Positions 1 through 64,000 of a DNA stretch of 64,000 bases are shown one piece after another. The notes under the pieces are model-generated. The model was not told the DNA's origin, did not search any database, and worked only from the letters and a program-made list of their open reading frames with translations. Positions within the stretch are counted from its first letter, which is position 1. The number at the start of each line of letters is the position of its first letter. Source of the stretch: Erysipelothrix piscisicarius (GTDB taxonomy: Bacteria > Bacillota_I > Bacilli_A > Erysipelotrichales > Erysipelotrichaceae); contig NZ_CP034234.1 of NCBI RefSeq assembly GCF_003931795.1, positions 1,550,001-1,614,000 on the forward strand. Direction: 5' to 3'. The position numbers were made by a program, and so were the translations under genes.

Positions 1-1228
1 CCAAATTACCAAAATACATAACACCAATACGGTCACTAATATAGCGAACCACACCCAAGTCATGTGTAATAAAGAGGTATGTTAGGTTATGTTCATCCTT
101 AAGATCTTGAAGTAAGTTAATAACTTGTGATTGGATTGAAACATCCAATGCACTTACCGCTTCATCACAAACGATAAACTTAGGACGAAGTGCTAATGCA
201 CGTGCAATCCCAATACGTTGACGTTGTCCACCTGAAAATTGGTGAGGATAACGGTGAATAAATTCTTTCTGAAGTCCACATTTTTCCATTATATCAATAA
301 TGTATTCATTGTATTCATCACTGTTTGCATCCTTGAAGAGTTTATGAGCAATCAGCCCCTCTCCAATGATGTTTCCTACGGTAAAACGAGGATCAAGTGA
401 AGAATATGGATCTTGGAAAATAATTTGTAAATCCTTACGTAAGAAACGCATCTCTTGTTTATTTAATGATGATAAATCGATACCATCATCAAGTAAAGAT
501 TCATATTCTTCAAAATTATCATGAGATGATAATTTCGCCTTCATTTCGTTAATAACCACATTAACGTCATTCAACTCTTTTTGCGCTTGTTCTAATTTTT
601 CTTTTAAACTTGTGACATTACCATTCGCTTTTTTATCGTGCATGGTATTGCGTAATGTTTCCATTTCAAGTTCTTTATGTAACTTCGCAACAGCACTCCC
701 TTTTTGATATTTTGAGAGGAGTAAATTGCTTACTTCATTCAGATTATCATGAACAAGAAGCCCACCGGCAAGACGGAAAATATTTCCGTAAGTTGTCTCA
801 TATGCAATCTTCAAAAGACGCAATGATTCATTAAGTTCAATAAATTCTTCGCCTGATGTTCCTTCAATTTTTGATTCAAGGTCTTTAATCGCTTGGTATT
901 CCGCATCATGTTTACCAAAAACTTTTGGTATTGATTTGTATACTCCGCGTACGTACTCAGGCATCATTTCTTCAATTGTTTCACCATAATAAAGTGATAC
1001 ACCACCTGTTTGATCGTACAATTGAATTAATGTACGACCAAACGTGGATTTACCACAACCTGATTCTCCAACAAGTCCTAATGTTTCGCCTTCAAAAATT
1101 TCAATTGAGATATCTTTGTTCGCTTTTACATATTCTTGTTTACGTTGGAAAATACTTGATTTTTTGATTGGGAAATATTTTTGTAAGTGTTCAACCTTAA
1201 TGAGAACGCGATTATCTTTATTTTCCAT
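1..1228 (-). CDS. oppF: OppF-like oligopeptide ABC transporter ATP-binding protein, C-terminus cut by the window edge
   Basis: Cytoplasmic ATPase that would power the adjacent oligopeptide importer. I read about 409 codons from the ATG at 1228. The Walker A motif GESGCGKST lies near residue 53, the Q-loop ([11 protein letters not shown]) near 268, the signature FSGGQRQR and Walker B ([11 protein letters not shown]) follow, and the H-loop is [21 protein letters not shown] is typical of OppF rather than OppD. Oddity: Walker A and the Q-loop are about 210 residues apart, against roughly 40-45 in ordinary OppF. An insertion of about 170 charged, partly coiled-coil-like residues therefore sits inside the nucleotide-binding domain, at about residues 75-245. 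The gene follows oppC by 60 bp, so it is probably in the same operon. The stop codon is outside the window. Confidence 0.9.
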
Positions 1229-1287
1229 TATATAATCCCATCCTTACTTTTTAATTTTACTGTATTTGTCATTTTATCTACCATCCC

Positions 1288-3147
1288 CTATTTCTGGTTC
1301 GACTTCGGATCCATAGCATCACGAAGTGCATCTCCCATTAAGTTAACAGACAAGGCTGTAAGCATAACGCAGAGTGCTGGTAGAAGCCATTGCCACCAGT
1401 AATTTTCAATAACTGTTGTATTTGCAACACCATTAAGCATATTACCCCATGATGGTGAAGGCGGCTTAACACCAAATCCTAAATATGAGAGTCCGGCTTC
1501 TGTTAGCAAGCTGGAAGCATATCCAAGCGTCATATTAACAATAATAAAGTTAAATACACTTGGTAAGATATGGCGAATAATAATTGTTTTTTCTTTTAAT
1601 CCTAAAGCGCGTGCGGCAAGAACGAAATCTTTCTCACGTTCAGCTAGGATTTGTCCACGTACAAGACGTGCAACACCCGGCCACGAGATAACCCCCAAAA
1701 TAACCATAATCATCGCAAGACGTTGTGGTTGTGTTGTTGATGAAGGTAATAAAGCCGATAAGGTAATTGCAAGCGGCAAGAATGGGAAAGCACTAATAAC
1801 TTCAGCAATACGCATTAATAAGTTATCAACCCAACCACCGTAGAATCCAGCAATTAAACCAACAAGAACACCGATGAGTGTAGAAATAATCATTGAAATC
1901 GCTCCAACGGTTAATGAGATACGACCACCGTAAAGCAAGCGTTCTCCAATTGAGCGTCCCATGTCATCGGTTCCCAAGATAAATCCTTTATTTCCCCAAC
2001 CGTTAATTTGATTATCTTCGCTCACAGCAAATGATTGGAAGTGGTCTGAGAAAATTTGTTTGTTTTTAACGTTTGTTACTGATGTTGGAACATCTGTTAA
2101 ATTAAATTTGCCCTCACCCCAAGCATAGACGTGACCCGATTCAGTAAGTGCGTTAAAGGATGTTAATGTTGATGAAATTTGAACAACTTTACCATCAAGT
2201 TCAGGAACACTTTGGAATTTACCATGTGAACCCCATGTATGAACATTACCATCAGCATCTAAAGCCATTGCTGATGTTTTTGTAAGCTCAACTTGAGTGA
2301 CTTTAACAGAACCATCTGTTAATTCTGTCGGGATAGCACCAACTTCAGTACCACCTTGACCGAATGCTACTAATGATCCGTCATCAAGTAAAGCGATGAT
2401 ATTAAATTGTCCAATGGCAATGTCTTTAACACGACCTTGGATACTTTTGGGAATATTATCGAGGTTGTTCTCAAGAACACTACCCCATGTATAGATTTTT
2501 CCTTTATCTGTAACAATTGCAGTAAAGCGTTTCCCTGCTGCTACTTTAACAATGTTGTCACTACCAAGTTCTTCCATGACATCAAATGGTAGTTCTGTTT
2601 GAGAGAAGGTATTTTCACCCACACCAATAAATTGATTGTTTTCGGTGACTGCAACAACAAATTTATCTCCAGATGCTAGTGATTTAATTTTACTATTTTT
2701 CGTCTTTTCGACAATTTGATCAACTTTAAATTTCTTATCAGGACGTTGTCCCCAGAAATGTACTTTTCCTGCGTCATCTAATGCAACAGAATAGGAAGTA
2801 CCACTGCTAATTGTCTCAATGTTTTTCCCTTGTATTTCCTTGGGAATATTTAAATACTTCGTTCCTGGAGCAAGGTTATTTAATACGGTTTCATGTTCGT
2901 ATGAGTTATACGGTCTGAATGTCGTTGTCCCAAAAACAATCGCAAAAATTAACACAAAACCAATAAGTCCCGTTACTCCAAGTTTGTTTTCAAAAAAGTT
3001 TCTCGCAATTTGTTTTGATGGGCTGATAACCACATCTTCTGCGATTAAATCTTCAAGTTCTTCGCGTCGTTGTCCACCACTCTTAAATAGATTAGCAAAC
3101 ATCGATTTGATACTTGACCAAAATGAATTTTTCTTATTATTGTCCAT
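1288..3147 (-). CDS. oppC: OppC-type oligopeptide permease with an inserted RCC1-like beta-propeller
   Basis: Membrane permease subunit of the Opp importer, 619 residues, about twice the usual OppC length. Residues 1-50 are cytoplasmic and TM1 is about 54-76. The usual OppC sequence resumes near residue 390 at FILGTDDMGRSIGERL. It includes the permease core and the EAA loop (AARALGLKEKTIIIRHILP), which contacts the ATPase. Between TM1 and GTDDMGR, on the extracellular side, lie about 300 residues made of seven RCC1-type repeats. Each repeat ends in a Gly-x-V/I-x-x-W/F/V-G motif (KVHFWGQ, QFIGVGE, KIYTWGS, SLVAFGQ, NVHTWGS, HVYAWGE, QINGWGN). Seven repeats are enough for a closed seven-bladed propeller. 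The reading frame is continuous, so this is a domain insertion and not an assembly join. Role of the propeller is unknown; peptide capture or binding-protein docking are guesses. Confidence 0.92.
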   Translation of the reverse strand: MDNNKKNSFWSSIKSMFANLFKSGGQRREELEDLIAEDVVISPSKQIARNFFENKLGVTGLIGFVLIFAIVFGTTTFRPYNSYEHETVLNNLAPGTKYLNIPKEIQGKNIETISSGTSYSVALDDAGKVHFWGQRPDKKFKVDQIVEKTKNSKIKSLASGDKFVVAVTENNQFIGVGENTFSQTELPFDVMEELGSDNIVKVAAGKRFTAIVTDKGKIYTWGSVLENNLDNIPKSIQGRVKDIAIGQFNIIALLDDGSLVAFGQGGTEVGAIPTELTDGSVKVTQVELTKTSAMALDADGNVHTWGSHGKFQSVPELDGKVVQISSTLTSFNALTESGHVYAWGEGKFNLTDVPTSVTNVKNKQIFSDHFQSFAVSEDNQINGWGNKGFILGTDDMGRSIGERLLYGGRISLTVGAISMIISTLIGVLVGLIAGFYGGWVDNLLMRIAEVISAFPFLPLAITLSALLPSSTTQPQRLAMIMVILGVISWPGVARLVRGQILAEREKDFVLAARALGLKEKTIIIRHILPSVFNFIIVNMTLGYASSLLTEAGLSYLGFGVKPPSPSWGNMLNGVANTTVIENYWWQWLLPALCVMLTALSVNLMGDALRDAMDPKSNQK

Positions 3148-3158
3148 ATCAAAATCCC

Positions 3159-4130
3159 CTAATCTAATTTAACACGTGGGTCAACCATCGCGTATCCAAT
3201 ATCCATAACAATGTTTGAAACGAGTGATAAGATTGCGTAGAACATGTTCATCGCTAATACAAGCATGAGGTCACGACTACCAACTCCTTGAATCAAGACG
3301 TTTCCAATCCCGTTCCACGAGAAGATTTGTTCAGTAATTGCGGCACCCCCAAAAATACCAGCAATCGAACCTGCAAGAACCGTTACAACTGGAATTAGAG
3401 CATTTCTAAACGCATGCGAATAGACAATGACTTTTCCTGATAACCCTTTGGCACGTGCAGTACGAATATAATCACTGTTTAACACTTCAATCATTGCATT
3501 TCTGACATATCGAATTGTCGATGCAAATGAACCAATGGTTAATGTGATAATTGGTAAGGCTGCATAACGGAACCATTGCCCCACATATGCAATCCCTGTA
3601 GTTCCAGCAAGTGGCATCCCACCTGTAGGGGAGATGCTTAATTTAATTGCAAAGAAGTAAATTAACAAGATCGAGATTAACAATGTTGGCATTGACATTC
3701 CGACAAGTGAAAAGACTTGCCAAAATTTATCAAATTTTCCGCCACGATTCACGGCTGATTTAATACCTACAATAATTGAAATAACAAACGCAATTGTTGT
3801 AGAAATTATATTAAGAAATACTGTATTTTTAAGAGGTGTTGCAATAACCTCTTTTACGGGTTTATTTTTAGAAGTTGAAATTCCTAAATCACCCGAAAGT
3901 GTGTTTTTTACCCAACGAACATATTGTTCTGGGAGTGGCTTGTTATGACCGATGCGCTCTGCAGCCTCATCGTAAGCCCTTTGGTATTGTTCTGGATCTT
4001 TGATCGCTGGGTTTATCATTCCTATTACGGGATCACCAGGCATCATTTTCACTAATGAAAACAGCATGATTGAAATGATGATCACAACAGGAATCAACGA
4101 CATAATCCGTTTTATCATATACTTAAACAT
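3159..4130 (-). CDS. oppB: OppB-type oligopeptide ABC permease
   Basis: Integral membrane permease of the Opp importer, 323 residues, a normal OppB length. It starts MFKYMIKRIMSLIPVVI, typical of OppB, with the first membrane segment at about residues 8-28. The conserved extracellular region (MMPGDPVIGM) follows, and the EAA loop is RTARAKGLSGKVIVYSHAFRN. The start was placed at the ATG at 4130 rather than 45 bases further out, because GGAG lies eight bases upstream of it. The stop is 11 bp before the start of oppC, so the two are probably cotranscribed. A perfect 12-bp hairpin lies just upstream, between oppA and this gene. Confidence 0.93.
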   Translation of the reverse strand: MFKYMIKRIMSLIPVVIIISIMLFSLVKMMPGDPVIGMINPAIKDPEQYQRAYDEAAERIGHNKPLPEQYVRWVKNTLSGDLGISTSKNKPVKEVIATPLKNTVFLNIISTTIAFVISIIVGIKSAVNRGGKFDKFWQVFSLVGMSMPTLLISILLIYFFAIKLSISPTGGMPLAGTTGIAYVGQWFRYAALPIITLTIGSFASTIRYVRNAMIEVLNSDYIRTARAKGLSGKVIVYSHAFRNALIPVVTVLAGSIAGIFGGAAITEQIFSWNGIGNVLIQGVGSRDLMLVLAMNMFYAILSLVSNIVMDIGYAMVDPRVKLD

Positions 4131-4152
4131 CGTTTTTCTCCTTTTAACACGA

Positions 4153-4184
4153 CTATAAGAAGTGCCGATTGACACTTCTTATAG
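4153..4184 (-). promoter_or_regulatory. Perfect intercistronic hairpin between oppA and oppB
   Basis: CTATAAGAAGTG pairs perfectly with CACTTCTTATAG around an 8-base loop. No T-run follows on the minus strand, so it is not a standard terminator. Hairpins at this position behind a binding-protein gene often stabilise its mRNA or reduce read-through, giving more binding protein than permease. That role is inferred here. Confidence 0.65.
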
Positions 4185-4271
4185 TACTTACATTCAATTA
4201 TAACTCAAATTATCCTTCGATTGAGATATATTCCATAGTTTTTGACCAGTCCATCTCTGGTGTTACTTTTT

Positions 4272-5987
4272 CTAAACCTTTAACACGGTTTGACGCGATG
4301 TCATGGTATAGATTTGAGTAGAGAGGATTTGGAACAAGAGGTCATTCCAAAGTTGGAAGTATTCAACAACTGCTGCTGAATAAGCTTCACGATTTCCTGG
4401 TTCAATACGACGTACCTTTTCAATAGCTGCATCAAGTTCTGGATCTGAAATATCACTCCAGTTTAAACCTGTTCCAACATATTTTGAATGGTTTTGCCAT
4501 GGATCATAAAGTGATGTGAATGATGTTGCAAGGTTAAATGCATTAAAGTCATTCTCTTCACGTCCTTGCATGTATGCACCTAAAGTAGCAAATTCACCTT
4601 GTTCAATGTAGTATTCCATACCAGCTTTTTCAGCTGCAGGAACTAATTGAGATACAATTAAATCTGTTACTGAGTTCTTCTCAGAACCAAAGTGTTTTAC
4701 AACAAGTTTATTTCCATCTGCATCATAACGAGCATAATCTTTACTTGCTTTACTTGCATCAAATGGTGTAACACCATCTTTTTCGAATTTGTAGATTGAT
4801 TGATCTAGTAATTCGTTTGCTTTAGTAATGTTGTAAGTATAGTCGATAAGTGAACTTTCAATCTTGTCCTTGTTATCTTTATAGAACCATTGTGATAATC
4901 CGAATGGTCCATTAACTACAGAACCGTATCCACCAGCAATTTTTTGAACAAATTCGTTACGGTTTAACATGTAACCAATTGATTGACGTACTTCTTTGTA
5001 TTGAGTTGGTCCTTTATTTGCTTTTAATGTGATGTTACCAAATCCATTACGTGGATAGTTAACAGTTTGTAATTCAAGTTCTTTTGCTTTATTGATGTAT
5101 TCACCCTCGATGTTTCCTGGTGATAAATCAACTTCACCTTTTTCGATCGCTTGTACTGTAACGTTTGAGTCAACTTGACGGATTACAACTTTTTCAACTT
5201 CTGGTTTTTGACCTTCGTAGTTTCCTACATATTGATCATTTTTAACAAGAATTGTTGTACCATTTTCATAGCTTTCTAACTTATACGCACCTACTACAAC
5301 AGTTGGTTTGTATCGTTCAGTTGTTGAAACATATTCAACAGCTCCTTGAATTTCTTCAGGTGTGTTGTCGAATGCGTTTCCTTCAGCATTTAATTTAGCA
5401 TCCTTAAACCAAACATGCATTGGTTCAGGTGAGATATCAGCTTTACTTGCTTCAAAGTAGTATGGCAAGTTTGCTTTATCGATTGTTAATGAGAATGTAT
5501 TGTCGTCGATTAATTTAACCCCTTCGAAAACTTTTGATTCCCCTGTGCTATATGCGTTATAACCTAAAAGTTCATCTCCGGTACTTTCCATTGATGCAAC
5601 TTTCATCCAAGCTGGATGTGCACGGAACAACATAGCCATAACGTAGTCTTTAGCTGTGATTTCTGTTCCATCAGAGTATTTATTGCCACCTTTGATTTTG
5701 AAGGTATAAGTTTTATTTCCTTCGCTGTCTGCTTTAACTTCATGGCTTTCTACGAAGTTAGGATTTGGCTTGATCTCTGAAGTATCGCGATCAATATAGA
5801 AAACGCTTGCACCTAAGTGCATTAAGTTAGTTGCCCATCGGTCATAGGCATTCGATCCGAACCCTTCCACAAAATCACCATTTTGTGAAGCAGGGGCCGC
5901 AACCGTTAATGTACTGGATGAACCTTGTGATCCACAACCAGTAAGAACCAATAACGCTGCAACGAATGCAATCATTAATTTTTTCAT
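4272..5987 (-). CDS. oppA: OppA-type oligopeptide-binding lipoprotein, frameshifted near the C-terminus
   Basis: Extracytoplasmic solute-binding lipoprotein of SBP family 5 that delivers peptides to OppB/OppC. The start at 5987 has GGAG upstream, and the N-terminus MKKLMIAFVAALLVLTGCGS is a lipoprotein signal peptide with lipobox LTGC. The open frame has 571 residues and ends IYTMTSRQTVLKV. In the next frame, the same stretch reads LVPNPLYSNLYHDIASNRVK and continues through WSKTMEYISIEG to a stop at 4210. This is the usual OppA C-terminus. The span 5987-4210 is one base short of a multiple of three, so a single base was lost near 4336-4341. About 40 native residues are replaced by about 20 foreign ones. 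It may be a real lesion or a sequencing error; the protein could still fold. Confidence 0.88.
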   Translation of the reverse strand: MKKLMIAFVAALLVLTGCGSQGSSSTLTVAAPASQNGDFVEGFGSNAYDRWATNLMHLGASVFYIDRDTSEIKPNPNFVESHEVKADSEGNKTYTFKIKGGNKYSDGTEITAKDYVMAMLFRAHPAWMKVASMESTGDELLGYNAYSTGESKVFEGVKLIDDNTFSLTIDKANLPYYFEASKADISPEPMHVWFKDAKLNAEGNAFDNTPEEIQGAVEYVSTTERYKPTVVVGAYKLESYENGTTILVKNDQYVGNYEGQKPEVEKVVIRQVDSNVTVQAIEKGEVDLSPGNIEGEYINKAKELELQTVNYPRNGFGNITLKANKGPTQYKEVRQSIGYMLNRNEFVQKIAGGYGSVVNGPFGLSQWFYKDNKDKIESSLIDYTYNITKANELLDQSIYKFEKDGVTPFDASKASKDYARYDADGNKLVVKHFGSEKNSVTDLIVSQLVPAAEKAGMEYYIEQGEFATLGAYMQGREENDFNAFNLATSFTSLYDPWQNHSKYVGTGLNWSDISDPELDAAIEKVRRIEPGNREAYSAAVVEYFQLWNDLLFQILSTQIYTMTSRQTVLKV

Positions 5988-6047
5988 GGTAATTCTCCTC
6001 CTTTTGTTGTCAAACATTGATACAGATAAGTGATACTGTATGAATGT

Positions 6048-6075
6048 ATTATATAGGATACAGAAAATTTGTCAA
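6048..6075 (-). promoter_or_regulatory. Sigma-A-type promoter of the opp operon
   Basis: On the minus strand, TTGACA (6075-6070) is followed after 16 bases by TATAAT (6053-6048). Both boxes are perfect. They lie 61 bases upstream of the oppA start. Confidence 0.85.
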
Positions 6076-6340
6076 TTGATTTTTCAGTATATTATCAATT
6101 TTATGAAAATAAATCATAAAATCTCTGAAACAATTTACATTTGCTGTTATTCTATGAAATATCCACTGTTTAGTGCGTTTAATGACGAATATTTTAAGTT
6201 GTATGAATATTTATCATGAAAAGTAATTCTAATATATCACAAAAAATCCATAGTTTGGCGTGAAGCGTCCGAAATACCTGAAACAACTTTCAGAAATTAA
6301 TACAAGATAATACAAAAAAACTACAAATTCGAATGAATAA
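6076..6340. other. Intergenic region without a recognisable gene
   Basis: AT-rich spacer between the opp promoter and the terminator of the pyruvate dehydrogenase operon. I see no open frame with a ribosome-binding site and no convincing structured element. Confidence 0.5.
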
Positions 6341-6366
6341 AATAAGGATGCTTTCGCATCCTTATT
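6335..6366 (-). terminator. Intrinsic terminator of the pyruvate dehydrogenase operon
   Basis: AATAAGGATGC pairs with GCATCCTTATT around a 4-base loop. A T-rich tail follows on the minus strand, just beyond the lpdA stop. Confidence 0.85.
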
Positions 6367-6373
6367 ATATAGA

Positions 6374-7780
6374 TTAAATATGAATTGGCAATCCGAGTGA
6401 AATTTCAGATGCATCCATAACTGTTTCTGATAGTGTTGGGTGAGCATGGATTGTTAGAGAAAGATCTTCAACATTCATGCGTGCTTCAACAGCTAATCCG
6501 ATTTCAGCAATAATATCACTTGCTCCAACACCGGCTACTTGTCCACCAAGTAGTAATCCTGTGTCTTTTTCTGATATAAGTCTTACGAATCCTTCAACTG
6601 CATTAAGTGAAAGTGCACGACCGTTTGCACCAAATGGGAATTTTGATACTTTAACTATTAATCCTTGGTCTTTAGCTTCTTTTTCAGTTAATCCAACAGT
6701 TGCTAATTCAGGGTCTGTGAAACATACCGCTGGAATCGCAACATAGTCGATTTCTGAAGGTTGGCCTGAGATTGCTTCAGCAGCAACTTTTGCTTCGTAT
6801 GAAGCTTTGTGCGCTAATGCTAAACCTGGAGTTACGTCACCAATAGCAAAGATATGTTTTTGGCTTGTACGTCCTTGTTTATCTACAGTAATAAGTCCAC
6901 GTTCGTTTGTCTCAACACCGGCAACTTGTAAGCCAAGATCATCTGTGTTAGGACGACGTCCAACTGTAACCATAACGTAATCTGCTTCGATTGTAGCGGG
7001 TTTGCCATATACTTCATAACTAACAACAACTCCATCTTTTGTTTCTTTAGCATCTTTTGCCATAGCATTATTTACGATTGTAACGTCTTTTTTCTTAAAT
7101 TCGTTTTCAACAAGTTTAATCATGTCTTTATCGAATTGAGGTAAGATTGAAGGCGCTCCTTCAAGAATTGTAATTTCTGATCCTAAATTAGCATAAACAC
7201 CTGCTAATTCTGAACCAATATAGCCTCCACCGATAACAACAAGTTTCTTAGGAATTTCTTTTAAGTTTAATCCACCTGTTGAGTCAATGATACGTTTTCC
7301 AAATTTAAATCCTTTGATTTCAATTGGACGACTACCTGTTGCAATAATACAGTGTTTAAATGTATATGATTGAGCTGACTCATCATTTACAACACGTAAT
7401 TGATGCGTGTCATTAAAGAATGCTGTACCACGGATGATTTCAACTTTATTTTTCTTTAATAACATAGCAATTCCAGATGTAAGTTTATTAACAACTTGCT
7501 CATCTTTCCATGCTTGTGTTTTTGTAAAATCAATTTTAACATTTTCGGCTGTAACACCAAATGTTTCTGAATTCATTGATTCTTGGTATCGATGACCTGC
7601 ATTAATTAACGCTTTTGAAGGAATACATCCAACATTAAGGCAAACGCCACCAATATTATCTTTTTCAATAATTGCTACTTTTTGTCCTAATTGAGCTGCA
7701 CGAATTGCCGCAACATATCCACCAGGACCTGAACCAATAACAATTGTATCTAATTCAAGAGCTAAATCTCCTACTACCAT
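6374..7780 (-). CDS. lpdA: Dihydrolipoamide dehydrogenase (E3)
   Basis: Flavoprotein subunit E3 of the pyruvate dehydrogenase complex, which reoxidises dihydrolipoyl groups with NAD+. It has 468 residues, the normal length. The FAD-binding motif is [14 protein letters not shown] near residue 12. The redox-active disulfide is in [13 protein letters not shown] near residue 45. The NAD-binding motif is [14 protein letters not shown] near 180, and the catalytic His-Glu region of the dimer interface is [10 protein letters not shown] near the C-terminus. It lies 19 bp after the E2 gene, as the last gene of a pdhA-pdhB-pdhC-lpdA operon, and is followed by an intrinsic terminator. Confidence 0.96.
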
Positions 7781-7799
7781 GTACTATTCCACCTTCCAA

Positions 7800-9383
7800 T
7801 TAAGATTCCATCAATAGAAGCTCAGGATTGTTTAACAATCTCTTGAGTTCGTTCATGGCATTTTGTGCTAGGGCACCATCGATGATACGGTGGTCGAAGC
7901 TTAATGATAATGCTAACATATTTCCAACGCCGATTGTTCCATCTGCTAGAACAACTGGTTTCTTATCAATACTTCCTACACCCAAGATCGCTACTTCTGG
8001 GTAGTTGATGATTGGTGTAAACCAGAGTCCACGTGCTGATCCAATATTACTAATTGTAATTGAACCATCGCGCATATCTGCTCCAGCTAATGTATTATCA
8101 TTTGCTGCGGCTGCCAATGTTGAGATTTCTTTAGCAACTGTAAAGATTCCTTTTGAATCAGCATTTTTGATATTTGGAACATATAAACCGTGAGGTGTAT
8201 CTGCTGCAAAACCAATGTTAATGAAGTTTTTGTAAACAATTTCTTGTGTTGAGTCATCAACACTTGAATTTAAGATTGGGTATTTACGCACAACTGCAGT
8301 TAGCGCCTTAACAATGTAAGGTAAGAATGTTAGTTTAACATCTTGTGCAGCTGCAATTTCTTTGAATTTCTTACGGTGATTTACAAGTTCTGTAACATCC
8401 ACTTCGTCAAATAATGTAACGTGTGGTGCTGTTGCCTTACTTGTAACCATTGCTTTAGAAATTGCTTTACGTGTTGGTGTCATTTTTTCACGTGTAGTTG
8501 ATCCTGTAACAACAACTGGAGCTGGTTTAGCTGCAGGTTTTGCTACTGGTGCTGTTTCAACGGATGGTGTAGCTTCCACGACTGGAGTTTCAACTGCTGG
8601 TGCAGCTGCGCCGCCTGCGATAAATGCTTCAACATCTGATTTACGGATATGTCCGTGTTTACCTGTTGCTGTAACAAGTGTTAAATCAACATTATTTTCA
8701 CGTGCAAACTGACGAACCGATGGCATTGCTAGAACGCGTCCAGCAATTTTATTTTGTGCAAACGATTCACCATTTCCCGCAACAGCATGGCTTGCAGTTG
8801 CAACTGGAGCTGCTGTTTGTGCAGGAGTTGATGCTGGTGCATGTCCTTCTGCCGCAAATTCAACGAGTGGTTGTCCAACTGTTGCCACTGTACCCGCTTC
8901 AATCATGATATTCATAATTTTTCCAGATACTGGGGATGGGATTTCTTGAACAAGCTTATCATTTTGAACTTCTAATAGTGGTGCATCTTCTTGGATGTCA
9001 TCACCGACTTTAACGAACCATTGTACAATTTCACCTTCAGCGATACCTTCACCCACATCTGGCATATTAAACACAAATGATCCGGCAGCTGCTGCAGGTG
9101 CAGGTGCTGCTGTCTCTTCTTTAGCAGGTGCAGATGCTACTGCGCCTTCTGCTACGATTTCAACGAGATCGTCACCAACTGTAGCTACAGTTCCTGGTTC
9201 GACCATAATTTTTGTAATTGTGCCTGATACTGGGGATGGGATTTCTTGAACGAGTTTATCGTTTTGAACTTCTAATAGAGGTTCATCTTCTTTAATTGTG
9301 TCGCCTTCTTTAACGAACCAACTAACGATTTCTCCTTCAGCAATTCCTTCACCTACGTCAGGCATTTTAAATATAAATGACAT
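7800..9383 (-). CDS. pdhC: Dihydrolipoamide acetyltransferase (E2) with two lipoyl domains
   Basis: Core subunit of pyruvate dehydrogenase; it transfers the acetyl group to CoA. It has 527 residues. Two nearly identical lipoyl domains (about residues 1-80 and 104-183) each carry the lipoylated lysine in VQNDKLVQEIPSPVSG. They are joined by Ala/Pro-rich flexible linkers. A peripheral subunit-binding domain follows near residue 215 (AMPSVRQFARENNVDLTLV). The C-terminal catalytic domain begins near 300 and has the active-site motif SLSFDHRIIDG. The gene lies between the E1-beta and E3 genes with gaps of about 20 bp. The lipoyl domains require the product of lplA, or another route, for modification. 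Confidence 0.96.
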   Translation of the reverse strand: MSFIFKMPDVGEGIAEGEIVSWFVKEGDTIKEDEPLLEVQNDKLVQEIPSPVSGTITKIMVEPGTVATVGDDLVEIVAEGAVASAPAKEETAAPAPAAAAGSFVFNMPDVGEGIAEGEIVQWFVKVGDDIQEDAPLLEVQNDKLVQEIPSPVSGKIMNIMIEAGTVATVGQPLVEFAAEGHAPASTPAQTAAPVATASHAVAGNGESFAQNKIAGRVLAMPSVRQFARENNVDLTLVTATGKHGHIRKSDVEAFIAGGAAAPAVETPVVEATPSVETAPVAKPAAKPAPVVVTGSTTREKMTPTRKAISKAMVTSKATAPHVTLFDEVDVTELVNHRKKFKEIAAAQDVKLTFLPYIVKALTAVVRKYPILNSSVDDSTQEIVYKNFINIGFAADTPHGLYVPNIKNADSKGIFTVAKEISTLAAAANDNTLAGADMRDGSITISNIGSARGLWFTPIINYPEVAILGVGSIDKKPVVLADGTIGVGNMLALSLSFDHRIIDGALAQNAMNELKRLLNNPELLLMES

Positions 9384-9403
9384 TATGCACTTCGCCTCCT
9401 AAA

Positions 9404-10383
9404 TTAATCAAAGTTAACAATTTCACGTACTTTATTAGTGATGTCTTCTTCGTTTGGTAACCAATCGTTTTCAGCTAAACCAAATGGGAAAATTGTATCT
9501 GGTGCTGCAACACGACCTACAGGTGCTTTTAATGTAAGAATTGCGCGTTCTGCGATTTCCGACATAACATGTGCGCCTACTCCGGCTTGACGTTGTGCTT
9601 CTTGTACAACAACTAAACGTCCTGTTTTCGTTACAGATTCGATAATTGTATCTAAGTCAATTGGTGAAACTGTACGTAAGTCGATTACTTCTGCAGAAAT
9701 ACCTTCTGCTGCAAGTGTTTCAACAGCTTTCATTGATTCACGAACCATTGCACCATAAGTAATAATTGTTACATCATTACCTTCTTTAACAACATTCGCT
9801 TTTCCTAAAGGAACTGTATAGTATCCTTCTGGAACTTCCTCACGGAATGAACGGTATAATTTCATGTGTTCTAAGAAAACAACAGGATCGTTATCTTCAA
9901 TAGAAGCTAAAAGTAAACCTTTCGCATCATATGGGTTTGATGGGATAACCACTTTAATTCCAGGTGATTGTGCCATTAGACCTTCTAAGTTATCTGAATG
10001 GAGTTCAGGGGTGTGAACTCCACCACCAAATGGTGAACGAATAGTAATAGGCATGTTACGTGTGTTTCCTAAACGGTAACGTGTACGTGCCATTTGTGCA
10101 ACAACTGAGTCCATTACTTCGAATACAAAACCGAAGAATTGGATTTCAGGAATTGGACGGAATTTTTCTAATGCCAATCCGATTGCTAATCCACCAATAC
10201 CTGATTCAGCTAATGGTGTATCAAATACGCGGTCTTCACCGTGTTTTTCTTGAAGTCCGTCAGTTGCACGGAATACTCCACCGTTTTTCCCAACGTCTTC
10301 ACCGAAAATCAATGTATTTTCGTCACGTTCAAGGGCAATATCAAGCGCTTCAGTAATGGCTTGAATCATTGTTAGTTGTGCCA

Positions 10384-10384
<1 letters not shown>
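9404..10384 (-). CDS. pdhB: Pyruvate dehydrogenase E1 component, beta subunit
   Basis: Beta subunit of the thiamine-diphosphate-dependent E1 heterotetramer that decarboxylates pyruvate. It has 326 residues, the usual length. Recognised from [19 protein letters not shown] near the N-terminus, [16 protein letters not shown], the [20 protein letters not shown] segment and the C-terminal [12 protein letters not shown]. Its start codon overlaps the stop of pdhA at base 10384, so translation is probably coupled and the subunits made in equal amounts. Confidence 0.96.
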
Positions 10385-11532
<1,148 letters not shown>

Positions 11533-11568
11533 TTAGGTCATTAAGTGGTAATGCCTAATTACAGTTTA

Positions 11569-11597
11569 AATGTAACACGTAAGCGCATTTCATTCAA
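11569..11597 (-). promoter_or_regulatory. Probable promoter of the pyruvate dehydrogenase operon
   Basis: On the minus strand, TTGAAT is followed after 17 bases by TACATT. Each box matches the consensus at four of six positions. It lies between lplA and pdhA, so the pdh genes can be transcribed independently of lplA. Confidence 0.5.
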
Positions 11598-11639
11598 CGA
11601 TATTGCTACTTTCGAGCAAAATTCAGTTGATGTTTAAAT

Positions 11640-12626
11640 CTAATCAAACATCAACTCTAATAATTCCTCTTTTGTGATATTACCAAAGTATTTTCGTAAA
11701 TCCATTTCCGAAAGCACGGCGTCGACATCGCTTTGTTTGAAACGAGCACCTTGAAGGCGCGCTTCGACATCCGCGACATCTTCTAATCCGAGGTAATCTC
11801 CAATAAATCGAACGTGATCGATATGGCCTTCGCTGACATCCATCAAGACTTCAACACGTCCGCCCGCAAATCGTTTACTGTTTTTAAGATTAAACTCTGG
11901 TGATGCACCATAAATCCAATCCCATGTGCCAAATCGGTTGATTGCCTCATACTCGATTTTCGCAATTTCTTCAGGTGCGAGAATAATTTCTTCATCTTGC
12001 CCCTTATTCGATAAAAAGTATTGTAACTCATCCCAAAAGGTTTTAAGATCAGTCCCTTCAGGTAAATGTTCCTTAATATTGGTTACACGTGATCGCACTG
12101 ATTTTACACCCTTTGATGTAATTTTATCAGGATCAACATTTAACGCTTGAACCATATCCTCAATATTAACATCAAACAACAACGTACCATGGTGCATGAG
12201 CTTTCCATTTGCCATGCGTTGTGCATTTCCTGAAATCTTAAGTCCATCAATTAAAATATCATTACGTCCTGACGCCTCCGCATTGATACCCATACTTGCA
12301 AGTGCATCAATAATTGGCTGAACATACTTTTTATAATTGACTTTTCCTGGGTCATCCACATTAATCACAAATGTAAAATTAAGATTTCCAAAATCGTGAT
12401 ACACTGCACCACCACCTGAAACACGACGTGCAACTTTGATTTTGTTATCCTCAATAAATTTCTGATTAATTTCTTCGACGGTATTTTGATTTTTCCCAAT
12501 AATTACCGCTGGCCCATTTTGCCATAGAAAGAAAAAATCCTCATCACAATTGATGTGCTTCATCGCATACTCATCAAGTGCTAAATTAAAATAAGGATTT
12601 GTTGATGGATTTTTTAAGTATCTCAT
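11640..12626 (-). CDS. lplA: Lipoate-protein ligase A
   Basis: Attaches free lipoate to E2-type proteins in two ATP-dependent steps. It has 328 residues with a catalytic N-terminal domain and an accessory C-terminal domain, as in long LplA. Motifs include NPYFNLALDEYAM, the lipoate/ATP-loop RRVSGGGAVYHDFGNLNFTF and the lysine region GLKISGNAQRM. The start at 12626 was preferred because GAGG precedes it; an upstream in-frame start has none. It lies directly upstream of pdhA on the same strand, which fits scavenged lipoate being loaded onto the two E2 lipoyl domains. Confidence 0.93.
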   Translation of the reverse strand: MRYLKNPSTNPYFNLALDEYAMKHINCDEDFFFLWQNGPAVIIGKNQNTVEEINQKFIEDNKIKVARRVSGGGAVYHDFGNLNFTFVINVDDPGKVNYKKYVQPIIDALASMGINAEASGRNDILIDGLKISGNAQRMANGKLMHHGTLLFDVNIEDMVQALNVDPDKITSKGVKSVRSRVTNIKEHLPEGTDLKTFWDELQYFLSNKGQDEEIILAPEEIAKIEYEAINRFGTWDWIYGASPEFNLKNSKRFAGGRVEVLMDVSEGHIDHVRFIGDYLGLEDVADVEARLQGARFKQSDVDAVLSEMDLRKYFGNITKEELLELMFD

Positions 12627-12759
12627 ACTTGTTACCTCACTCTCTATCTCCCACATCCACTTTCATTTTAAAGACCATTGCGATATAATTCAACTAAAGT
12701 GAATTTATATTTCACATTCACTTCGTTATCGTTTTGACAACTAAAAAGGAGATTAAATT

Positions 12760-13179
12760 ATGGAATTCACATTACAAACACCCGCTATGATTTTTCCTGC
12801 AATTTCTCTGCTCATGCTCGCTTATACAAACCGTTTTGTCGTGCTTGCTGGGCTGATACGCGATCTTTACGAAAAACATCAAGATTCCCCAAATAAACAG
12901 ATTCTCGCTCAGATAATTAACCTTCAAACACGGATGAAATACATTAAATCCATGCAGGTCCTTGGAGCTATGAGTTTTATTGGGGCTGTGCTTAGCATGC
13001 TCCTTACGCTCTTTGTACAATATAACGCAGCCATGGTTACGTTCTCTCATATAGTATTTGCACTCAGTTTAGTTCTACTTGTTATTTCATTGGTCTATTT
13101 ACTAAAGGAACTTTCTATATCAATAGAAGCACTTACCATTCAGTTACAAGATATTAAAAATAAGAACGAAAACAATTAG
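12760..13179 (+). CDS. DUF2721 family small membrane protein
   Basis: 139-residue membrane protein of unknown function. The N-terminal sequence PAISLLMLAYTNRFVVLAGLIR is the hallmark of DUF2721. A first hydrophobic stretch is at about residues 10-30, then an amphipathic linker (about 32-65), then two membrane helices at about 68-90 and 95-118, and a charged tail. AAGGAG lies upstream of the ATG. It is divergent from lplA. Its downstream end runs directly into the inverted repeat of an IS3-like element, and a hairpin inside that element may end its transcript. Confidence 0.8.
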   Translation: MEFTLQTPAMIFPAISLLMLAYTNRFVVLAGLIRDLYEKHQDSPNKQILAQIINLQTRMKYIKSMQVLGAMSFIGAVLSMLLTLFVQYNAAMVTFSHIVFALSLVLLVISLVYLLKELSISIEALTIQLQDIKNKNENN

Positions 13180-13197
13180 CACTTATGGAGTAGTAAA

Positions 13198-13236
13198 CTA
13201 AAAGTAGACAAGTAAAAAAGACTTGTCTACTTTTTT
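13198..13236 (+). terminator. Intrinsic terminator inside the left end of the IS
   Basis: AAAGTAGACAAGT (13201-13213) pairs perfectly with ACTTGTCTACTTT (13221-13233), followed by a T-run to 13236. It overlaps the terminal inverted repeat, upstream of the transposase. It would block read-through from the DUF2721 gene into the element. Confidence 0.75.
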
Positions 13237-13273
13237 GTGTAATAATAAAATCAGAGATAAAACGGAGGTATTA

Positions 13274-14499
13274 ATGATGGGAAGACCCAAAGGTGGATTA
13301 AATAATAAATGGACTTATGAGGATCGTATTAAAGTCGTTACACGTCATATTGATGAACATATAAGTGCTGCGAAACTATCACAAGAAACAGGAATACCTA
13401 AAGGAACGATTAATGGTTGGATTGATCGATTCATGCGTGATGGTAAAGAGGGTTTAAAAAACAAGAAAAAGACAGGAAATCATTTTTCTGCGCTTCATAC
13501 GAGTAAATCATTAACTGAGCTCGAACGACTTCAACTCGAAATTCTAAAACGAGATATTGAGATTGCACGATTAAAAAGGGTACCAGGTGAAAGGAGTTGG
13601 TGTAAACAAGGAGTTCGTTACTTTAAAGACAAGAATTCCAAATAGCACATGACTTATCTTTTAAACATCCGATTACGTTCATTCTTAGATTTATGAATTT
13701 GAACCGATCTGGTTATTACAAGTGGTTAAAGCATAAGAATGATCTCAATATTTATGAACAAAAGAGCGATTCTTAGCTTTGTGATTAAAGACTGGCATCG
13801 CCGTTTTCCAAGTTATGGTTATCATGATATCGCTGCAGTCATGAGAAAGCAAAGTGATTTAGGGATTGAATTTTCCGATAATTTAATCCACAAGTGTTGC
13901 AAGTTTTAAATATTAAATCAAAAGTTAAACACTATTCCTATAAAACCTGGAACACAAAGTCGAATTTATCCTAATATTATAAAGAATCAATGGAGGCAAC
14001 CAAACCTTTAGAAATTATTGTTTCAGATATGACACATATTCGAAACAAAGGGATTAATTATGAATGGACTTTAATGGTTGATACCTTTAACAATGAAATT
14101 ATCAGTTCTGCATTATCGCGTACAACTGGTGATCCTAAGCCTTACTACAAGTGTCTCGAGGATCTCCTTGCGCTACTTAAGGATAATAAAAAAACAGCTC
14201 CCACGATTCTTCACACAGATCAAGGAGCTGTCTACCACTCTAAAGCTTTCGCTAAAGCGCATGAAAATTATAACATAATTAGATCTATGTCGCGAGCTGG
14301 AACACCTACAGATAATCCAATTATCGAATCATTAAATGGATGGATTAAAGCAGAAATGGCGTGTGATTATCAATACTGGTCCGTAGATAACTTTGAAAAT
14401 TTTATCGAAGAATATGTACATTATTTCAATTTTGAAAGACCTGCTTACTGTTTAAATTACAAAACCCCTATCCAATATAAAATGGATAAGGGTTTCTAG
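13274..14499 (+). pseudogene. Broken IS3-type transposase (OrfA and OrfB remnants)
   Basis: OrfA starts at ATG 13274 or 13277 behind GGAGG. It reads MGRPKGGLNNKWTYEDRIK with a helix-turn-helix (AAKLSQETGIPKGTINGWI) and runs out of frame near 13580. OrfB-type sequence follows in changing frames: NRSGYYKWLK near 13700, and RRFPSYGYHDIAAVM near 13800 after a break. An intact catalytic end runs from 13990 to 14499. That part has the DDE residues in IVSDMTHI, HTDQGAVY and PIIESLNGWIK. At least three frame breaks separate the parts, so no full transposase can be made. Confidence 0.85.
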
Positions 14500-14557
14500 T
14501 CTTTTATTAATGTCTACTTTTGTTTGACAACTCCACATATTATGATCAGCTTTTCTT

Positions 14558-15703
14558 TTATCCAAATACTACATTAACAATTTGTTCTGTAGCATTACCA
14601 CCATAGGTGACATGATTTTCTTTCATTACCTTAGTTTTCGCAACTTGTTCTTCATAATTCATCGATTTGATGTGTTCGATAAGATGCGCTTCATCACGAA
14701 TGATACCACTAGGAATCACTGTCTCTAAGTCAATATAAAATCCACGTTTTTCAGAATACGCTTCATAGTCATAACCAAAGCAGATTACAGGTCTTTCAAG
14801 GACACAATAATCAAAGATAATACTTGAGTAGTCTGAGATAAGGATATCTGAAATCATCATCAAGTCGTTTACACGAGGATACATCGTTCCATCATAGAAG
14901 AAATCATCAAAGGTAACTCCCATCAATTCATTGGTATAAGGATGCGTTCTTAAGATAACAACATATTCATCACCCAAGGCCTTTTTCCAAACGTCACAGT
15001 CAATGGGTGGTTTAATTTGATAACTCTTACCGAAGTCTTCACTATCCCGCCATGTCGGTGCATAGAGAATCACTTTTTTATCTTCAGGGATGTTTAAACT
15101 TCGTTTAATTTCGATAACTTTATCCGAATCCACATGGTACAATTCATCATTACGAGGAAGTCCTGTAGGGACCATTGACTCTGGACGTGCATTAAAGTCT
15201 CGATAATAGATGGGTCTTTCATTTTCCGCACTATAACAAATATAATCCGTATCGGACCAATCAAAATCGGTTCGACCCGCTACCGCATTGCCCATCTCAT
15301 TAATTGCTACACCGTGCCATGTATTGAGAAAGACCGTCTTTTTCTTTTTAAAATGCAAGCCGCGTTCAATATTAACACTTGTAATCCAATACTGTGCTTT
15401 CAACGCAGTTTTAAAATATTGCCACGTGTCCGCTTTAACAAGATCGGCACCGTCGATTGTTTGTGTAACATCATCAACCGCCCATACAAAACGATACTGT
15501 GCGTATTTCGAATCTTTTTTCATATATTCATAAATGGCACGGGGACTATCGTTATAGCCGCGAGAGTTTGCAGATATTAAGATTAAATTTTCTTCAGTAC
15601 GAATAAACAAACCAATAAATCGGAAGACCATGGACAGGGTCTTTGTAAATACGATTAACAAGACTTTATTGTGTTTTAATATATAATCAAGTTTTTTCTT
15701 CAT
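14558..15703 (-). CDS. TagF/TagB-like CDP-glycerol glycerophosphotransferase
   Basis: Peripheral membrane enzyme that would transfer glycerol-phosphate from CDP-glycerol to a teichoic-acid-like or polysaccharide acceptor. It has 381 residues, the size of a single TagF catalytic domain. Family motifs are FLNTWHGVAINEMGN near residue 130, VILYAPTWRDSED near 220, and the CDP-glycerol-binding end DILISDYSSIIFDYCVLERP near 300. The start is supported by AAGGAGG six bases upstream. It stands alone, between the decayed IS and ppiB. The bases beyond its stop are cut off by the IS after 22 bp, so any original terminator is gone. Acceptor specificity cannot be told. Confidence 0.85.
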   Translation of the reverse strand: MKKKLDYILKHNKVLLIVFTKTLSMVFRFIGLFIRTEENLILISANSRGYNDSPRAIYEYMKKDSKYAQYRFVWAVDDVTQTIDGADLVKADTWQYFKTALKAQYWITSVNIERGLHFKKKKTVFLNTWHGVAINEMGNAVAGRTDFDWSDTDYICYSAENERPIYYRDFNARPESMVPTGLPRNDELYHVDSDKVIEIKRSLNIPEDKKVILYAPTWRDSEDFGKSYQIKPPIDCDVWKKALGDEYVVILRTHPYTNELMGVTFDDFFYDGTMYPRVNDLMMISDILISDYSSIIFDYCVLERPVICFGYDYEAYSEKRGFYIDLETVIPSGIIRDEAHLIEHIKSMNYEEQVAKTKVMKENHVTYGGNATEQIVNVVFG

Positions 15704-15784
15704 TCATAACCTCCTTGAAAGGTTTTATATACATGGGGTATTATACTATAAATAATCAACAATTCCTATTCTCTTTGAAATAAA

Positions 15785-15808
15785 GAAAAGGTGCATCACA
15801 CACCTTTC
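15785..15808 (-). terminator. Intrinsic terminator after ppiB
   Basis: On the minus strand AAAGGTG pairs with CACCTTT, followed by TCTTT, a few bases past the ppiB stop. Confidence 0.6.
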
Positions 15809-15813
15809 CCCAA

Positions 15814-16293
15814 TTAAATTAACTCGATTGTTTGAATGATTTGAGGCTCAAGTGGCTTATCATTTCGATCACGTTTAACATGAACGATTTCATCAACCAC
15901 TTCAATACCATCCACAAGTTTACCAAAACTTGCATATTGACCATCTAAATGTGGTGCATCCTCAGCCATAATAAAGAATTGACTTCCAGCACTGTTTGGA
16001 TCCATAGCACGTGCCATCGATAGAACCCCTTTACTGTGTTTTAAGTCATTTTTAAAACCATTTGATGTAAATTCACCTTCAATTTCATATCCAGGACCAC
16101 CCATTCCTGTTCCATTAGGGCAGCCTCCCTGAATCATAAATCCAGGAATTACACGGTGAAAAATTAATCCATCATAAAACTTTTCTTCGATGAGCTTCAC
16201 AAAGTTTGCAACCGTTTTAGGTGCAATGTCTTCATAGAGTTCAGCAGTCATGGTTTTACCACTATTCATTGTAATTTTAATTGTTTGTGTCAT
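15814..16293 (-). CDS. ppiB: Cyclophilin-type peptidyl-prolyl cis-trans isomerase
   Basis: Catalyses cis-trans isomerisation of Xaa-Pro bonds. 159 residues, a single cyclophilin domain with no signal peptide, so cytoplasmic. Active-site motifs are FHRVIPGFMIQGG (catalytic Arg), SMARAMDPNSAGSQFFI and FGKLVDGIEVVDEI. It is a single-gene unit with its own terminator and lies divergently from the GntR-type regulator. Confidence 0.94.
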   Translation of the reverse strand: MTQTIKITMNSGKTMTAELYEDIAPKTVANFVKLIEEKFYDGLIFHRVIPGFMIQGGCPNGTGMGGPGYEIEGEFTSNGFKNDLKHSKGVLSMARAMDPNSAGSQFFIMAEDAPHLDGQYASFGKLVDGIEVVDEIVHVKRDRNDKPLEPQIIQTIELI

Positions 16294-16350
16294 AAAAATA
16301 CCTCCGTGACAATCATAGCAAAAGTGCTATACTTTTACTAGGAGGAATTC

Positions 16351-16431
16351 TTGAAAGGTTTAAAACCACATCTTTACAAAATCGGTTCATCGCAAGTCTT
16401 AGACTTACCTTTCGAAGTCAGGTCATCATAA
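16351..16431 (+). CDS. Possible 26-residue small ORF with a strong ribosome-binding site
   Basis: A TTG codon at 16351 lies five bases after a perfect AGGAGG (16340-16345). It opens 26 codons (MKGLKPHLYKIGSSQVLDLP, then FEVRSS). TATACT at 16328-16333 could be a -10 box but is close. A short palindrome, AAGTCTTAGACTT, lies inside. It could be a real short peptide or the remnant of a deleted gene. There is no homology evidence. Confidence 0.25.
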   Translation: MKGLKPHLYKIGSSQVLDLPFEVRSS

Positions 16432-16471
16432 ACCCCTAAAGGACGTTCGCGTTACTTTTCTTAGTCCATGT

Positions 16472-16490
16472 TATAATTGAGATAAAGGAG
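16472..16490 (+). promoter_or_regulatory. -10 box and ribosome-binding site of the GntR-type gene
   Basis: TATAAT at 16472-16477 and AGGAG at 16486-16490 precede the ATG at 16497. No good -35 box is seen. The leader would be very short. Confidence 0.5.
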
Positions 16491-16496
16491 CACATT

Positions 16497-17204
16497 ATGT
16501 CACATAAGTATCGAATAATTAGTACTATAATTGAAGATCGTATTATGGATGGTATCTATCCTTCTAATACAAAAATTCCAACCGAAGAAGCTTTAATGCA
16601 GGAGTTTGATGTTAGTCGAAATACCATTCGAAAAGCCATTGGCCTCTTATCACGACAAGGTTATATTATCTCCGTTCAAGGAAGTGGTATGTTTGTTCGT
16701 GATGTGGATCATATCAATGCAATTAATTTAGAAAATTTTCATGGCTTATCCTCAAATCATAAAAAAAATCGAATCGAAACCAAAATCTTAGACTTTCAAG
16801 AGATTTCAGCCAATCGAGAAATTGCCATTGAGATGAATTGTGAAGTTGGAACCCAATTGTATTTTGTGAATCGATTACGAATCGTCGATGGCAATCGATG
16901 GGTTGTAGAGTATTCATATTTTAATCGTAATCTTATTCCGTATTTAAATCGAGAAATTATTGAAAATTCGATTTATTCTTATATTCAAGAGGGGCTAAGA
17001 CAAGAAGTTGGGTATATTGACCGCTTAATTGAAGCGGGTTCTTTAGATAATACAAATGCGGAATTACTGGGACTGCATCTCGGTGATCCGGCTTTAAAAA
17101 CAACAAGTAAGGCAATGCTTAAAAACGGAGAAATTTTCGACTATTCGATTGACTACCATCATTATAAGTATGCACGATTCTTAAAATTATCCAGTCCAAT
17201 TTAA
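16497..17204 (+). CDS. GntR-family (HutC/UTRA type) transcriptional regulator
   Basis: 235-residue DNA-binding repressor-type protein. The N-terminal winged helix-turn-helix (about 1-68) shows the GntR pattern: IIEDRIMDGIYPSNTKIPTE, then FDVSRNTIRKAIGLL and GYIISVQGSGMFV. A C-terminal UTRA ligand-binding domain covers about 90-232 (RLRIVDGNRWVVEYSYFNRN). UTRA regulators usually sense sugar phosphates or small metabolites of an adjacent pathway. Here the neighbours are ppiB and a DUF3284-like gene, so the ligand cannot be predicted. The gene ends in a bidirectional terminator shared with the convergent gene. Confidence 0.88.
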   Translation: MSHKYRIISTIIEDRIMDGIYPSNTKIPTEEALMQEFDVSRNTIRKAIGLLSRQGYIISVQGSGMFVRDVDHINAINLENFHGLSSNHKKNRIETKILDFQEISANREIAIEMNCEVGTQLYFVNRLRIVDGNRWVVEYSYFNRNLIPYLNREIIENSIYSYIQEGLRQEVGYIDRLIEAGSLDNTNAELLGLHLGDPALKTTSKAMLKNGEIFDYSIDYHHYKYARFLKLSSPI

Positions 17205-17226
17205 AAGGGAGCTATGCTCCCTTTTC
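17203..17226. terminator. Bidirectional terminator between convergent genes
   Basis: AAAAGGGAGC and GCTCCCTTTT pair around TAT. The stem contains the stop of the convergent minus-strand gene. Confidence 0.85.
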
Positions 17227-17619
17227 TGCTTCAATCATCAATTTAATTTGTTGGAGTCGTCCCTTAAGTTGTTTACGAACTTTTTGTTTGATAAACGGAA
17301 GACGATATAACATTTCACCCTTACTCTTCTCATCATATGAAGAAATAAACGTGCCATCTTTGTCTTCAAAAAATTCATAATGGGTTGTAACGGTCTCTTT
17401 AGGGTTCTCGGATACAAATGCGAAATGTTTATAGCGGTCATGAATGATAACACGTTGCTTTAATTCAATATCACGACCATTCATGGTTTTAACCTTAGCC
17501 TTCATTTCACGATTCAGCATCTTTTTAGGGCTACACTTGAAAAGCTTTGCGAACTCAAGTTCGAAACGTTCCAATGCTTCTTCTAAAGGCGCCTCAATAA
17601 AAACTGTTTCTTTAAGCAT
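17212..17619 (-). CDS. Probable DUF3284 family protein
   Basis: 135-residue soluble protein. Its pattern resembles the small START-like DUF3284 family: an N-terminal strand-helix (FIEAPLEEALERFELEFAKLF), central strands with VTTHYEFFEDKDGTFISSYDE, and a long basic C-terminal helix (KQKVRKQLKGRLQQIKLMIE). DUF3284 genes often accompany sugar-phosphate metabolism, which would suit the convergent UTRA regulator. The family assignment is from memory of the pattern and is moderate. It has no signal peptide or membrane helix. Confidence 0.6.
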   Translation of the reverse strand: MLKETVFIEAPLEEALERFELEFAKLFKCSPKKMLNREMKAKVKTMNGRDIELKQRVIIHDRYKHFAFVSENPKETVTTHYEFFEDKDGTFISSYDEKSKGEMLYRLPFIKQKVRKQLKGRLQQIKLMIEAEKGA

Positions 17620-17651
17620 ACATTACCTCACTTTTCTTTATTATAACCGAA

Positions 17652-17680
17652 AAAACGATAAGTCTACGACTTATCGTTTT
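17652..17680 (-). terminator. Intrinsic hairpin terminator
   Basis: AAAACGATAAGTC pairs perfectly (13 bp) with GACTTATCGTTTT around TAC. It probably ends minus-strand transcription from the small membrane protein gene upstream, although it is about 125 bp past that stop. Confidence 0.75.
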
Positions 17681-17804
17681 GAATTTAGATATCAACGATA
17701 GCGAAAGAAAAATCATTGGATGAAAGGGCATGATTTTTTGCGCTTAAACGACATAAACCCATCAAATTTAAAATGCTACGACTGAATTTGAAAAATGAAA
17801 GAAA

Positions 17805-18077
17805 CTATGCTGTCTCTTTTTTTAGTATTATTTTTCGACCCATAACAAAACAAAGATAAAAAATAAAATAAACGGTCACAATTATATTTGAGTCCGGTTT
17901 CTCTATATAGAGAATAATCGGAAAAATTAATAAATAAATCGCGTTGGTATATTTGAATAGTTTTCTATTCCAACACCCTTTGGTCTCATTTACTATTAAC
18001 ACTAACATAATCATTATTAGCAATAAACACAGTATGCTTACGATGGTAAAAAACACATCATGATTGTGAATCATCAT
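17805..18077 (-). CDS. Small hydrophobic membrane protein, unknown
   Basis: 90 residues with about three membrane segments (FTIVSILCLLLIMIMLVLIV; YLLIFPIILYIE; VYFIFYLCFVMGRKII) and a basic C-terminal tail. GGGGGAGGG lies immediately upstream. The spacing favours the second of two adjacent ATGs (18074), making the protein 89 residues. I do not recognise a family. A strong ribosome-binding site and a downstream terminator support it being real. Confidence 0.55.
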   Translation of the reverse strand: MMIHNHDVFFTIVSILCLLLIMIMLVLIVNETKGCWNRKLFKYTNAIYLLIFPIILYIEKPDSNIIVTVYFIFYLCFVMGRKIILKKETA

Positions 18078-18080
18078 AAC

Positions 18081-18500
18081 CCTCCCCCAAAATTAGTTAT
18101 ACAGAGAATATCTTGGTATCATTGCGAGCAACTAAGCAATATCGAGTCCGAACTGATGCATCAAATGCGCCCTACTAGATCAACCCGTTTTATTTGACAG
18201 AGCATCCAAATCAGCCATTATCACAACCGTTTTGACGAATGATTTTTATTTATTACTGCAGCTGCGTACTTCTACAATTTTTAAAGATGTTCCCCTTCAA
18301 TAATTTAAATGTACCATATCTTATGATTAATACAAGCTGATTGAAACAGAACAAGGCCTCTTTGTCAGATAAAATCGCATCTTATCGTTCGAGTTTGTGA
18401 AAGGATATAACGATCATTCGTCGTTAAGGCTACAGTCAAGACAAACCGAGAAATAAATACTCAAAGCTTACTCGATATTAAGACGTCTCGAGTAAAAGAA
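18081..18500. other. 420-bp stretch without a recognisable gene
   Basis: All six frames are broken by stops. I found no RNA gene, repeat or convincing promoter. It may be decayed coding sequence, but no protein family is recognisable. Confidence 0.4.
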
Positions 18501-18525
18501 AAAGATAAGTCATAGACTTATCTTT
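18501..18525 (-). terminator. Intrinsic terminator of the M42 peptidase gene
   Basis: AAAGATAAGTC pairs with GACTTATCTTT around three bases, with a T-run on the minus strand. The stem includes the stop codon of the gene. Confidence 0.8.
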
Positions 18526-19627
18526 TGTAGTTTTGTAAGGATTCAAGCACATCCGCATCGCATCGTTTACAGAATTCAGTAATGAGAGCAACTGTATCTG
18601 CGTAATCTTTACGATGAATAATACCTAAGTGTGAGTGAATGTAACGCGCAGGAATTGAAAGGGTTAACGTAATAACACCATCATGAACTTTATGGATTTC
18701 CCCAGAATCCGTCCCTCCAGCAGCCAGGATTTCAAATTGTGTATCAATATTCATCTCTTCAGCAAGATCCTGAAGGTAATAGAGAAGTCCTTTATGACCA
18801 ATAACAGAACCATCCATCACTTCTAAAGTTGCACCGACACCCATTTTAATACGGTTATCTTCACCTGGTGTATCGGTAGCGATAGTGACATCAACAGCAA
18901 ATGCAATATCTGGATTAATTGTTTGTGCTGCAGTACGTGCACCACGTAATCCAACTTCTTCTTGTACAGTTCCCACTGAGTAAATATGGGATGCTGTTTG
19001 TACATCTTTAAGCTGTCTCATAACATCGACAACAATAGCCGCACCAATACGGTCATCCCAAGCCTTTGACATTAAGAAGTTTGGGTTTGCCAACACGTGG
19101 AAGTCAGATTTTGGAGTTACGGTATCACCAACTTGAATTCCTAATAATTCAACTTCATCTTTTGATGCTACACCAAGATCAACGAAAACCTCAGTGATGT
19201 CCATAACTTTATTACGTACCGCCGGCTTCATTCCGTGCGGTGCCTTAGAGCCTGTAACACCAACATACATTTTTCGATCACGTGTTTGAATTGTAACTGG
19301 TTGAGACAGCAAGACATGTGGCCACCATCCGCCTACTGGGTGAATTCGTAAAAAACCATTATCATCGATGCTACGAACCAAGAAACCCACTTCATCGATA
19401 TGACCTGCTAACATAATCTTAGGTCCATTTTCAGCACCTTTTTTATGAGCAATAATTGATCCTAAATTGTCAAAACAGATATCATCCGCACTCTCTTCAA
19501 CCCATGATTTAAAGACATTGGCAACATCTTTTTCGTGACCTGAGATACCATTTGTAAGCGTAAAATCAGCAAGCATTTCTAAATTTACATCACCATATGC
19601 TTCTTCAAGTGTAATATTTTTCTTCAT
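18518..19627 (-). CDS. M42 family metallo-aminopeptidase (glutamyl aminopeptidase / FrvX type)
   Basis: 369-residue cytosolic di-zinc aminopeptidase that probably trims peptides, for instance those brought in by Opp. Family motifs are MLAGHIDEVGFLVRSID (first metal His-Asp), SKAWDDRIGAAIVVDVM (bridging Asp), GTVQEEVGLRGARTA (catalytic Glu pair), FAVDVTIATDTPGE and the metal His in RYIHSHLGIIH. Length and motif order match PepA/FrvX-type enzymes. It is a single gene with its own terminator. Specificity within M42 cannot be told from sequence alone. Confidence 0.92.
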   Translation of the reverse strand: MKKNITLEEAYGDVNLEMLADFTLTNGISGHEKDVANVFKSWVEESADDICFDNLGSIIAHKKGAENGPKIMLAGHIDEVGFLVRSIDDNGFLRIHPVGGWWPHVLLSQPVTIQTRDRKMYVGVTGSKAPHGMKPAVRNKVMDITEVFVDLGVASKDEVELLGIQVGDTVTPKSDFHVLANPNFLMSKAWDDRIGAAIVVDVMRQLKDVQTASHIYSVGTVQEEVGLRGARTAAQTINPDIAFAVDVTIATDTPGEDNRIKMGVGATLEVMDGSVIGHKGLLYYLQDLAEEMNIDTQFEILAAGGTDSGEIHKVHDGVITLTLSIPARYIHSHLGIIHRKDYADTVALITEFCKRCDADVLESLQNYKR

Positions 19628-19875
19628 ATCATTCTCCTATTTCTAGACCCTCACTATAATCCAATAATCTTACAGTATTAAGACGCTAATTATGATGTAA
19701 TACGACACCCTACAAAGATGCGACCGAATCATCTAAAATCAATGAATCCCTTAAACACATGTAACGTCAATTGGTGGGAATCAGAGAGCCTCTTTTTTCT
19801 AAACTATCATATCACAAACATTTCGTCAGAACACGAATTATGATAGCGAATATTCAAGATGACAAGAATAGCGAC

Positions 19876-19903
19876 AAAAACACCTATTTGGAAATAGGTG
19901 TTA
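19876..19903 (-). terminator. Intrinsic terminator of the ABC exporter operon
   Basis: AACACCTATTT pairs with AATAGGTGTT and is followed by TTTTTG on the minus strand. It overlaps the last codons of the operon. Confidence 0.8.
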
Positions 19904-21734
19904 ACGTATTCATTATTTTTGTTTCATTTTTCTCGTTAAACTGGTTCATATAGAGTTCATAATATCGACCTTTTTGGTTCATAAGACTCTCATGATTACC
20001 ATCTTCGATAATGGTTCCTTTATCAATAACAAGGATGCGATCTGCACTCACAATCGTCGAAAGACGATGCGCAATAATGAAACTTGTTTTTTCTTTAAGA
20101 ACGGTTTCAACTGCGTTTTGAATAATCGCTTCCGTTTCAGTATCAATTGAGGCTGTAGCTTCGTCGAGGATAAAGATTGATGGATTTACAAGAATTGCCC
20201 GAGCAAAGGAAATCAATTGTTTCTGCCCTGTCGACAATCGGCTTCCGCCTTCACCTACATCTGTTTGATATCCATCTTCAAGTTCTGTGATAAAGCGATG
20301 TGCATCAACAAGTTTTGCAGCCCGTATGACCGCTTCATCAGAAGCATTGGGTTTCCCATACGCGATGTTATCACGAACCGATCCAGAAAAGAGGTGGGGT
20401 GCTTGTAAAACATATCCAAGATGTGAGTGGAGCCATCCAATCGATCGTTCTCGATAGTCTACCCCATCAATCCTAATCGAACCTGAAATGGGTTCATAAA
20501 AACGACAAATAAGGTTTACAATGGTTGACTTACCACTTCCCGTCTCTCCAACTAAAGCGACGCGTTGTTTGGGTTCAACGGTTAAATTAAAGTTTTTTAA
20601 TATCGGTTCCGATGCTTGATAATAAAAATCAACATCTTTAAATTCAATATTTCCAACGATCGGTTCATAGACCGATTCTTTGGGATTTAAGATTGTTCCA
20701 TATTTTTCAATAACATCTGGACGATCGATGAGTGATGAATCTTGTTCCAATAATGAAAGAACACGCTCTGCAGATGCTTGGGCCATTTGTAACTGTGCAA
20801 ACACATTACTAATATTACGGAGCGGTTCAAAAAAACGTTCCGCATATTGTGTAAATAGGATTAAAGTTCCAATTTGGATAACACCTTGTAACGCCATGTT
20901 CCCACCAACATAAATAATACCCGCATTGCCTAACGAAGAAATAATGGTAATGATAGGCATATACAGTGCACTGAGTATGACAGCATGAATGGACTTTGAT
21001 CGCATGGCCATGGTGTTGTTTTTAAATTCACTGTAATGAATCGACTCCAATCCCATTGACTTAGTAGTCTTTGCTCCGGTAATCCCTTCACTAAATCCAT
21101 GGGTGATTTTTGAATTCTCCGCACGAACGTTTCGATAGTTTTTTAGGATACGTTTTTGAAACCACGAGCTTACAAAGTAAACCATAGGTACAATCACAAG
21201 AATGATTAACGCAAGTTTCCAATTGACCGTAAACATGACCACCAACAACATCATCATGACTAAAAATCCCCAAACTAAATCATTAAAACTCCAGGAGAGG
21301 ATTTCCGACAACCGTGAGACATCACTGGTCATTCGAGCCATAATTCATCCTGTAGGCGTTTTGTCATAATATGAAAAAGGAAGATTTTGAAGTTTTTCCA
21401 TAACATTTTGACGGATTTGATAACTAATATCCATCTCAATAAGACCACTTCGATAAATAAATTCATAAATTAGAAATGCTTGGACCGCAACCAAACCTCC
21501 ATATAAGAGCGCAAACTTCAATATGGCTTCTGTTGAACCTTGACCTTGATAGAAAACATCAATGGCATATCGATTCAAGATGGGAAGGATAATCCCAATA
21601 ACCGCTTCAAACAGAACAAAAAACAGCGCTAAAAACAGATTCTTTTTGTTCTCAAGCAGCATCATTAGGATTTTTTTCCAAAGCCCAACATCTAATTTTT
21701 CAGAAGTAAACTGCTCTTCTTCTCTATAACTCAT
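19884..21734 (-). pseudogene. YheH-like ABC exporter half-transporter, interrupted by an in-frame TGA
   Basis: One half of a heterodimeric ABC exporter: membrane domain then ATPase, 616 codons. It starts at 21734 behind AGGAGG and overlaps the end of the partner gene by 11 bp. The codon at 21347-21345 is TGA inside SYYDKTPTG-stop-IMARMTSDVSRL. The family normally has Trp here (GWIMARMTSD), so TGG to TGA is the simplest explanation. The frame is otherwise intact. The ATPase has GETGSGKST, a non-canonical signature LSTGQKQL and an intact Walker B FILDEATASID. The TGA removes most of the membrane domain and the ATPase from the first product, although re-initiation at a downstream ATG is possible. 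Confidence 0.87.
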
Positions 21735-23531
21735 CGACAAATCCTCCTTTCTGATTGGTTTGAATATCATAAATATTTCGATACAGTCCATCAACGTTCA
21801 ATAGCGAATTATGTGTACCAATTTGCTTGATTTCGCCATCAAGAATAACAATAATTTTATCCGCATTTTGTGCACTGTTAATACGATGGGTAATGATGAT
21901 GGATGTGGCATTTTTAGTATGATTTAATGCTTCTCGAATGGAAGCATCAGTTTGAGAATCTAATGCAGATAATGAATCATCAAAAATTAAAATCGGTGTA
22001 TTTGCGATAAGCGTCCGGGCAATCGCAACACGTTGTTTTTGTCCACCGGATAGGGTAACACCTTTCTCACCAACGGGTGTTTCATACCCTTGGTCAAAAG
22101 AAGTTATAACATCATGAATCGAAGCAATTCGAGACGCGTCATAGACGTCTTGCTCCGAAGCGTGTGGAATGGCAATACGAATGTTTTCAAAAAGGGTTTT
22201 TGAATAGAGATAAGGTTCTTGTAAAACAAGTCCTACTTGCTTACGGAGAGAACTTTTCGCGATCTCGTTTATGTTAATCCCGTCAATTTTAATGGACCCT
22301 TCAGATACATCATAAATGCGCGTAAGTAAATGAACCAAACTTGATTTACCACTCCCTGTTGGTCCCATAATCGCACCCGTCTCTCCCGGTTGAATGGTAA
22401 AATTCAAATTTTTAAGAACGGGGGTGGATGCATCATCGTATTGAAACGATACATTTTCAAAAATAATTTCACCCTTAATTTCAGGCTTTAATCCTGACTC
22501 AAGATCTTCAATCGGCAGGTCTAAGATTTCGTTCAAACGATCAATACTTACACTAACCTTTCCCATATCGGATAAGCCATATCGGATAAGGTTCGGCCAA
22601 CATTACGTATTGGCCACAACACCATATTTACATAAGAAATAAAGACAATCGCATTCCCAATGGATAAATTGCCCGCACGCACTTCAAAAATACTTGCGAT
22701 AAGCACAATTAATGTCTGCATAAAACAAAGTAAATCAGAGGTCCCCCAATAGATTCCGAGAAGTCTGATCATTTCCTTTGTTATGGAGGCATAGGCTTGG
22801 TTTTTAGCTTCAAATTTCGTAACTTCAAACTTTTCTTGATTAAATGCTTTCACAACTCGGACGGCATCCATGCTTTCTTGAAATGTATTCGATAATGCTG
22901 CTTCCGCTTCATCACTTTGCTTAAACACTGCCTGCATTTTTTTAAAGAATAGAAACGCAAACCCAAAAATAAAGGGAAAAGAAATCATGGTAATCCAGGT
23001 CATCGTTACATTAATACGGAATAATACCGTCAATGCGATTACAACCATGGTAAAAGCATAAACAAGTTCCTGAATTTTTGATTTGAGAAAACGTCCAATC
23101 TGATCGACATCACTGGTACAACGTTGTATTAAATCACCGGTTTTTGCTCGTACATGGTAGGCGTATGGAAGTTTCTGTAGGTGATCAAACACATCATTAC
23201 GTAAACTTTCTGAGAAAAATTCAGAAAAAGAACCAATTGAATAACCTGCACAAAAATGTGCAACACCACTTAAGATGTTCAGCACAACAATTACCACACC
23301 AACATACCATAAATGTTCACGAACGGAATGCATTCCACCTAAAAAATTCGTAAGTGTGTTCATCCATGATGTCGTTATGGGTAAATCATTTAAAACATGA
23401 TCAATGGTGTATTGAAGTAATAAGGGATTGACTAAAAGCACTGCACAATAAACTACTACCGAAAAGATCATCACAATTATTTTTTTTCGATGACCCTCAG
23501 TATATTTAGAAATAAATCTAATATTTTTCAT
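21724..23531 (-). pseudogene. YheI-like ABC exporter half-transporter, frameshifted by a 14-bp tandem duplication
   Basis: Partner half of the heterodimeric exporter. The start is the ATG at 23531, with GAGG five bases upstream. The membrane domain reads to RTLSDMAYPIWERLV, then stops. The ATPase continues in another frame from RTLSDMGKVSVSIDRLNEIL. The cause is visible: a 14-base unit is present twice at 22563-22590. Removing one copy restores a 597-residue open frame. The ATPase has GPTGSGKSS, a canonical LSGGQKQR signature and Walker B LIFDDSLSALD. The catalytic Glu is replaced by Asp, as in the degenerate site of heterodimeric exporters. Substrate unknown; drugs or lipids are typical. Confidence 0.9.
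22563..22590. repeat. Perfect 14-bp tandem duplication
   Basis: CCATATCGGATAAG occurs twice head to tail. Because 14 is not a multiple of three, it shifts the frame of the exporter gene. Loss of one copy by slippage would restore the gene. Confidence 0.95.
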
Positions 23532-23571
23532 ATTCACCTCGATATTATTGTATCTTCTCCTTTAAAGCTTA

Positions 23572-23600
23572 AAAAACACATTTTCATGTGTTTTTATGAA
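23572..23600 (-). terminator. Intrinsic terminator after the small cysteine-containing ORF
   Basis: AAAAACACAT pairs with ATGTGTTTTT around TTTC, with T-runs on both strands. It separates the small gene from the exporter operon. Confidence 0.8.
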
Positions 23601-23624
23601 TATCTATGCTGAAAAATAAGTGGG

Positions 23625-23852
23625 CTAGGAGACACTTAAAGAATCACACAGACAATCATAAGTATTTTGTTCAAAACAAAATGCGACGCTCGATAATGCA
23701 ACATTATCATTTTTATTCACTTGGGTTAAAAGGTGCTTACTATTTCTTGGAGACACAAAAGCCCCTTGCTGATTAAAAAAGTCAAAAACTATCTCTGCCA
23801 TAATCATTAGAAATAAAACAACACACATTAAACATTTATCTGAGCGATTCAT
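23625..23852 (-). CDS. Small membrane-anchored protein, unknown
   Basis: 75 residues. One hydrophobic N-terminal segment (CLMCVVLFLMIMAEIVFDFF, about 7-26) could be an uncleaved signal or membrane anchor. It is followed by about 48 polar residues with three cysteines (FCFEQNTYDCLCDS) near the C-terminus. AAAGGAGG lies six bases upstream of the ATG and a terminator follows, so the gene is probably real and monocistronic. I do not recognise a family. Confidence 0.55.
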   Translation of the reverse strand: MNRSDKCLMCVVLFLMIMAEIVFDFFNQQGAFVSPRNSKHLLTQVNKNDNVALSSVAFCFEQNTYDCLCDSLSVS

Positions 23853-23955
23853 AAGTTCCTCCTTTCATTTGTATATATTTTATCATATATTTCAAAAAAA
23901 GTAATCAATACCCAACATCGTGATAGAGATTTGGTATAATAGAAATGGTGATAAA

Positions 23956-25479
23956 ATGAAACTTAAAATCGTCGTCACAACGGACGTCCATGGAAATATC
24001 TTTCCAACAAATTATACAAGTCGTGAAAACCTCGAAGATTATGGGCTTGCACGCATTAGTACTGCAGTAAATCAATTCCGAAAGGAAGGAAATGTTTTAC
24101 TCTTAGATAACGGGGATGCTTTTCAGGGAACTCCGTTATTAACTTACGCACATCAACATGCGCAATCCGTACCCAATCCTATGGCACAATGTTTTAATGC
24201 CATGAATTATGATTTTATTAATTTAGGAAATCATGATTTTAATTATGGACCTGAAATTCTCCAAAAATACATAAGCGAAAACAATGCACCCCTACTTACT
24301 TCAAATCTTGAAATAGATGGGTCTGTACCGGGCCAAACTCAAATTCTTACTTATGAAGGTAAAACGATTGCACTTATTGGTGTTTTAACGAAATATATTC
24401 CACATTGGGAACGTCCTGCTCATATCGAAAACATGGTTTTCAAAAGTGCTTTTGACCAGCTCCAACAAGAAGTTCAACGTGTACGAAATGATGTCGACTA
24501 TGTCATTGCTATGTACCATGGTGGTTTAGAGCGTGATCCGCAAACGGGTGAACCGACTGAACGGCTTACTGGTGAAAATGAAGGATATGCTATGACTGAG
24601 ATTGAAGGGTTAGATATTCTAATTACAGGACATCAACACCGTTCCTTTATCGAAACCGTTAACGGGGTTTTAGTAACTCAAAACACCTTTAAAGCAAAGG
24701 AATTGATTACGATTGATCTTGATTTGGAAACCGGAAACGCCTCAGCAAAACGACTCAGTGCCTCCGATTATGATGTAGACCAAAATTTATTGGAACCACT
24801 ACAAGGCTTACAAAACGAAACACAAACATGGTTGGACCAACCCGTTGGAACCTTAGAAAACATGGATGTGATGATTAACGATGCATTGGATGCACGCCTT
24901 CATAAACATCCGCTCGTTTCACTCTTAAATCAAATACAACTTGAACGATCGGGTGCACAAATTTCTTCTGTAGCCCTTTTTAACGGGGCTCAAGGATTTA
25001 GAAAATCAATCACAATGCGTGAATTAGTAAGCACCTACCTATATCCGAATACGTTGGTGGTAAAGCGAATGAGTGGAAAAGCACTTCGTGAAATGATTGA
25101 ATTTAGCGCCCATTATTTTACCGTCGATGCCCACCAACACATTGTTCCCTCACCGGAATACGTTGAACCCAAGCCACAACATTATAATTACGATATGCTT
25201 GATGGCGTGGATTACACCCTTGATATCTCAAAACCGAGAGGTTCACGTGTAGTGAGCCTAACGTATCAAGATAAACCAGTTCAAGATAGTGATGAATTCA
25301 CCGTGGTTGTAAACAATTATCGAGCAATGGGGGGCGGAAACTATACCATGGTTGCGGAAAGTGAAACTTTAGAAGATATCCAAGAAGAAATGGTCGATAT
25401 CATTATGGATTATTTTATTCAACATTCCCCAGTTTACGTCAATCATCGTGATAATATTAAAGTAATTGCATCAAGATAA
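23956..25479 (+). CDS. 5'-nucleotidase / 2',3'-cyclic phosphodiesterase family metallophosphatase
   Basis: 507 residues. An N-terminal calcineurin-like metallophosphatase domain (about 1-270) has metal motifs VTTDVHGN, LDNGDAFQG, LGNHDFNYG, AMYHGG and TGHQHRS. A C-terminal 5'-nucleotidase domain (about 300-505) has FNGAQGFR and NNYRAMGGGNY. The start at 23956 was chosen for GGTGA spacing. There is no signal peptide or LPXTG anchor, unlike most surface-located relatives, so this version appears cytosolic. Likely substrates are nucleotides, or 2',3'-cyclic nucleotides from RNA decay. It precedes purA but has its own terminator. Confidence 0.88.
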   Translation: MKLKIVVTTDVHGNIFPTNYTSRENLEDYGLARISTAVNQFRKEGNVLLLDNGDAFQGTPLLTYAHQHAQSVPNPMAQCFNAMNYDFINLGNHDFNYGPEILQKYISENNAPLLTSNLEIDGSVPGQTQILTYEGKTIALIGVLTKYIPHWERPAHIENMVFKSAFDQLQQEVQRVRNDVDYVIAMYHGGLERDPQTGEPTERLTGENEGYAMTEIEGLDILITGHQHRSFIETVNGVLVTQNTFKAKELITIDLDLETGNASAKRLSASDYDVDQNLLEPLQGLQNETQTWLDQPVGTLENMDVMINDALDARLHKHPLVSLLNQIQLERSGAQISSVALFNGAQGFRKSITMRELVSTYLYPNTLVVKRMSGKALREMIEFSAHYFTVDAHQHIVPSPEYVEPKPQHYNYDMLDGVDYTLDISKPRGSRVVSLTYQDKPVQDSDEFTVVVNNYRAMGGGNYTMVAESETLEDIQEEMVDIIMDYFIQHSPVYVNHRDNIKVIASR

Positions 25480-25484
25480 AAACC

Positions 25485-25527
25485 AAAAATACAAAGCTTC
25501 GAATACTTAGAAGTTTTGTATTTTTTT
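25485..25527 (+). terminator. Intrinsic terminator after the nucleotidase gene
   Basis: A 16-bp stem with one wobble pair (AAAAATACAAAGCTTC with GAAGTTTTGTATTTTT) is followed by a T-run. Confidence 0.85.
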
Positions 25528-25547
25528 AATTCAATCGAAAAAAAATC

Positions 25548-25576
25548 TTGACACTCGAAAAAAATAAAAGTATTCT
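25548..25576 (+). promoter_or_regulatory. Sigma-A-type promoter of purA
   Basis: TTGACA (25548-25553), 17-base spacer, TATTCT (25571-25576). Transcription would begin near 25583, giving a leader of about 50 bases. Confidence 0.85.
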
Positions 25577-25589
25577 AGTTCGTGTACAG

Positions 25590-25620
25590 TGAGACACAAT
25601 GGTGTCTCATTTTGTATTTT
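25590..25620 (+). promoter_or_regulatory. Terminator-like hairpin in the purA leader
   Basis: TGAGACAC pairs perfectly with GTGTCTCA around AATG. TTTTGTATTTT follows, and then the AGGAGG of purA. The shape is that of an attenuator, but no competing antiterminator or ligand-binding domain is visible in the short leader. Confidence 0.55.
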
Positions 25621-25632
25621 CAGGAGGTAATT

Positions 25633-26913
25633 ATGATTAAAGCTATAGTAGGTGCCAACTGGGGCGATGAGGGTAAAGGAAAGCTCACAGATGTATTCGC
25701 AAGTGAGTCTGACATTATTGTTCGGTTCCAAGGGGGCAATAACGCAGGTCATACAATTATTAATGATCAAGGAAAGTTTGCGCTAAAGATGTTACCATCC
25801 GGTGTTTTCTATAAACATACGATTAATGTTATTGGTAATGGTGTTGCGTTAAACATTCCTGCATTCATTCAAGAGTTAGAGGAATTAAAGACTCGAGGTG
25901 TTCATCCTCAAGTTATTGTAAGTGATCGTGCTCAAATCGTGATGAGTTACCATAAGAATTTTGATGTTTATGAGGAAGCACGTATGGGTAAAGATCAGTT
26001 TGGATCTACCAAATCGGGGATTGCGCCTTTTTATTCCGATAAATACGCAAAAATCGGGTTCCAAGTCTGTGAGTTATACAACGAAGACTGGTTACGCAGT
26101 AAAATTGATCGTGTTCTTGATATCAAAAATACTTTATTAGTAAATTTATATCATCAAGAACCGCTGTCAGCGGATGCAATCTTTGAAGAATTAATGCAAT
26201 ACCGTGATTTAATTGACCCTTATGTTCGCGATGTCTTCACCTTTTTAAATGAAGCGCATGATCAAGGTAAAAACATTCTCTTCGAAGGGCAACTTGGTGC
26301 ATTACGTGATCCCGACTTTGGAATTTATCCTTATTCAACCTCTTCATCTACTTTAGCTTACTATGCGACCATCGGAGCAGGATTGCCACATCCTATCGAC
26401 GAAGTATGGGCAGTCACAAAAGCTTATTCAAGTTGTGTTGGTGCTGGTGCATTTGTCTCAGAAATTTTTGGAGAAGAAGCCGAGGCATTGCGAAGACGTG
26501 GTGGTGATGCGGGTGAGTATGGCGTTAATACTAAACGTCCTCGTCGTGTTGGCTACTTTGATGCGGTCGCAACACGTTTTGGATGTAAAACCCAAGGCGC
26601 AACTCATGTTGCACTCACAAACATTGATGTTCTTTCCTATCTAGATGAAATCAAGGTTGTAACGGCATATGAGTATCAAGGACAACAATCCATGCGATTT
26701 GGAAATATTACAGAATTAGAACATACAACCCCTGTAATTGAAACATTCCCTGGATGGAAAGAAGATATTACACACATTACATGCTATGATGACCTTCCTG
26801 AAAATTGTAAAAACTATATTAATAAACTTGAAATGCTCATTGATACAAATATTGCACTTGTTTCAAATGGTCCAAATCGAAACCAAATTATGAAGCGTAC
26901 GCCTTTACGGTAA
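25633..26913 (+). CDS. purA: Adenylosuccinate synthetase
   Basis: Catalyses GTP-dependent joining of IMP and aspartate, the first committed step to AMP. 426 residues, normal length. Motifs: the N-terminal GTP-binding loop GANWGDEGKGK with catalytic Asp, NAGHTII with catalytic His, the IMP-binding STKSGIAPFYSDK, the switch loop GQLGALRDPDFG, TKAYSSCVGAGAF, and the C-terminal SNGPNRNQIM. The start at 25633 has AGGAGG six bases upstream. It has a strong promoter and a leader hairpin, and ends in a bidirectional terminator facing cysE. Confidence 0.96.
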   Translation: MIKAIVGANWGDEGKGKLTDVFASESDIIVRFQGGNNAGHTIINDQGKFALKMLPSGVFYKHTINVIGNGVALNIPAFIQELEELKTRGVHPQVIVSDRAQIVMSYHKNFDVYEEARMGKDQFGSTKSGIAPFYSDKYAKIGFQVCELYNEDWLRSKIDRVLDIKNTLLVNLYHQEPLSADAIFEELMQYRDLIDPYVRDVFTFLNEAHDQGKNILFEGQLGALRDPDFGIYPYSTSSSTLAYYATIGAGLPHPIDEVWAVTKAYSSCVGAGAFVSEIFGEEAEALRRRGGDAGEYGVNTKRPRRVGYFDAVATRFGCKTQGATHVALTNIDVLSYLDEIKVVTAYEYQGQQSMRFGNITELEHTTPVIETFPGWKEDITHITCYDDLPENCKNYINKLEMLIDTNIALVSNGPNRNQIMKRTPLR

Positions 26914-26916
26914 AAG

Positions 26917-26945
26917 AAAAACGAACAGAATCTGTTCGTTTTTTT
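26917..26945. terminator. Bidirectional terminator between purA and cysE
   Basis: AAAAACGAACAGA and TCTGTTCGTTTTTTT form a stem of about 12 bp with A and T runs on either side. Confidence 0.85.
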
Positions 26946-27476
26946 CTATAATCTTCCCTCATCACTACATTTATTGCGTATTGTACGAGCAGGAATGCCT
27001 GCAACAATATCACAGCGTGCGACATCTTTAGTCACAACACTCCCCGCACCAATTACGGCTTCATCATGAATCATAATATTACCAAGTACCTGTGCTCCAG
27101 CACCGACGTGTACTTTATTTCCTAACGTTGGATGTCTTTTGCCCGGTTCGCGTGATTTACCACCTAAAGTAACCCCATGATGAATTAAACAATCATCACC
27201 AATAATTGCAGTCTGTCCAATGACAACACCGCTTCCATGATCAATAATAAAACGTCGCCCAATCTGTGCTCCTGGATGAATCTCGATTTGTGTCAAAAAA
27301 CGTCCGAGTTGCGAAATGAATCGTGCTACAAAGTAAAACTTAATACGATAGAAACAATGTGCGATTCGATAAAACCCCATCGCATGGTATCCTGGATAGA
27401 GTAAAATTACCTCCAGAACTGATCGTACAGCAGGATCTTGTTTTTTATATGCACGTGCTGTCTCTAAAAATCTCAT
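26946..27476 (-). CDS. cysE: Serine O-acetyltransferase
   Basis: Makes O-acetylserine from serine and acetyl-CoA for cysteine synthesis. 176 residues, the short bacterial CysE form. The N-terminal helical part (ARAYKKQDPAVRSVLEVILL, PGYHAMGFYRIAH) is followed by the left-handed beta-helix of hexapeptide repeats (IHPGAQIGRRFIIDHGSGVVIG). The catalytic His is in that stretch, followed by GVTLGGKSREPGKRHP and VGAGAQVLG. No cysteine synthase is in the window. It lies 10 bp after the kinase gene on the same strand and may be cotranscribed with it. Confidence 0.92.
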   Translation of the reverse strand: MRFLETARAYKKQDPAVRSVLEVILLYPGYHAMGFYRIAHCFYRIKFYFVARFISQLGRFLTQIEIHPGAQIGRRFIIDHGSGVVIGQTAIIGDDCLIHHGVTLGGKSREPGKRHPTLGNKVHVGAGAQVLGNIMIHDEAVIGAGSVVTKDVARCDIVAGIPARTIRNKCSDEGRL

Positions 27477-27486
27477 AAAATATTCC

Positions 27487-28089
27487 TTATTTTAATTCGA
27501 GTAACGCTTCATTGATAAGTTTTAGAACATAAATTCGATCGGCTTCATTATTTTCAAAATCAAGATGATCAACATTAATCTTAAGCATGGGTGAAAGATC
27601 GTAATTATCAAAATAATTACTGTATTCACGATTGAGTTTTTCCCAATATTCGCGTTCAACAATTAATTCATAATCTCTCCCACGTTTCTTAATGCGGTTC
27701 ATTGCCTCATCAACACTTATTTCAAGATATACCATTAATTTGGGAACATGAACATGTTCAAGCATATTTTGTAATAACTCAGAATAAATTTGAAATTCTT
27801 CGTCACTCATTTCTCCACTTAAGTTTAACATACGGGCGAATATTGCGTCCCCATATATGCTTCGGTCCATAACCGCTTTGATTACGTCTTTCGCTTGTTT
27901 GATATGCTCAAAACGCTTATTTAAGAAAAACACTTGTAATGGAAATGAATAGCGACAACGGTCATGATAAAACTTATCCAAAACAGGATTATCAACTACC
28001 GGTTCTTCCAACTCTTCATAGCCCCCTTGACCAAGAATACGCATTGATGAACTTTTCCCAACACCTACAACCCCTTCAATAACTATCAT
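27487..28089 (-). CDS. Deoxynucleoside kinase (deoxyguanosine/deoxyadenosine kinase type)
   Basis: 200 residues. It phosphorylates deoxynucleosides in the salvage pathway. The P-loop is IEGVVGVGKSS at the N-terminus, the substrate-binding DRSIYGDAIFA is near residue 85 (the DRS/ERS motif of the dNK family), and the LID region is NRIKKRGRDYE near 140. The start at 28089 was chosen because AGAGG lies eight bases upstream and the P-loop then begins at residue 5, as in relatives. Exact base preference cannot be told. Confidence 0.85.
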   Translation of the reverse strand: MIVIEGVVGVGKSSSMRILGQGGYEELEEPVVDNPVLDKFYHDRCRYSFPLQVFFLNKRFEHIKQAKDVIKAVMDRSIYGDAIFARMLNLSGEMSDEEFQIYSELLQNMLEHVHVPKLMVYLEISVDEAMNRIKKRGRDYELIVEREYWEKLNREYSNYFDNYDLSPMLKINVDHLDFENNEADRIYVLKLINEALLELK

Positions 28090-28223
28090 GTCATAAACCT
28101 CTTTCCGTGATACATAATTTAATATATCGCTATAATTAAATCCCATAACTCACCACCATCTCATGTCCCTAAGAGACACTCTATTCATAAGTTTAGCTTT
28201 GTAATGACAAAAAAGCAAGCCTC

Positions 28224-29150
28224 TTAACGATAGAGTTTCGTAATTTTATGACATTCATCAACAATCCATTCGCGAAGCCACTCCGGTTTTAAAACCGTAA
28301 TATGAGAACCGCCTTGTAAAATAAAATCTTTAACGGCAAGTTCATTCGAAAACTCGACTTTTAGAATAAAGCGATGATCATCCAACCACGTAATTTCTTG
28401 GTGTTCACCCCAGATATACTCACTAATATAATCTTGCTCAAAAACTTCCAATTCTGCGAAGACGGGTTTTATTTTATAGCCGAATTTTGAAAATACATGC
28501 TTGCTTGAAGTTTCGTCATCAAACCGAAAAACCTCATCACGTAACGATAATTCATGAATGCGATTTACTTTTAGGCTCAAATAGCGATTCTTTTCATCAT
28601 AACCCAAAAGATACCAAAATTTATTGACAATCACAAGCTCATAAGGCTCAAAGACATAAGAACGCTTCTCCCGATGATTTTTACTATAAACAATATCAAT
28701 ACGCAAATGATGCTCAATGGCGTTCTCAAGCAGCTCTATATGTTTTTGATAGAGATTTGGATCAACATTAAGCTTAACCGATTGAAAAGCAGATACAGAT
28801 ACATTCCCACTATAATCCAACTGGTGTGATAATTTTGAAACAACAGCTACAAAGTCATTTCCGAGTGTCGGGTTATCCTGTGATAACAAAACCGCAAAAG
28901 CTTGCTTTAACATCTTGCGTTCATTACGTTCAAAAGCGAGCGGTTGTATTTGCGTTTTAGATTCTAAAACATAACCCCCACCTGGACCCATGACCGTAGT
29001 TATTTCATACCCTACCGATTCAAGTTCTGCTTTGAGTCGCTGCACACCACGCTCACTGATTTCCAAAAGATCCGCCAGCTCTGAAAGGGGAACAACAGAG
29101 CGTGCGGATAATACGTCTAACATAACCAAAGCATTGCTTAACTTACTCAT
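28224..29150 (-). CDS. WYL-domain transcriptional regulator
   Basis: 308-residue DeoR/HTH-11-like regulator. An N-terminal winged helix-turn-helix (about 1-60: VVPLSELADLLEISERGVQRL) is followed by a WYL ligand-sensing domain at about 130-200 (FEPYELVIVNKFWYLLGYDE, then LSLKVNRI) and a WCX-like C-terminal part. WYL proteins commonly respond to small ligands or nucleic acid and control metabolic or stress genes. Its ATG overlaps the upstream gene's stop (ATGAGTAA), so the two are translationally coupled. Confidence 0.85.
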   Translation of the reverse strand: MSKLSNALVMLDVLSARSVVPLSELADLLEISERGVQRLKAELESVGYEITTVMGPGGGYVLESKTQIQPLAFERNERKMLKQAFAVLLSQDNPTLGNDFVAVVSKLSHQLDYSGNVSVSAFQSVKLNVDPNLYQKHIELLENAIEHHLRIDIVYSKNHREKRSYVFEPYELVIVNKFWYLLGYDEKNRYLSLKVNRIHELSLRDEVFRFDDETSSKHVFSKFGYKIKPVFAELEVFEQDYISEYIWGEHQEITWLDDHRFILKVEFSNELAVKDFILQGGSHITVLKPEWLREWIVDECHKITKLYR

Positions 29151-29697
29151 AGATCGTTTGACCTTTGATAACATAACAGCGTGTTAAAAGATCATTAAAT
29201 TCAGATTCACTTCGGGCTATTTGACATAGTCCACCTAGTGAGAGTTCCGGAAGCAAGTCACTCACTTCAACGATACACTGACGACTTAACAATTCCCCTC
29301 GGTGAACCGCACCGGGAAATTCGGTTCCGGTATATGTCTGGATAAATGAAATTTCAAAATTTAAGTCTAGATCACGACTCACCGTTAATAGATTCGGTTC
29401 GTTGGACCCAAAATAATCATAAAGTGTTTGCGCTCCCGATACCGTTAAATAATTCGCACCACGATCTGATGAAGCAACCGAATAGTCGTTGGAGTAATGC
29501 GTATTGAATTTTAACTCATTATAGAAATCCTGTGCATCCTCATGAGAAACAAACTTTAAAGTCACGGAAACACTGTCTTCAAATGAGAGACCAAAGGTTT
29601 CTGTAAAACGAAGTGCCTGATCATTAATAAATGAGCTCACATCATTTCCTTTCATTGCAATCATCAAATCTTTTAAATTAAATCCTTTTTTCATCAT
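29143..29697 (-). CDS. Unknown protein coupled to the WYL regulator
   Basis: 184 residues, soluble, acidic, with no signal peptide, membrane helix or recognisable catalytic motif. GAGGTGATAC precedes the ATG, so the start is good. Its last bases overlap the first codons of the WYL regulator by 8 nt, implying a shared function. I do not recognise the family. The N-terminal FNLKDLMIAMKGNDVSSFIN and the central strand-rich part could suit a small alpha/beta sensor or partner of the regulator, but that is a guess. Confidence 0.6.
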   Translation of the reverse strand: MMKKGFNLKDLMIAMKGNDVSSFINDQALRFTETFGLSFEDSVSVTLKFVSHEDAQDFYNELKFNTHYSNDYSVASSDRGANYLTVSGAQTLYDYFGSNEPNLLTVSRDLDLNFEISFIQTYTGTEFPGAVHRGELLSRQCIVEVSDLLPELSLGGLCQIARSESEFNDLLTRCYVIKGQTIYE

Positions 29698-29767
29698 GTA
29701 TCACCTCTTGACTCAAGTATACCAATAGTATACGACAATTTTGGTCGTATATTCAAGAAAGCGAAAA

Positions 29768-29790
29768 AAAGTGGATTTATAATCCACTTT
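29768..29790 (-). terminator. Intrinsic terminator of the Ugp-like operon
   Basis: AAAGTGGATT pairs with AATCCACTTT around TAT, followed by seven T on the minus strand. Confidence 0.85.
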
Positions 29791-29798
29791 CGATTTAA

Positions 29799-31058
29799 TT
29801 ATTGCCAGATTGATTGTAAAGAAGTTTTGTATGACTCCATAACAGATTCTGGTGTTTTTGATGTGTCAGAAAGTAATTCTTCCATCTTCACAGTTGCTTC
29901 TGTATAAGCAGCATCTGAGTTAGCGGATACTGGAATTGTAAACACATCTTTTGTGATTTCTTGAATTAATGGCGCAATCATTGAACCACTTTCTAAGTAT
30001 TCTTTGCTTTCGATAACACTTGTACGTACTGGAATATAACCTGTTGATTTAGCCCAGTATAATTGTGAATCGGCAGATACTAAGAATTTCATGTACTCAA
30101 ATGCTGCAGTTTTTTGTTCTGGTGTAGCGGATGAGAACATGTATAAGTCAGTACCTTGTTGTAAGCTGATTTTTTCAGGACGTTTCACAACGCCAATTTC
30201 GAAACGACCGTCTACACCTTTAAGTACGTGTGATTCTCCTGCTGTACTTCCAACGTTCATTGCAAGTTGACCATTACCAAATGGTCCTGATAAGTATTTG
30301 TCAGTTCCTGCGATACGTAGGTAACCATCTTTTACACCTTCTTGGTAGAATGATGCAACTTCAAGACTTTCTTTACTTGTAGGATCCATATCCTTATTGA
30401 ATTCGACGCCTTTATTGATTAATCCTGTAGCATAGTAGTTATTGAGTTAGTCAAAACCTGCTCCCACAATATTTTTCTTTTCATAAACTGTTTTACTTAC
30501 TTCTTTTAATTCTTCAAGAGTTGTAGGTGCTTTAAGACCTAATTCATCAAGAAGTGTTTTATTGTAGTAAAGAACCTCTGTTGATTTGTTAAATGGCATA
30601 CCATACGTTACACCTTCGATTTTACCACCTTCACGGAATCCTTCAACAATATCACTATAGTCTTTCATTCCGATTGTATCGTTTTCGATATACGGTGTTA
30701 AGTCTGTAACGAGTTTATCTACTGACGCATTAAACATCCATGCTGGGTATGCTTGTGTCATGGTTGGTAAGTCTTTAGGACTTACAAGTGTAGCAGATAA
30801 TTTTTGACGTAAATCCGGATAACTTGATTGGTTTTGTAATACAACTTTAACCTTTGGATTTGCTGCCATAAAATCTTCAGTAAGTTTTGTTAATGCTTCT
30901 TCTTGTTTACCATTCATTGCATGCCAGAAACGGATTTCTGTTTCTTCTGTTAGTTCTGTAACGATATCAGCAGATGCTGTATCATCACCTTTATTTGAAC
31001 ATCCTACAAGAACAAGTAAAGCAAGTAATGCTACTAAAATCTTTTTAATATTTCCCAT
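29799..31058 (-). pseudogene. UgpB-like sugar/glycerol-phosphate-binding lipoprotein, in-frame TAA
   Basis: Solute-binding protein of ABC family 1 (419 codons), secreted as a lipoprotein (LVALLALLVLVGCSNKG). RFWHAMNGKQEEAL is characteristic of UgpB/MalE-like binding proteins. The frame is interrupted by TAA at 30449-30447: NIVGAGFD-stop-LNNYYATGLINKG. The two parts are in the same frame and together have the expected length, so this is a single nonsense mutation (TCA to TAA would suffice), not an indel. The first part keeps only the signal and about 175 mature residues, too little to bind ligand. AAAGGAG is unusually far (15 bases) from the ATG. Confidence 0.88.
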
Positions 31059-31078
31059 ATTTGTTTTGTGTGTCTCCT

Positions 31079-32356
31079 TTAGATAGTTTCCCCACGGGTT
31101 GGTAAATGACGCATTCCATATTTATTCTCAAGTAAATCTGGTCTTAAGGAATGAATAGGAACTAATAACTTCGGTTGAATTAAGCTCACAATACGATCTA
31201 AATCTTCAGGGTAAGCATGTCCAGAACACGCTATACGATTAAATTCAATATTGCAATCCTCCAACAACTGAATAAATGGTAAATATGCTGGATCAAATTC
31301 TCCTAGCGGCGAAGCGTCGCTATGGATATAGACACCACCTCCTTTAAGGTTTTCGTGATGATCAACAACCTGCCATAGATAATCTCCCTCATCTTGAAGT
31401 AGAGTGTTGTAATCGACCTCTAGATTCTTATCAAGGTTAAAGCTGTTGTCATTTGCATTGTAATACTTACACTCCATATTTAAACACTCTTTCAAGATAT
31501 TTGCAAAGGATGCTTCAAGCACCACTTCACGTGGACTTTGTTTTACAATCTCAGCTAATCGTTTTACATTCGCCGGATAGCAATTAAAAGTCACTTGTTT
31601 ATTTGGGTTGCTGTTTACAATATTCACGATTTTCTTAAGTAAATCTGCTTCGGTCTCAATACGACCCGTTGCGCGGTCTTCTTGAGGGAAACTAATTGAT
31701 ACACCCTCAATAATGAGCATATCTGTATTTTTTGCTTGTTCACAATAGTGAAGTGAATCTTCCACATCAAAACCATGGAGACGAAGATCATCTGTGTAAG
31801 CAATATGCATATCTGGGGTTGTGATTAAAAGACCACAGGCACCATAAGCATCATGATCAACACGACTTAATTCTACTTTAATGCTTCCCACTTCGATAAC
31901 ATCATGATTATCACACCCGATAATATCGCGTGTAAATGAATCTGAAGGGTTCGCTTTTGGTAGAATAAAGTCATTTTGCGCATTTAAACTGTTTAATAAA
32001 ACTTTGGTTTCTTTAAGTGCATACATTGGAATGTTCGGATCCAAATAGTTAACCATACGCGTATGATCTAAATGACAATGACTTAAAAAGACAGCCGTAT
32101 GGGCATAGTCAGGTCCTTTTTCAAATGGATACGTATATCCTAATTCGGGATCATAAATATTCTCTAAATGGGGCACTAAACGATGTTCAATCAATTGTTG
32201 CAATGATTCATTTTTAAGATTCAACTCTGGTTTGAATTCTGTACCAAAGTCAAAGAAAATATGTGAATCTTCATATGCAATTTCAATAACAGTACCACCA
32301 ATTGTCAGGACACCGCTATGAAATGTAATTTTTGTTTTTCTATCCTTTAAGTCCAC
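31079..32356 (-). CDS. Metallo-beta-lactamase-fold hydrolase (beta-CASP/RNase J-like) inside the ABC operon
   Basis: 425 residues, cytoplasmic. The metal-binding motif is FLSHCHLDHTRM near residue 90, followed by SRVDHDAYGACGLLI near 165, IAYTDDLRLHG near 187 and SGHAYPEDLDRIV with LLVPIHS near the C-terminus. The last two resemble the end of RNase J/beta-CASP enzymes. It begins at GTG 32356, overlapping the stop of the permease gene by 17 bp, and lies between the permease and the binding-protein gene, so it belongs to this operon. In that setting a phosphodiesterase or lactonase acting on the imported compound is as plausible as a nuclease. It is intact although three genes around it are broken. 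Confidence 0.75.
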   Translation of the reverse strand: MDLKDRKTKITFHSGVLTIGGTVIEIAYEDSHIFFDFGTEFKPELNLKNESLQQLIEHRLVPHLENIYDPELGYTYPFEKGPDYAHTAVFLSHCHLDHTRMVNYLDPNIPMYALKETKVLLNSLNAQNDFILPKANPSDSFTRDIIGCDNHDVIEVGSIKVELSRVDHDAYGACGLLITTPDMHIAYTDDLRLHGFDVEDSLHYCEQAKNTDMLIIEGVSISFPQEDRATGRIETEADLLKKIVNIVNSNPNKQVTFNCYPANVKRLAEIVKQSPREVVLEASFANILKECLNMECKYYNANDNSFNLDKNLEVDYNTLLQDEGDYLWQVVDHHENLKGGGVYIHSDASPLGEFDPAYLPFIQLLEDCNIEFNRIACSGHAYPEDLDRIVSLIQPKLLVPIHSLRPDLLENKYGMRHLPTRGETI

Positions 32357-33200
32357 TCTTCGACACTCCTTTAATAATTTGATTTCTAAAGATAAAGTAA
32401 ATAATAAGTACCGGAATAATCGTTAATGTTGCAGCTGCCATTTGAAGATGAACATCCGTTCCACTCTCAGTCGCAAATGCACTTAAACCATTGTTTAATA
32501 GACGCATGCTTGAATCATTTGTAACCAACAATGGCCACAAGAATGAGTTCCAATGCGAAATAAAACTAAGAATACCGATTGTTACAAGCGCAGGTTTGGA
32601 TAAAGGTATCATAATTTTTCGAATAAATTCTAAATCTGTACATCCATCAATTTTAGCCGCTTTATAGTATGAAATTGGAATACTTGTTAGATATCCTTTT
32701 AAATAGAATATATAGAATACACTGGCAAGTGATGGAACAATCAATGCAGTATACGTATTTAATAAACCAAGACGTGCAATCGTTTGGTAATTTGTAAAGA
32801 CTGTTGACTCATACGGTACCATTAATAGTGATACCATCACTAAGATAATTAGACCCTTATGTTTAAACTCTAACTTAACGAGCGCAAAGGCTGCAAGCGT
32901 CGAGGTAATTAAAATTCCAAGGGTACTAATCCCTGCAACTACCACTGTATTAAAGAAATACCGAACAAACGGTGCCGTTTGAAATACTTCCACAAAGTTG
33001 TGGAACTGTGGGGCTGATGGAATTAGCGTCGGCGGAATACTTGTCGCCTCTTGATAAGTCATCAAACTTGCAAGAATCATGTAGACAAATGGAAATAAGG
33101 TAATAATTGCCATAAAGACAATAAAAATTGTCGCAAGAATTTTAAATATTTTTGTTAGTACTATTTTTAAATTTGGTGAAAATTCAGATTTTTCGTTCAC
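32340..33200 (-). CDS. UgpE/MalG-like ABC sugar permease
   Basis: 286-residue membrane permease with about six membrane helices and the EAA loop KIDGCTDLEFIRKIMIPLSKPAL, which docks the ATPase. Family MalG/UgpE (binding-protein-dependent transport, CUT1 group). It starts at GTG 33200 behind GGAG. It is intact, but its partner permease, ATPase and binding protein all carry lesions, so the importer as a whole is probably inactive. Confidence 0.88.
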   Translation of the reverse strand: MNEKSEFSPNLKIVLTKIFKILATIFIVFMAIITLFPFVYMILASLMTYQEATSIPPTLIPSAPQFHNFVEVFQTAPFVRYFFNTVVVAGISTLGILITSTLAAFALVKLEFKHKGLIILVMVSLLMVPYESTVFTNYQTIARLGLLNTYTALIVPSLASVFYIFYLKGYLTSIPISYYKAAKIDGCTDLEFIRKIMIPLSKPALVTIGILSFISHWNSFLWPLLVTNDSSMRLLNNGLSAFATESGTDVHLQMAAATLTIIPVLIIYFIFRNQIIKGVSKSGLKG

Positions 33201-33202
33201 AA

Positions 33203-34086
33203 CTATCTCTCCTCTATCTTTTTCAACACTTTATTCTGAATAAGTGTTAATACGAGGATAAACACAAACAGAAGTATTGTTGCGGCCATTGCCGGACCAT
33301 ATCGATTATCGACATGGAAGGTAGTGAATATATAGAATACGGCAGTCGTGGCACTGTTGGCGATTCCTGCCTTACCATTAAAGATCGCAAAGACTTGAGT
33401 ATAAACTTTAAAGGCATTAATTAGGTTGACCGTTAACAAGAACGTTAACGTTGGAATAAGCTGTGGTAAAGTAATTCGGAATAATTTTTGAAGTTCCGTT
33501 GCACCAAACATATCTGCAACCTTGTAGTACTCGCGATCAATATTTCGAAGACCTGATAGTAAGATAATGATATTAAACGCCAAACCATTCCAAATTCCAA
33601 AAATGACAAGGGTGGGTAAGCTCATCATAATATCATATAAGAAGTTGATCGGTCCAACATTTATAAAACTAAGTAGAAAGTTTATAAATCCATAGGAACC
33701 GTTAAAGAGATAGCGGAATACAACCCCAATCGCAATAACACTTGTTAGATAAGGAATAAAGAAAATCGTTTCAAAGAAGCTCTTATTTTTAATTTTTTCA
33801 AAAATAAGAAGTGCAATAAACATTGAAATGATTAAACAAATTGGCACCACAAGAAAGGCATAAACATCTGTATTTCGCTCGCAATATGGAACTTTGGATC
33901 TTGTAGCACAAATTGATAATTACTAATTCCTGCCGGTTTAAGATTCGTTAAAGTCCCGGATTGAAACGACATAATTAATGCACGAATTAATGGATAAATA
34001 TTAAATAAAGCAATAATTACCAAAGCAGGCAAAAGAAACAACCATGCTTGTCTTTGATTTTCAGCGCTATACTTAAACTTTTTCAT
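33203..34086 (-). pseudogene. UgpA/MalF-like ABC sugar permease, frameshifted
   Basis: Partner permease of the CUT1 importer. The first 84 residues (first helix WLFLLPALVIIALFNIYPLI) end in a wrong frame, DPKFHIASEIQMFMPFLWC. The next frame reads RNTDVYAFLVVPICLIISMF and continues for the rest of the protein, including the EAA loop MFGATELQKLFRITLPQL. The total span is one base short of 295 codons, so one base was lost near 33876-33882. It may be a true lesion or a sequencing error. The gene starts where the ATPase gene ends (base 34086). Confidence 0.85.
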
Positions 34087-35153
34087 TAGTAGACCCTCTC
34101 GCCAGATTCTTTAAACATAAAGATACGTGGGTAATTAAACTCACAATTAACGATTGTCTCTGGTTCAATGAGAGCTTCAATACTTACAATACCTTTAGCA
34201 TTCTTAGATCCGATTTTGAAATTAAGGATACCTTCTCGACCAATGAGTTCCACAGTTTCAATTTCTGTATTGAAAATCCCTTGTTCTCCAAAAATAATAT
34301 CTTCAGGACGAACACCTAAAAGATAAGTTCCATCAATGATGGTTTCTTTAATACGATCTTGGACGAGGGTACTTTGACTAAATTCAAAATTCTCACCAAC
34401 AATCATGCCATTTTTTACTTCAATAGGAAGAATGTTTATGACAGGGTTACCAATAAATTGAGCAACAAATAAATTATTAGGTTCTAAATAAAGATTTTGT
34501 GGGTCATCATATTGTTGAATCACACCCTCATTCATCAGAACGATTTTATCGCTAATGGATAACGCTTCTTCTTGATCATGCGTAACGAAAATTGTCGTAA
34601 TGTTAATTTCTTTAACAAGGCGACGAATTTCTTCACGGATTTTCAAGCGCAAACGTGCGTCGAGGTTACTTAGTGGTTCATCAAGTAGTAAAATTGAAGG
34701 ATTCTGAACTAAAGCACGTGTAATCGCTACACGTTGTTGTCCACCGGACATAGTCCCTGGCTTTTTATTTGCTAATTCTTCAATATCTGTTAATGCCATG
34801 TATTTACGAGCAATTTTTTCAGCTTCTTCTTTAGGCATTTTTTTATCTCCAACACGTAGTGGGAACATGACATTTTCTAATACTGTCATATGTGGGTAGA
34901 GTGCATAGTTTTGAAATACAAAACCAATATCACGATCTTTCGGATGCTTATCAACCATTGAGATCCCTTCATTGTGAATTGTACCGTCGGTAGGATCAAG
35001 CAATCCAGCAATTAAATTAAGAATTGTTGTTTTACCACAACCACTTGGTCCAAGTAAGCAAACCAAATCACCTTTCTCAATTGAGAATGTAACTTGTTTT
35101 AATGCTTCAAAACCATTATCAAACACTTTCCGTCAGTCCTTGACTTCAATCAT
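34086..35153 (-). pseudogene. UgpC/MsmX-like ATPase with an in-frame TGA at codon 7
   Basis: ATPase of the CUT1 sugar/glycerol-phosphate importer family. Motifs: LLGPSGCGKTT, MSGGQQRVAITRAL, Walker B LLLDEPLSNLD, H-loop THDQEEAL and a C-terminal TOBE domain. AGGAGG is seven bases upstream of the ATG at 35153, which opens MIEVKD-TGA-RKVFDNG. The stop is at 35135-35133, and the rest is open to 34086 for a normal total of 355 codons. A Leu-to-stop change (TTA to TGA) or Trp-to-stop change would explain it. Re-initiation at GTG 35126 would give a protein lacking nine residues and could be partly active, so this lesion may be leaky. Confidence 0.82.
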
Positions 35154-35190
35154 TCATCTTCCTCCTATAAACACAATATTACGTAATTTT

Positions 35191-35229
35191 AATATATTCG
35201 ATATTATTTATTTCGTGAACACCCACGAA
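35191..35229 (-). promoter_or_regulatory. Promoter and operator-like palindrome of the Ugp-like operon
   Basis: On the minus strand, TTCACG (35219-35214), 17 bases, TATATT (35196-35191). The -35 box lies inside the inverted repeat TTCGTG-N6-CACGAA (35212-35229), a plausible repressor site. No regulator gene is adjacent. Confidence 0.5.
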
Positions 35230-35358
35230 TTTTACGTACAGTTGTTACTTCATTATTATAACAGTCAATACACGTATTTGTGTTAAAAACCATTAACAAT
35301 ATTAAATAAACATGTGAAAAAAATATAAACCGTCACATAATTCTGTTTTTTTACGCAT

Positions 35359-35385
35359 AAAAAAAGACACTCTAAATAGAGTGTC
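35359..35385 (-). terminator. Terminator of the rRNA operon
   Basis: GACACTC pairs with GAGTGTC around six bases, with TTTTTTT following on the minus strand, just after the 5S rRNA. Confidence 0.9.
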
Positions 35386-35390
35386 AAATT

Positions 35391-35503
35391 ACCTGGCGAT
35401 GAACTATCTTCACTAGCGCTTGGCTAGATATTGTCGCCGCTAAAGTGCTTAACTTCTGTGTTCGAGATGGGAACAGGTGTGACCACTTCGCTAAAACCAC
35501 CAG
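35391..35503 (-). rRNA. rrf: 5S ribosomal RNA
   Basis: About 113 bases. The conserved core reads TCCCATCTCGAACACAGAAG on the minus strand, with complementary ends (CTGGTGG...CCAGG). It follows the 23S gene by about 75 bp. Ends are approximate. Confidence 0.93.
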
Positions 35504-35532
35504 ATCTTAGTGCTTTAGAGAGATGAACTCTC

Positions 35533-35547
35533 AAAACTGAATAACAG
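35533..35547 (-). other. 3' strand of the 23S rRNA processing stem
   Basis: AAAACTGAATAACAG is perfectly complementary to 38646-38660. Together they bracket 23S rRNA, so they should form the RNase III-type processing stem. Confidence 0.8.
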
Positions 35548-35576
35548 AAATTTGATCTTTTTCGAATCGTTGTATC

Positions 35577-38455
<2,879 letters not shown>

Positions 38456-38645
38456 CATGTAATTTCGCGCCTAATTCTTAAAATCAGGTTTTACGCTTAT
38501 CGCTTGATAAGCTGTGTGTTCTTTGATTGCTTACTTAATTGCTTAAGTTACTGTTTTGTTTAACTTGATGTAAATCTAGTTTTATACAACTATTCGAAAA
38601 GATCATGTTGATAACATTTATTTCTTTGTCTATCTCTTTTCTTTT

Positions 38646-38660
38646 CTGTTATTCAGTTTT
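38646..38660 (-). other. 5' strand of the 23S rRNA processing stem
   Basis: CTGTTATTCAGTTTT pairs perfectly (15 bp) with 35533-35547. It lies in the 16S-23S spacer. That spacer, about 295 bp, contains no tRNA gene. Confidence 0.8.
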
Positions 38661-38695
38661 CAAAGATCATTTTCTTGAGATTCCAACGGACTCTC

Positions 38696-38712
38696 AAAAC
38701 TAAACAGGAAAC
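38696..38712 (-). other. 3' strand of the 16S rRNA processing stem
   Basis: AAAACTAAACAGGAAAC is perfectly complementary (17 bp) to 40350-40366, bracketing 16S rRNA. Confidence 0.8.
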
Positions 38713-38750
38713 TTTAGGTGTCAACTTCACGTCTTTCTAATTACTCCTTA

Positions 38751-40288
<1,538 letters not shown>

Positions 40289-40349
40289 CTTTCTCTTTTT
40301 AACTCTGACGAGTTTTGTTTATTTATCCGTATTTCTTTTTGAAATTGAC

Positions 40350-40366
40350 GTTTCCTGTTTAGTTTT
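40350..40366 (-). other. 5' strand of the 16S rRNA processing stem
   Basis: GTTTCCTGTTTAGTTTT pairs perfectly with 38696-38712 and lies in the rrn leader. Confidence 0.8.
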
Positions 40367-40408
40367 CAAAGACCATTTTCTGCACTCGGTTTCCCTTAGC
40401 GCTTCTAT

Positions 40409-40437
40409 ATAATACCACCCTCTTTATCCACCGTCAA
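40409..40437 (-). promoter_or_regulatory. rRNA operon promoter
   Basis: On the minus strand, TTGACG (40437-40432), 17 bases, TATTAT (40414-40409). It is about 120 bases upstream of mature 16S. Confidence 0.85.
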
Positions 40438-40562
40438 CACTATTTTCACTTTATTTTGTTTTATTTTAATTCGGTCTTTTACATCACGAATCATAAATTT
40501 TTTCTTCCTTATATATATGCAACCCGGATATATAGGCAACCCGGTGATTAATGAACTATAAG

Positions 40563-40586
40563 TTAAAAAAGGCATTTCTGCCTTAA
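40563..40586 (-). terminator. Intrinsic terminator of the TrpXYZ-like operon
   Basis: On the minus strand TTAAGGCA GAAA TGCCTTTTTTAA. The stop codon of the ATPase gene lies in the stem. Confidence 0.8.
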
Positions 40587-41362
40587 AGTGTTTCAATATA
40601 AGCATCATCATAAGACGCAAACATTTCTAACAAATCTTTTTTTGTGAGGTGCTCCTTTTCGGGATGAGCGATATCACGAATTATATTTCCATTGTGAAAC
40701 ATCAATAAACGCGATCCATAATCAAGTGCGTGCTGTAAATTATGCGTCACCATGATTGTCGTAATGTTTCGTTCAGCAACCATATTTTGCGTGAGTTTTA
40801 TAATCGACTCTGAACTTTTCGGATCTAAAGCAGCGGTGTGCTCGTCAAGTAATAAAAGATCTGGATTATTCATCAATGCCATCAACAAGGACAGTGCTTG
40901 TCGCTGTCCACCTGAAAGTTGACCCACTTTCACATGAAGCTTATCTTCAAGTCCGAGATTCAATGATCTCAATAAATTGACAAACTCTGCTTCATGTTTA
41001 TGATTGATTGCTTTCGTTAAACTCATAAGTTTTCCTTTATTCGAGGCAAGCGATAGATTTTCTAAAACTGTGAGCGAAGGTGACGTTCCAGCCATCGGAT
41101 CTTGGTAAACCCGAGAAATGGTCTTAAAGCGCTGATGATTTTTCATTTTTAAAAGGTCACGATTTCCAAATGTTAAGGTGCCTTTATCAGGATTAATTTG
41201 GCCACAAATTAAGTTTAATAATGTAGATTTACCACTTCCATTCGAACCAATTATCGTGATAAACTCCCCCTTCTCAACACTTAAATTTAAATTATGATAA
41301 AGCGTTGTTTCCATTGGGGTACTTTGGTTGAATGTTTTTGTTATTTTATTGAGTTGTAACAT
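40583..41362 (-). CDS. ABC transporter ATP-binding protein of a TrpXYZ-like importer
   Basis: 259 residues. Walker A IIGSNGSGKST, Q-loop VYQDPMAGTSPSLTV, signature GQLSGGQRQALS, Walker B LLLLDEHTAALDP, H-loop MVTHNLQHAL. The DEHTAALDP form with Gln-rich signature is typical of the ATPase of the COG2984/COG4120/COG1101 importer group (tryptophan/tyrosine transporters of streptococci). The start at 41362 has AAGGAG upstream. It overlaps the permease gene by 17 bp, so it is the last gene of a binding protein, permease, ATPase operon. Confidence 0.88.
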   Translation of the reverse strand: MLQLNKITKTFNQSTPMETTLYHNLNLSVEKGEFITIIGSNGSGKSTLLNLICGQINPDKGTLTFGNRDLLKMKNHQRFKTISRVYQDPMAGTSPSLTVLENLSLASNKGKLMSLTKAINHKHEAEFVNLLRSLNLGLEDKLHVKVGQLSGGQRQALSLLMALMNNPDLLLLDEHTAALDPKSSESIIKLTQNMVAERNITTIMVTHNLQHALDYGSRLLMFHNGNIIRDIAHPEKEHLTKKDLLEMFASYDDAYIETL

Positions 41363-42272
41363 CGTGTTTCTCCTTTGCATTTTTCCATTTTGGAAGCCTA
41401 ATTTTATTCAACATTATTGCACTAATAAAGATCACAACTGTGATGAGTTTCATAAACTGAGCATCAATTCCCATTCGAATTGCAAGTGCTACAATCAAGC
41501 GGTATACAATCGCACCAAAGATAACCATGGTGGTCGATTTCAATTTTATTCGCCCCAAGATTGTCGTACCTAAGATAACGGACGAAAGCCCTAAAACCAC
41601 CATACCTGTCCCTAATGAAATATCAAAATATTTATTCACCGAAACTGCCAAACCACCACTGAAAGCGACGATTGCGTTTGCCAATGCCAAGCCAAAAATT
41701 TTCACAAGTCCAACATTGTGGCCCAATGTGGTCACAAGTTGCTCATTATCTCCCGTTACTTTAAGTAAGTAACCTGTTTTAGTCGTGAGAAGTTGATCAA
41801 TAATTACTTTGATGCCTAAAACGAGAATAACCATTACAATTAATTGGAAATTATTAATTAAAAACGGAGGTGCACCGAGTTTTTCCAACCATTGAGTTGA
41901 GAAGATGGTTTCAAATTTAAAAAGGGGAATGTTGGGTTTCCCTCCAGCAACTACAAGATTTATAGAATAAAGTCCCGTCATCACTAATATACCACTGAGT
42001 AGTGAGGAAATTCCAAATTTAACATGGAATAAACCAGTAACAATTCCGGCCGTTGCACCCGCTATGGTTGATATTAAAAGAGCCATCCATGGATTCAGGC
42101 CATTAAGAATCAAGATTGCACTCACCGCTGCACCTAATGGATACGTTCCGTCCACCGATAAGTCCGGGATATCCAAAATTTTATAAGAAATAAGAACTCC
42201 CATGGACAAAATACCATATAGAAATCCTTGAATTAAAATATCAGAAATAAACGTTGAGTTTAGAACACCCAT
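41346..42272 (-). CDS. ABC permease of a TrpXYZ-like importer
   Basis: 308 residues with about eight or nine membrane helices. ISYKILDIPDLSVDGTYPLG near residue 30 is the hallmark of the COG4120 permease family. It shares base 42272 with the stop of the binding-protein gene, so translation is coupled. Importers of this group bring in aromatic amino acids in streptococci. The leader upstream of the operon agrees with that. Confidence 0.88.
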   Translation of the reverse strand: MGVLNSTFISDILIQGFLYGILSMGVLISYKILDIPDLSVDGTYPLGAAVSAILILNGLNPWMALLISTIAGATAGIVTGLFHVKFGISSLLSGILVMTGLYSINLVVAGGKPNIPLFKFETIFSTQWLEKLGAPPFLINNFQLIVMVILVLGIKVIIDQLLTTKTGYLLKVTGDNEQLVTTLGHNVGLVKIFGLALANAIVAFSGGLAVSVNKYFDISLGTGMVVLGLSSVILGTTILGRIKLKSTTMVIFGAIVYRLIVALAIRMGIDAQFMKLITVVIFISAIMLNKIRLPKWKNAKEKHDVTTQ

Positions 42273-43228
42273 TATTGATTTACCGCCCTTTCACGTATCG
42301 AATCAGGTATCTGAATACCCAATTTTGATGCTACAGCCTCACTAACATACAACTTCGTTTCCTCAGAACCATAAACAGGGAGTGATGCAATGGTCACGTT
42401 ATTTACCAAAATTTCATAAGCCATCGCCCCTGCTTTTTCACCAAGATGTTTATAACTTACAGATTCTGAAGCTAAAACACCTTGATCAAACTGCCCAACC
42501 TCAGCCATAAAGACTGGTTTGTTTACACTATTAGCAGTGTCAACAACTAATCCAGTAGCCGAAGCAATCATATTGTCATTGACGATATAAATCACATCGG
42601 TTTCTTGAACTAATTGTTGTGCAGCAATTGCGATTTCATTCGCTTGACTTACACCTTTTTCATTGACCTTCATACCTAATTTAGCGGCAATGTTTCGCAC
42701 CTCATCAATTTGGTTTCTACTATTAATTTCGCTCGTATTGTATAATATCCCAATATTTTTGGCATTTGGCATTATTTCTTGAATCAACGCTACTTGTGTA
42801 TCCAATGGGGGTAAGTCACTGACGCCCGTTAAGTTTCCACTTGGGTGAGCGAGATCATCCACCAATCCTGCCTGTTTCGCATCCGATACCGCGCTAAAAA
42901 TCACAGGGATATCGGTGCCGTCTACCGCATTCATAGCGGCTTGAGCAGCTGGAGTTGCAATTACAAAAATTAAATCAACAGCATCTCGTACAAATTGATT
43001 TGCGATAAGGTTGGCCGTCCCAACATCTTCATTCGCATTTTTCACTTCTAAAGAAACTTTCTCTGTTAACCCAGTAGCATCCAACCCCATCTTAAATCCA
43101 TCCAAAGAATCCGAAAGTGCCGGATGTTCCGCCCACTGTATCACACCAATTCTAATTTCATTTTGTTCACCACTCATACATCCCGTAAGCAGCACTGCAC
43201 TTATTATGATCATTAATACTTTTTTCAT
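42272..43228 (-). CDS. ABC substrate-binding lipoprotein of a TrpXYZ-like importer
   Basis: 318 residues. Lipoprotein signal MKKVLMIIISAVLLTGCMSG, then a two-lobed periplasmic-binding-protein fold of the ABC_sub_bind family (COG2984). IRIGVIQWAEHPALSDSLDG and FSAVSDAKQAGLVDDL are typical. The start at 43228 has GGAGGAG upstream. It is first in its operon, behind a leader-peptide attenuator with Trp and Tyr codons, so the likely ligand is an aromatic amino acid, mainly tyrosine or tryptophan. A broken paralogue lies directly upstream. Confidence 0.9.
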   Translation of the reverse strand: MKKVLMIIISAVLLTGCMSGEQNEIRIGVIQWAEHPALSDSLDGFKMGLDATGLTEKVSLEVKNANEDVGTANLIANQFVRDAVDLIFVIATPAAQAAMNAVDGTDIPVIFSAVSDAKQAGLVDDLAHPSGNLTGVSDLPPLDTQVALIQEIMPNAKNIGILYNTSEINSRNQIDEVRNIAAKLGMKVNEKGVSQANEIAIAAQQLVQETDVIYIVNDNMIASATGLVVDTANSVNKPVFMAEVGQFDQGVLASESVSYKHLGEKAGAMAYEILVNNVTIASLPVYGSEETKLYVSEAVASKLGIQIPDSIRERAVNQ

Positions 43229-43250
43229 ATTTTCTCCTCCATTGTCCAAC

Positions 43251-43283
43251 AAAAAAGCCATGTACATAAATCTACACGGCTTT
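43251..43283 (-). terminator. Attenuator terminator (3:4 hairpin) of the TrpXYZ-like operon
   Basis: On the minus strand, AAAGCCGTGTA (segment 3) pairs with TACATGGCTTT (segment 4) over 11 bp with one wobble, followed by TTTTTT. It ends 23 bases before the binding-protein start, so it must be bypassed for expression. Confidence 0.85.
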
Positions 43284-43393
43284 GTTAAAATGGTATTAGA
43301 TTAATGGGAGCCTGTAGATTTTAGTAACACAAAACAGCTAATATCCACACGGCATATTAACTGATTAACTAAAATAATAATAGCAGCTCCATT
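43268..43393 (-). promoter_or_regulatory. Attenuator segments 1 to 3 upstream of the TrpXYZ-like operon
   Basis: Segment 1 (43365-43393) covers the Trp/Tyr codons of the leader ORF. Segment 2 (43303-43327) can pair with it: TTTTAGT(T)AA with TTACTAAAA, and AATGG-AGC with GCTCCCATT. Segment 2 can instead pair with segment 3: AAATCTACAGGCT with AGCCGTGTAGATTT, one bulge. A separate 10-bp hairpin (43335-43363) lies between 1 and 2. The pairings are mutually exclusive. Stalling on aromatic codons would expose segment 2, form 2:3 and prevent the terminator. Confidence 0.75.
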
Positions 43394-43427
43394 GTTGGGC
43401 TTGATTGATTTTACTTATATTGTTCAT
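43365..43427 (-). CDS. Leader peptide with Trp and Tyr control codons
   Basis: 20 codons beginning MNNISKINQA and ending QQWSCYYYFS. AAAGG lies 12 bases upstream of the ATG. The end holds TGG, then TGC, three consecutive TAT and TTT, so all three aromatic amino acids appear within seven codons. The stop is at 43365-43367, directly before the first hairpin. A weak promoter (TTGCAT-17-TATGGT on the minus strand, ending near 43450) fits transcription starting just upstream. The paralogous leader upstream has a similar start region (AAAGGTTGG, then ATG). Confidence 0.7.
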   Translation of the reverse strand: MNNISKINQAQQWSCYYYFS

Positions 43428-43528
43428 TGGAATACCCAACCTTTCTTAGCAACCATAACACTGATATTTTTGAGATGCAAGTAGTTTTTTCATATTTATT
43501 CATTTCTTACAGAATGATGAATATTGTT

Positions 43529-44482
43529 TCATTTTAGCTCATTTCGATTTTCAAGGTCAGATGGAATTTCTATTCCAAACTGACTAGCGACCTTTTTATT
43601 TATAAATAATTTTGTCTTGTTTGACGTTAAAACCGGCAACTTATTCAGATCGCTTTTCTCCACAAGAATTTGATATATTAATTCTGCTGCATGCTCGCCA
43701 AGGTTATCGTAACTCAAGGATTCAGTAGCTAGAATCCCTTCGTTGATTTGTCCATCTTCTGATGCAAATACAGGTACGTCGTATTTTGACGCAATATCTA
43801 CAATGTTCGCAGTTGAAGCCACAACCATATTATCCGTTATATTAAAAATAACATCGACTTTTTCGGCTAATTGTTGAGTTGCAATCGGTAATTACTGCAT
43901 GTTTGTTATTCCAACCGCAACCACTTCGAGTTCTTTCTCTAACGAGGAAATCACCTCAACTTGCGTTATGGAATTAATTTCACCCATGTTGTAAACAATT
44001 CCCATCCGTTTCGCTCGAGGTAAAAGCATCTTTATCAACGCTAATTGTTCTTCAATAGGTGCTTGATCACTAACCCCTGTGACTGATGATCCTGGATAAT
44101 CCATAGAATCGACCAGGCCTGCCGCAACCGGATCGGTAACGGCATTAAATACAACCGGAATACTTGTACCTTCTGTCGCATTTTTCGCACTTTGGGCCGA
44201 GTTTGTTCCAATGGCATATATCAAATCAACGTGTTGCGATACAAACCCATGAGCCATTAATTCATTATTGCTATTTTCACCCTGTGCATTTTGATAGATA
44301 ATACGATAATGCTCCGACCCTATCGTCTTATCAAGGGCTTCTTTCATCCCTTCATACGTCGCATCCAAGGAAGGATGATCCGCAAACTGTAAAACACCAA
44401 TCGTATATAATTTTTCTGGATTTGCATTCACACACCCACTTAATAAAACTAAAAGCATACAGATAATCATCGATTTTTTCAT
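43529..44482 (-). pseudogene. Second TrpX-like binding lipoprotein, interrupted by an in-frame TAA
   Basis: Paralogue of the binding protein at 42272-43228, with the same length (317 codons) and the same order of motifs: IGVLQFADHPSLDATYEG, FNAVTDPVAAGLVDS, GVSDQAPIEEQLALI. The lipobox is LLSGC. It starts at 44482 behind AGGAGG. The codon at 43894-43892 is TAA: GITNMQ-stop-LPIATQQLAEKVD, in frame on both sides. GAA to TAA would explain it. It has its own attenuator leader but no permease or ATPase of its own. It probably shared those downstream, giving a second specificity that is now lost. Confidence 0.9.
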
Positions 44483-44499
44483 CTTTTCCTCCTTCAAAC

Positions 44500-44525
44500 A
44501 AAAAAAGCTGAGAATGCAGCTTTTT
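44500..44525 (-). terminator. Attenuator terminator of the second binding-protein gene
   Basis: On the minus strand AAAAAGCTG pairs with CAGCTTTTT around CATTCT, followed by more T. The alternative antiterminator is GAATGTAGCT (44545-44536) with AGCTGCATTC (44521-44512), 10 bp with one wobble. Confidence 0.8.
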
Positions 44526-44563
44526 AAAGGTATTCAGCTACATTCTACTAACCAAGACTAAAG

Positions 44564-44590
44564 GGTTAATATCGTGTAGCGATATTAACC
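44564..44590 (-). promoter_or_regulatory. Leader hairpin of the second attenuator
   Basis: GGTTAATATCG and CGATATTAACC form a perfect 11-bp stem around five bases, immediately after the leader stop codon. A stem of similar sequence (GTTAATAT) lies at the same place in the other leader. Confidence 0.75.
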
Positions 44591-44591
44591 T

Positions 44592-44642
44592 TTACCTAAA
44601 GTTAAAGAAAGTGCTGTTTTGTTTATGATTTGCGTTGGTCAT
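44592..44642 (-). CDS. Leader peptide with Phe codons
   Basis: 16 codons, MTNANHKQNSTFFNFR, with AAAGG ten bases upstream of the ATG. Three of the last five codons are Phe (TTC TTT AAC TTT), which suggests phenylalanine sensing. The position before a hairpin, an antiterminator and a terminator matches the other leader, but pairing of the Phe codons with the antiterminator is not obvious. The downstream gene is broken, so the leader may be decaying too. Confidence 0.5.
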   Translation of the reverse strand: MTNANHKQNSTFFNFR

Positions 44643-44754
44643 AGGACACCAACCTTTATGTAAAGAAACTTTAACATAATATGAAAATGGTTTCAATATT
44701 TTTCTGATAATTTAACCTGTATTTTCATAAATATGTAACACCTTTACATTATTG

Positions 44755-44763
44755 TGGTATAAT
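44755..44763 (+). promoter_or_regulatory. Extended -10 promoter of pepF
   Basis: TGGTATAAT, an extended -10 element, lies 33 bases before the pepF ATG. No good -35 box is seen, which extended -10 promoters can do without. Confidence 0.55.
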
Positions 44764-44795
44764 TTTGGTATATTTTAAAGGAGAACCATATCACT

Positions 44796-46541
44796 ATGTA
44801 TACATGGAATTTAGATGCTCTATACAAGGGCTATGATGCAACCTACACTGCAGATGTAGAAAAGCTCAAAACAATTATTAAGTCAATGAACGACCTCGCA
44901 CCCAATTTAAAAGATTGTGAAGATCTCGAGTCATTTTTAACGCTTGACTCAGAACTCAACTCCCTCGCTAACTCATTAGTGAGTTTCGCCAGTTTGCAAA
45001 TATCAGCAAATGCAAGCGATAATGAAAGCAATCGTTACATGGGGCAACTTCAGAATATTCTAAGTGAAACATCACGCGCTTATGCGTTATTTAGTCAATT
45101 TATGGCTGATTCAAAAGACGTTTTCCCACAATGGGTTAAAGCAAGTGCCTTAGTTAAAGAACACGAATTTATCTTGCAAGAAATGATTGACCTCAGCAAA
45201 CACAACTTATCCCCAGATGTTGAAGAGGTAATTGCTAAGTTGAATATTAATGGTGCCAGTGCATGGAATCAATTGTTTGGACATTTAACATCAATGACGA
45301 CAATTGAGTTTAATGGTGAAAAGCACACTATGGCTTCAATTCGAAATCTCGTATACTCACATGATCCAAAGATTCGTAAGGATGCCTATTATAAAGAACT
45401 TGAATTGTATGAAAAAATGGATGATTCGATTGCATTTGCACTTAATAGCATTAAAGGAACCGTGAATACTATTTCTGATTTACGAGGTTACGAATCCGCA
45501 TTGGATAAAACACTTTTCGATTCACGGATGAGCAAGGCCACCCTCGATGCATTGATGGAAGCAATCGAAGCGTACCTTCCAGTCTTTAGAAAGTATCTTA
45601 AACATAAAGCGCACCTTATGAATTATGAGAATGGATTGCCTTGGTATGATCTCTTCGCACCTTTTGAAACCACAAACCCTAAGACTTATACAGTCGAAGA
45701 TTCTAAGGAAATGATTCTTACTAGTTTTGCGGAATTTTCCGATGATCTTGCAAACATGGCAAAAACAGCTTATGAAGATGCATGGATTGATTTCTTACCT
45801 CGTGAAGGAAAACGCAGCGGTGCCTTCTGCAGTAATCAATCTCAAATAAAACAGAGTTATGTCCTTACAAACTTTGATGGTTCTATTTCTGATATCGTAA
45901 CGATTGCTCACGAATTAGGGCATGCATACCATGGCATGATGATTGAAGACTTGCCTATTCTCAATACAAGTTACTCGATGCCGGTCGCAGAAACTGCTTC
46001 AACATTCTGTGAAAATATCGTTTTCAACGCTGCCTTAAAAGTGTCAAGCGACGAAGAAAAACTCGTATTAATTGAAAACTCACTTCAAGATTTAACGCAA
46101 ATTATTGTTGATATTTTATCCCGCTTTAAGTTTGAATCCGAGGTCTTCGAACGTCGTAAATCCGAATTCTTATTTCCTAAAGATTTAAAAGAAATCATGA
46201 TTGAAGCACAACGTCAATCGTATGGAGATGGTTTAGACGCAAGTACATATCATCCATATATGTGGGCATGTAAAGGTCATTACTACAGTGGTGGTTTAAG
46301 TTATTATAACTTCCCTTATGCATTTGGTGGCTTGTTTGCTCTTGGGCTTTATGCTAAATTTGAAAAAGAAGGGGATGCATTTGTCCCTGCATACCGCAAT
46401 CTCCTTAAAGCAACAACAACATCATCATGTGAAGATGTCGCAGCACAAGCCGACATCGACGTTACGGATGTTGAATTCTGGAAATCCAGTTTACAAGTTG
46501 CAGCTGACCGAATTGAAATGTTTATCGCATTAACGCAATAA
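44796..46541 (+). CDS. pepF: Oligoendopeptidase F (M3B family)
   Basis: Cytosolic zinc endopeptidase cleaving short peptides. 581 residues, normal length. The zinc motif is IVTIAHELGHAYHG near residue 370, with the third ligand Glu in MPVAETASTFCENI about 28 residues later. The C-terminal FPYAFGGLFALGLY is typical of the PepF/M3B group. AAAGGAG precedes the ATG. It complements the Opp importer and M42 peptidase in peptide use. Its terminator has been split by an IS insertion 38 bp past the stop. Confidence 0.95.
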   Translation: MYTWNLDALYKGYDATYTADVEKLKTIIKSMNDLAPNLKDCEDLESFLTLDSELNSLANSLVSFASLQISANASDNESNRYMGQLQNILSETSRAYALFSQFMADSKDVFPQWVKASALVKEHEFILQEMIDLSKHNLSPDVEEVIAKLNINGASAWNQLFGHLTSMTTIEFNGEKHTMASIRNLVYSHDPKIRKDAYYKELELYEKMDDSIAFALNSIKGTVNTISDLRGYESALDKTLFDSRMSKATLDALMEAIEAYLPVFRKYLKHKAHLMNYENGLPWYDLFAPFETTNPKTYTVEDSKEMILTSFAEFSDDLANMAKTAYEDAWIDFLPREGKRSGAFCSNQSQIKQSYVLTNFDGSISDIVTIAHELGHAYHGMMIEDLPILNTSYSMPVAETASTFCENIVFNAALKVSSDEEKLVLIENSLQDLTQIIVDILSRFKFESEVFERRKSEFLFPKDLKEIMIEAQRQSYGDGLDASTYHPYMWACKGHYYSGGLSYYNFPYAFGGLFALGLYAKFEKEGDAFVPAYRNLLKATTTSSCEDVAAQADIDVTDVEFWKSSLQVAADRIEMFIALTQ

Positions 46542-46556
46542 TATCTTAAAAAATTC

Positions 46557-46573
46557 TATAAAAAAACCATAAT
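46557..46573. terminator. Left half of a split bidirectional terminator
   Basis: TATAAAAAAACCATAAT is a perfect 17-bp complement of 47860-47876. Removing the IS and one CAT duplication restores the hairpin with an 11-base loop between pepF and the convergent glucosaminidase gene. Confidence 0.85.
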
Positions 46574-46618
46574 CACATGGAACTGACCTAGTTCCTTGGG
46601 ACTAAAGAAAAAACCAAG

Positions 46619-47462
46619 TTAGGATGAAGTTAACCGATAATTTACGGGAGATTGATATCCTAGCTTTTCTTGTATTCGATTTTCATTGTAATATTTTAAA
46701 TAGTTTATCACAGTTTGTGATACAATTTCAGTAGAACCCTTTAGTTCTGGGTTTAATTCGAATGTTTCACACTTTAGCGAGGCATGAAACGATTCGATAG
46801 GAGCATTATCAGCGGGTGTACCCTTACGGGACATACTCATGGTAATGCTTTTATTTTTTACTTTGAGTTGATACTCTTTTGATGTATAGACACTCCCTTG
46901 ATCAGAATGAAGAATACATGGCTGAACGATATCCGGAAGTTGATTTAATGTATCAACCACACATTCTAGGTTTTGTCTGTCACTCAATGTAGACGCAATA
47001 ATCTCACCATTATATAAATCCATGATCGTAGATAAATAGAGCATCTTATGGCCATAAGGGATGTAAGTGATATCTGTCACCAATTTCTCTAGAGGACGTA
47101 GTGATTTAAAGTCGCGATTAATGATATTGGGCATAATGATCTTCGGATTTTGTTTTCGATACCGTTTGACCTTAACACGGCATTGACATTGGTGTTTCTG
47201 CATTATCTTTTGAACAGTGTTCTTATTGATAATTCTTTCTTTCGAATTAATGCAGTTATTTTCGATATCCATAACGAAATTTATTTTCTTTACAAAGTTC
47301 AATTACTAATCCTTCATTGACAGAATAATTATTAGACTCTAGTTGCTCTTTTAGTCCAACGGTAATACGTTGACTTAGGTACCCCAAAAGATTCAAGATA
47401 TCTTTAAGAGATACAGTGTTGCGATACTCTTCAACGAGCTTGATGATTATTTCAGGAACCAC
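46619..47462 (-). pseudogene. IS3-family transposase OrfB, copy 1, frameshifted
   Basis: DDE integrase-type transposase. The catalytic residues are in LVTDITYIPYG, HSDQGSVYTS and APIESFHASLK. The frame is broken near 47256-47264: FRYGYRK is followed by a stop, whereas one more A in the run would give the expected RKITALINSKERI. Two further compensating indels distort the segment after SLKDILNLLG compared with copy 2. OrfB would normally be made by -1 frameshifting from orfA at AAAAAAG (47489-47483). Confidence 0.85.
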
Positions 47463-47764
47463 ATCCTTTCTCTTTCCAAATACTTTTTTAATAGTTCAAT
47501 TTGTTGCTCCAAAGATTTAATTCTAAGTCTTTGTGTTTCTTCGACCGTGTCTCCTTCAGGCCCTTTTCCAAAAGTATATTGCTTGCCTACAGGTTGAGAA
47601 AATCGATAGTGTTCACCATTTCGATACCATCTCCACCATGTTTTGACTTGTGTTACATTTTTTATTCCAAGTTCAGTCTGAATAAACCTGCTTGAGTAGC
47701 CTGCCAATTTCATTTCTATAACTTTCATCTTTGTCTCATAGCTATGCATAGTTCGTGTTCCCAT
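47447..47764 (-). CDS. IS3-family transposase OrfA, copy 1
   Basis: 105 residues. N-terminal helix-turn-helix (MKVIEMKLAGYSSRFIQTEL), then a C-terminal leucine-zipper-like coiled coil (RLRIKSLEQQIELLKKYLE). The slippery heptamer A AAA AAG in the last codons allows -1 frameshifting into orfB, as usual in this family. Copy 1 differs from copy 2 by Ser for Phe in HYRFSQPV. Confidence 0.88.
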   Translation of the reverse strand: MGTRTMHSYETKMKVIEMKLAGYSSRFIQTELGIKNVTQVKTWWRWYRNGEHYRFSQPVGKQYTFGKGPEGDTVEETQRLRIKSLEQQIELLKKYLERERMWFLK

Positions 47765-47859
47765 ATAAAAACCTCCTATATTGAACTATTTTACAATAAT
47801 TCTCATACAAGAGGTTTTTTTCTTTAGTCCCACGGAACTAGGTCAGTTCCCATACAGCA

Positions 47860-47876
47860 ATTATGGTTTTTTTATA
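47860..47876. terminator. Right half of the split bidirectional terminator
   Basis: ATTATGGTTTTTTTATA, the complement of 46557-46573. It directly abuts the stop codon of the glucosaminidase gene at 47877. Confidence 0.85.
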
Positions 47877-50800
47877 CTAGAGCATGCGACCTGAACGATC
47901 AAAGCGATAACGCGTTCCATTTATGGTCATTGTTGTATTTGATATCATTACGCAATCACTTGGATTTAAATAATACCAAGAACCGCCCAATTTAATCCAA
48001 CCCTTTTGAAGTGCACCCGAACCTGTGGCATAATACCATTTTTGATTCAGTTTAACCCATTGATTCGCATACATTACAGAATCTGTACCAAATGCATAAC
48101 TCGAACCACCAATGCGATGAATGCCGCGAGCAGTTCCGGCATGACTTAAGAAGTAGTACCATTTACCCCCTGACTTTGTCCATTGGCTTGTTAACGCAGC
48201 CCCTGATCCTGAAACATAAGACCATGACCCACTTGCATTTTTATACCATTGATTCGCAAGCATTGCTGTACTGGAATCAAAGACGTACCAACTTCCATTG
48301 ATTTTTTTCCATCCCGTGACCATTTCACTGTTTGCATCAGCATAGTACCATTTTCCACTCACTTTAACCCATGCATTTTTTACAGCAGCACCACTTGAAT
48401 TGAGATAATGCCATTTTCCTTTTGAATTTTTAGCCCATTTATTGAGTTTCATATCAGCATCTGAACCAAATTCATACCACGAACCTTTTATGAGGTGAAG
48501 ACCTGATCGAAGCATCTTACCGTCATTAGCTGCATAATACCATTTCCCTGCAGATTTAAACCATTCATTTCTTAATGCCTTCCCATCCGCATTGAGATAA
48601 CTCCAACGGCCTGATGCATCCTTAGTCCAGGTGTTTGCATACATCACTCCAGTGCTATTATTAAAGAGGTAAAAACTACCACCTATTTCACGCCACCCTT
48701 TTACCGGTTTATTGTTTTCATAATAATACCATTTTGAAGCTTCTTTAATCCAACCCTTTTTAGGAGCGGTTGGAATTGATTCAGTCGTTAGATAATCTTG
48801 AGAAACATACCCAATCTGATTATTGTAAACAAGTTTAGCCCAACCATTTGTAGTCGGATATGCTTGAACAATCGTTTTTGCCGGAATTGTAGCTAAGATC
48901 CGGTTTGATGTCCCCCAACCACTGCGCATGTTAAGATCTTGTTTGACTGTATATTTTTTGGACGTGTCCGCAACAGTCACACGTAAATTTGGGGCACTCG
49001 CCTTTTTGACACCATTCGCTTTAAGTTTATTTACCGCATTATTAGCAATATAACCCAGATTTGCAGGTAAATCAACAGGCATCGCCTTTACAGATACCGA
49101 ACCATTCACAACAGGCATTGAGAGATAAGTCTTCATATAACCCGATTCCTCACCAAGATTGATAACTACTTGATCATTTAGACCCGAGTTCGTCGCATAA
49201 TAGACCCCCGAATGAGTGTTTGAGCCTTTATATACGGACGTACTTGTTTGATTTTTAATCCGCGCTAAATCATAACCATTATGATCTTTAAAGCCAGCAG
49301 CTCGATCTGTGGTATACGCAATACCCGCTACTTTAATACCGTAGAAGGGATCTGATGCATACCTTACTGTGATTCCCGATCCTTTATTTCCAAAACTAAG
49401 TCCCGCATTGCGCCACTCCCCAACATCAAAGTAAGAACTTAATTGCTTTGACATATGATAATTAATGCTATTATAAACACCTGTATAGGCCAATGCTTGA
49501 CTTGGATCAGAATCAACAGCATTCCATCCAAATAAATTAAACTTATTTTTCGCAAGCCACGATGTACCATATGCAGATTCATGCGCAGCCTGTGCGAATA
49601 AAAGCAGTGGATTCATTCCATAGAGATGACCACTTTCAATAAATGCTTGTTCATTTCCATACATTATTGAATCAGTTTTATCCAAATAACGAAGACGAGC
49701 ATTTAAATCGTCGGCCCCTATATTTGAAAAACTTCGAACGGGGAGCCATTGATAATATGCATAAAATTCCCCAGGTTGATTGCCATCCATCATTGGTCGA
49801 TTCAGTTCTTTGTCACTAAAAAAGTGTACTCCATCTTTTGAGTAATAAGGGTTCCCCGATTCAGGAAGCCATGATGGTGCTTGGGCATAAGTTATCCCCT
49901 GTTCACCACTGTTTGCGTACGTTTGAGAGAAGTACAGTGACATTTCACCATTTTTCACCCAATAGTAGTCTGGAGAAACTACTTTACGGTACCCATCATC
50001 ATTAAGATTCCCACCTAAATAAATAGGAATCTTTTTATCAACATAATACATTGGAATTAAGTCAACTTTATTAAAATCAACATACCCTTCAGCACCTTGA
50101 ATATTAACACGAATTACGGGTTTCCCTGAATCTGTCAACTCAGTTCCTTTATATTGCATTTTGTAATTGCTTGATATATATGTCATTGTAGATCCTGAAA
50201 GATTACGATTATCATAAATTTTAAGCGTCTCACTACTTGCAAGATCTTTAATTAGACCTTTTCGATCTGGAAGTGAATGCGCATATCCAGAACTCATTGC
50301 GACAATCCCTAAATGGCTTAACCCATCCTGTGACGTAACAACATAGCCACTTCCCATTTGGTTCATTTTTCCAATCGCCTCAGTCAGACTATTGCTTACA
50401 AAACTTGGTTTTCCGGGTGCGATACTGCCGTCATCTTGTATTTTTTTCACTGAATACGTATGTGATGCACTGGTTTCACGAATGAGGTGGCTGGATGCAT
50501 CAAAATAATAGGCAGAATCCCCCACCTGTTTCCATTGCGATTTCACTGCGCGTCCCTCTGAATCAAGGTAATAAGAATGACCTCCGGACTGCGTCCACTG
50601 ATCTTTAAGCATGACTGACTTCGCATCAAATAAATACCAATACCCACCAATTTGAGCCCAATCATCTTTGACTGCACTTCCACTTTTACTAAAATAATAC
50701 CATTCGTTCCCACTTTGGTGCCAAACTTCCGACTTCATCACTCCATCTGGTTTAAAGAAATACCAGAAACCGCCAATTTCTTTCCAATTTTTAATTGGAT

Positions 50801-51134
50801 TTCCATTTTCACAGTAATACCAAGCAGACCCTTTTTGAATCCAACCATTTTGAACACAAAGTTTATCAACAGAGCTCAATGATTGAACAGGAATTTTCGA
50901 AGAAACTTCCGGTTTTATTTCTTGAACTTCTGGGCGTTCTTGTTCTTCAACTTCTGATGATGCCTCACCTTCCGTAGTCTCAGACTCCTTTTCAAATTCC
51001 ATTTTTTGATTTACATCAACTTCTTGGGTGACATCTGTATTTAACCGTTCATCAACAGCAAACGTATTATACGTAACAGACGTTACAAGAATTACCAGCG
51101 ACAATAACAACGCGAGCATTTTTTTACTTTTCAT
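47877..51134 (-). CDS. Secreted choline-binding-type cell-wall glucosaminidase
   Basis: 1085 residues, secreted: signal peptide MKSKKMLALLLSLVILVTSV with processing near TFAVDERL. Then a Glu-rich linker (about 30-80), about six cell-wall-binding repeats (from about 95: GWIQKGSAWYYC, FWYFFKPDGVM, EWYYFSKSG), and a LytB-like endo-beta-N-acetylglucosaminidase domain at about 490-640 (MNPLLLFAQAAHESAYGTSW, the catalytic Glu being in HESAYG). A bacterial SH3 domain (about 735-800: LNMRSGWGTSNRILATIPAK) precedes about a dozen more repeats at the C-terminus. The repeats bind choline in related proteins. The start at 51134 was chosen for the signal peptide. A likely role is daughter-cell separation or wall remodelling; adhesion is also possible. 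Confidence 0.9.
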   Translation of the reverse strand: MKSKKMLALLLSLVILVTSVTYNTFAVDERLNTDVTQEVDVNQKMEFEKESETTEGEASSEVEEQERPEVQEIKPEVSSKIPVQSLSSVDKLCVQNGWIQKGSAWYYCENGNPIKNWKEIGGFWYFFKPDGVMKSEVWHQSGNEWYYFSKSGSAVKDDWAQIGGYWYLFDAKSVMLKDQWTQSGGHSYYLDSEGRAVKSQWKQVGDSAYYFDASSHLIRETSASHTYSVKKIQDDGSIAPGKPSFVSNSLTEAIGKMNQMGSGYVVTSQDGLSHLGIVAMSSGYAHSLPDRKGLIKDLASSETLKIYDNRNLSGSTMTYISSNYKMQYKGTELTDSGKPVIRVNIQGAEGYVDFNKVDLIPMYYVDKKIPIYLGGNLNDDGYRKVVSPDYYWVKNGEMSLYFSQTYANSGEQGITYAQAPSWLPESGNPYYSKDGVHFFSDKELNRPMMDGNQPGEFYAYYQWLPVRSFSNIGADDLNARLRYLDKTDSIMYGNEQAFIESGHLYGMNPLLLFAQAAHESAYGTSWLAKNKFNLFGWNAVDSDPSQALAYTGVYNSINYHMSKQLSSYFDVGEWRNAGLSFGNKGSGITVRYASDPFYGIKVAGIAYTTDRAAGFKDHNGYDLARIKNQTSTSVYKGSNTHSGVYYATNSGLNDQVVINLGEESGYMKTYLSMPVVNGSVSVKAMPVDLPANLGYIANNAVNKLKANGVKKASAPNLRVTVADTSKKYTVKQDLNMRSGWGTSNRILATIPAKTIVQAYPTTNGWAKLVYNNQIGYVSQDYLTTESIPTAPKKGWIKEASKWYYYENNKPVKGWREIGGSFYLFNNSTGVMYANTWTKDASGRWSYLNADGKALRNEWFKSAGKWYYAANDGKMLRSGLHLIKGSWYEFGSDADMKLNKWAKNSKGKWHYLNSSGAAVKNAWVKVSGKWYYADANSEMVTGWKKINGSWYVFDSSTAMLANQWYKNASGSWSYVSGSGAALTSQWTKSGGKWYYFLSHAGTARGIHRIGGSSYAFGTDSVMYANQWVKLNQKWYYATGSGALQKGWIKLGGSWYYLNPSDCVMISNTTMTINGTRYRFDRSGRML

Positions 51135-51250
51135 CACTACAACACTCCTCGGCACTCCTATTATAAACGATTCCAATCCATTAAAACCGTTCTATCCAAT
51201 AATCATATATTAATTAATCTTAATTTTACCACGAATCCACCAAATAATTA

Positions 51251-51274
51251 AAAAAGCACTCTTGCGAGTGCTTT
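51251..51274 (-). terminator. Intrinsic terminator of the surface polysaccharide genes
   Basis: AAAGCACTC pairs with GAGTGCTTT around TTGC, followed by T on the minus strand. The stop of the sugar transferase gene is in the stem. Confidence 0.85.
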
Positions 51275-51926
51275 AACGTGCGCCACTGCCTGTAAGAACC
51301 ACACGAATTGTTTTAAAAATAATCACGACATCTTGTTTAAACGAAAACGCATCAAGATACTCACGATCAAACACAAGTTTTTCAGCAGGTGTAATGTCAT
51401 AACCTCCATTAACTTGAGCCCAACCTGTAATTCCCGGCTTAACAAGGAGTCTTTCTTTAAATCCAGGTATTTCCGATTCAAATTGATCCGTTAAATCTTT
51501 ACGCTCTGGACGAGGACCAATTATACTCATCTCTCCAATTAAAACATTTAAGAATTGTGGTAATTCGTCGATACGAACCTTGCGAATAAAACGCCCTACT
51601 TTAGTAATGCGTGGATCATTCTTTTCGGCCCACACAGCCCCGGTATTGACCTCTGCATCAACACGCATCGAACGTAATTTATAGATTTTGAATTCCTTAC
51701 CAGCTTGCCCTACACGTTGCTGTGTATAGAAAGCTGGCCCCTTAGAATCCACCTTAACAATAATTGCGAAAATCACAACAATTATAATAATAATTGGTGA
51801 AAACAATAGTGTTAAGATAAGATCAAAAAATCGTTTTAAATAAACGTATGGGTGTTTTTTCTTAAACTCTTGATACTTTTCCATTAATTCTATATTTTCA
51901 CGAGCATCGGAGTTGTTGTTTATCAT
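51273..51926 (-). CDS. Undecaprenyl-phosphate sugar phosphotransferase (bacterial sugar transferase)
   Basis: 217 residues of the WbaP/CpsE C-terminal type that loads the first sugar phosphate onto undecaprenyl phosphate. A membrane helix (FFDLILTLLFSPIIIIIVVI, about 30-55) is followed by KGPAFYTQQRVGQAG, FKIYKLRSMRVDAE, RIDELPQFLNVLIGEMSIIG-PRP and VKPGITGWAQVNG. The long N-terminal membrane part of WbaP is absent, so this is the minimal form. The start at 51926 was preferred because GAGG lies nine bases upstream; two further ATGs lie within 15 bases. It probably begins synthesis of a capsule or wall glycan. Confidence 0.9.
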   Translation of the reverse strand: MINNNSDARENIELMEKYQEFKKKHPYVYLKRFFDLILTLLFSPIIIIIVVIFAIIVKVDSKGPAFYTQQRVGQAGKEFKIYKLRSMRVDAEVNTGAVWAEKNDPRITKVGRFIRKVRIDELPQFLNVLIGEMSIIGPRPERKDLTDQFESEIPGFKERLLVKPGITGWAQVNGGYDITPAEKLVFDREYLDAFSFKQDVVIIFKTIRVVLTGSGAR

Positions 51927-52061
51927 ATTTTTCATCCTCATTATCTTAACAGAATGTTTATTGCTTAATAAACACTGCTTTTTTATATTTTACAAACAGG
52001 TCAATTATAGCATATTCGACATATGCTAACAAGGTTATGTGTCGGTTGTAAAATCGAATCA

Positions 52062-52084
52062 AAGAAAAAGAATCTTTCGATTCT
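52062..52084 (-). terminator. Short intrinsic terminator after the LicC-like gene
   Basis: On the minus strand AGAATC GAAA GATTCT followed by TTTTCTTT. Confidence 0.6.
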
Positions 52085-52106
52085 CTCTCCCAAACTATTA
52101 TTTTTG

Positions 52107-52811
52107 TTATTTTTTAATAAAAGCCATGATTCGCTCATAGTCTTCAATATAATCAACTTCACCCCAGAAATTTGGCGCAACATTTTTCACATGAATTGGT
52201 TGTTCTTCAATCATGGAATATAAAATATTTTCCCACCATAATCCATGTTGTTGCGAATCAATTAAGATTTCTAAACGTTGTAAGAATTCAGGTAAGAAGT
52301 CTGAAGATAATTTCGCAATCCCAACATACTCCCCAGTAATATCATCCCCTGTTAATTCCTTACCATGTTTGATGAGGATATCATTTTCATAGTAGAATTT
52401 GTAATCACTTTCTTCTTTACGAGTATCATCCGAGAACAATACCGGTGATTTTTTCTCAGCTAAGATAATATCAAGAGTTTTTTGTTCCAAGAATACATCC
52501 GCATTCATGATTAATACATCTTCTTCTGGTTGAAAGAAATCTTTCGCAAACCAAATTGAAGCAACACTATTTGTTACGTCATAGAATGGATTATAGTAAA
52601 ACTTAACATCTTTACCTTTAAGTGCTTCACGAATGTATTGACCTTCATATCCTAATACGATTGCAATATCGTTGATGCCATTTTTATTGAATAATTCAAT
52701 TGTGTATTCGATAAGTGGTTGTCCCCCGATATCAACAGTACATTTAGGTCTTCCTTCTAAATAACGGCTAATACGAGTTCCTCTTCCTGCTGCTAATAAT
52801 ACTAATTTCAT
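52107..52811 (-). CDS. LicC-like sugar/choline-phosphate nucleotidyltransferase
   Basis: 234 residues of the nucleotidyltransferase fold. LVLLAAGRGTRI and the following RPKCTVDIGGQPLIEYTI form the NTP-binding signature. YNPFYDVTNSVASIWFAKD and VLIMNADVFL are characteristic of LicC-type CTP:phosphocholine cytidylyltransferases and the related CTP:2-aminoethylphosphonate enzyme PntC. The start overlaps the preceding stop (TAATG). The upstream PhnW-like aminotransferase suggests 2-aminoethylphosphonate, but phosphocholine is also possible because the surface protein nearby has choline-binding-type repeats. The product would decorate a surface glycan. Confidence 0.82.
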   Translation of the reverse strand: MKLVLLAAGRGTRISRYLEGRPKCTVDIGGQPLIEYTIELFNKNGINDIAIVLGYEGQYIREALKGKDVKFYYNPFYDVTNSVASIWFAKDFFQPEEDVLIMNADVFLEQKTLDIILAEKKSPVLFSDDTRKEESDYKFYYENDILIKHGKELTGDDITGEYVGIAKLSSDFLPEFLQRLEILIDSQQHGLWWENILYSMIEEQPIHVKNVAPNFWGEVDYIEDYERIMAFIKK

Positions 52812-53884
52812 TAGATTATACCTCTTTCTGTAAGTGAATCGAGCGCATTATATAATGTCTCCATATTTTCTTGAGTGATTTCACCAATGTGCGAAACCCT
52901 TAAAACAGAATCTGCATAAACACCACCACTCGGTGTTACCCAGATTTCATATTCATCCTTTAGAACCGTAAAAATTTCTTTTGCTGATTTACCTTCTGGA
53001 ACAAAAAGCGCCGTTACTGCATTCGAACTAGAATTGGTGACACACTTGAAACCGTAATCTTCAATTTTTGATCGAAATGACATTGCGAGTGCTCTTGTAT
53101 TTCCAATTGTTTGTTCAATGCCATCTTGCTTAACTTGTTTAAGTCTTAGATTCAGTTGTAAAACAATACCAACAGCCGGTGTAAACGGTGTTTGGCCCCG
53201 CTTCGCATTTGATAGTGCACTCTTTAAATCTAAGTAATAGCATGGACGTTTGTTCTCATCGACACGTCGTTGAGCATCTTCAGACAACACAAGAATTGAA
53301 AGTCCTGGAGGCAATGCTAAAGCCTTTTGAGACCCGGTAATGAGAATATCAATATTGGACTTCTCCATCATAATTTCATCCGCTAAAAACGCACTGATTG
53401 CATCCACAATCAAGAATAGATTATTACGTTTACAAAACGCCGAAATTAAATCGATATCATATAAAACACCTGAAGATGTTTCATCTAAATTCACCAGAAA
53501 TCCTGTAAATCCAGCATTCTCATAAGGTTCTAAATCAGATGATGTCAAACTTTGACCAAAATCTAAATCAATGGATTCAAAATTCACATCATAAACAGAA
53601 CATATTTCACAAAAACGAGCTCCAAAAGAGCCGCCATTAACAATTAAAAACTTATCGTTTTCCTTTGCGCAATTCACAATTGCTGCATCCATAGCAGCTG
53701 TACCCGATCCCGTTAAGACCACTACTTTGTCTTCATCTCGAGCACCGCAAATTTCCTTAACGATTGATTCATTTTCCAACATAACATCTGAAAATTCAGG
53801 TGTTCTAAAGTATGGAACAGGCTCAGCACCAACATCCATTATGTCTTGACGCATCATGACCGGCCCAACTGTAAAATTAAGCAT
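52811..53884 (-). CDS. PhnW-like class V aminotransferase
   Basis: 357 residues, PLP-dependent. The PLP-binding lysine is in ITGSQKALALPPGLS, the phosphate-binding turn is VLTGSGTAAMDAAIVNC, and the PLP-contacting Asp is in LFLIVDAISAF. The N-terminal NFTVGPVMM and the overall pattern match 2-aminoethylphosphonate-pyruvate and alanine-glyoxylate aminotransferases. Paired and translationally coupled with the LicC-like gene, it could interconvert 2-aminoethylphosphonate and phosphonoacetaldehyde. No PEP mutase or phosphonopyruvate decarboxylase is in this window, so the route is only partly supported here. Confidence 0.78.
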   Translation of the reverse strand: MLNFTVGPVMMRQDIMDVGAEPVPYFRTPEFSDVMLENESIVKEICGARDEDKVVVLTGSGTAAMDAAIVNCAKENDKFLIVNGGSFGARFCEICSVYDVNFESIDLDFGQSLTSSDLEPYENAGFTGFLVNLDETSSGVLYDIDLISAFCKRNNLFLIVDAISAFLADEIMMEKSNIDILITGSQKALALPPGLSILVLSEDAQRRVDENKRPCYYLDLKSALSNAKRGQTPFTPAVGIVLQLNLRLKQVKQDGIEQTIGNTRALAMSFRSKIEDYGFKCVTNSSSNAVTALFVPEGKSAKEIFTVLKDEYEIWVTPSGGVYADSVLRVSHIGEITQENMETLYNALDSLTERGII

Positions 53885-54109
53885 ATTTCCCTCCTTAATT
53901 GTATCATCATATATTTATTAAGCAACATCGACGAAAACAATCAAACTTTATATATTAAACAACACTATTATACCTTATTTTCGAATCTAATAAAATTCTT
54001 AAATACAAATTATTTCCGATGAGACCGCATTAATACTAATTTTTATTGAATTGGTATATAATTGAGAGACCGTTAATCCCCATTTTTGATACAAGGAGGT
54101 ATCACTGTC

Positions 54110-55252
54110 TTGAAAAAATATATTGTAGTGATTAGTTTAGGTTTGATGTTGATGATTTCAGTTGTCTCAATATTAAGTCCCGATCGATCTCGTTCAGCGT
54201 TAGAATATCGAAATCTTGCCCAGTTCCCAACTGCCGATATTCCAACCATAGTCGATGGAACATTCTTCGACAATCTCGAAACATATTCACTTGATCAACT
54301 TGTGTTTCGGGATCACATTTTGAAATCAAGTTCCAAAATTGATAAATATTTGTTGAAGTCAATTCGAAAGAATCATTTTATCAGCAAATCTGGTTATCTT
54401 TTGGAATTTGAAGATTATCAAGAACAAACTTTAAATTCGTTAGAAGCATCTTTTGAAAAACCCTTATCGAATCTACAAAGCATGAAGGATGCCACAGAAC
54501 ATCAGGGTGGTCGATTTATTTTTATTGATATCCCACAAAAGTTCGATTATCACCATGACCTCTTCCCTAATTATTTTGCAACAAATACTGTCCATAAATT
54601 AAACTACAATCACGCACTTCGTACACGTGCCGAAGCGGAACATATTCGGTCCATATCTAGCTCCAATGTTTTTTCTGAAAACAATTTGCTTGAGCCGTAT
54701 TACAAAAGCGACAATCATTATACCGCCGATGCATCGTTATTAATCTATCAAGAACTCATTGCTACCTTAAGCGACACACGCATTCAAGCAAGACCACTCA
54801 ATCATTATGAACGCATTGACTACCACAGTCCTTTTATTGGCAACAATTCTCGGACAATGGCCGATACAAGTTATTCACAAGGCGAGGTCCTTTACTATTA
54901 TAAACCGCTCGATCAATCCCTACCAGAGTATCGACGCTATGAAAACGGTTCGCCATCCGATGAACCCGTTATGATCGAAGATGAAAACATCTCACTTTAT
55001 AGTAATTTTATGAATGGCGATAAGGCGAATACGATTATCCAGACAAAGCGTGATCATTTACCTAAAATACTCTTTATCGGAGACTCATTCACCAATGCAC
55101 TCGAATACCTTGCCATTTATGATTTCAATGAAGTTCATTCTCTGGATTTACGGTCTTATAAAGGTAATGTGTTCGAATACATTGAAAAAAATAAGTTTGA
55201 TGCAGTTGTCTTTGTTCGAAATACACAGCTCAATTTAGTTGAAAAGGAGTAG
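54110..55252 (+). CDS. DHHW/AlgX-like membrane-anchored protein, partner of MBOAT
   Basis: 380 residues. The N-terminal membrane anchor KKYIVVISLGLMLMISVVSI is followed by an extracellular domain. FRDHILKSSSKIDKYLL near 70, YYKSDNHYTADA with a His near 205, and LFIGDSFTNALEYL near 325 resemble the DHHW/AlgJ-AlgX family of O-acetyltransferases of the SGNH fold. TTG at 54110 is the start, ten bases after AAGGAGG. An earlier TTG would place the ribosome-binding site inside the gene. It ends 8 bp before the MBOAT gene, and such pairs O-acetylate surface polysaccharides. Confidence 0.8.
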   Translation: MKKYIVVISLGLMLMISVVSILSPDRSRSALEYRNLAQFPTADIPTIVDGTFFDNLETYSLDQLVFRDHILKSSSKIDKYLLKSIRKNHFISKSGYLLEFEDYQEQTLNSLEASFEKPLSNLQSMKDATEHQGGRFIFIDIPQKFDYHHDLFPNYFATNTVHKLNYNHALRTRAEAEHIRSISSSNVFSENNLLEPYYKSDNHYTADASLLIYQELIATLSDTRIQARPLNHYERIDYHSPFIGNNSRTMADTSYSQGEVLYYYKPLDQSLPEYRRYENGSPSDEPVMIEDENISLYSNFMNGDKANTIIQTKRDHLPKILFIGDSFTNALEYLAIYDFNEVHSLDLRSYKGNVFEYIEKNKFDAVVFVRNTQLNLVEKE

Positions 55253-55260
55253 GAGATACC

Positions 55261-56634
55261 ATGCCCCTCACAAGTTATACATTTTTATTTATATTTCTTC
55301 CGCTTGCAGTTCTTATAAACCTTGCTACGCACGGAAAATACAAAACTTCACTGCTCGCAATCCTCAATTTAATTTTTATCAGTTATCTCGGACTTGTTCC
55401 GTTGTTGATTATTATCATATCGATGCTAACGTATTTTTATGCAGCATCAATCTTACATAAAAATCCTAATAAGGTTCTATTTATCACCACTATTAGTGTA
55501 AATATCCTTGTCTTGGTTTTCTTTAAGTATAAACCACTTTTTATCGCAACAACAAATCTTACATTTTTAGAAGGAATCATGGCTCCTCTTGGAATCTCTT
55601 TCTATACATTCCAAGGGATTGCATATCTGGCTGATGTCACTTATCGAAACCGCAAGCCTGAGACAGATTTACTCAAATTTAGTGCTTTCTTTATGCTATT
55701 TATGACTATCACTTCCGGTCCGATTTTAAGATATGATGAAACTAAGATCGATGATCCTGCTGTATCCAGTGACATGCTCTATAATGGTTTTACCCGCTTC
55801 ACAATCGGTTTATTTAAGAAAGCTTATTTAGCTGCTAATTTTGGATTAATCGCCTCAAAAGTTTATAAAGGCCTCTATATAACTGCTTTCTTTACAGGAA
55901 CAGCATGGCTTGGTTCCATTGCTTTTATGCTTCAATTATATCTCGACTTTTCAGGCTATACTGACATGGCATTGGGAATTGGTGAAATGTTGGGAATTAA
56001 CCTTCCTGAGAACTTTAATTTCCCCTACCTCGCAACCTCATTTAGTGATTTTTGGAAACGATGGCATATCACCCTTACACGATGGTTCAAAGACTATATT
56101 TATATTCCACTTGGCGGCAATCGCAAAGGACCAACACGCACTTATTTGAATATGTTAATAGTTTGGCTCATTACCGGTTTTTGGCACGGGTCTTCCCTTA
56201 ACTTTATTATTTGGGGATGCTTCAACTTCTTAATTATCATCTTAGAACGCAATGTATGGGGTGATACGCTAAAGAAAACACCACGTGTTATCCAGCATCT
56301 TGTTACCTTACTCTTAATTAATATTGGTTGGGTCTTCTTTCGTGCCTCCTCCCTTGAACAAGCATTCGATTTTATCTCGAAAATGTTCATCTGGGATATG
56401 AATCAAATCGGCGTTAAACAAATTCTAACGTATGTCCTATCACGCCCACTCGATTGGGTCCTTGCAATTTTATTTTGCACGCCAATCGTTTCAACATTCT
56501 TTACGCGATGGAGCGAGAGTGAAATAAAATGGCAACAGATAGCAAGTATGATTCTAATCGTAGGATTATTTATACTCGGAATTATCTTTGTCATTACAAG
56601 TTCATTTAAGGCCTTTATTTACCAACAATTTTAA
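55261..56634 (+). CDS. MBOAT family O-acyltransferase (AlgI/DltB-like)
   Basis: 457 residues, polytopic membrane protein with about ten helices. It moves acetyl (or another acyl) groups across the membrane. Family motifs are PLGISFYTFQGIAYL near 115, YLDFSGYTDMALG near 225, FWKRWHITLTRWFKDYIYIP near 265 and the catalytic His in ITGFWHGSSLNFIIWG near 305. GGAG precedes the ATG. With the upstream AlgX-like protein it forms a two-gene acetylation unit. Target glycan unknown; the capsule or wall polymer made with the nearby sugar transferase is a reasonable candidate. Confidence 0.9.
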   Translation: MPLTSYTFLFIFLPLAVLINLATHGKYKTSLLAILNLIFISYLGLVPLLIIIISMLTYFYAASILHKNPNKVLFITTISVNILVLVFFKYKPLFIATTNLTFLEGIMAPLGISFYTFQGIAYLADVTYRNRKPETDLLKFSAFFMLFMTITSGPILRYDETKIDDPAVSSDMLYNGFTRFTIGLFKKAYLAANFGLIASKVYKGLYITAFFTGTAWLGSIAFMLQLYLDFSGYTDMALGIGEMLGINLPENFNFPYLATSFSDFWKRWHITLTRWFKDYIYIPLGGNRKGPTRTYLNMLIVWLITGFWHGSSLNFIIWGCFNFLIIILERNVWGDTLKKTPRVIQHLVTLLLINIGWVFFRASSLEQAFDFISKMFIWDMNQIGVKQILTYVLSRPLDWVLAILFCTPIVSTFFTRWSESEIKWQQIASMILIVGLFILGIIFVITSSFKAFIYQQF

Positions 56635-56650
56635 CCCTCGAAACAAACAA

Positions 56651-56683
56651 AAAGACCCATGTGATAGGGGTCTTTCTTTTTTT
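56651..56683 (+). terminator. Intrinsic terminator after the MBOAT gene
   Basis: AAAGACCC pairs with GGGTCTTT around nine bases, followed by a long T-run. Confidence 0.85.
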
Positions 56684-56715
56684 AATTCTACTCATTAAGT
56701 AGATTCATTTAAATT

Positions 56716-56803
56716 TGGCGGAGAACATGAGATTCGAACTCACGGAAGCTTTCACTTCGCCACCTTTCCAAGATGGTGCCTTAAGCCACTCGGCCAATTC
56801 TCC
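56716..56803 (-). tRNA. tRNA-Ser (anticodon GGA)
   Basis: 88-base class II tRNA with encoded CCA. The acceptor stem GGAGAAT pairs with GTTCTCC (one wobble). The anticodon stem CCATC/GGTGG has loop TTGGAAA, anticodon GGA. A long variable arm and T-loop GTTCGAATC are present. It decodes UCC and UCU. Confidence 0.93.
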
Positions 56804-56873
56804 AGTGCTTACTTATTATACATAATAATTAAACAGAAAACAATGTATAATATACAAAAAGGAGGCTTTCTTT

Positions 56874-57754
56874 GTGCTACTTATCAATCGAATCAAAAAC
56901 AGTACGCAACTTTCCGATACAGAATCGAAAATTGCGCAGTATATCCTTGAAAATCCGCAACAGGTAAACCAGCTTACAATCCACGAGTTATCAGAAATCA
57001 CATTCGCAAGCGCATCAACCATTACTCGTTTTTGTCGTAAAATGAAAACAGAGGGGTTTAGTGATTTTAAAGTTAAACTCGCGAGCGAATTAAGTTCGTT
57101 TTCAATTACAGAAACACGCATTCGCGACGATGTCCCCTTTCAAAACAATCAATCAAGTGCAGAAATTGTTCAATCTATTTTATCCCTTAATTACCAATCT
57201 ATGAATGACACCTATAATCATATTGATCTTACACAACTTGAACGTATTGCACATCGCATCTACAACGCACCACACATCTATCTCTATGGGTCGGGACAAT
57301 CGTTAATTCTCGCACAGGATTTCCAATATAAATTATTCCGTATTGAACTTGATTGCAATCTCGAAACATCTTTAGGTTTCCAATCGCTCAAGGCCCACAC
57401 CCAACCGCTCGACAGTATTGCACTCATCATTTCCTATTACGGTCAAAACGAGCATAACAAAACGGTTGTCGATTCTTTAGTAGAGCGAAACATCCCTTAT
57501 ATTCTGATTACCGGTCCTTTAATCAACCCTTGTGCGCACATGCCACAGAAGTTGTTCATGTCTCACCACAAGAAGAACTTGTAACCAAGATGGCCTCCTT
57601 CTCGTCGCGTACCTCGATGCAACTGGTTTTGGATTTTATTTATGCGCTAATCTTTGCAATTGATTATGAGAAAAATCAAGAGAATATTGAGAAACACCCC
57701 TGGTACATAAAAAAAGACTCCAATCACGGAACTGACCTAGTTCCTTGGGACTAA
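56874..57754 (+). pseudogene. RpiR-family sugar-phosphate-responsive regulator, frameshifted and 3'-altered by an IS
   Basis: GTG start at 56874 behind AAGGAGG. N-terminal RpiR helix-turn-helix (about 1-77: ENPQQVNQLTIHELSEIT, FASASTITRFCRKM). SIS sugar-isomerase-like domain from about 105 (HIYLYGSGQSLILAQDFQYK; ALIISYYGQNEHN). The frame is lost near 57540: one frame ends CAHMPQKLFM, another continues ATEVVHVSPQEELVTKMASF to the IS. One inserted base makes 294 codons. The IS also replaces the native end (SNHL) by about ten codons from the IS end. The GH4 gene nearby could be a former target. The frameshift may be a sequencing error. Confidence 0.8.
57711..57726. terminator. Left half of a second split bidirectional terminator
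   Basis: AAAAAGACTCCAATCA is a perfect 16-bp complement of 59012-59027. Without the IS and one CAC, it forms a hairpin with a 4-base loop (CCTT) between the convergent RpiR-like and HAD genes. Confidence 0.85.
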
Positions 57755-57767
57755 AGAAAAAACCAAG

Positions 57768-58617
57768 TTAGGATGAAGTTAACCGATAATTTACGGGAGA
57801 TTGATATCCTAGCTTTTCTTGTATTCTATTTTCATTGTAATATTTTAAATAGTTTATCACAGTTTGTGATACAATTTCAGTAGAACCCTTTAGTTCTGGG
57901 TTTAATTCGAATGTTTCACACTTTAGCGAGGCATGAAACGATTCGATAGGAGCATTATCAGCGGGTGTACCCTTACGGGACATACTCATGGTAATGCTTT
58001 TATTTTTTACTTTGAGTTGATACTCTTTTGATGTATAGACACTCCCTTGATCAGAATGAAGAATACATGGCTGAACGATATCCGGAAGTTGATTTAATGT
58101 ATCAACCACACATTCTAGGTTTTGTCTGTCACTCAATGTAGACGCAATAATCTCACCATTATATAAATCCATGATCGTAGATAAATAGAGCATCTTATGG
58201 CCATAAGGGATGTAAGTGATATCTGTCACCAATTTCTCTAGAGGACGTAGTGATTTAAAGTCGCGATTAATGATATTGGGCATAATGATCTTCGGATTTT
58301 TGTTTTTTCGATACCGTTTGACCTTAACACGGCATTGACATTGGTGTTTCTGCATTATCTTTTGAACAGTGTTCTTATTGATAATTCTTTCTTTCGAATT
58401 AATGCAGTTATTTTCGATATCCATAACGAAATTTATTTTCTTTACAAAGTTCAATTACTAATGCTTCATTGACAGAATAATTATTAGACTCTAGTTGCTC
58501 TTTTTTAGTCCAACGGTAATACGTTGACTTAGGTACCCCAAAAAGATGCAAGATATCTTTAAGAGATACAGTGTTGCGATACTCTTCAACGAGCTTGATG
58601 ATTATTTCAGGAACCAC
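57768..58617 (-). pseudogene. IS3-family transposase OrfB, copy 2, frameshifted
   Basis: Better preserved than copy 1: the helix-turn-helix segment reads LFGVPKSTYYRWTKKEQLE as expected. The DDE residues are in LVTDITYIPYG, HSDQGSVYTS and APIESFHASLK. The same one-base loss as in copy 1 (run of A near 58408-58415) separates FRYGYRK from the rest. With that base restored, one continuous orfB would follow the -1 slip at AAAAAAG (58644-58638). Confidence 0.85.
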
Positions 58618-58919
58618 ATCCTTTCTCTTTCCAAATACTTTTTTAATAGTTCAATTTGTTGCTCCAAAGATTTAATTCTAAGTCTTTGTGTTTCTTCGAC
58701 CGTGTCTCCTTCAGGCCCTTTTCCAAAAGTATATTGCTTGCCTACAGGTTGAAAAAATCGATAGTGTTCACCATTTCGATACCATCTCCACCATGTTTTG
58801 ACTTGTGTTACATTTTTTATTCCAAGTTCAGTCTGAATAAACCTGCTTGAGTAGCCTGCCAATTTCATTTCTATAACTTTCATCTTTGTCTCATAGCTAT
58901 GCATAGTTCGTGTTCCCAT
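58602..58919 (-). CDS. IS3-family transposase OrfA, copy 2
   Basis: 105 residues, same as copy 1 apart from one substitution. Helix-turn-helix at the N-terminus, coiled coil near the C-terminus, slippery heptamer in the last 15 codons. The ATG is 14 bases downstream of AGGAGG, an unusually long gap. Confidence 0.88.
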   Translation of the reverse strand: MGTRTMHSYETKMKVIEMKLAGYSSRFIQTELGIKNVTQVKTWWRWYRNGEHYRFFQPVGKQYTFGKGPEGDTVEETQRLRIKSLEQQIELLKKYLERERMWFLK

Positions 58920-59011
58920 ATAAAAACCTCCTATATTGAACTATTTTACAATAATTCTCATACAAGAGGTTTTTTTCTTTAGTCCCACGGAACTAGGTCA
59001 GTTCCCACCTT

Positions 59012-59027
59012 TGATTGGAGTCTTTTT
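59012..59027. terminator. Right half of the second split terminator
   Basis: TGATTGGAGTCTTTTT, the complement of 57711-57726. The stop codon of the HAD gene begins at its end. Confidence 0.85.
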
Positions 59028-59811
59028 AAAATTTGTATTGATCCAGATATTGTTTGACACCATCTTCAGAATTCAAACCACATATCGCGTCCGCAACGTT
59101 CTTTACAGCTGGTGTAGCGTTCTCCATTGCAACACCATGACCTGCATCCTCAATCATATGCAAATCATTATTGTTATCACCAAACGTCATAATTTCTTTC
59201 GCTGTAATACCATATTTATCCATATAGTATTGGAGCCCTACCATCTTATTAATCCGTGGATCCATAAACTCAATCAACTCTTTTTGGGAGTAAAATGCAA
59301 CATACCTTGGATCTGGATTCGCAAGAACATGAGCCTCAATACGTGCTAAGGTTTCTGGTTCTCCACTAAAAATAATCTTTGCATGTGAATCTAAAACCTT
59401 TGAACGGACGTCCACATATTCCAAATCAATATGGGTTCGGACTTCAATATTATAAAAATCCTCAAACTCTGTGTATAACTTGCCAGGTCCCGTTAATACC
59501 GGATTTCCTCCCATTGGCATAAAGGTATCCAAAATTTCACGAATTAAATCTTCGCTTAACGGAAATTGTTCATGAATCTCACCATCCGCAAAATCATACA
59601 CAAATCCTCCGTTATCACAGATTGCGAAATCAAATAATTCTGCAATATCGGGTATACCAAAGACTGCGGAATCCATGGGTCTGCCCGTCGCAACCCCAAA
59701 TTTAATCCCTTGGTGACGTAATTCAAGAATCTTTGCTCGCATTGATGGTGTTAATTCATGATTTGCGTCCAAAAGTGTCCCATCCATATCCGTCGCAATT
59801 AACTTAATCAT
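59026..59811 (-). CDS. HAD-superfamily phosphatase, Cof type
   Basis: 261 residues. HAD motif I is DMDGTLLDANHELTP at the N-terminus (nucleophile Asp and acid Asp), motif II is GVATGRP, the Lys of motif III is in PRINKMVGLQYYMD, and motif IV is TFGDNNNDLHMIEDAG. The C2-type cap lies between. Such enzymes hydrolyse sugar phosphates or flavin/pyridoxal phosphates. The start at 59811 has GAGG upstream. It lies just downstream of the GH4 gene on the same strand but behind a terminator. Confidence 0.9.
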   Translation of the reverse strand: MIKLIATDMDGTLLDANHELTPSMRAKILELRHQGIKFGVATGRPMDSAVFGIPDIAELFDFAICDNGGFVYDFADGEIHEQFPLSEDLIREILDTFMPMGGNPVLTGPGKLYTEFEDFYNIEVRTHIDLEYVDVRSKVLDSHAKIIFSGEPETLARIEAHVLANPDPRYVAFYSQKELIEFMDPRINKMVGLQYYMDKYGITAKEIMTFGDNNNDLHMIEDAGHGVAMENATPAVKNVADAICGLNSEDGVKQYLDQYKF

Positions 59812-59830
59812 ATACTTCCTCAACTTTCAT

Positions 59831-59857
59831 AAAAAAACAGAAGGCAATGCCTCCTGT
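59831..59857 (-). terminator. Intrinsic terminator of the GH4 gene
   Basis: On the minus strand ACAGGAGGCA pairs with TGCCTTCTGT (one mismatch), followed by TTTTTTT. Confidence 0.8.
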
Positions 59858-59877
59858 CCATTATAGCAATTTAATTT

Positions 59878-61257
59878 CTAATCGGCGATGTATTTAACGC
59901 CTTGAGCTTCCAGTTCCGCAATTTTATCTGCAAACTGAGGCAGATAAGCTTTATGGGCCACAAGCATTTCATGAAGCATATCTGTCGTATAATGCCCTGC
60001 TTGAATCATCGGATTAATTGTAAATGCCTGAACCGCTTTCGCATAATTACCCGTAACTGCAGCTTCGATCACCGTTTCTTCCATTGCTTTCATCATTTGT
60101 AATTGACCGCGTGCGGAAGGAGCAAAAGAACCCCAGTTAAACGGTTCTGCACCGTGCGAGGTAATTACACTGGTTACCTCCACAACACAATCATAAGGCA
60201 AATCCGTAATGGTTCCATTATTTTGAGTACTTACCGTCATCACCGTACGTAAGTCATTATGGATGGATGCGATTAATTGACATGCTGCATCAGAATAATG
60301 CGCACCGCCACGTTGTGTAAGTTCTTCAGGTTTATAATTTAAATTTGGATCTTTATATAAATCAAATAAGGCCGCCTCGGTTTGTTGAACGGTTTCAGCA
60401 CGTGTCTTATGATTTGACCAATTTTCCATAAACTCTTCTGTCATATTCCGCGCAATATAATAATAGCGGTGGTAAGAACAAGGAATCATCCCTAAATCAT
60501 GGAGTTGATCAAGATTATACGGTATTGGTGTGATATTTTTTACTTCTTGTACTTTTGAAAATGCACTGTTAGGATCAAACAAACGCTGAATTAATTCTTG
60601 CGTTACTTCTGTTCCATCTTTATCCAAAACACGGTGCCAGTGAAAATGATTAATCCCCGCAAATTTTTCAAACAAGATATTCGCGTCTTCATCATATCCC
60701 ATCGCTTCATGATTAATTTTTGTACATCCAACCGGGATATTGCAAAGACCAATCGTACGTTTCCATCCACCACATTTAATTGCTGCTTCCGTTATAATCC
60801 CCGCTGGATTTGTAAAGTTAATAAGCCATGCATTGGGACATAATGTTTCCATATCGTGAATAATATCAAGAATTACAGGAATGGTTCGAAATGCCTTAAA
60901 TATTCCGCCTGCCCCATTTGTTTCCTGACCCAATGAACCGTATTCCCCGGGAATACGTTCATCACGTTTTCTTGCCTCAAGTTGTCCAACACGAAATTGT
61001 GTCGTCACAAAATCCGCATCTTTGAGCGCTTCACGACGGTCAAGTGTTAATTTTACTTTCCAGTCAAGACCTGCTGCCTCAACCATACGTTGAGCCATTG
61101 CGCCGACAATTTCTAATTTTTCTTTTCCCGCTTCAACATCGACCAACCACAATTCTGAGATATCGATTTGATCGGATCGTTTGATGAAACCTTCCATTAA
61201 CTCCGGTGTGTAGCTGCTGCCACCACCTATCGTAACAATCTTTATTTTTTTAGTCAT
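59878..61257 (-). CDS. 6-phospho-beta-glucosidase, glycoside hydrolase family 4
   Basis: 459 residues, cytosolic. It hydrolyses phosphorylated disaccharides brought in by PTS, using NAD and Mn. NAD-binding motif IVTIGGGSSYTPELMEGF at the N-terminus, QFRVGQLEARKRDERIP near 93, INFTNPAGIITEA near 150, the Mn-binding Cys in IGLCNIPVGCTK near 172 and the metal-binding His in GINHFHWH near 200. Length and motifs match LicH/CelF/BglT-type enzymes. AGGAGG lies upstream of the ATG. No PTS gene is in the window. It is divergent from the lactonase gene; the RpiR-type regulator a few kb away could have controlled it. Confidence 0.92.
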   Translation of the reverse strand: MTKKIKIVTIGGGSSYTPELMEGFIKRSDQIDISELWLVDVEAGKEKLEIVGAMAQRMVEAAGLDWKVKLTLDRREALKDADFVTTQFRVGQLEARKRDERIPGEYGSLGQETNGAGGIFKAFRTIPVILDIIHDMETLCPNAWLINFTNPAGIITEAAIKCGGWKRTIGLCNIPVGCTKINHEAMGYDEDANILFEKFAGINHFHWHRVLDKDGTEVTQELIQRLFDPNSAFSKVQEVKNITPIPYNLDQLHDLGMIPCSYHRYYYIARNMTEEFMENWSNHKTRAETVQQTEAALFDLYKDPNLNYKPEELTQRGGAHYSDAACQLIASIHNDLRTVMTVSTQNNGTITDLPYDCVVEVTSVITSHGAEPFNWGSFAPSARGQLQMMKAMEETVIEAAVTGNYAKAVQAFTINPMIQAGHYTTDMLHEMLVAHKAYLPQFADKIAELEAQGVKYIAD

Positions 61258-61388
61258 AGCCGCCTCCTAAGTACCCAAATTGTATCTCGACTTAAACCAT
61301 CTCACAACCAACTGAATCAAAGATGATTTTCAGTTTCATTTAAGTGTTTTTTACGACGTTAAGTATGAAATTAAATTCCAAATTATTA

Positions 61389-61397
61389 TGGTATAAT
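61389..61397 (+). promoter_or_regulatory. Extended -10 promoter of the lactonase gene
   Basis: TGGTATAAT, an extended -10 element, 18 bases before the start codon; AGGAGGG lies at 61404-61410. Confidence 0.6.
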
Positions 61398-61414
61398 TCA
61401 TTTAGGAGGGTTTT

Positions 61415-62377
61415 ATGACAAAAATATTACTTGGAACTTATACAAAATCTGAAAGCAAAGGAATTTATGAGATCGATCTAATCAATGATCGTTTACATAA
61501 TTTAACGCACATTGCGGACGTAGAAAACCCAACTTATCTTGACTACGATCCATCCACGCAAACGCTTTTTAGCGTTTATCAAAAAGAAAATCAAGCAGGA
61601 ATTGCGACATGGAAGTATCTTAGCGTGAACACCGAGTTGCTTGAGTCTTTCACCGAGCCTGGACCTGCACCGTGTTATGTTGCATACGATCAAAACGAAG
61701 ATCAAATTTACGACGCAAATTACCATAAAGGACGTGTCAATGTTTATAAGAATCATCAAGTCTTTAAAAAAATTGAGTATAAAGACGGATCGCATGCCCA
61801 TTTCGTAAACAAGAAGCCCAATACGGAATTTGTTTATGTTTGCGATCTGGGGTTGGATACAGTTCGTAAATACGAACTCATGAATGAAATCGCAACTTAT
61901 AAGGCACCCGAAGGGTCTGGTCCGCGTCACCTTGCCTTTCATCCACAATTACCACTTCTCTATCTATTTTCGGAGCATACATGTCATGTTACGGTTTTAG
62001 AAAATGACGGATTTGATTTTATCGAGCACGGTGTGTTTGATGCATTGCAAGAAATTGATGCAATCCGATCTGCAGCTGCAATTCGAATCTCTAAAGACGG
62101 AAACTATCTCTATGTATCCAACCGTGGTCACGACTCCATCACAGTCTTTAAAATCAGTCAAGACGGACTCCAGCTTGAATTCATTCAAAATATTTCAAGC
62201 TTTGGTGAACATCCTCGTGATTTTGCCCTTAGTCCAGATGATGAATACCTGGTTTGCGCAAACCGCGATACCAACAATCTCACCTTATACGCAAGAAATC
62301 ACGAGACTGGCATGCTGACATTACTCCAATCAGATGTTTACGCTCCCGAATGTGTCTCTGTCCTTTTCATCTCATAA
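61415..62377 (+). CDS. YkgB/Pgl-type lactonase, probably 6-phosphogluconolactonase
   Basis: 320 residues, cytosolic, seven-bladed beta-propeller of the lactonase family (PF10282). LLGTYTKSESKGIYEIDL opens the first blade. SHAHFVNKKPNTEFVYVCDL near 125, GSGPRHLAFHPQLPLLYL near 168 and GEHPRDFALSPDDEYLVCAN near 270 are the recurring blade motifs. Relatives hydrolyse 6-phosphogluconolactone to 6-phosphogluconate. It is divergent from the GH4 gene and has its own terminator. The substrate is by family only. Confidence 0.85.
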   Translation: MTKILLGTYTKSESKGIYEIDLINDRLHNLTHIADVENPTYLDYDPSTQTLFSVYQKENQAGIATWKYLSVNTELLESFTEPGPAPCYVAYDQNEDQIYDANYHKGRVNVYKNHQVFKKIEYKDGSHAHFVNKKPNTEFVYVCDLGLDTVRKYELMNEIATYKAPEGSGPRHLAFHPQLPLLYLFSEHTCHVTVLENDGFDFIEHGVFDALQEIDAIRSAAAIRISKDGNYLYVSNRGHDSITVFKISQDGLQLEFIQNISSFGEHPRDFALSPDDEYLVCANRDTNNLTLYARNHETGMLTLLQSDVYAPECVSVLFIS

Positions 62378-62387
62378 TCTTTAACCT

Positions 62388-62415
62388 AAGACATCGTGAT
62401 CATGCGATGTCTTTT
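62388..62415 (+). terminator. Intrinsic terminator of the lactonase gene
   Basis: AAGACATCG pairs with CGATGTCTT around eight bases, followed by TT. Confidence 0.8.
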
Positions 62416-62426
62416 CAACATACAAA

Positions 62427-62453
62427 AAAATCACGCGGTATAGGCGTGATTTT
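62427..62453 (-). terminator. Intrinsic terminator of pflB
   Basis: AAAATCACGC pairs with GCGTGATTTT around seven bases, with a T-run on the minus strand. Confidence 0.85.
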
Positions 62454-62478
62454 TAATTGTTGCTTAATTAATTATAAA

Positions 62479-64000
62479 TTAAACCGTTCTTTCGTGAGCC
62501 GTTCTCATAAGAACATCAAGTTGTTGTTCTTTTGTAAGTTCGACAAATCGAACAGCATAACCGGATACACGAATTGTTAAGTTAGGGTATTTCAATGGAT
62601 TGGCCATCGCATCTTCAAGAAGTGCATTATCAAATACGTTAACGTTTAAGTGGTAAGCTCCTTGTGCGAAGTAACCGTCCATAATACCACGTAGGTTTAC
62701 GATACGTTCGTCTGAAGTTTTACCCATTGCAATTGGCGCAATTGTTTGTGTATTTGAGATCCCATCAAGTGCACAGTTATAGTCTAATTTAGCTGTTGAG
62801 TTTAATGAAGCTAATAAACCATTCTTTTCTGCACCGTATGATGGGTTTGCACCAGCTGCTAAAGGAACACCTTGTCCACGTCCATCAGGTGTATTACCTG
62901 TAGCTTTACCATAAACAACATTTGATGTGATTGTAAGCAAGCTTAATGTTGGTGTTGAGTTGCGGTATGTATGGTGACGTTTGATTTGTCCCATGAAGTA
63001 TTGTAATGCCCAGTTTGCAAGATCATCTGCACGGTCATCATCATTACCATATTTAGGGAAGTCTCCTTCGACTTCATAATCTACTACTAAACCTTTTTCG
63101 TCACGGATCGTCTTAACCTTAGCGTATTTGATTGCTGATAAGGAGTCAGCAACGTGTGAAATACCTGCAATACCAGTTGCAAACGTACGTTTAAGATCGG
63201 AATCCATTAATGCAAGTTGGGCTTTTTCATAAGCATATTTATCATGCATGTAGTGAATTGAGTTTAATGTATTTACATATAATTCAGCTAACCAGTCCAT
63301 CATGTCTTGGTAAGCAACTTTAACTTCATCAAAGTTTAAGTATTCTGAAGTAATTGGACGTAAACGTGGTCCAACTTGTGCTTTTGTCACTTCATCAATA
63401 CCGCCGTTGATAGCGTAAAGTAAACATTTAATTAAGTTCGCACGTGCTCCAAAGAATTGCATATCTTTACCAATTACAGTAGCGGATACACAACATGCAA
63501 TCGCAACGTCGTCTGAACCCCATTTTTCACGAAGTAATGTATCATTTTCAAATTGAATTGAAGATGTTTCAATAGCAATTCGTGAAGCAAATGTACGGAA
63601 TCCTTCTGGTAATTCTTTACAGTAAAGAACTGTTAAGTTTGGTTCTGGTGAAGGTCCCATGTTAATGAGTGTATGAAGTAAACGGAAGTCTGTCTTTGTA
63701 ACGAGTGAACGTCCATCAAATTCCATACCTGCGATTGATAATGTTGCCCAAATTGGGTATCCACTAAATAGTGCATTATATTCAGGTGTACGCGCAAATT
63801 TAACCATACGTAGTTTCATTACGAGGTGGTCAATAAGTTCTTGTGCTTCTTTTTCAGTAATCACACCATTGTCTAAATCACGTTGGATATAGATATCAAG
63901 GAATTCTGAGATACGTCCAATTGACATCGCTGCACCGTTATTTTCTTTGATTGCTGCTAAGTAACCAAAGTATAACCATTGAACTGCTTCTTTTGCATTT
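62479..64000 (-). CDS. pflB: Formate acetyltransferase (pyruvate formate-lyase), N-terminus outside the window
   Basis: Glycyl-radical enzyme converting pyruvate and CoA to acetyl-CoA and formate under anaerobic conditions. 507 C-terminal codons are visible and the frame is open to the edge. The catalytic Cys pair is in [19 protein letters not shown], and the radical Gly is in [13 protein letters not shown] near the C-terminus. [14 protein letters not shown] and [20 protein letters not shown] are typical. Together with pyruvate dehydrogenase, the cell has two routes to acetyl-CoA, one for aerobic and one for anaerobic growth. Its activase is not in the window. Confidence 0.96.

Follow-up and report, generated by a model that had tools for sequence, protein, structure and literature searches.

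The window analysed here (64,000 nucleotides of the Erysipelothrix piscisicarius genome) carries an RNA leader ahead of an importer operon encoding a substrate-binding protein (SBP), a permease and an ATPase. We read this leader, with a probability of roughly 0.88, as a ribosome-mediated transcription attenuator that senses the charging of tRNA-Tyr (probably also of tRNA-Phe) and controls the operon. The parts of the element, their conservation, the covariation of their helices and the codon position at which the fold switches were established computationally. A first-pass annotation of the same DNA had proposed ribosome-mediated attenuation at this site, and that reading is supported by conservation of the leader ORF and by covariation of all of the pairings in relatives. 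The attenuator parts that it described are all found in the sequence, in place or immediately adjoining, on the minus strand (Table 1).

Table 1. Features of the Tyr and Phe leaders and of the importer genes (positions in the window)
Feature	Positions	Strand	Remarks
Leader peptide ORF MNNISKINQAQQWSCYYYFS	43365..43427	minus	20 codons, read in the sequence
Shine-Dalgarno AGAAAGG of leader ORF	43440..43446	minus	Complement of 16S 3' end (CCUUUCU) present in the same window
Putative promoter-like hexamers TTGCAT-17 nt-TATGGT	43452..43480	minus	TG ahead of -10; by direct reading
Strand a (GGAGC)	43386..43390	minus	Within leader ORF, just 5' of the Tyr codons; partner a'; own-versus-swapped test
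Segment S0 CAGTTAATAT	43354..43363	minus	Partner is the 3' part of S1; covariation
Segment S1 GCCGTGTGGATATTAGCTG	43335..43353	minus	43344-43335 pairs with S0; 43353-43338 pairs with S2
Segment S2 CTAAAATCTACAGGC	43310..43324	minus	With S1, pre-emptor; with S3, antiterminator
Strand a' (GCTCC)	43307..43311	minus	Directly 3' of S2
Segment S3	43268..43283	minus	43276-43268 (TGTAGATTT) pairs with S2; 43283-43273 is the terminator 5' arm
Segment S4 and T6	43251..43264	minus	Terminator 3' arm 43264-43254; T6 43256-43251
SBP-C	42272..43228	minus	Substrate-binding lipoprotein, PF04392, TrpX-like
ABC permease	41346..42272	minus	PF02653
ABC ATPase	40583..41380	minus	PF00005
Phe-run leader peptide ORF MTNANHKQNSTFFNFR	44592..44642	minus	Leader of the upstream paralog SBP-A
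Phe attenuator RNA	44502..44590	minus	S0:S1 hairpin 44590-44564, S2, terminator 44525-44502
SBP-A gene	43529..44482	minus	In-frame TAA 43894-43892

The leader is approximately 200 nt long and begins with a conserved coding ORF. As the first-pass annotation had read it, this ORF ends in QQWSCYYYFS and has an AGAAAGG upstream; the control codons TAT TAT TAT TTT fill codons -5 to -2 counted from the stop, and the AAAGG ahead of the ATG is kept in relatives. The window holds one short ORF that combines a Shine-Dalgarno sequence, at least four aromatic codons among the last seven and a terminator behind it, against an average of 0.1 in 20 dinucleotide-shuffled versions of the window. The candidate promoter, which is absent from the list produced by a generic scan, has by-eye counterparts of similar kind at the same place, just 5' of the leader ORF, in relatives. 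Beside the Shine-Dalgarno sequence, GTTGGG (43440-43435, minus strand) can pair with CCCAAC (43399-43394) inside the ORF; the equivalent pairing in the Phe leader described below is GTTGGT:ACCAAC. These pairings possibly control re-initiation on the leader. The 16S rRNA copy in the window (3' end at approximately 38749, minus strand) reads GGGGATGGACCTCCTTTCT and so does not have the TCA of GGGGATGGATCACCTCCTTTCT, the form carried by the genome's two other matched 16S copies and by every matched copy from relatives. This loss beside the anti-Shine-Dalgarno sequence is either a sequencing error or a real variant.

An orthologue of SBP-C was found in 12 Erysipelothrix genomes (this one included), and all 12 have a leader ORF with a Tyr run before it (endings such as ...QQWSYYYYFS, ...QQMSNYYYFR, ...QQLSYYYS and ...GSFYYFYYR). 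Several further genera of the family also have Tyr-run leaders (...HQATYYYFIFS, ...HQAYYVYFYFR, ...TFSANYYYFYYS and ...VSSYYGYYH, among others). Throughout the 12 genomes and the other genera the ORF keeps its Tyr run while the RNA sequence drifts, and at the control codons the third position varies (TAT/TAC, TTT/TTC) with the residue constant. Tryptophan, which had been counted among the control residues, has to be dropped: the TGG codon of the Tyr leader is not kept among relatives, its position being W, G, M or L within the genus, and the conserved control codons are those for Tyr, with Phe secondary. Leader ORFs can also encode arrest peptides or sense small molecules, as in TnaC or ErmC, with the nascent peptide rather than codon-specific starvation stalling the ribosome, and inducible-stalling leaders of this sort are known for drug-resistance genes of Bacillota (PMC4191407, PMC10314930). 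We consider such a mechanism improbable here, given that the peptide outside the Tyr and Phe runs is not conserved across genera; the varying run length and the swap to Phe codons in a paralogous leader are what codon-specific sensing predicts.

The S3:S4 terminator (43283-43254), a hairpin of 11 bp with a folding energy of -14.1 kcal/mol, beats 200 of 200 shuffles and is followed by T6, so that an intrinsic terminator stands ahead of the structural gene, SBP-C. This agrees with the first-pass annotation, which had drawn segments 3 and 4 as a terminator followed by six T; its segment 3 (43281-43268) corresponds to strand S3, and the alternative pairing that it gave to segments 2 and 3 is the covarying S2:S3 helix. 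Its segment 2 (43327-43303) includes both S2 (43324-43310) and a' (43311-43307). The pairing of this segment with the control codons holds in the form of helix a:a', with the correction that the helix starts just 5' of the Tyr run. Missing from the earlier list was an additional 5' segment, S0 (43363-43354), which adds an S0:S1 hairpin.

Covariation was assessed by an own-versus-swapped test, in which the duplex energy of each helix formed from a leader's own strands is compared with that of strands exchanged between sequences (25 leaders); permutation of this kind removes shared ancestry only partly. With all 25 leaders pooled, a:a', S0:S1, S1:S2, S2:S3 and S3:S4 each gave 0 of 5000 permutations, and the control pairings S0:S2, a:S3 and S1:S3 gave no signal. 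When the test was run by group, S1:S2 within the Phe leaders was the sole non-significant case. Of the 40320 permutations possible for eight divergent Tyr leaders (identity 44-74%), which were tried exhaustively, 1 (a:a'), 36 (S0:S1), 22 (S1:S2), 207 (S2:S3) and 1 (S3:S4) were as good, compared with 39510 for S0:S2, 17593 for a:S3 and 31966 for S1:S3. Column counts from a MAFFT alignment support S0:S1 and S3:S4: 86% of their cells are paired, against at most 51% in slid controls, and 8 of the 17 pairs have changed on both sides. Because this alignment loses its register at a:a', that helix was judged by own-versus-swapped energies instead of column counts. Its sequence differs in nearly every clade while its position stays the same (GGAGC:GCTCC, TGAGC:GCTCA, GGGAAG:CTTCCC, GCGACC:GGTCGC, GTGTC:GACAC). 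Every proposed pairing covaries in relatives, and the antiterminator and terminator helices, which are mutually exclusive, are both kept by covariation. The first-pass annotation had stated that it would be contradicted if relatives lacked the leader ORF or the pairings 1:2 and 2:3; on inspection all of these are conserved.

The competing structures were folded thermodynamically up to the end of S3, short of S4, with an assumed ribosome footprint of -15 to +13 around the A-site held unpaired. In these calculations S0:S1 and S2:S3 form when the A-site is on the control codons, and S1:S2 takes over from both when it is on the last codon or the stop. For the MNNISKINQAQQWSCYYYFS leader, the expected number of S2:S3 pairs falls from 10.8 with the ribosome on the Tyr codon at -3 to 0.6 with the ribosome at the stop. 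Calculated S2:S3 pairing is higher with a stalled ribosome than with one at the stop in 24 of the 25 leaders. The mean switching point of the fold, between codons -3 and -2 relative to the stop, coincides with the end of the control codons, which lie mostly at -6 to -2 across leaders. The calculation thus gives, as an average over 25 leaders, two exclusive folds between which the position of the ribosome decides. Individual leaders depart from this average: six of the 25 largely keep S2:S3 with the ribosome at the stop, three do not form it at the stall codon tried and, for many, the transcript without a ribosome favours the antiterminator.

Since promoter-proximal terminators are common and the attenuator was read here from sequence and calculation, the hairpin might instead be a constitutive partial terminator beside a small ORF that is fortuitous or separately functional, with no regulated switch. 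Five covarying helices, some of them mutually exclusive, together with a fold switch located at the control codons and the recurrence of the arrangement with Phe codons and before aroB, make this very improbable. A third explanation, that the leader is a T-box riboswitch whose RNA senses uncharged tRNA directly with no ribosome, would fit the way in which aromatic genes are usually controlled in Bacillota. T-box motifs precede several related SBPs in the family, 12 T-box matches occur elsewhere in this genome (including before pheS and before a trpP-like transporter gene of the TrpP family), and trpX of S. suis is under T-box regulation (PMC9382623). At the leader site itself the T-box family (RF00230) was rejected, with no match at the Rfam gathering threshold or at a relaxed one, and the leader, at approximately 200 nt, opens with a conserved coding ORF; we regard this explanation as extremely improbable. 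Twenty more distant SBP loci, mostly from Clostridia, likewise gave no T-box match at gathering score. Given the 12 matches in the genome, leader-peptide control would be used here alongside T-boxes. No Rfam 15 family (Phe_leader, Trp_leader and His_leader included) matches the leader site at gathering score or at E-values up to 1. Elsewhere in the window, two matches of equal score to rli23, a Listeria antisense RNA, lie on the plus strand (46716-46815 and 57865-57964); the first is antisense to IS3-like transposase ORFs at 46619-47764.

The proposed model for control by ribosome-mediated attenuation, in which ribosome stalling, termination in vivo, the amino acid sensed and the role of a:a' are all presumed, is as follows. 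Transcription would begin just 5' of the leader ORF, with a ribosome trailing the polymerase. When Tyr-tRNA is scarce, the ribosome would stall on the Tyr codons, covering strand a and leaving S0 free; S0:S1 could then form, S2 would pair with S3, no terminator would arise and the importer would be transcribed. When Tyr-tRNA is plentiful, the ribosome would reach the stop codon and cover S0, so that S1 would capture S2, S3:S4 would form and transcription would end. Strand a should come out behind a ribosome that has reached the stop, and a:a' may help to lock the off state; once the ribosome is released, this helix is proposed to hold the region around S2 in its off conformation. Overall the architecture is his-like, with S0:S1 and S2:S3 as the on state and S1:S2 and S3:S4 as the off state.

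The genes behind the leader have the order SBP, permease, ATPase. They had earlier been assigned to the TrpXYZ type; the SBP is TrpX-like, but SBP-C scores 259 bits against the NCBIfam TrpX model NF041285, below its cut-off of 390 bits; SBP-C is related to TrpX and is not an assigned TrpX. The closest solved structure is that of CD0873, a tyrosine-binding SBP for which a pocket rule of Glu263 and Tyr279 has been described (PMC6816091). SBP-C carries both of these tyrosine-contacting residues (CD0873 numbering). The same pair is common to all three SBP paralog types of the genus, so that the rule does not discriminate between them, and pocket residues were rejected as proof of ligand for the paralogs with Phe and Trp leaders. 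No aroB homolog was found in this genome, an indication that the organism relies on importing its aromatic amino acids; many amino acid synthesis genes have been reported missing from E. rhusiopathiae (PMC9769512).

Upstream of SBP-C lies the paralog SBP-A, whose leader (MTNANHKQNSTFFNFR) has a run of Phe codons, often SFFFFFR in relatives. A covariance model built from Tyr leaders alone matches the Phe leaders (E-value: 3.4e-4 here, down to 2e-10 in relatives) and, judged from sequence, the Phe attenuator of SBP-A and the Tyr attenuator are homologous RNAs. SBP-A itself has one in-frame stop in this genome and is open in relatives of the same genus; its Phe attenuator is intact. Five Erysipelothrix genomes have a third paralog, SBP-B, between SBP-A and SBP-C, with a leader of a different type that contains one Trp codon (MYMKRWSNKRIEY, MMHNQRWSNKRIES, MMINKRWSNRRS, MIKTTTWSNSRIK). 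Four SBP-B upstream regions share a conserved single Trp codon with SN(K/R/S)R after it, together with a conserved hairpin, the 5' strand of which begins directly past the TGG; hairpin analysis of the SBP-B leaders identified no antiterminator. This leader is possibly a Trp-sensing element of different design. An SBP tree separates the proteins of the genus into one group for each leader type: Tyr (support 100/97), Trp (100/99) and Phe (79/77). The attenuator appears to have been duplicated along with the SBP gene and re-coded with Phe codons ahead of SBP-A.

In other genera, weaker matches to the Tyr-leader model sit ahead of aroB-aroC (with MKTVKYYYYYYFR and MIKLLQNSYFYFYFR as examples of their leaders), and the identity of AroB was confirmed for the gene behind such leaders. 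In a sample of 40 additional regions upstream of aroB from the family, approximately half contain a short ORF that finishes with a run of Tyr/Phe, and the aroB leaders have at least two different hairpin layouts. In two cases from other genera, a -10-like hexamer lies a few bases 5' of the leader ATG; such nearness suggests that the leader-peptide mRNA is leaderless in these two cases. When 395 genomes of the class were searched with the covariance model under strict filters, matches fell within the family only. Considered jointly, these observations lead us to favour, with moderate confidence, the following reading: Erysipelothrix would have one aromatic amino acid importer with two or three tandem SBP paralogs, each behind its own leader element (a Phe run for SBP-A, a single Trp codon for SBP-B in five genomes and a Tyr run for SBP-C). 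Among these elements, the Phe and Tyr attenuators would be homologous and re-coded after duplication, each SBP would be switched on solely by shortage of its own amino acid, and related Tyr/Phe attenuators would control aroB-aroC across the family.

Leader-peptide attenuators of the his, pheA and trp operons in E. coli and Salmonella combine an ORF rich in control codons with alternative hairpins and the logic of a stalled ribosome. The Erysipelothrix leader resembles his in its five-strand order (0:1 and 2:3 versus 1:2 and 3:4). It differs from all three proteobacterial systems in belonging to another phylum, having no Rfam leader match, controlling an importer SBP and using Tyr codons, and it alone has the extra helix a:a' that begins in the ORF before the control codons. 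The first-pass annotation had called leader-peptide control unusual in Firmicutes; unusual it is, but there are precedents for His, Leu and a Phe-codon uORF. Comparison-based predictions place His attenuators before his operons in Erysipelotrichales, the B. cereus group and Peptostreptococcaceae (PMC9413887), and likewise before hisS*/hisZ in Bacillus (PMC2965389). The Erysipelotrichales examples share both the device and the bacterial order with the present leader; the passages describing these attenuators concern His codons and his biosynthesis or hisS genes and do not mention aromatic leaders. The uORFC-13-1 motif before aroF in Acholeplasma, a low-GC Gram-positive relative, similarly joins an aromatic pathway gene to a uORF with at least one Phe codon beside a terminator; its genus, gene and consensus are different, and importers or Tyr runs are not described for it (PMC8632094). 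The Leu-rich attenuator peptide of S. aureus ilv-leu, which has genetic and reporter support, is likewise a case of leader-peptide attenuation in Bacillota but uses Leu/Ile codons for a biosynthetic operon (PMC5794164). The S. suis trpXYZ T-box controls a homologous importer in response to tRNA charging, but by direct tRNA binding and without a leader peptide (PMC9382623). A search of the open-licence PMC literature brought up no account of Tyr/Phe attenuators, either in Erysipelotrichaceae or ahead of an importer of this kind. Leader-peptide attenuation is thus already known, and the Tyr/Phe family in Erysipelotrichaceae is apparently undescribed in that literature.

This family adds a leader-peptide attenuator absent from Rfam 15 to the Bacillota, where T-box and TRAP control are thought to dominate aromatic amino acid genes, and carries a mode of regulation classically known from Gram-negative bacteria into a group in which it is rare. 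Control codons seem to have been swapped between duplicated attenuators together with the SBP paralogs, an unusual evolutionary feature, and the swapped attenuators form a natural series for testing the co-evolution of codon identity and RNA folds. The control codons also offer testable ligand predictions for SBPs with look-alike pockets, in bacteria that seemingly have to take up aromatic amino acids from outside.
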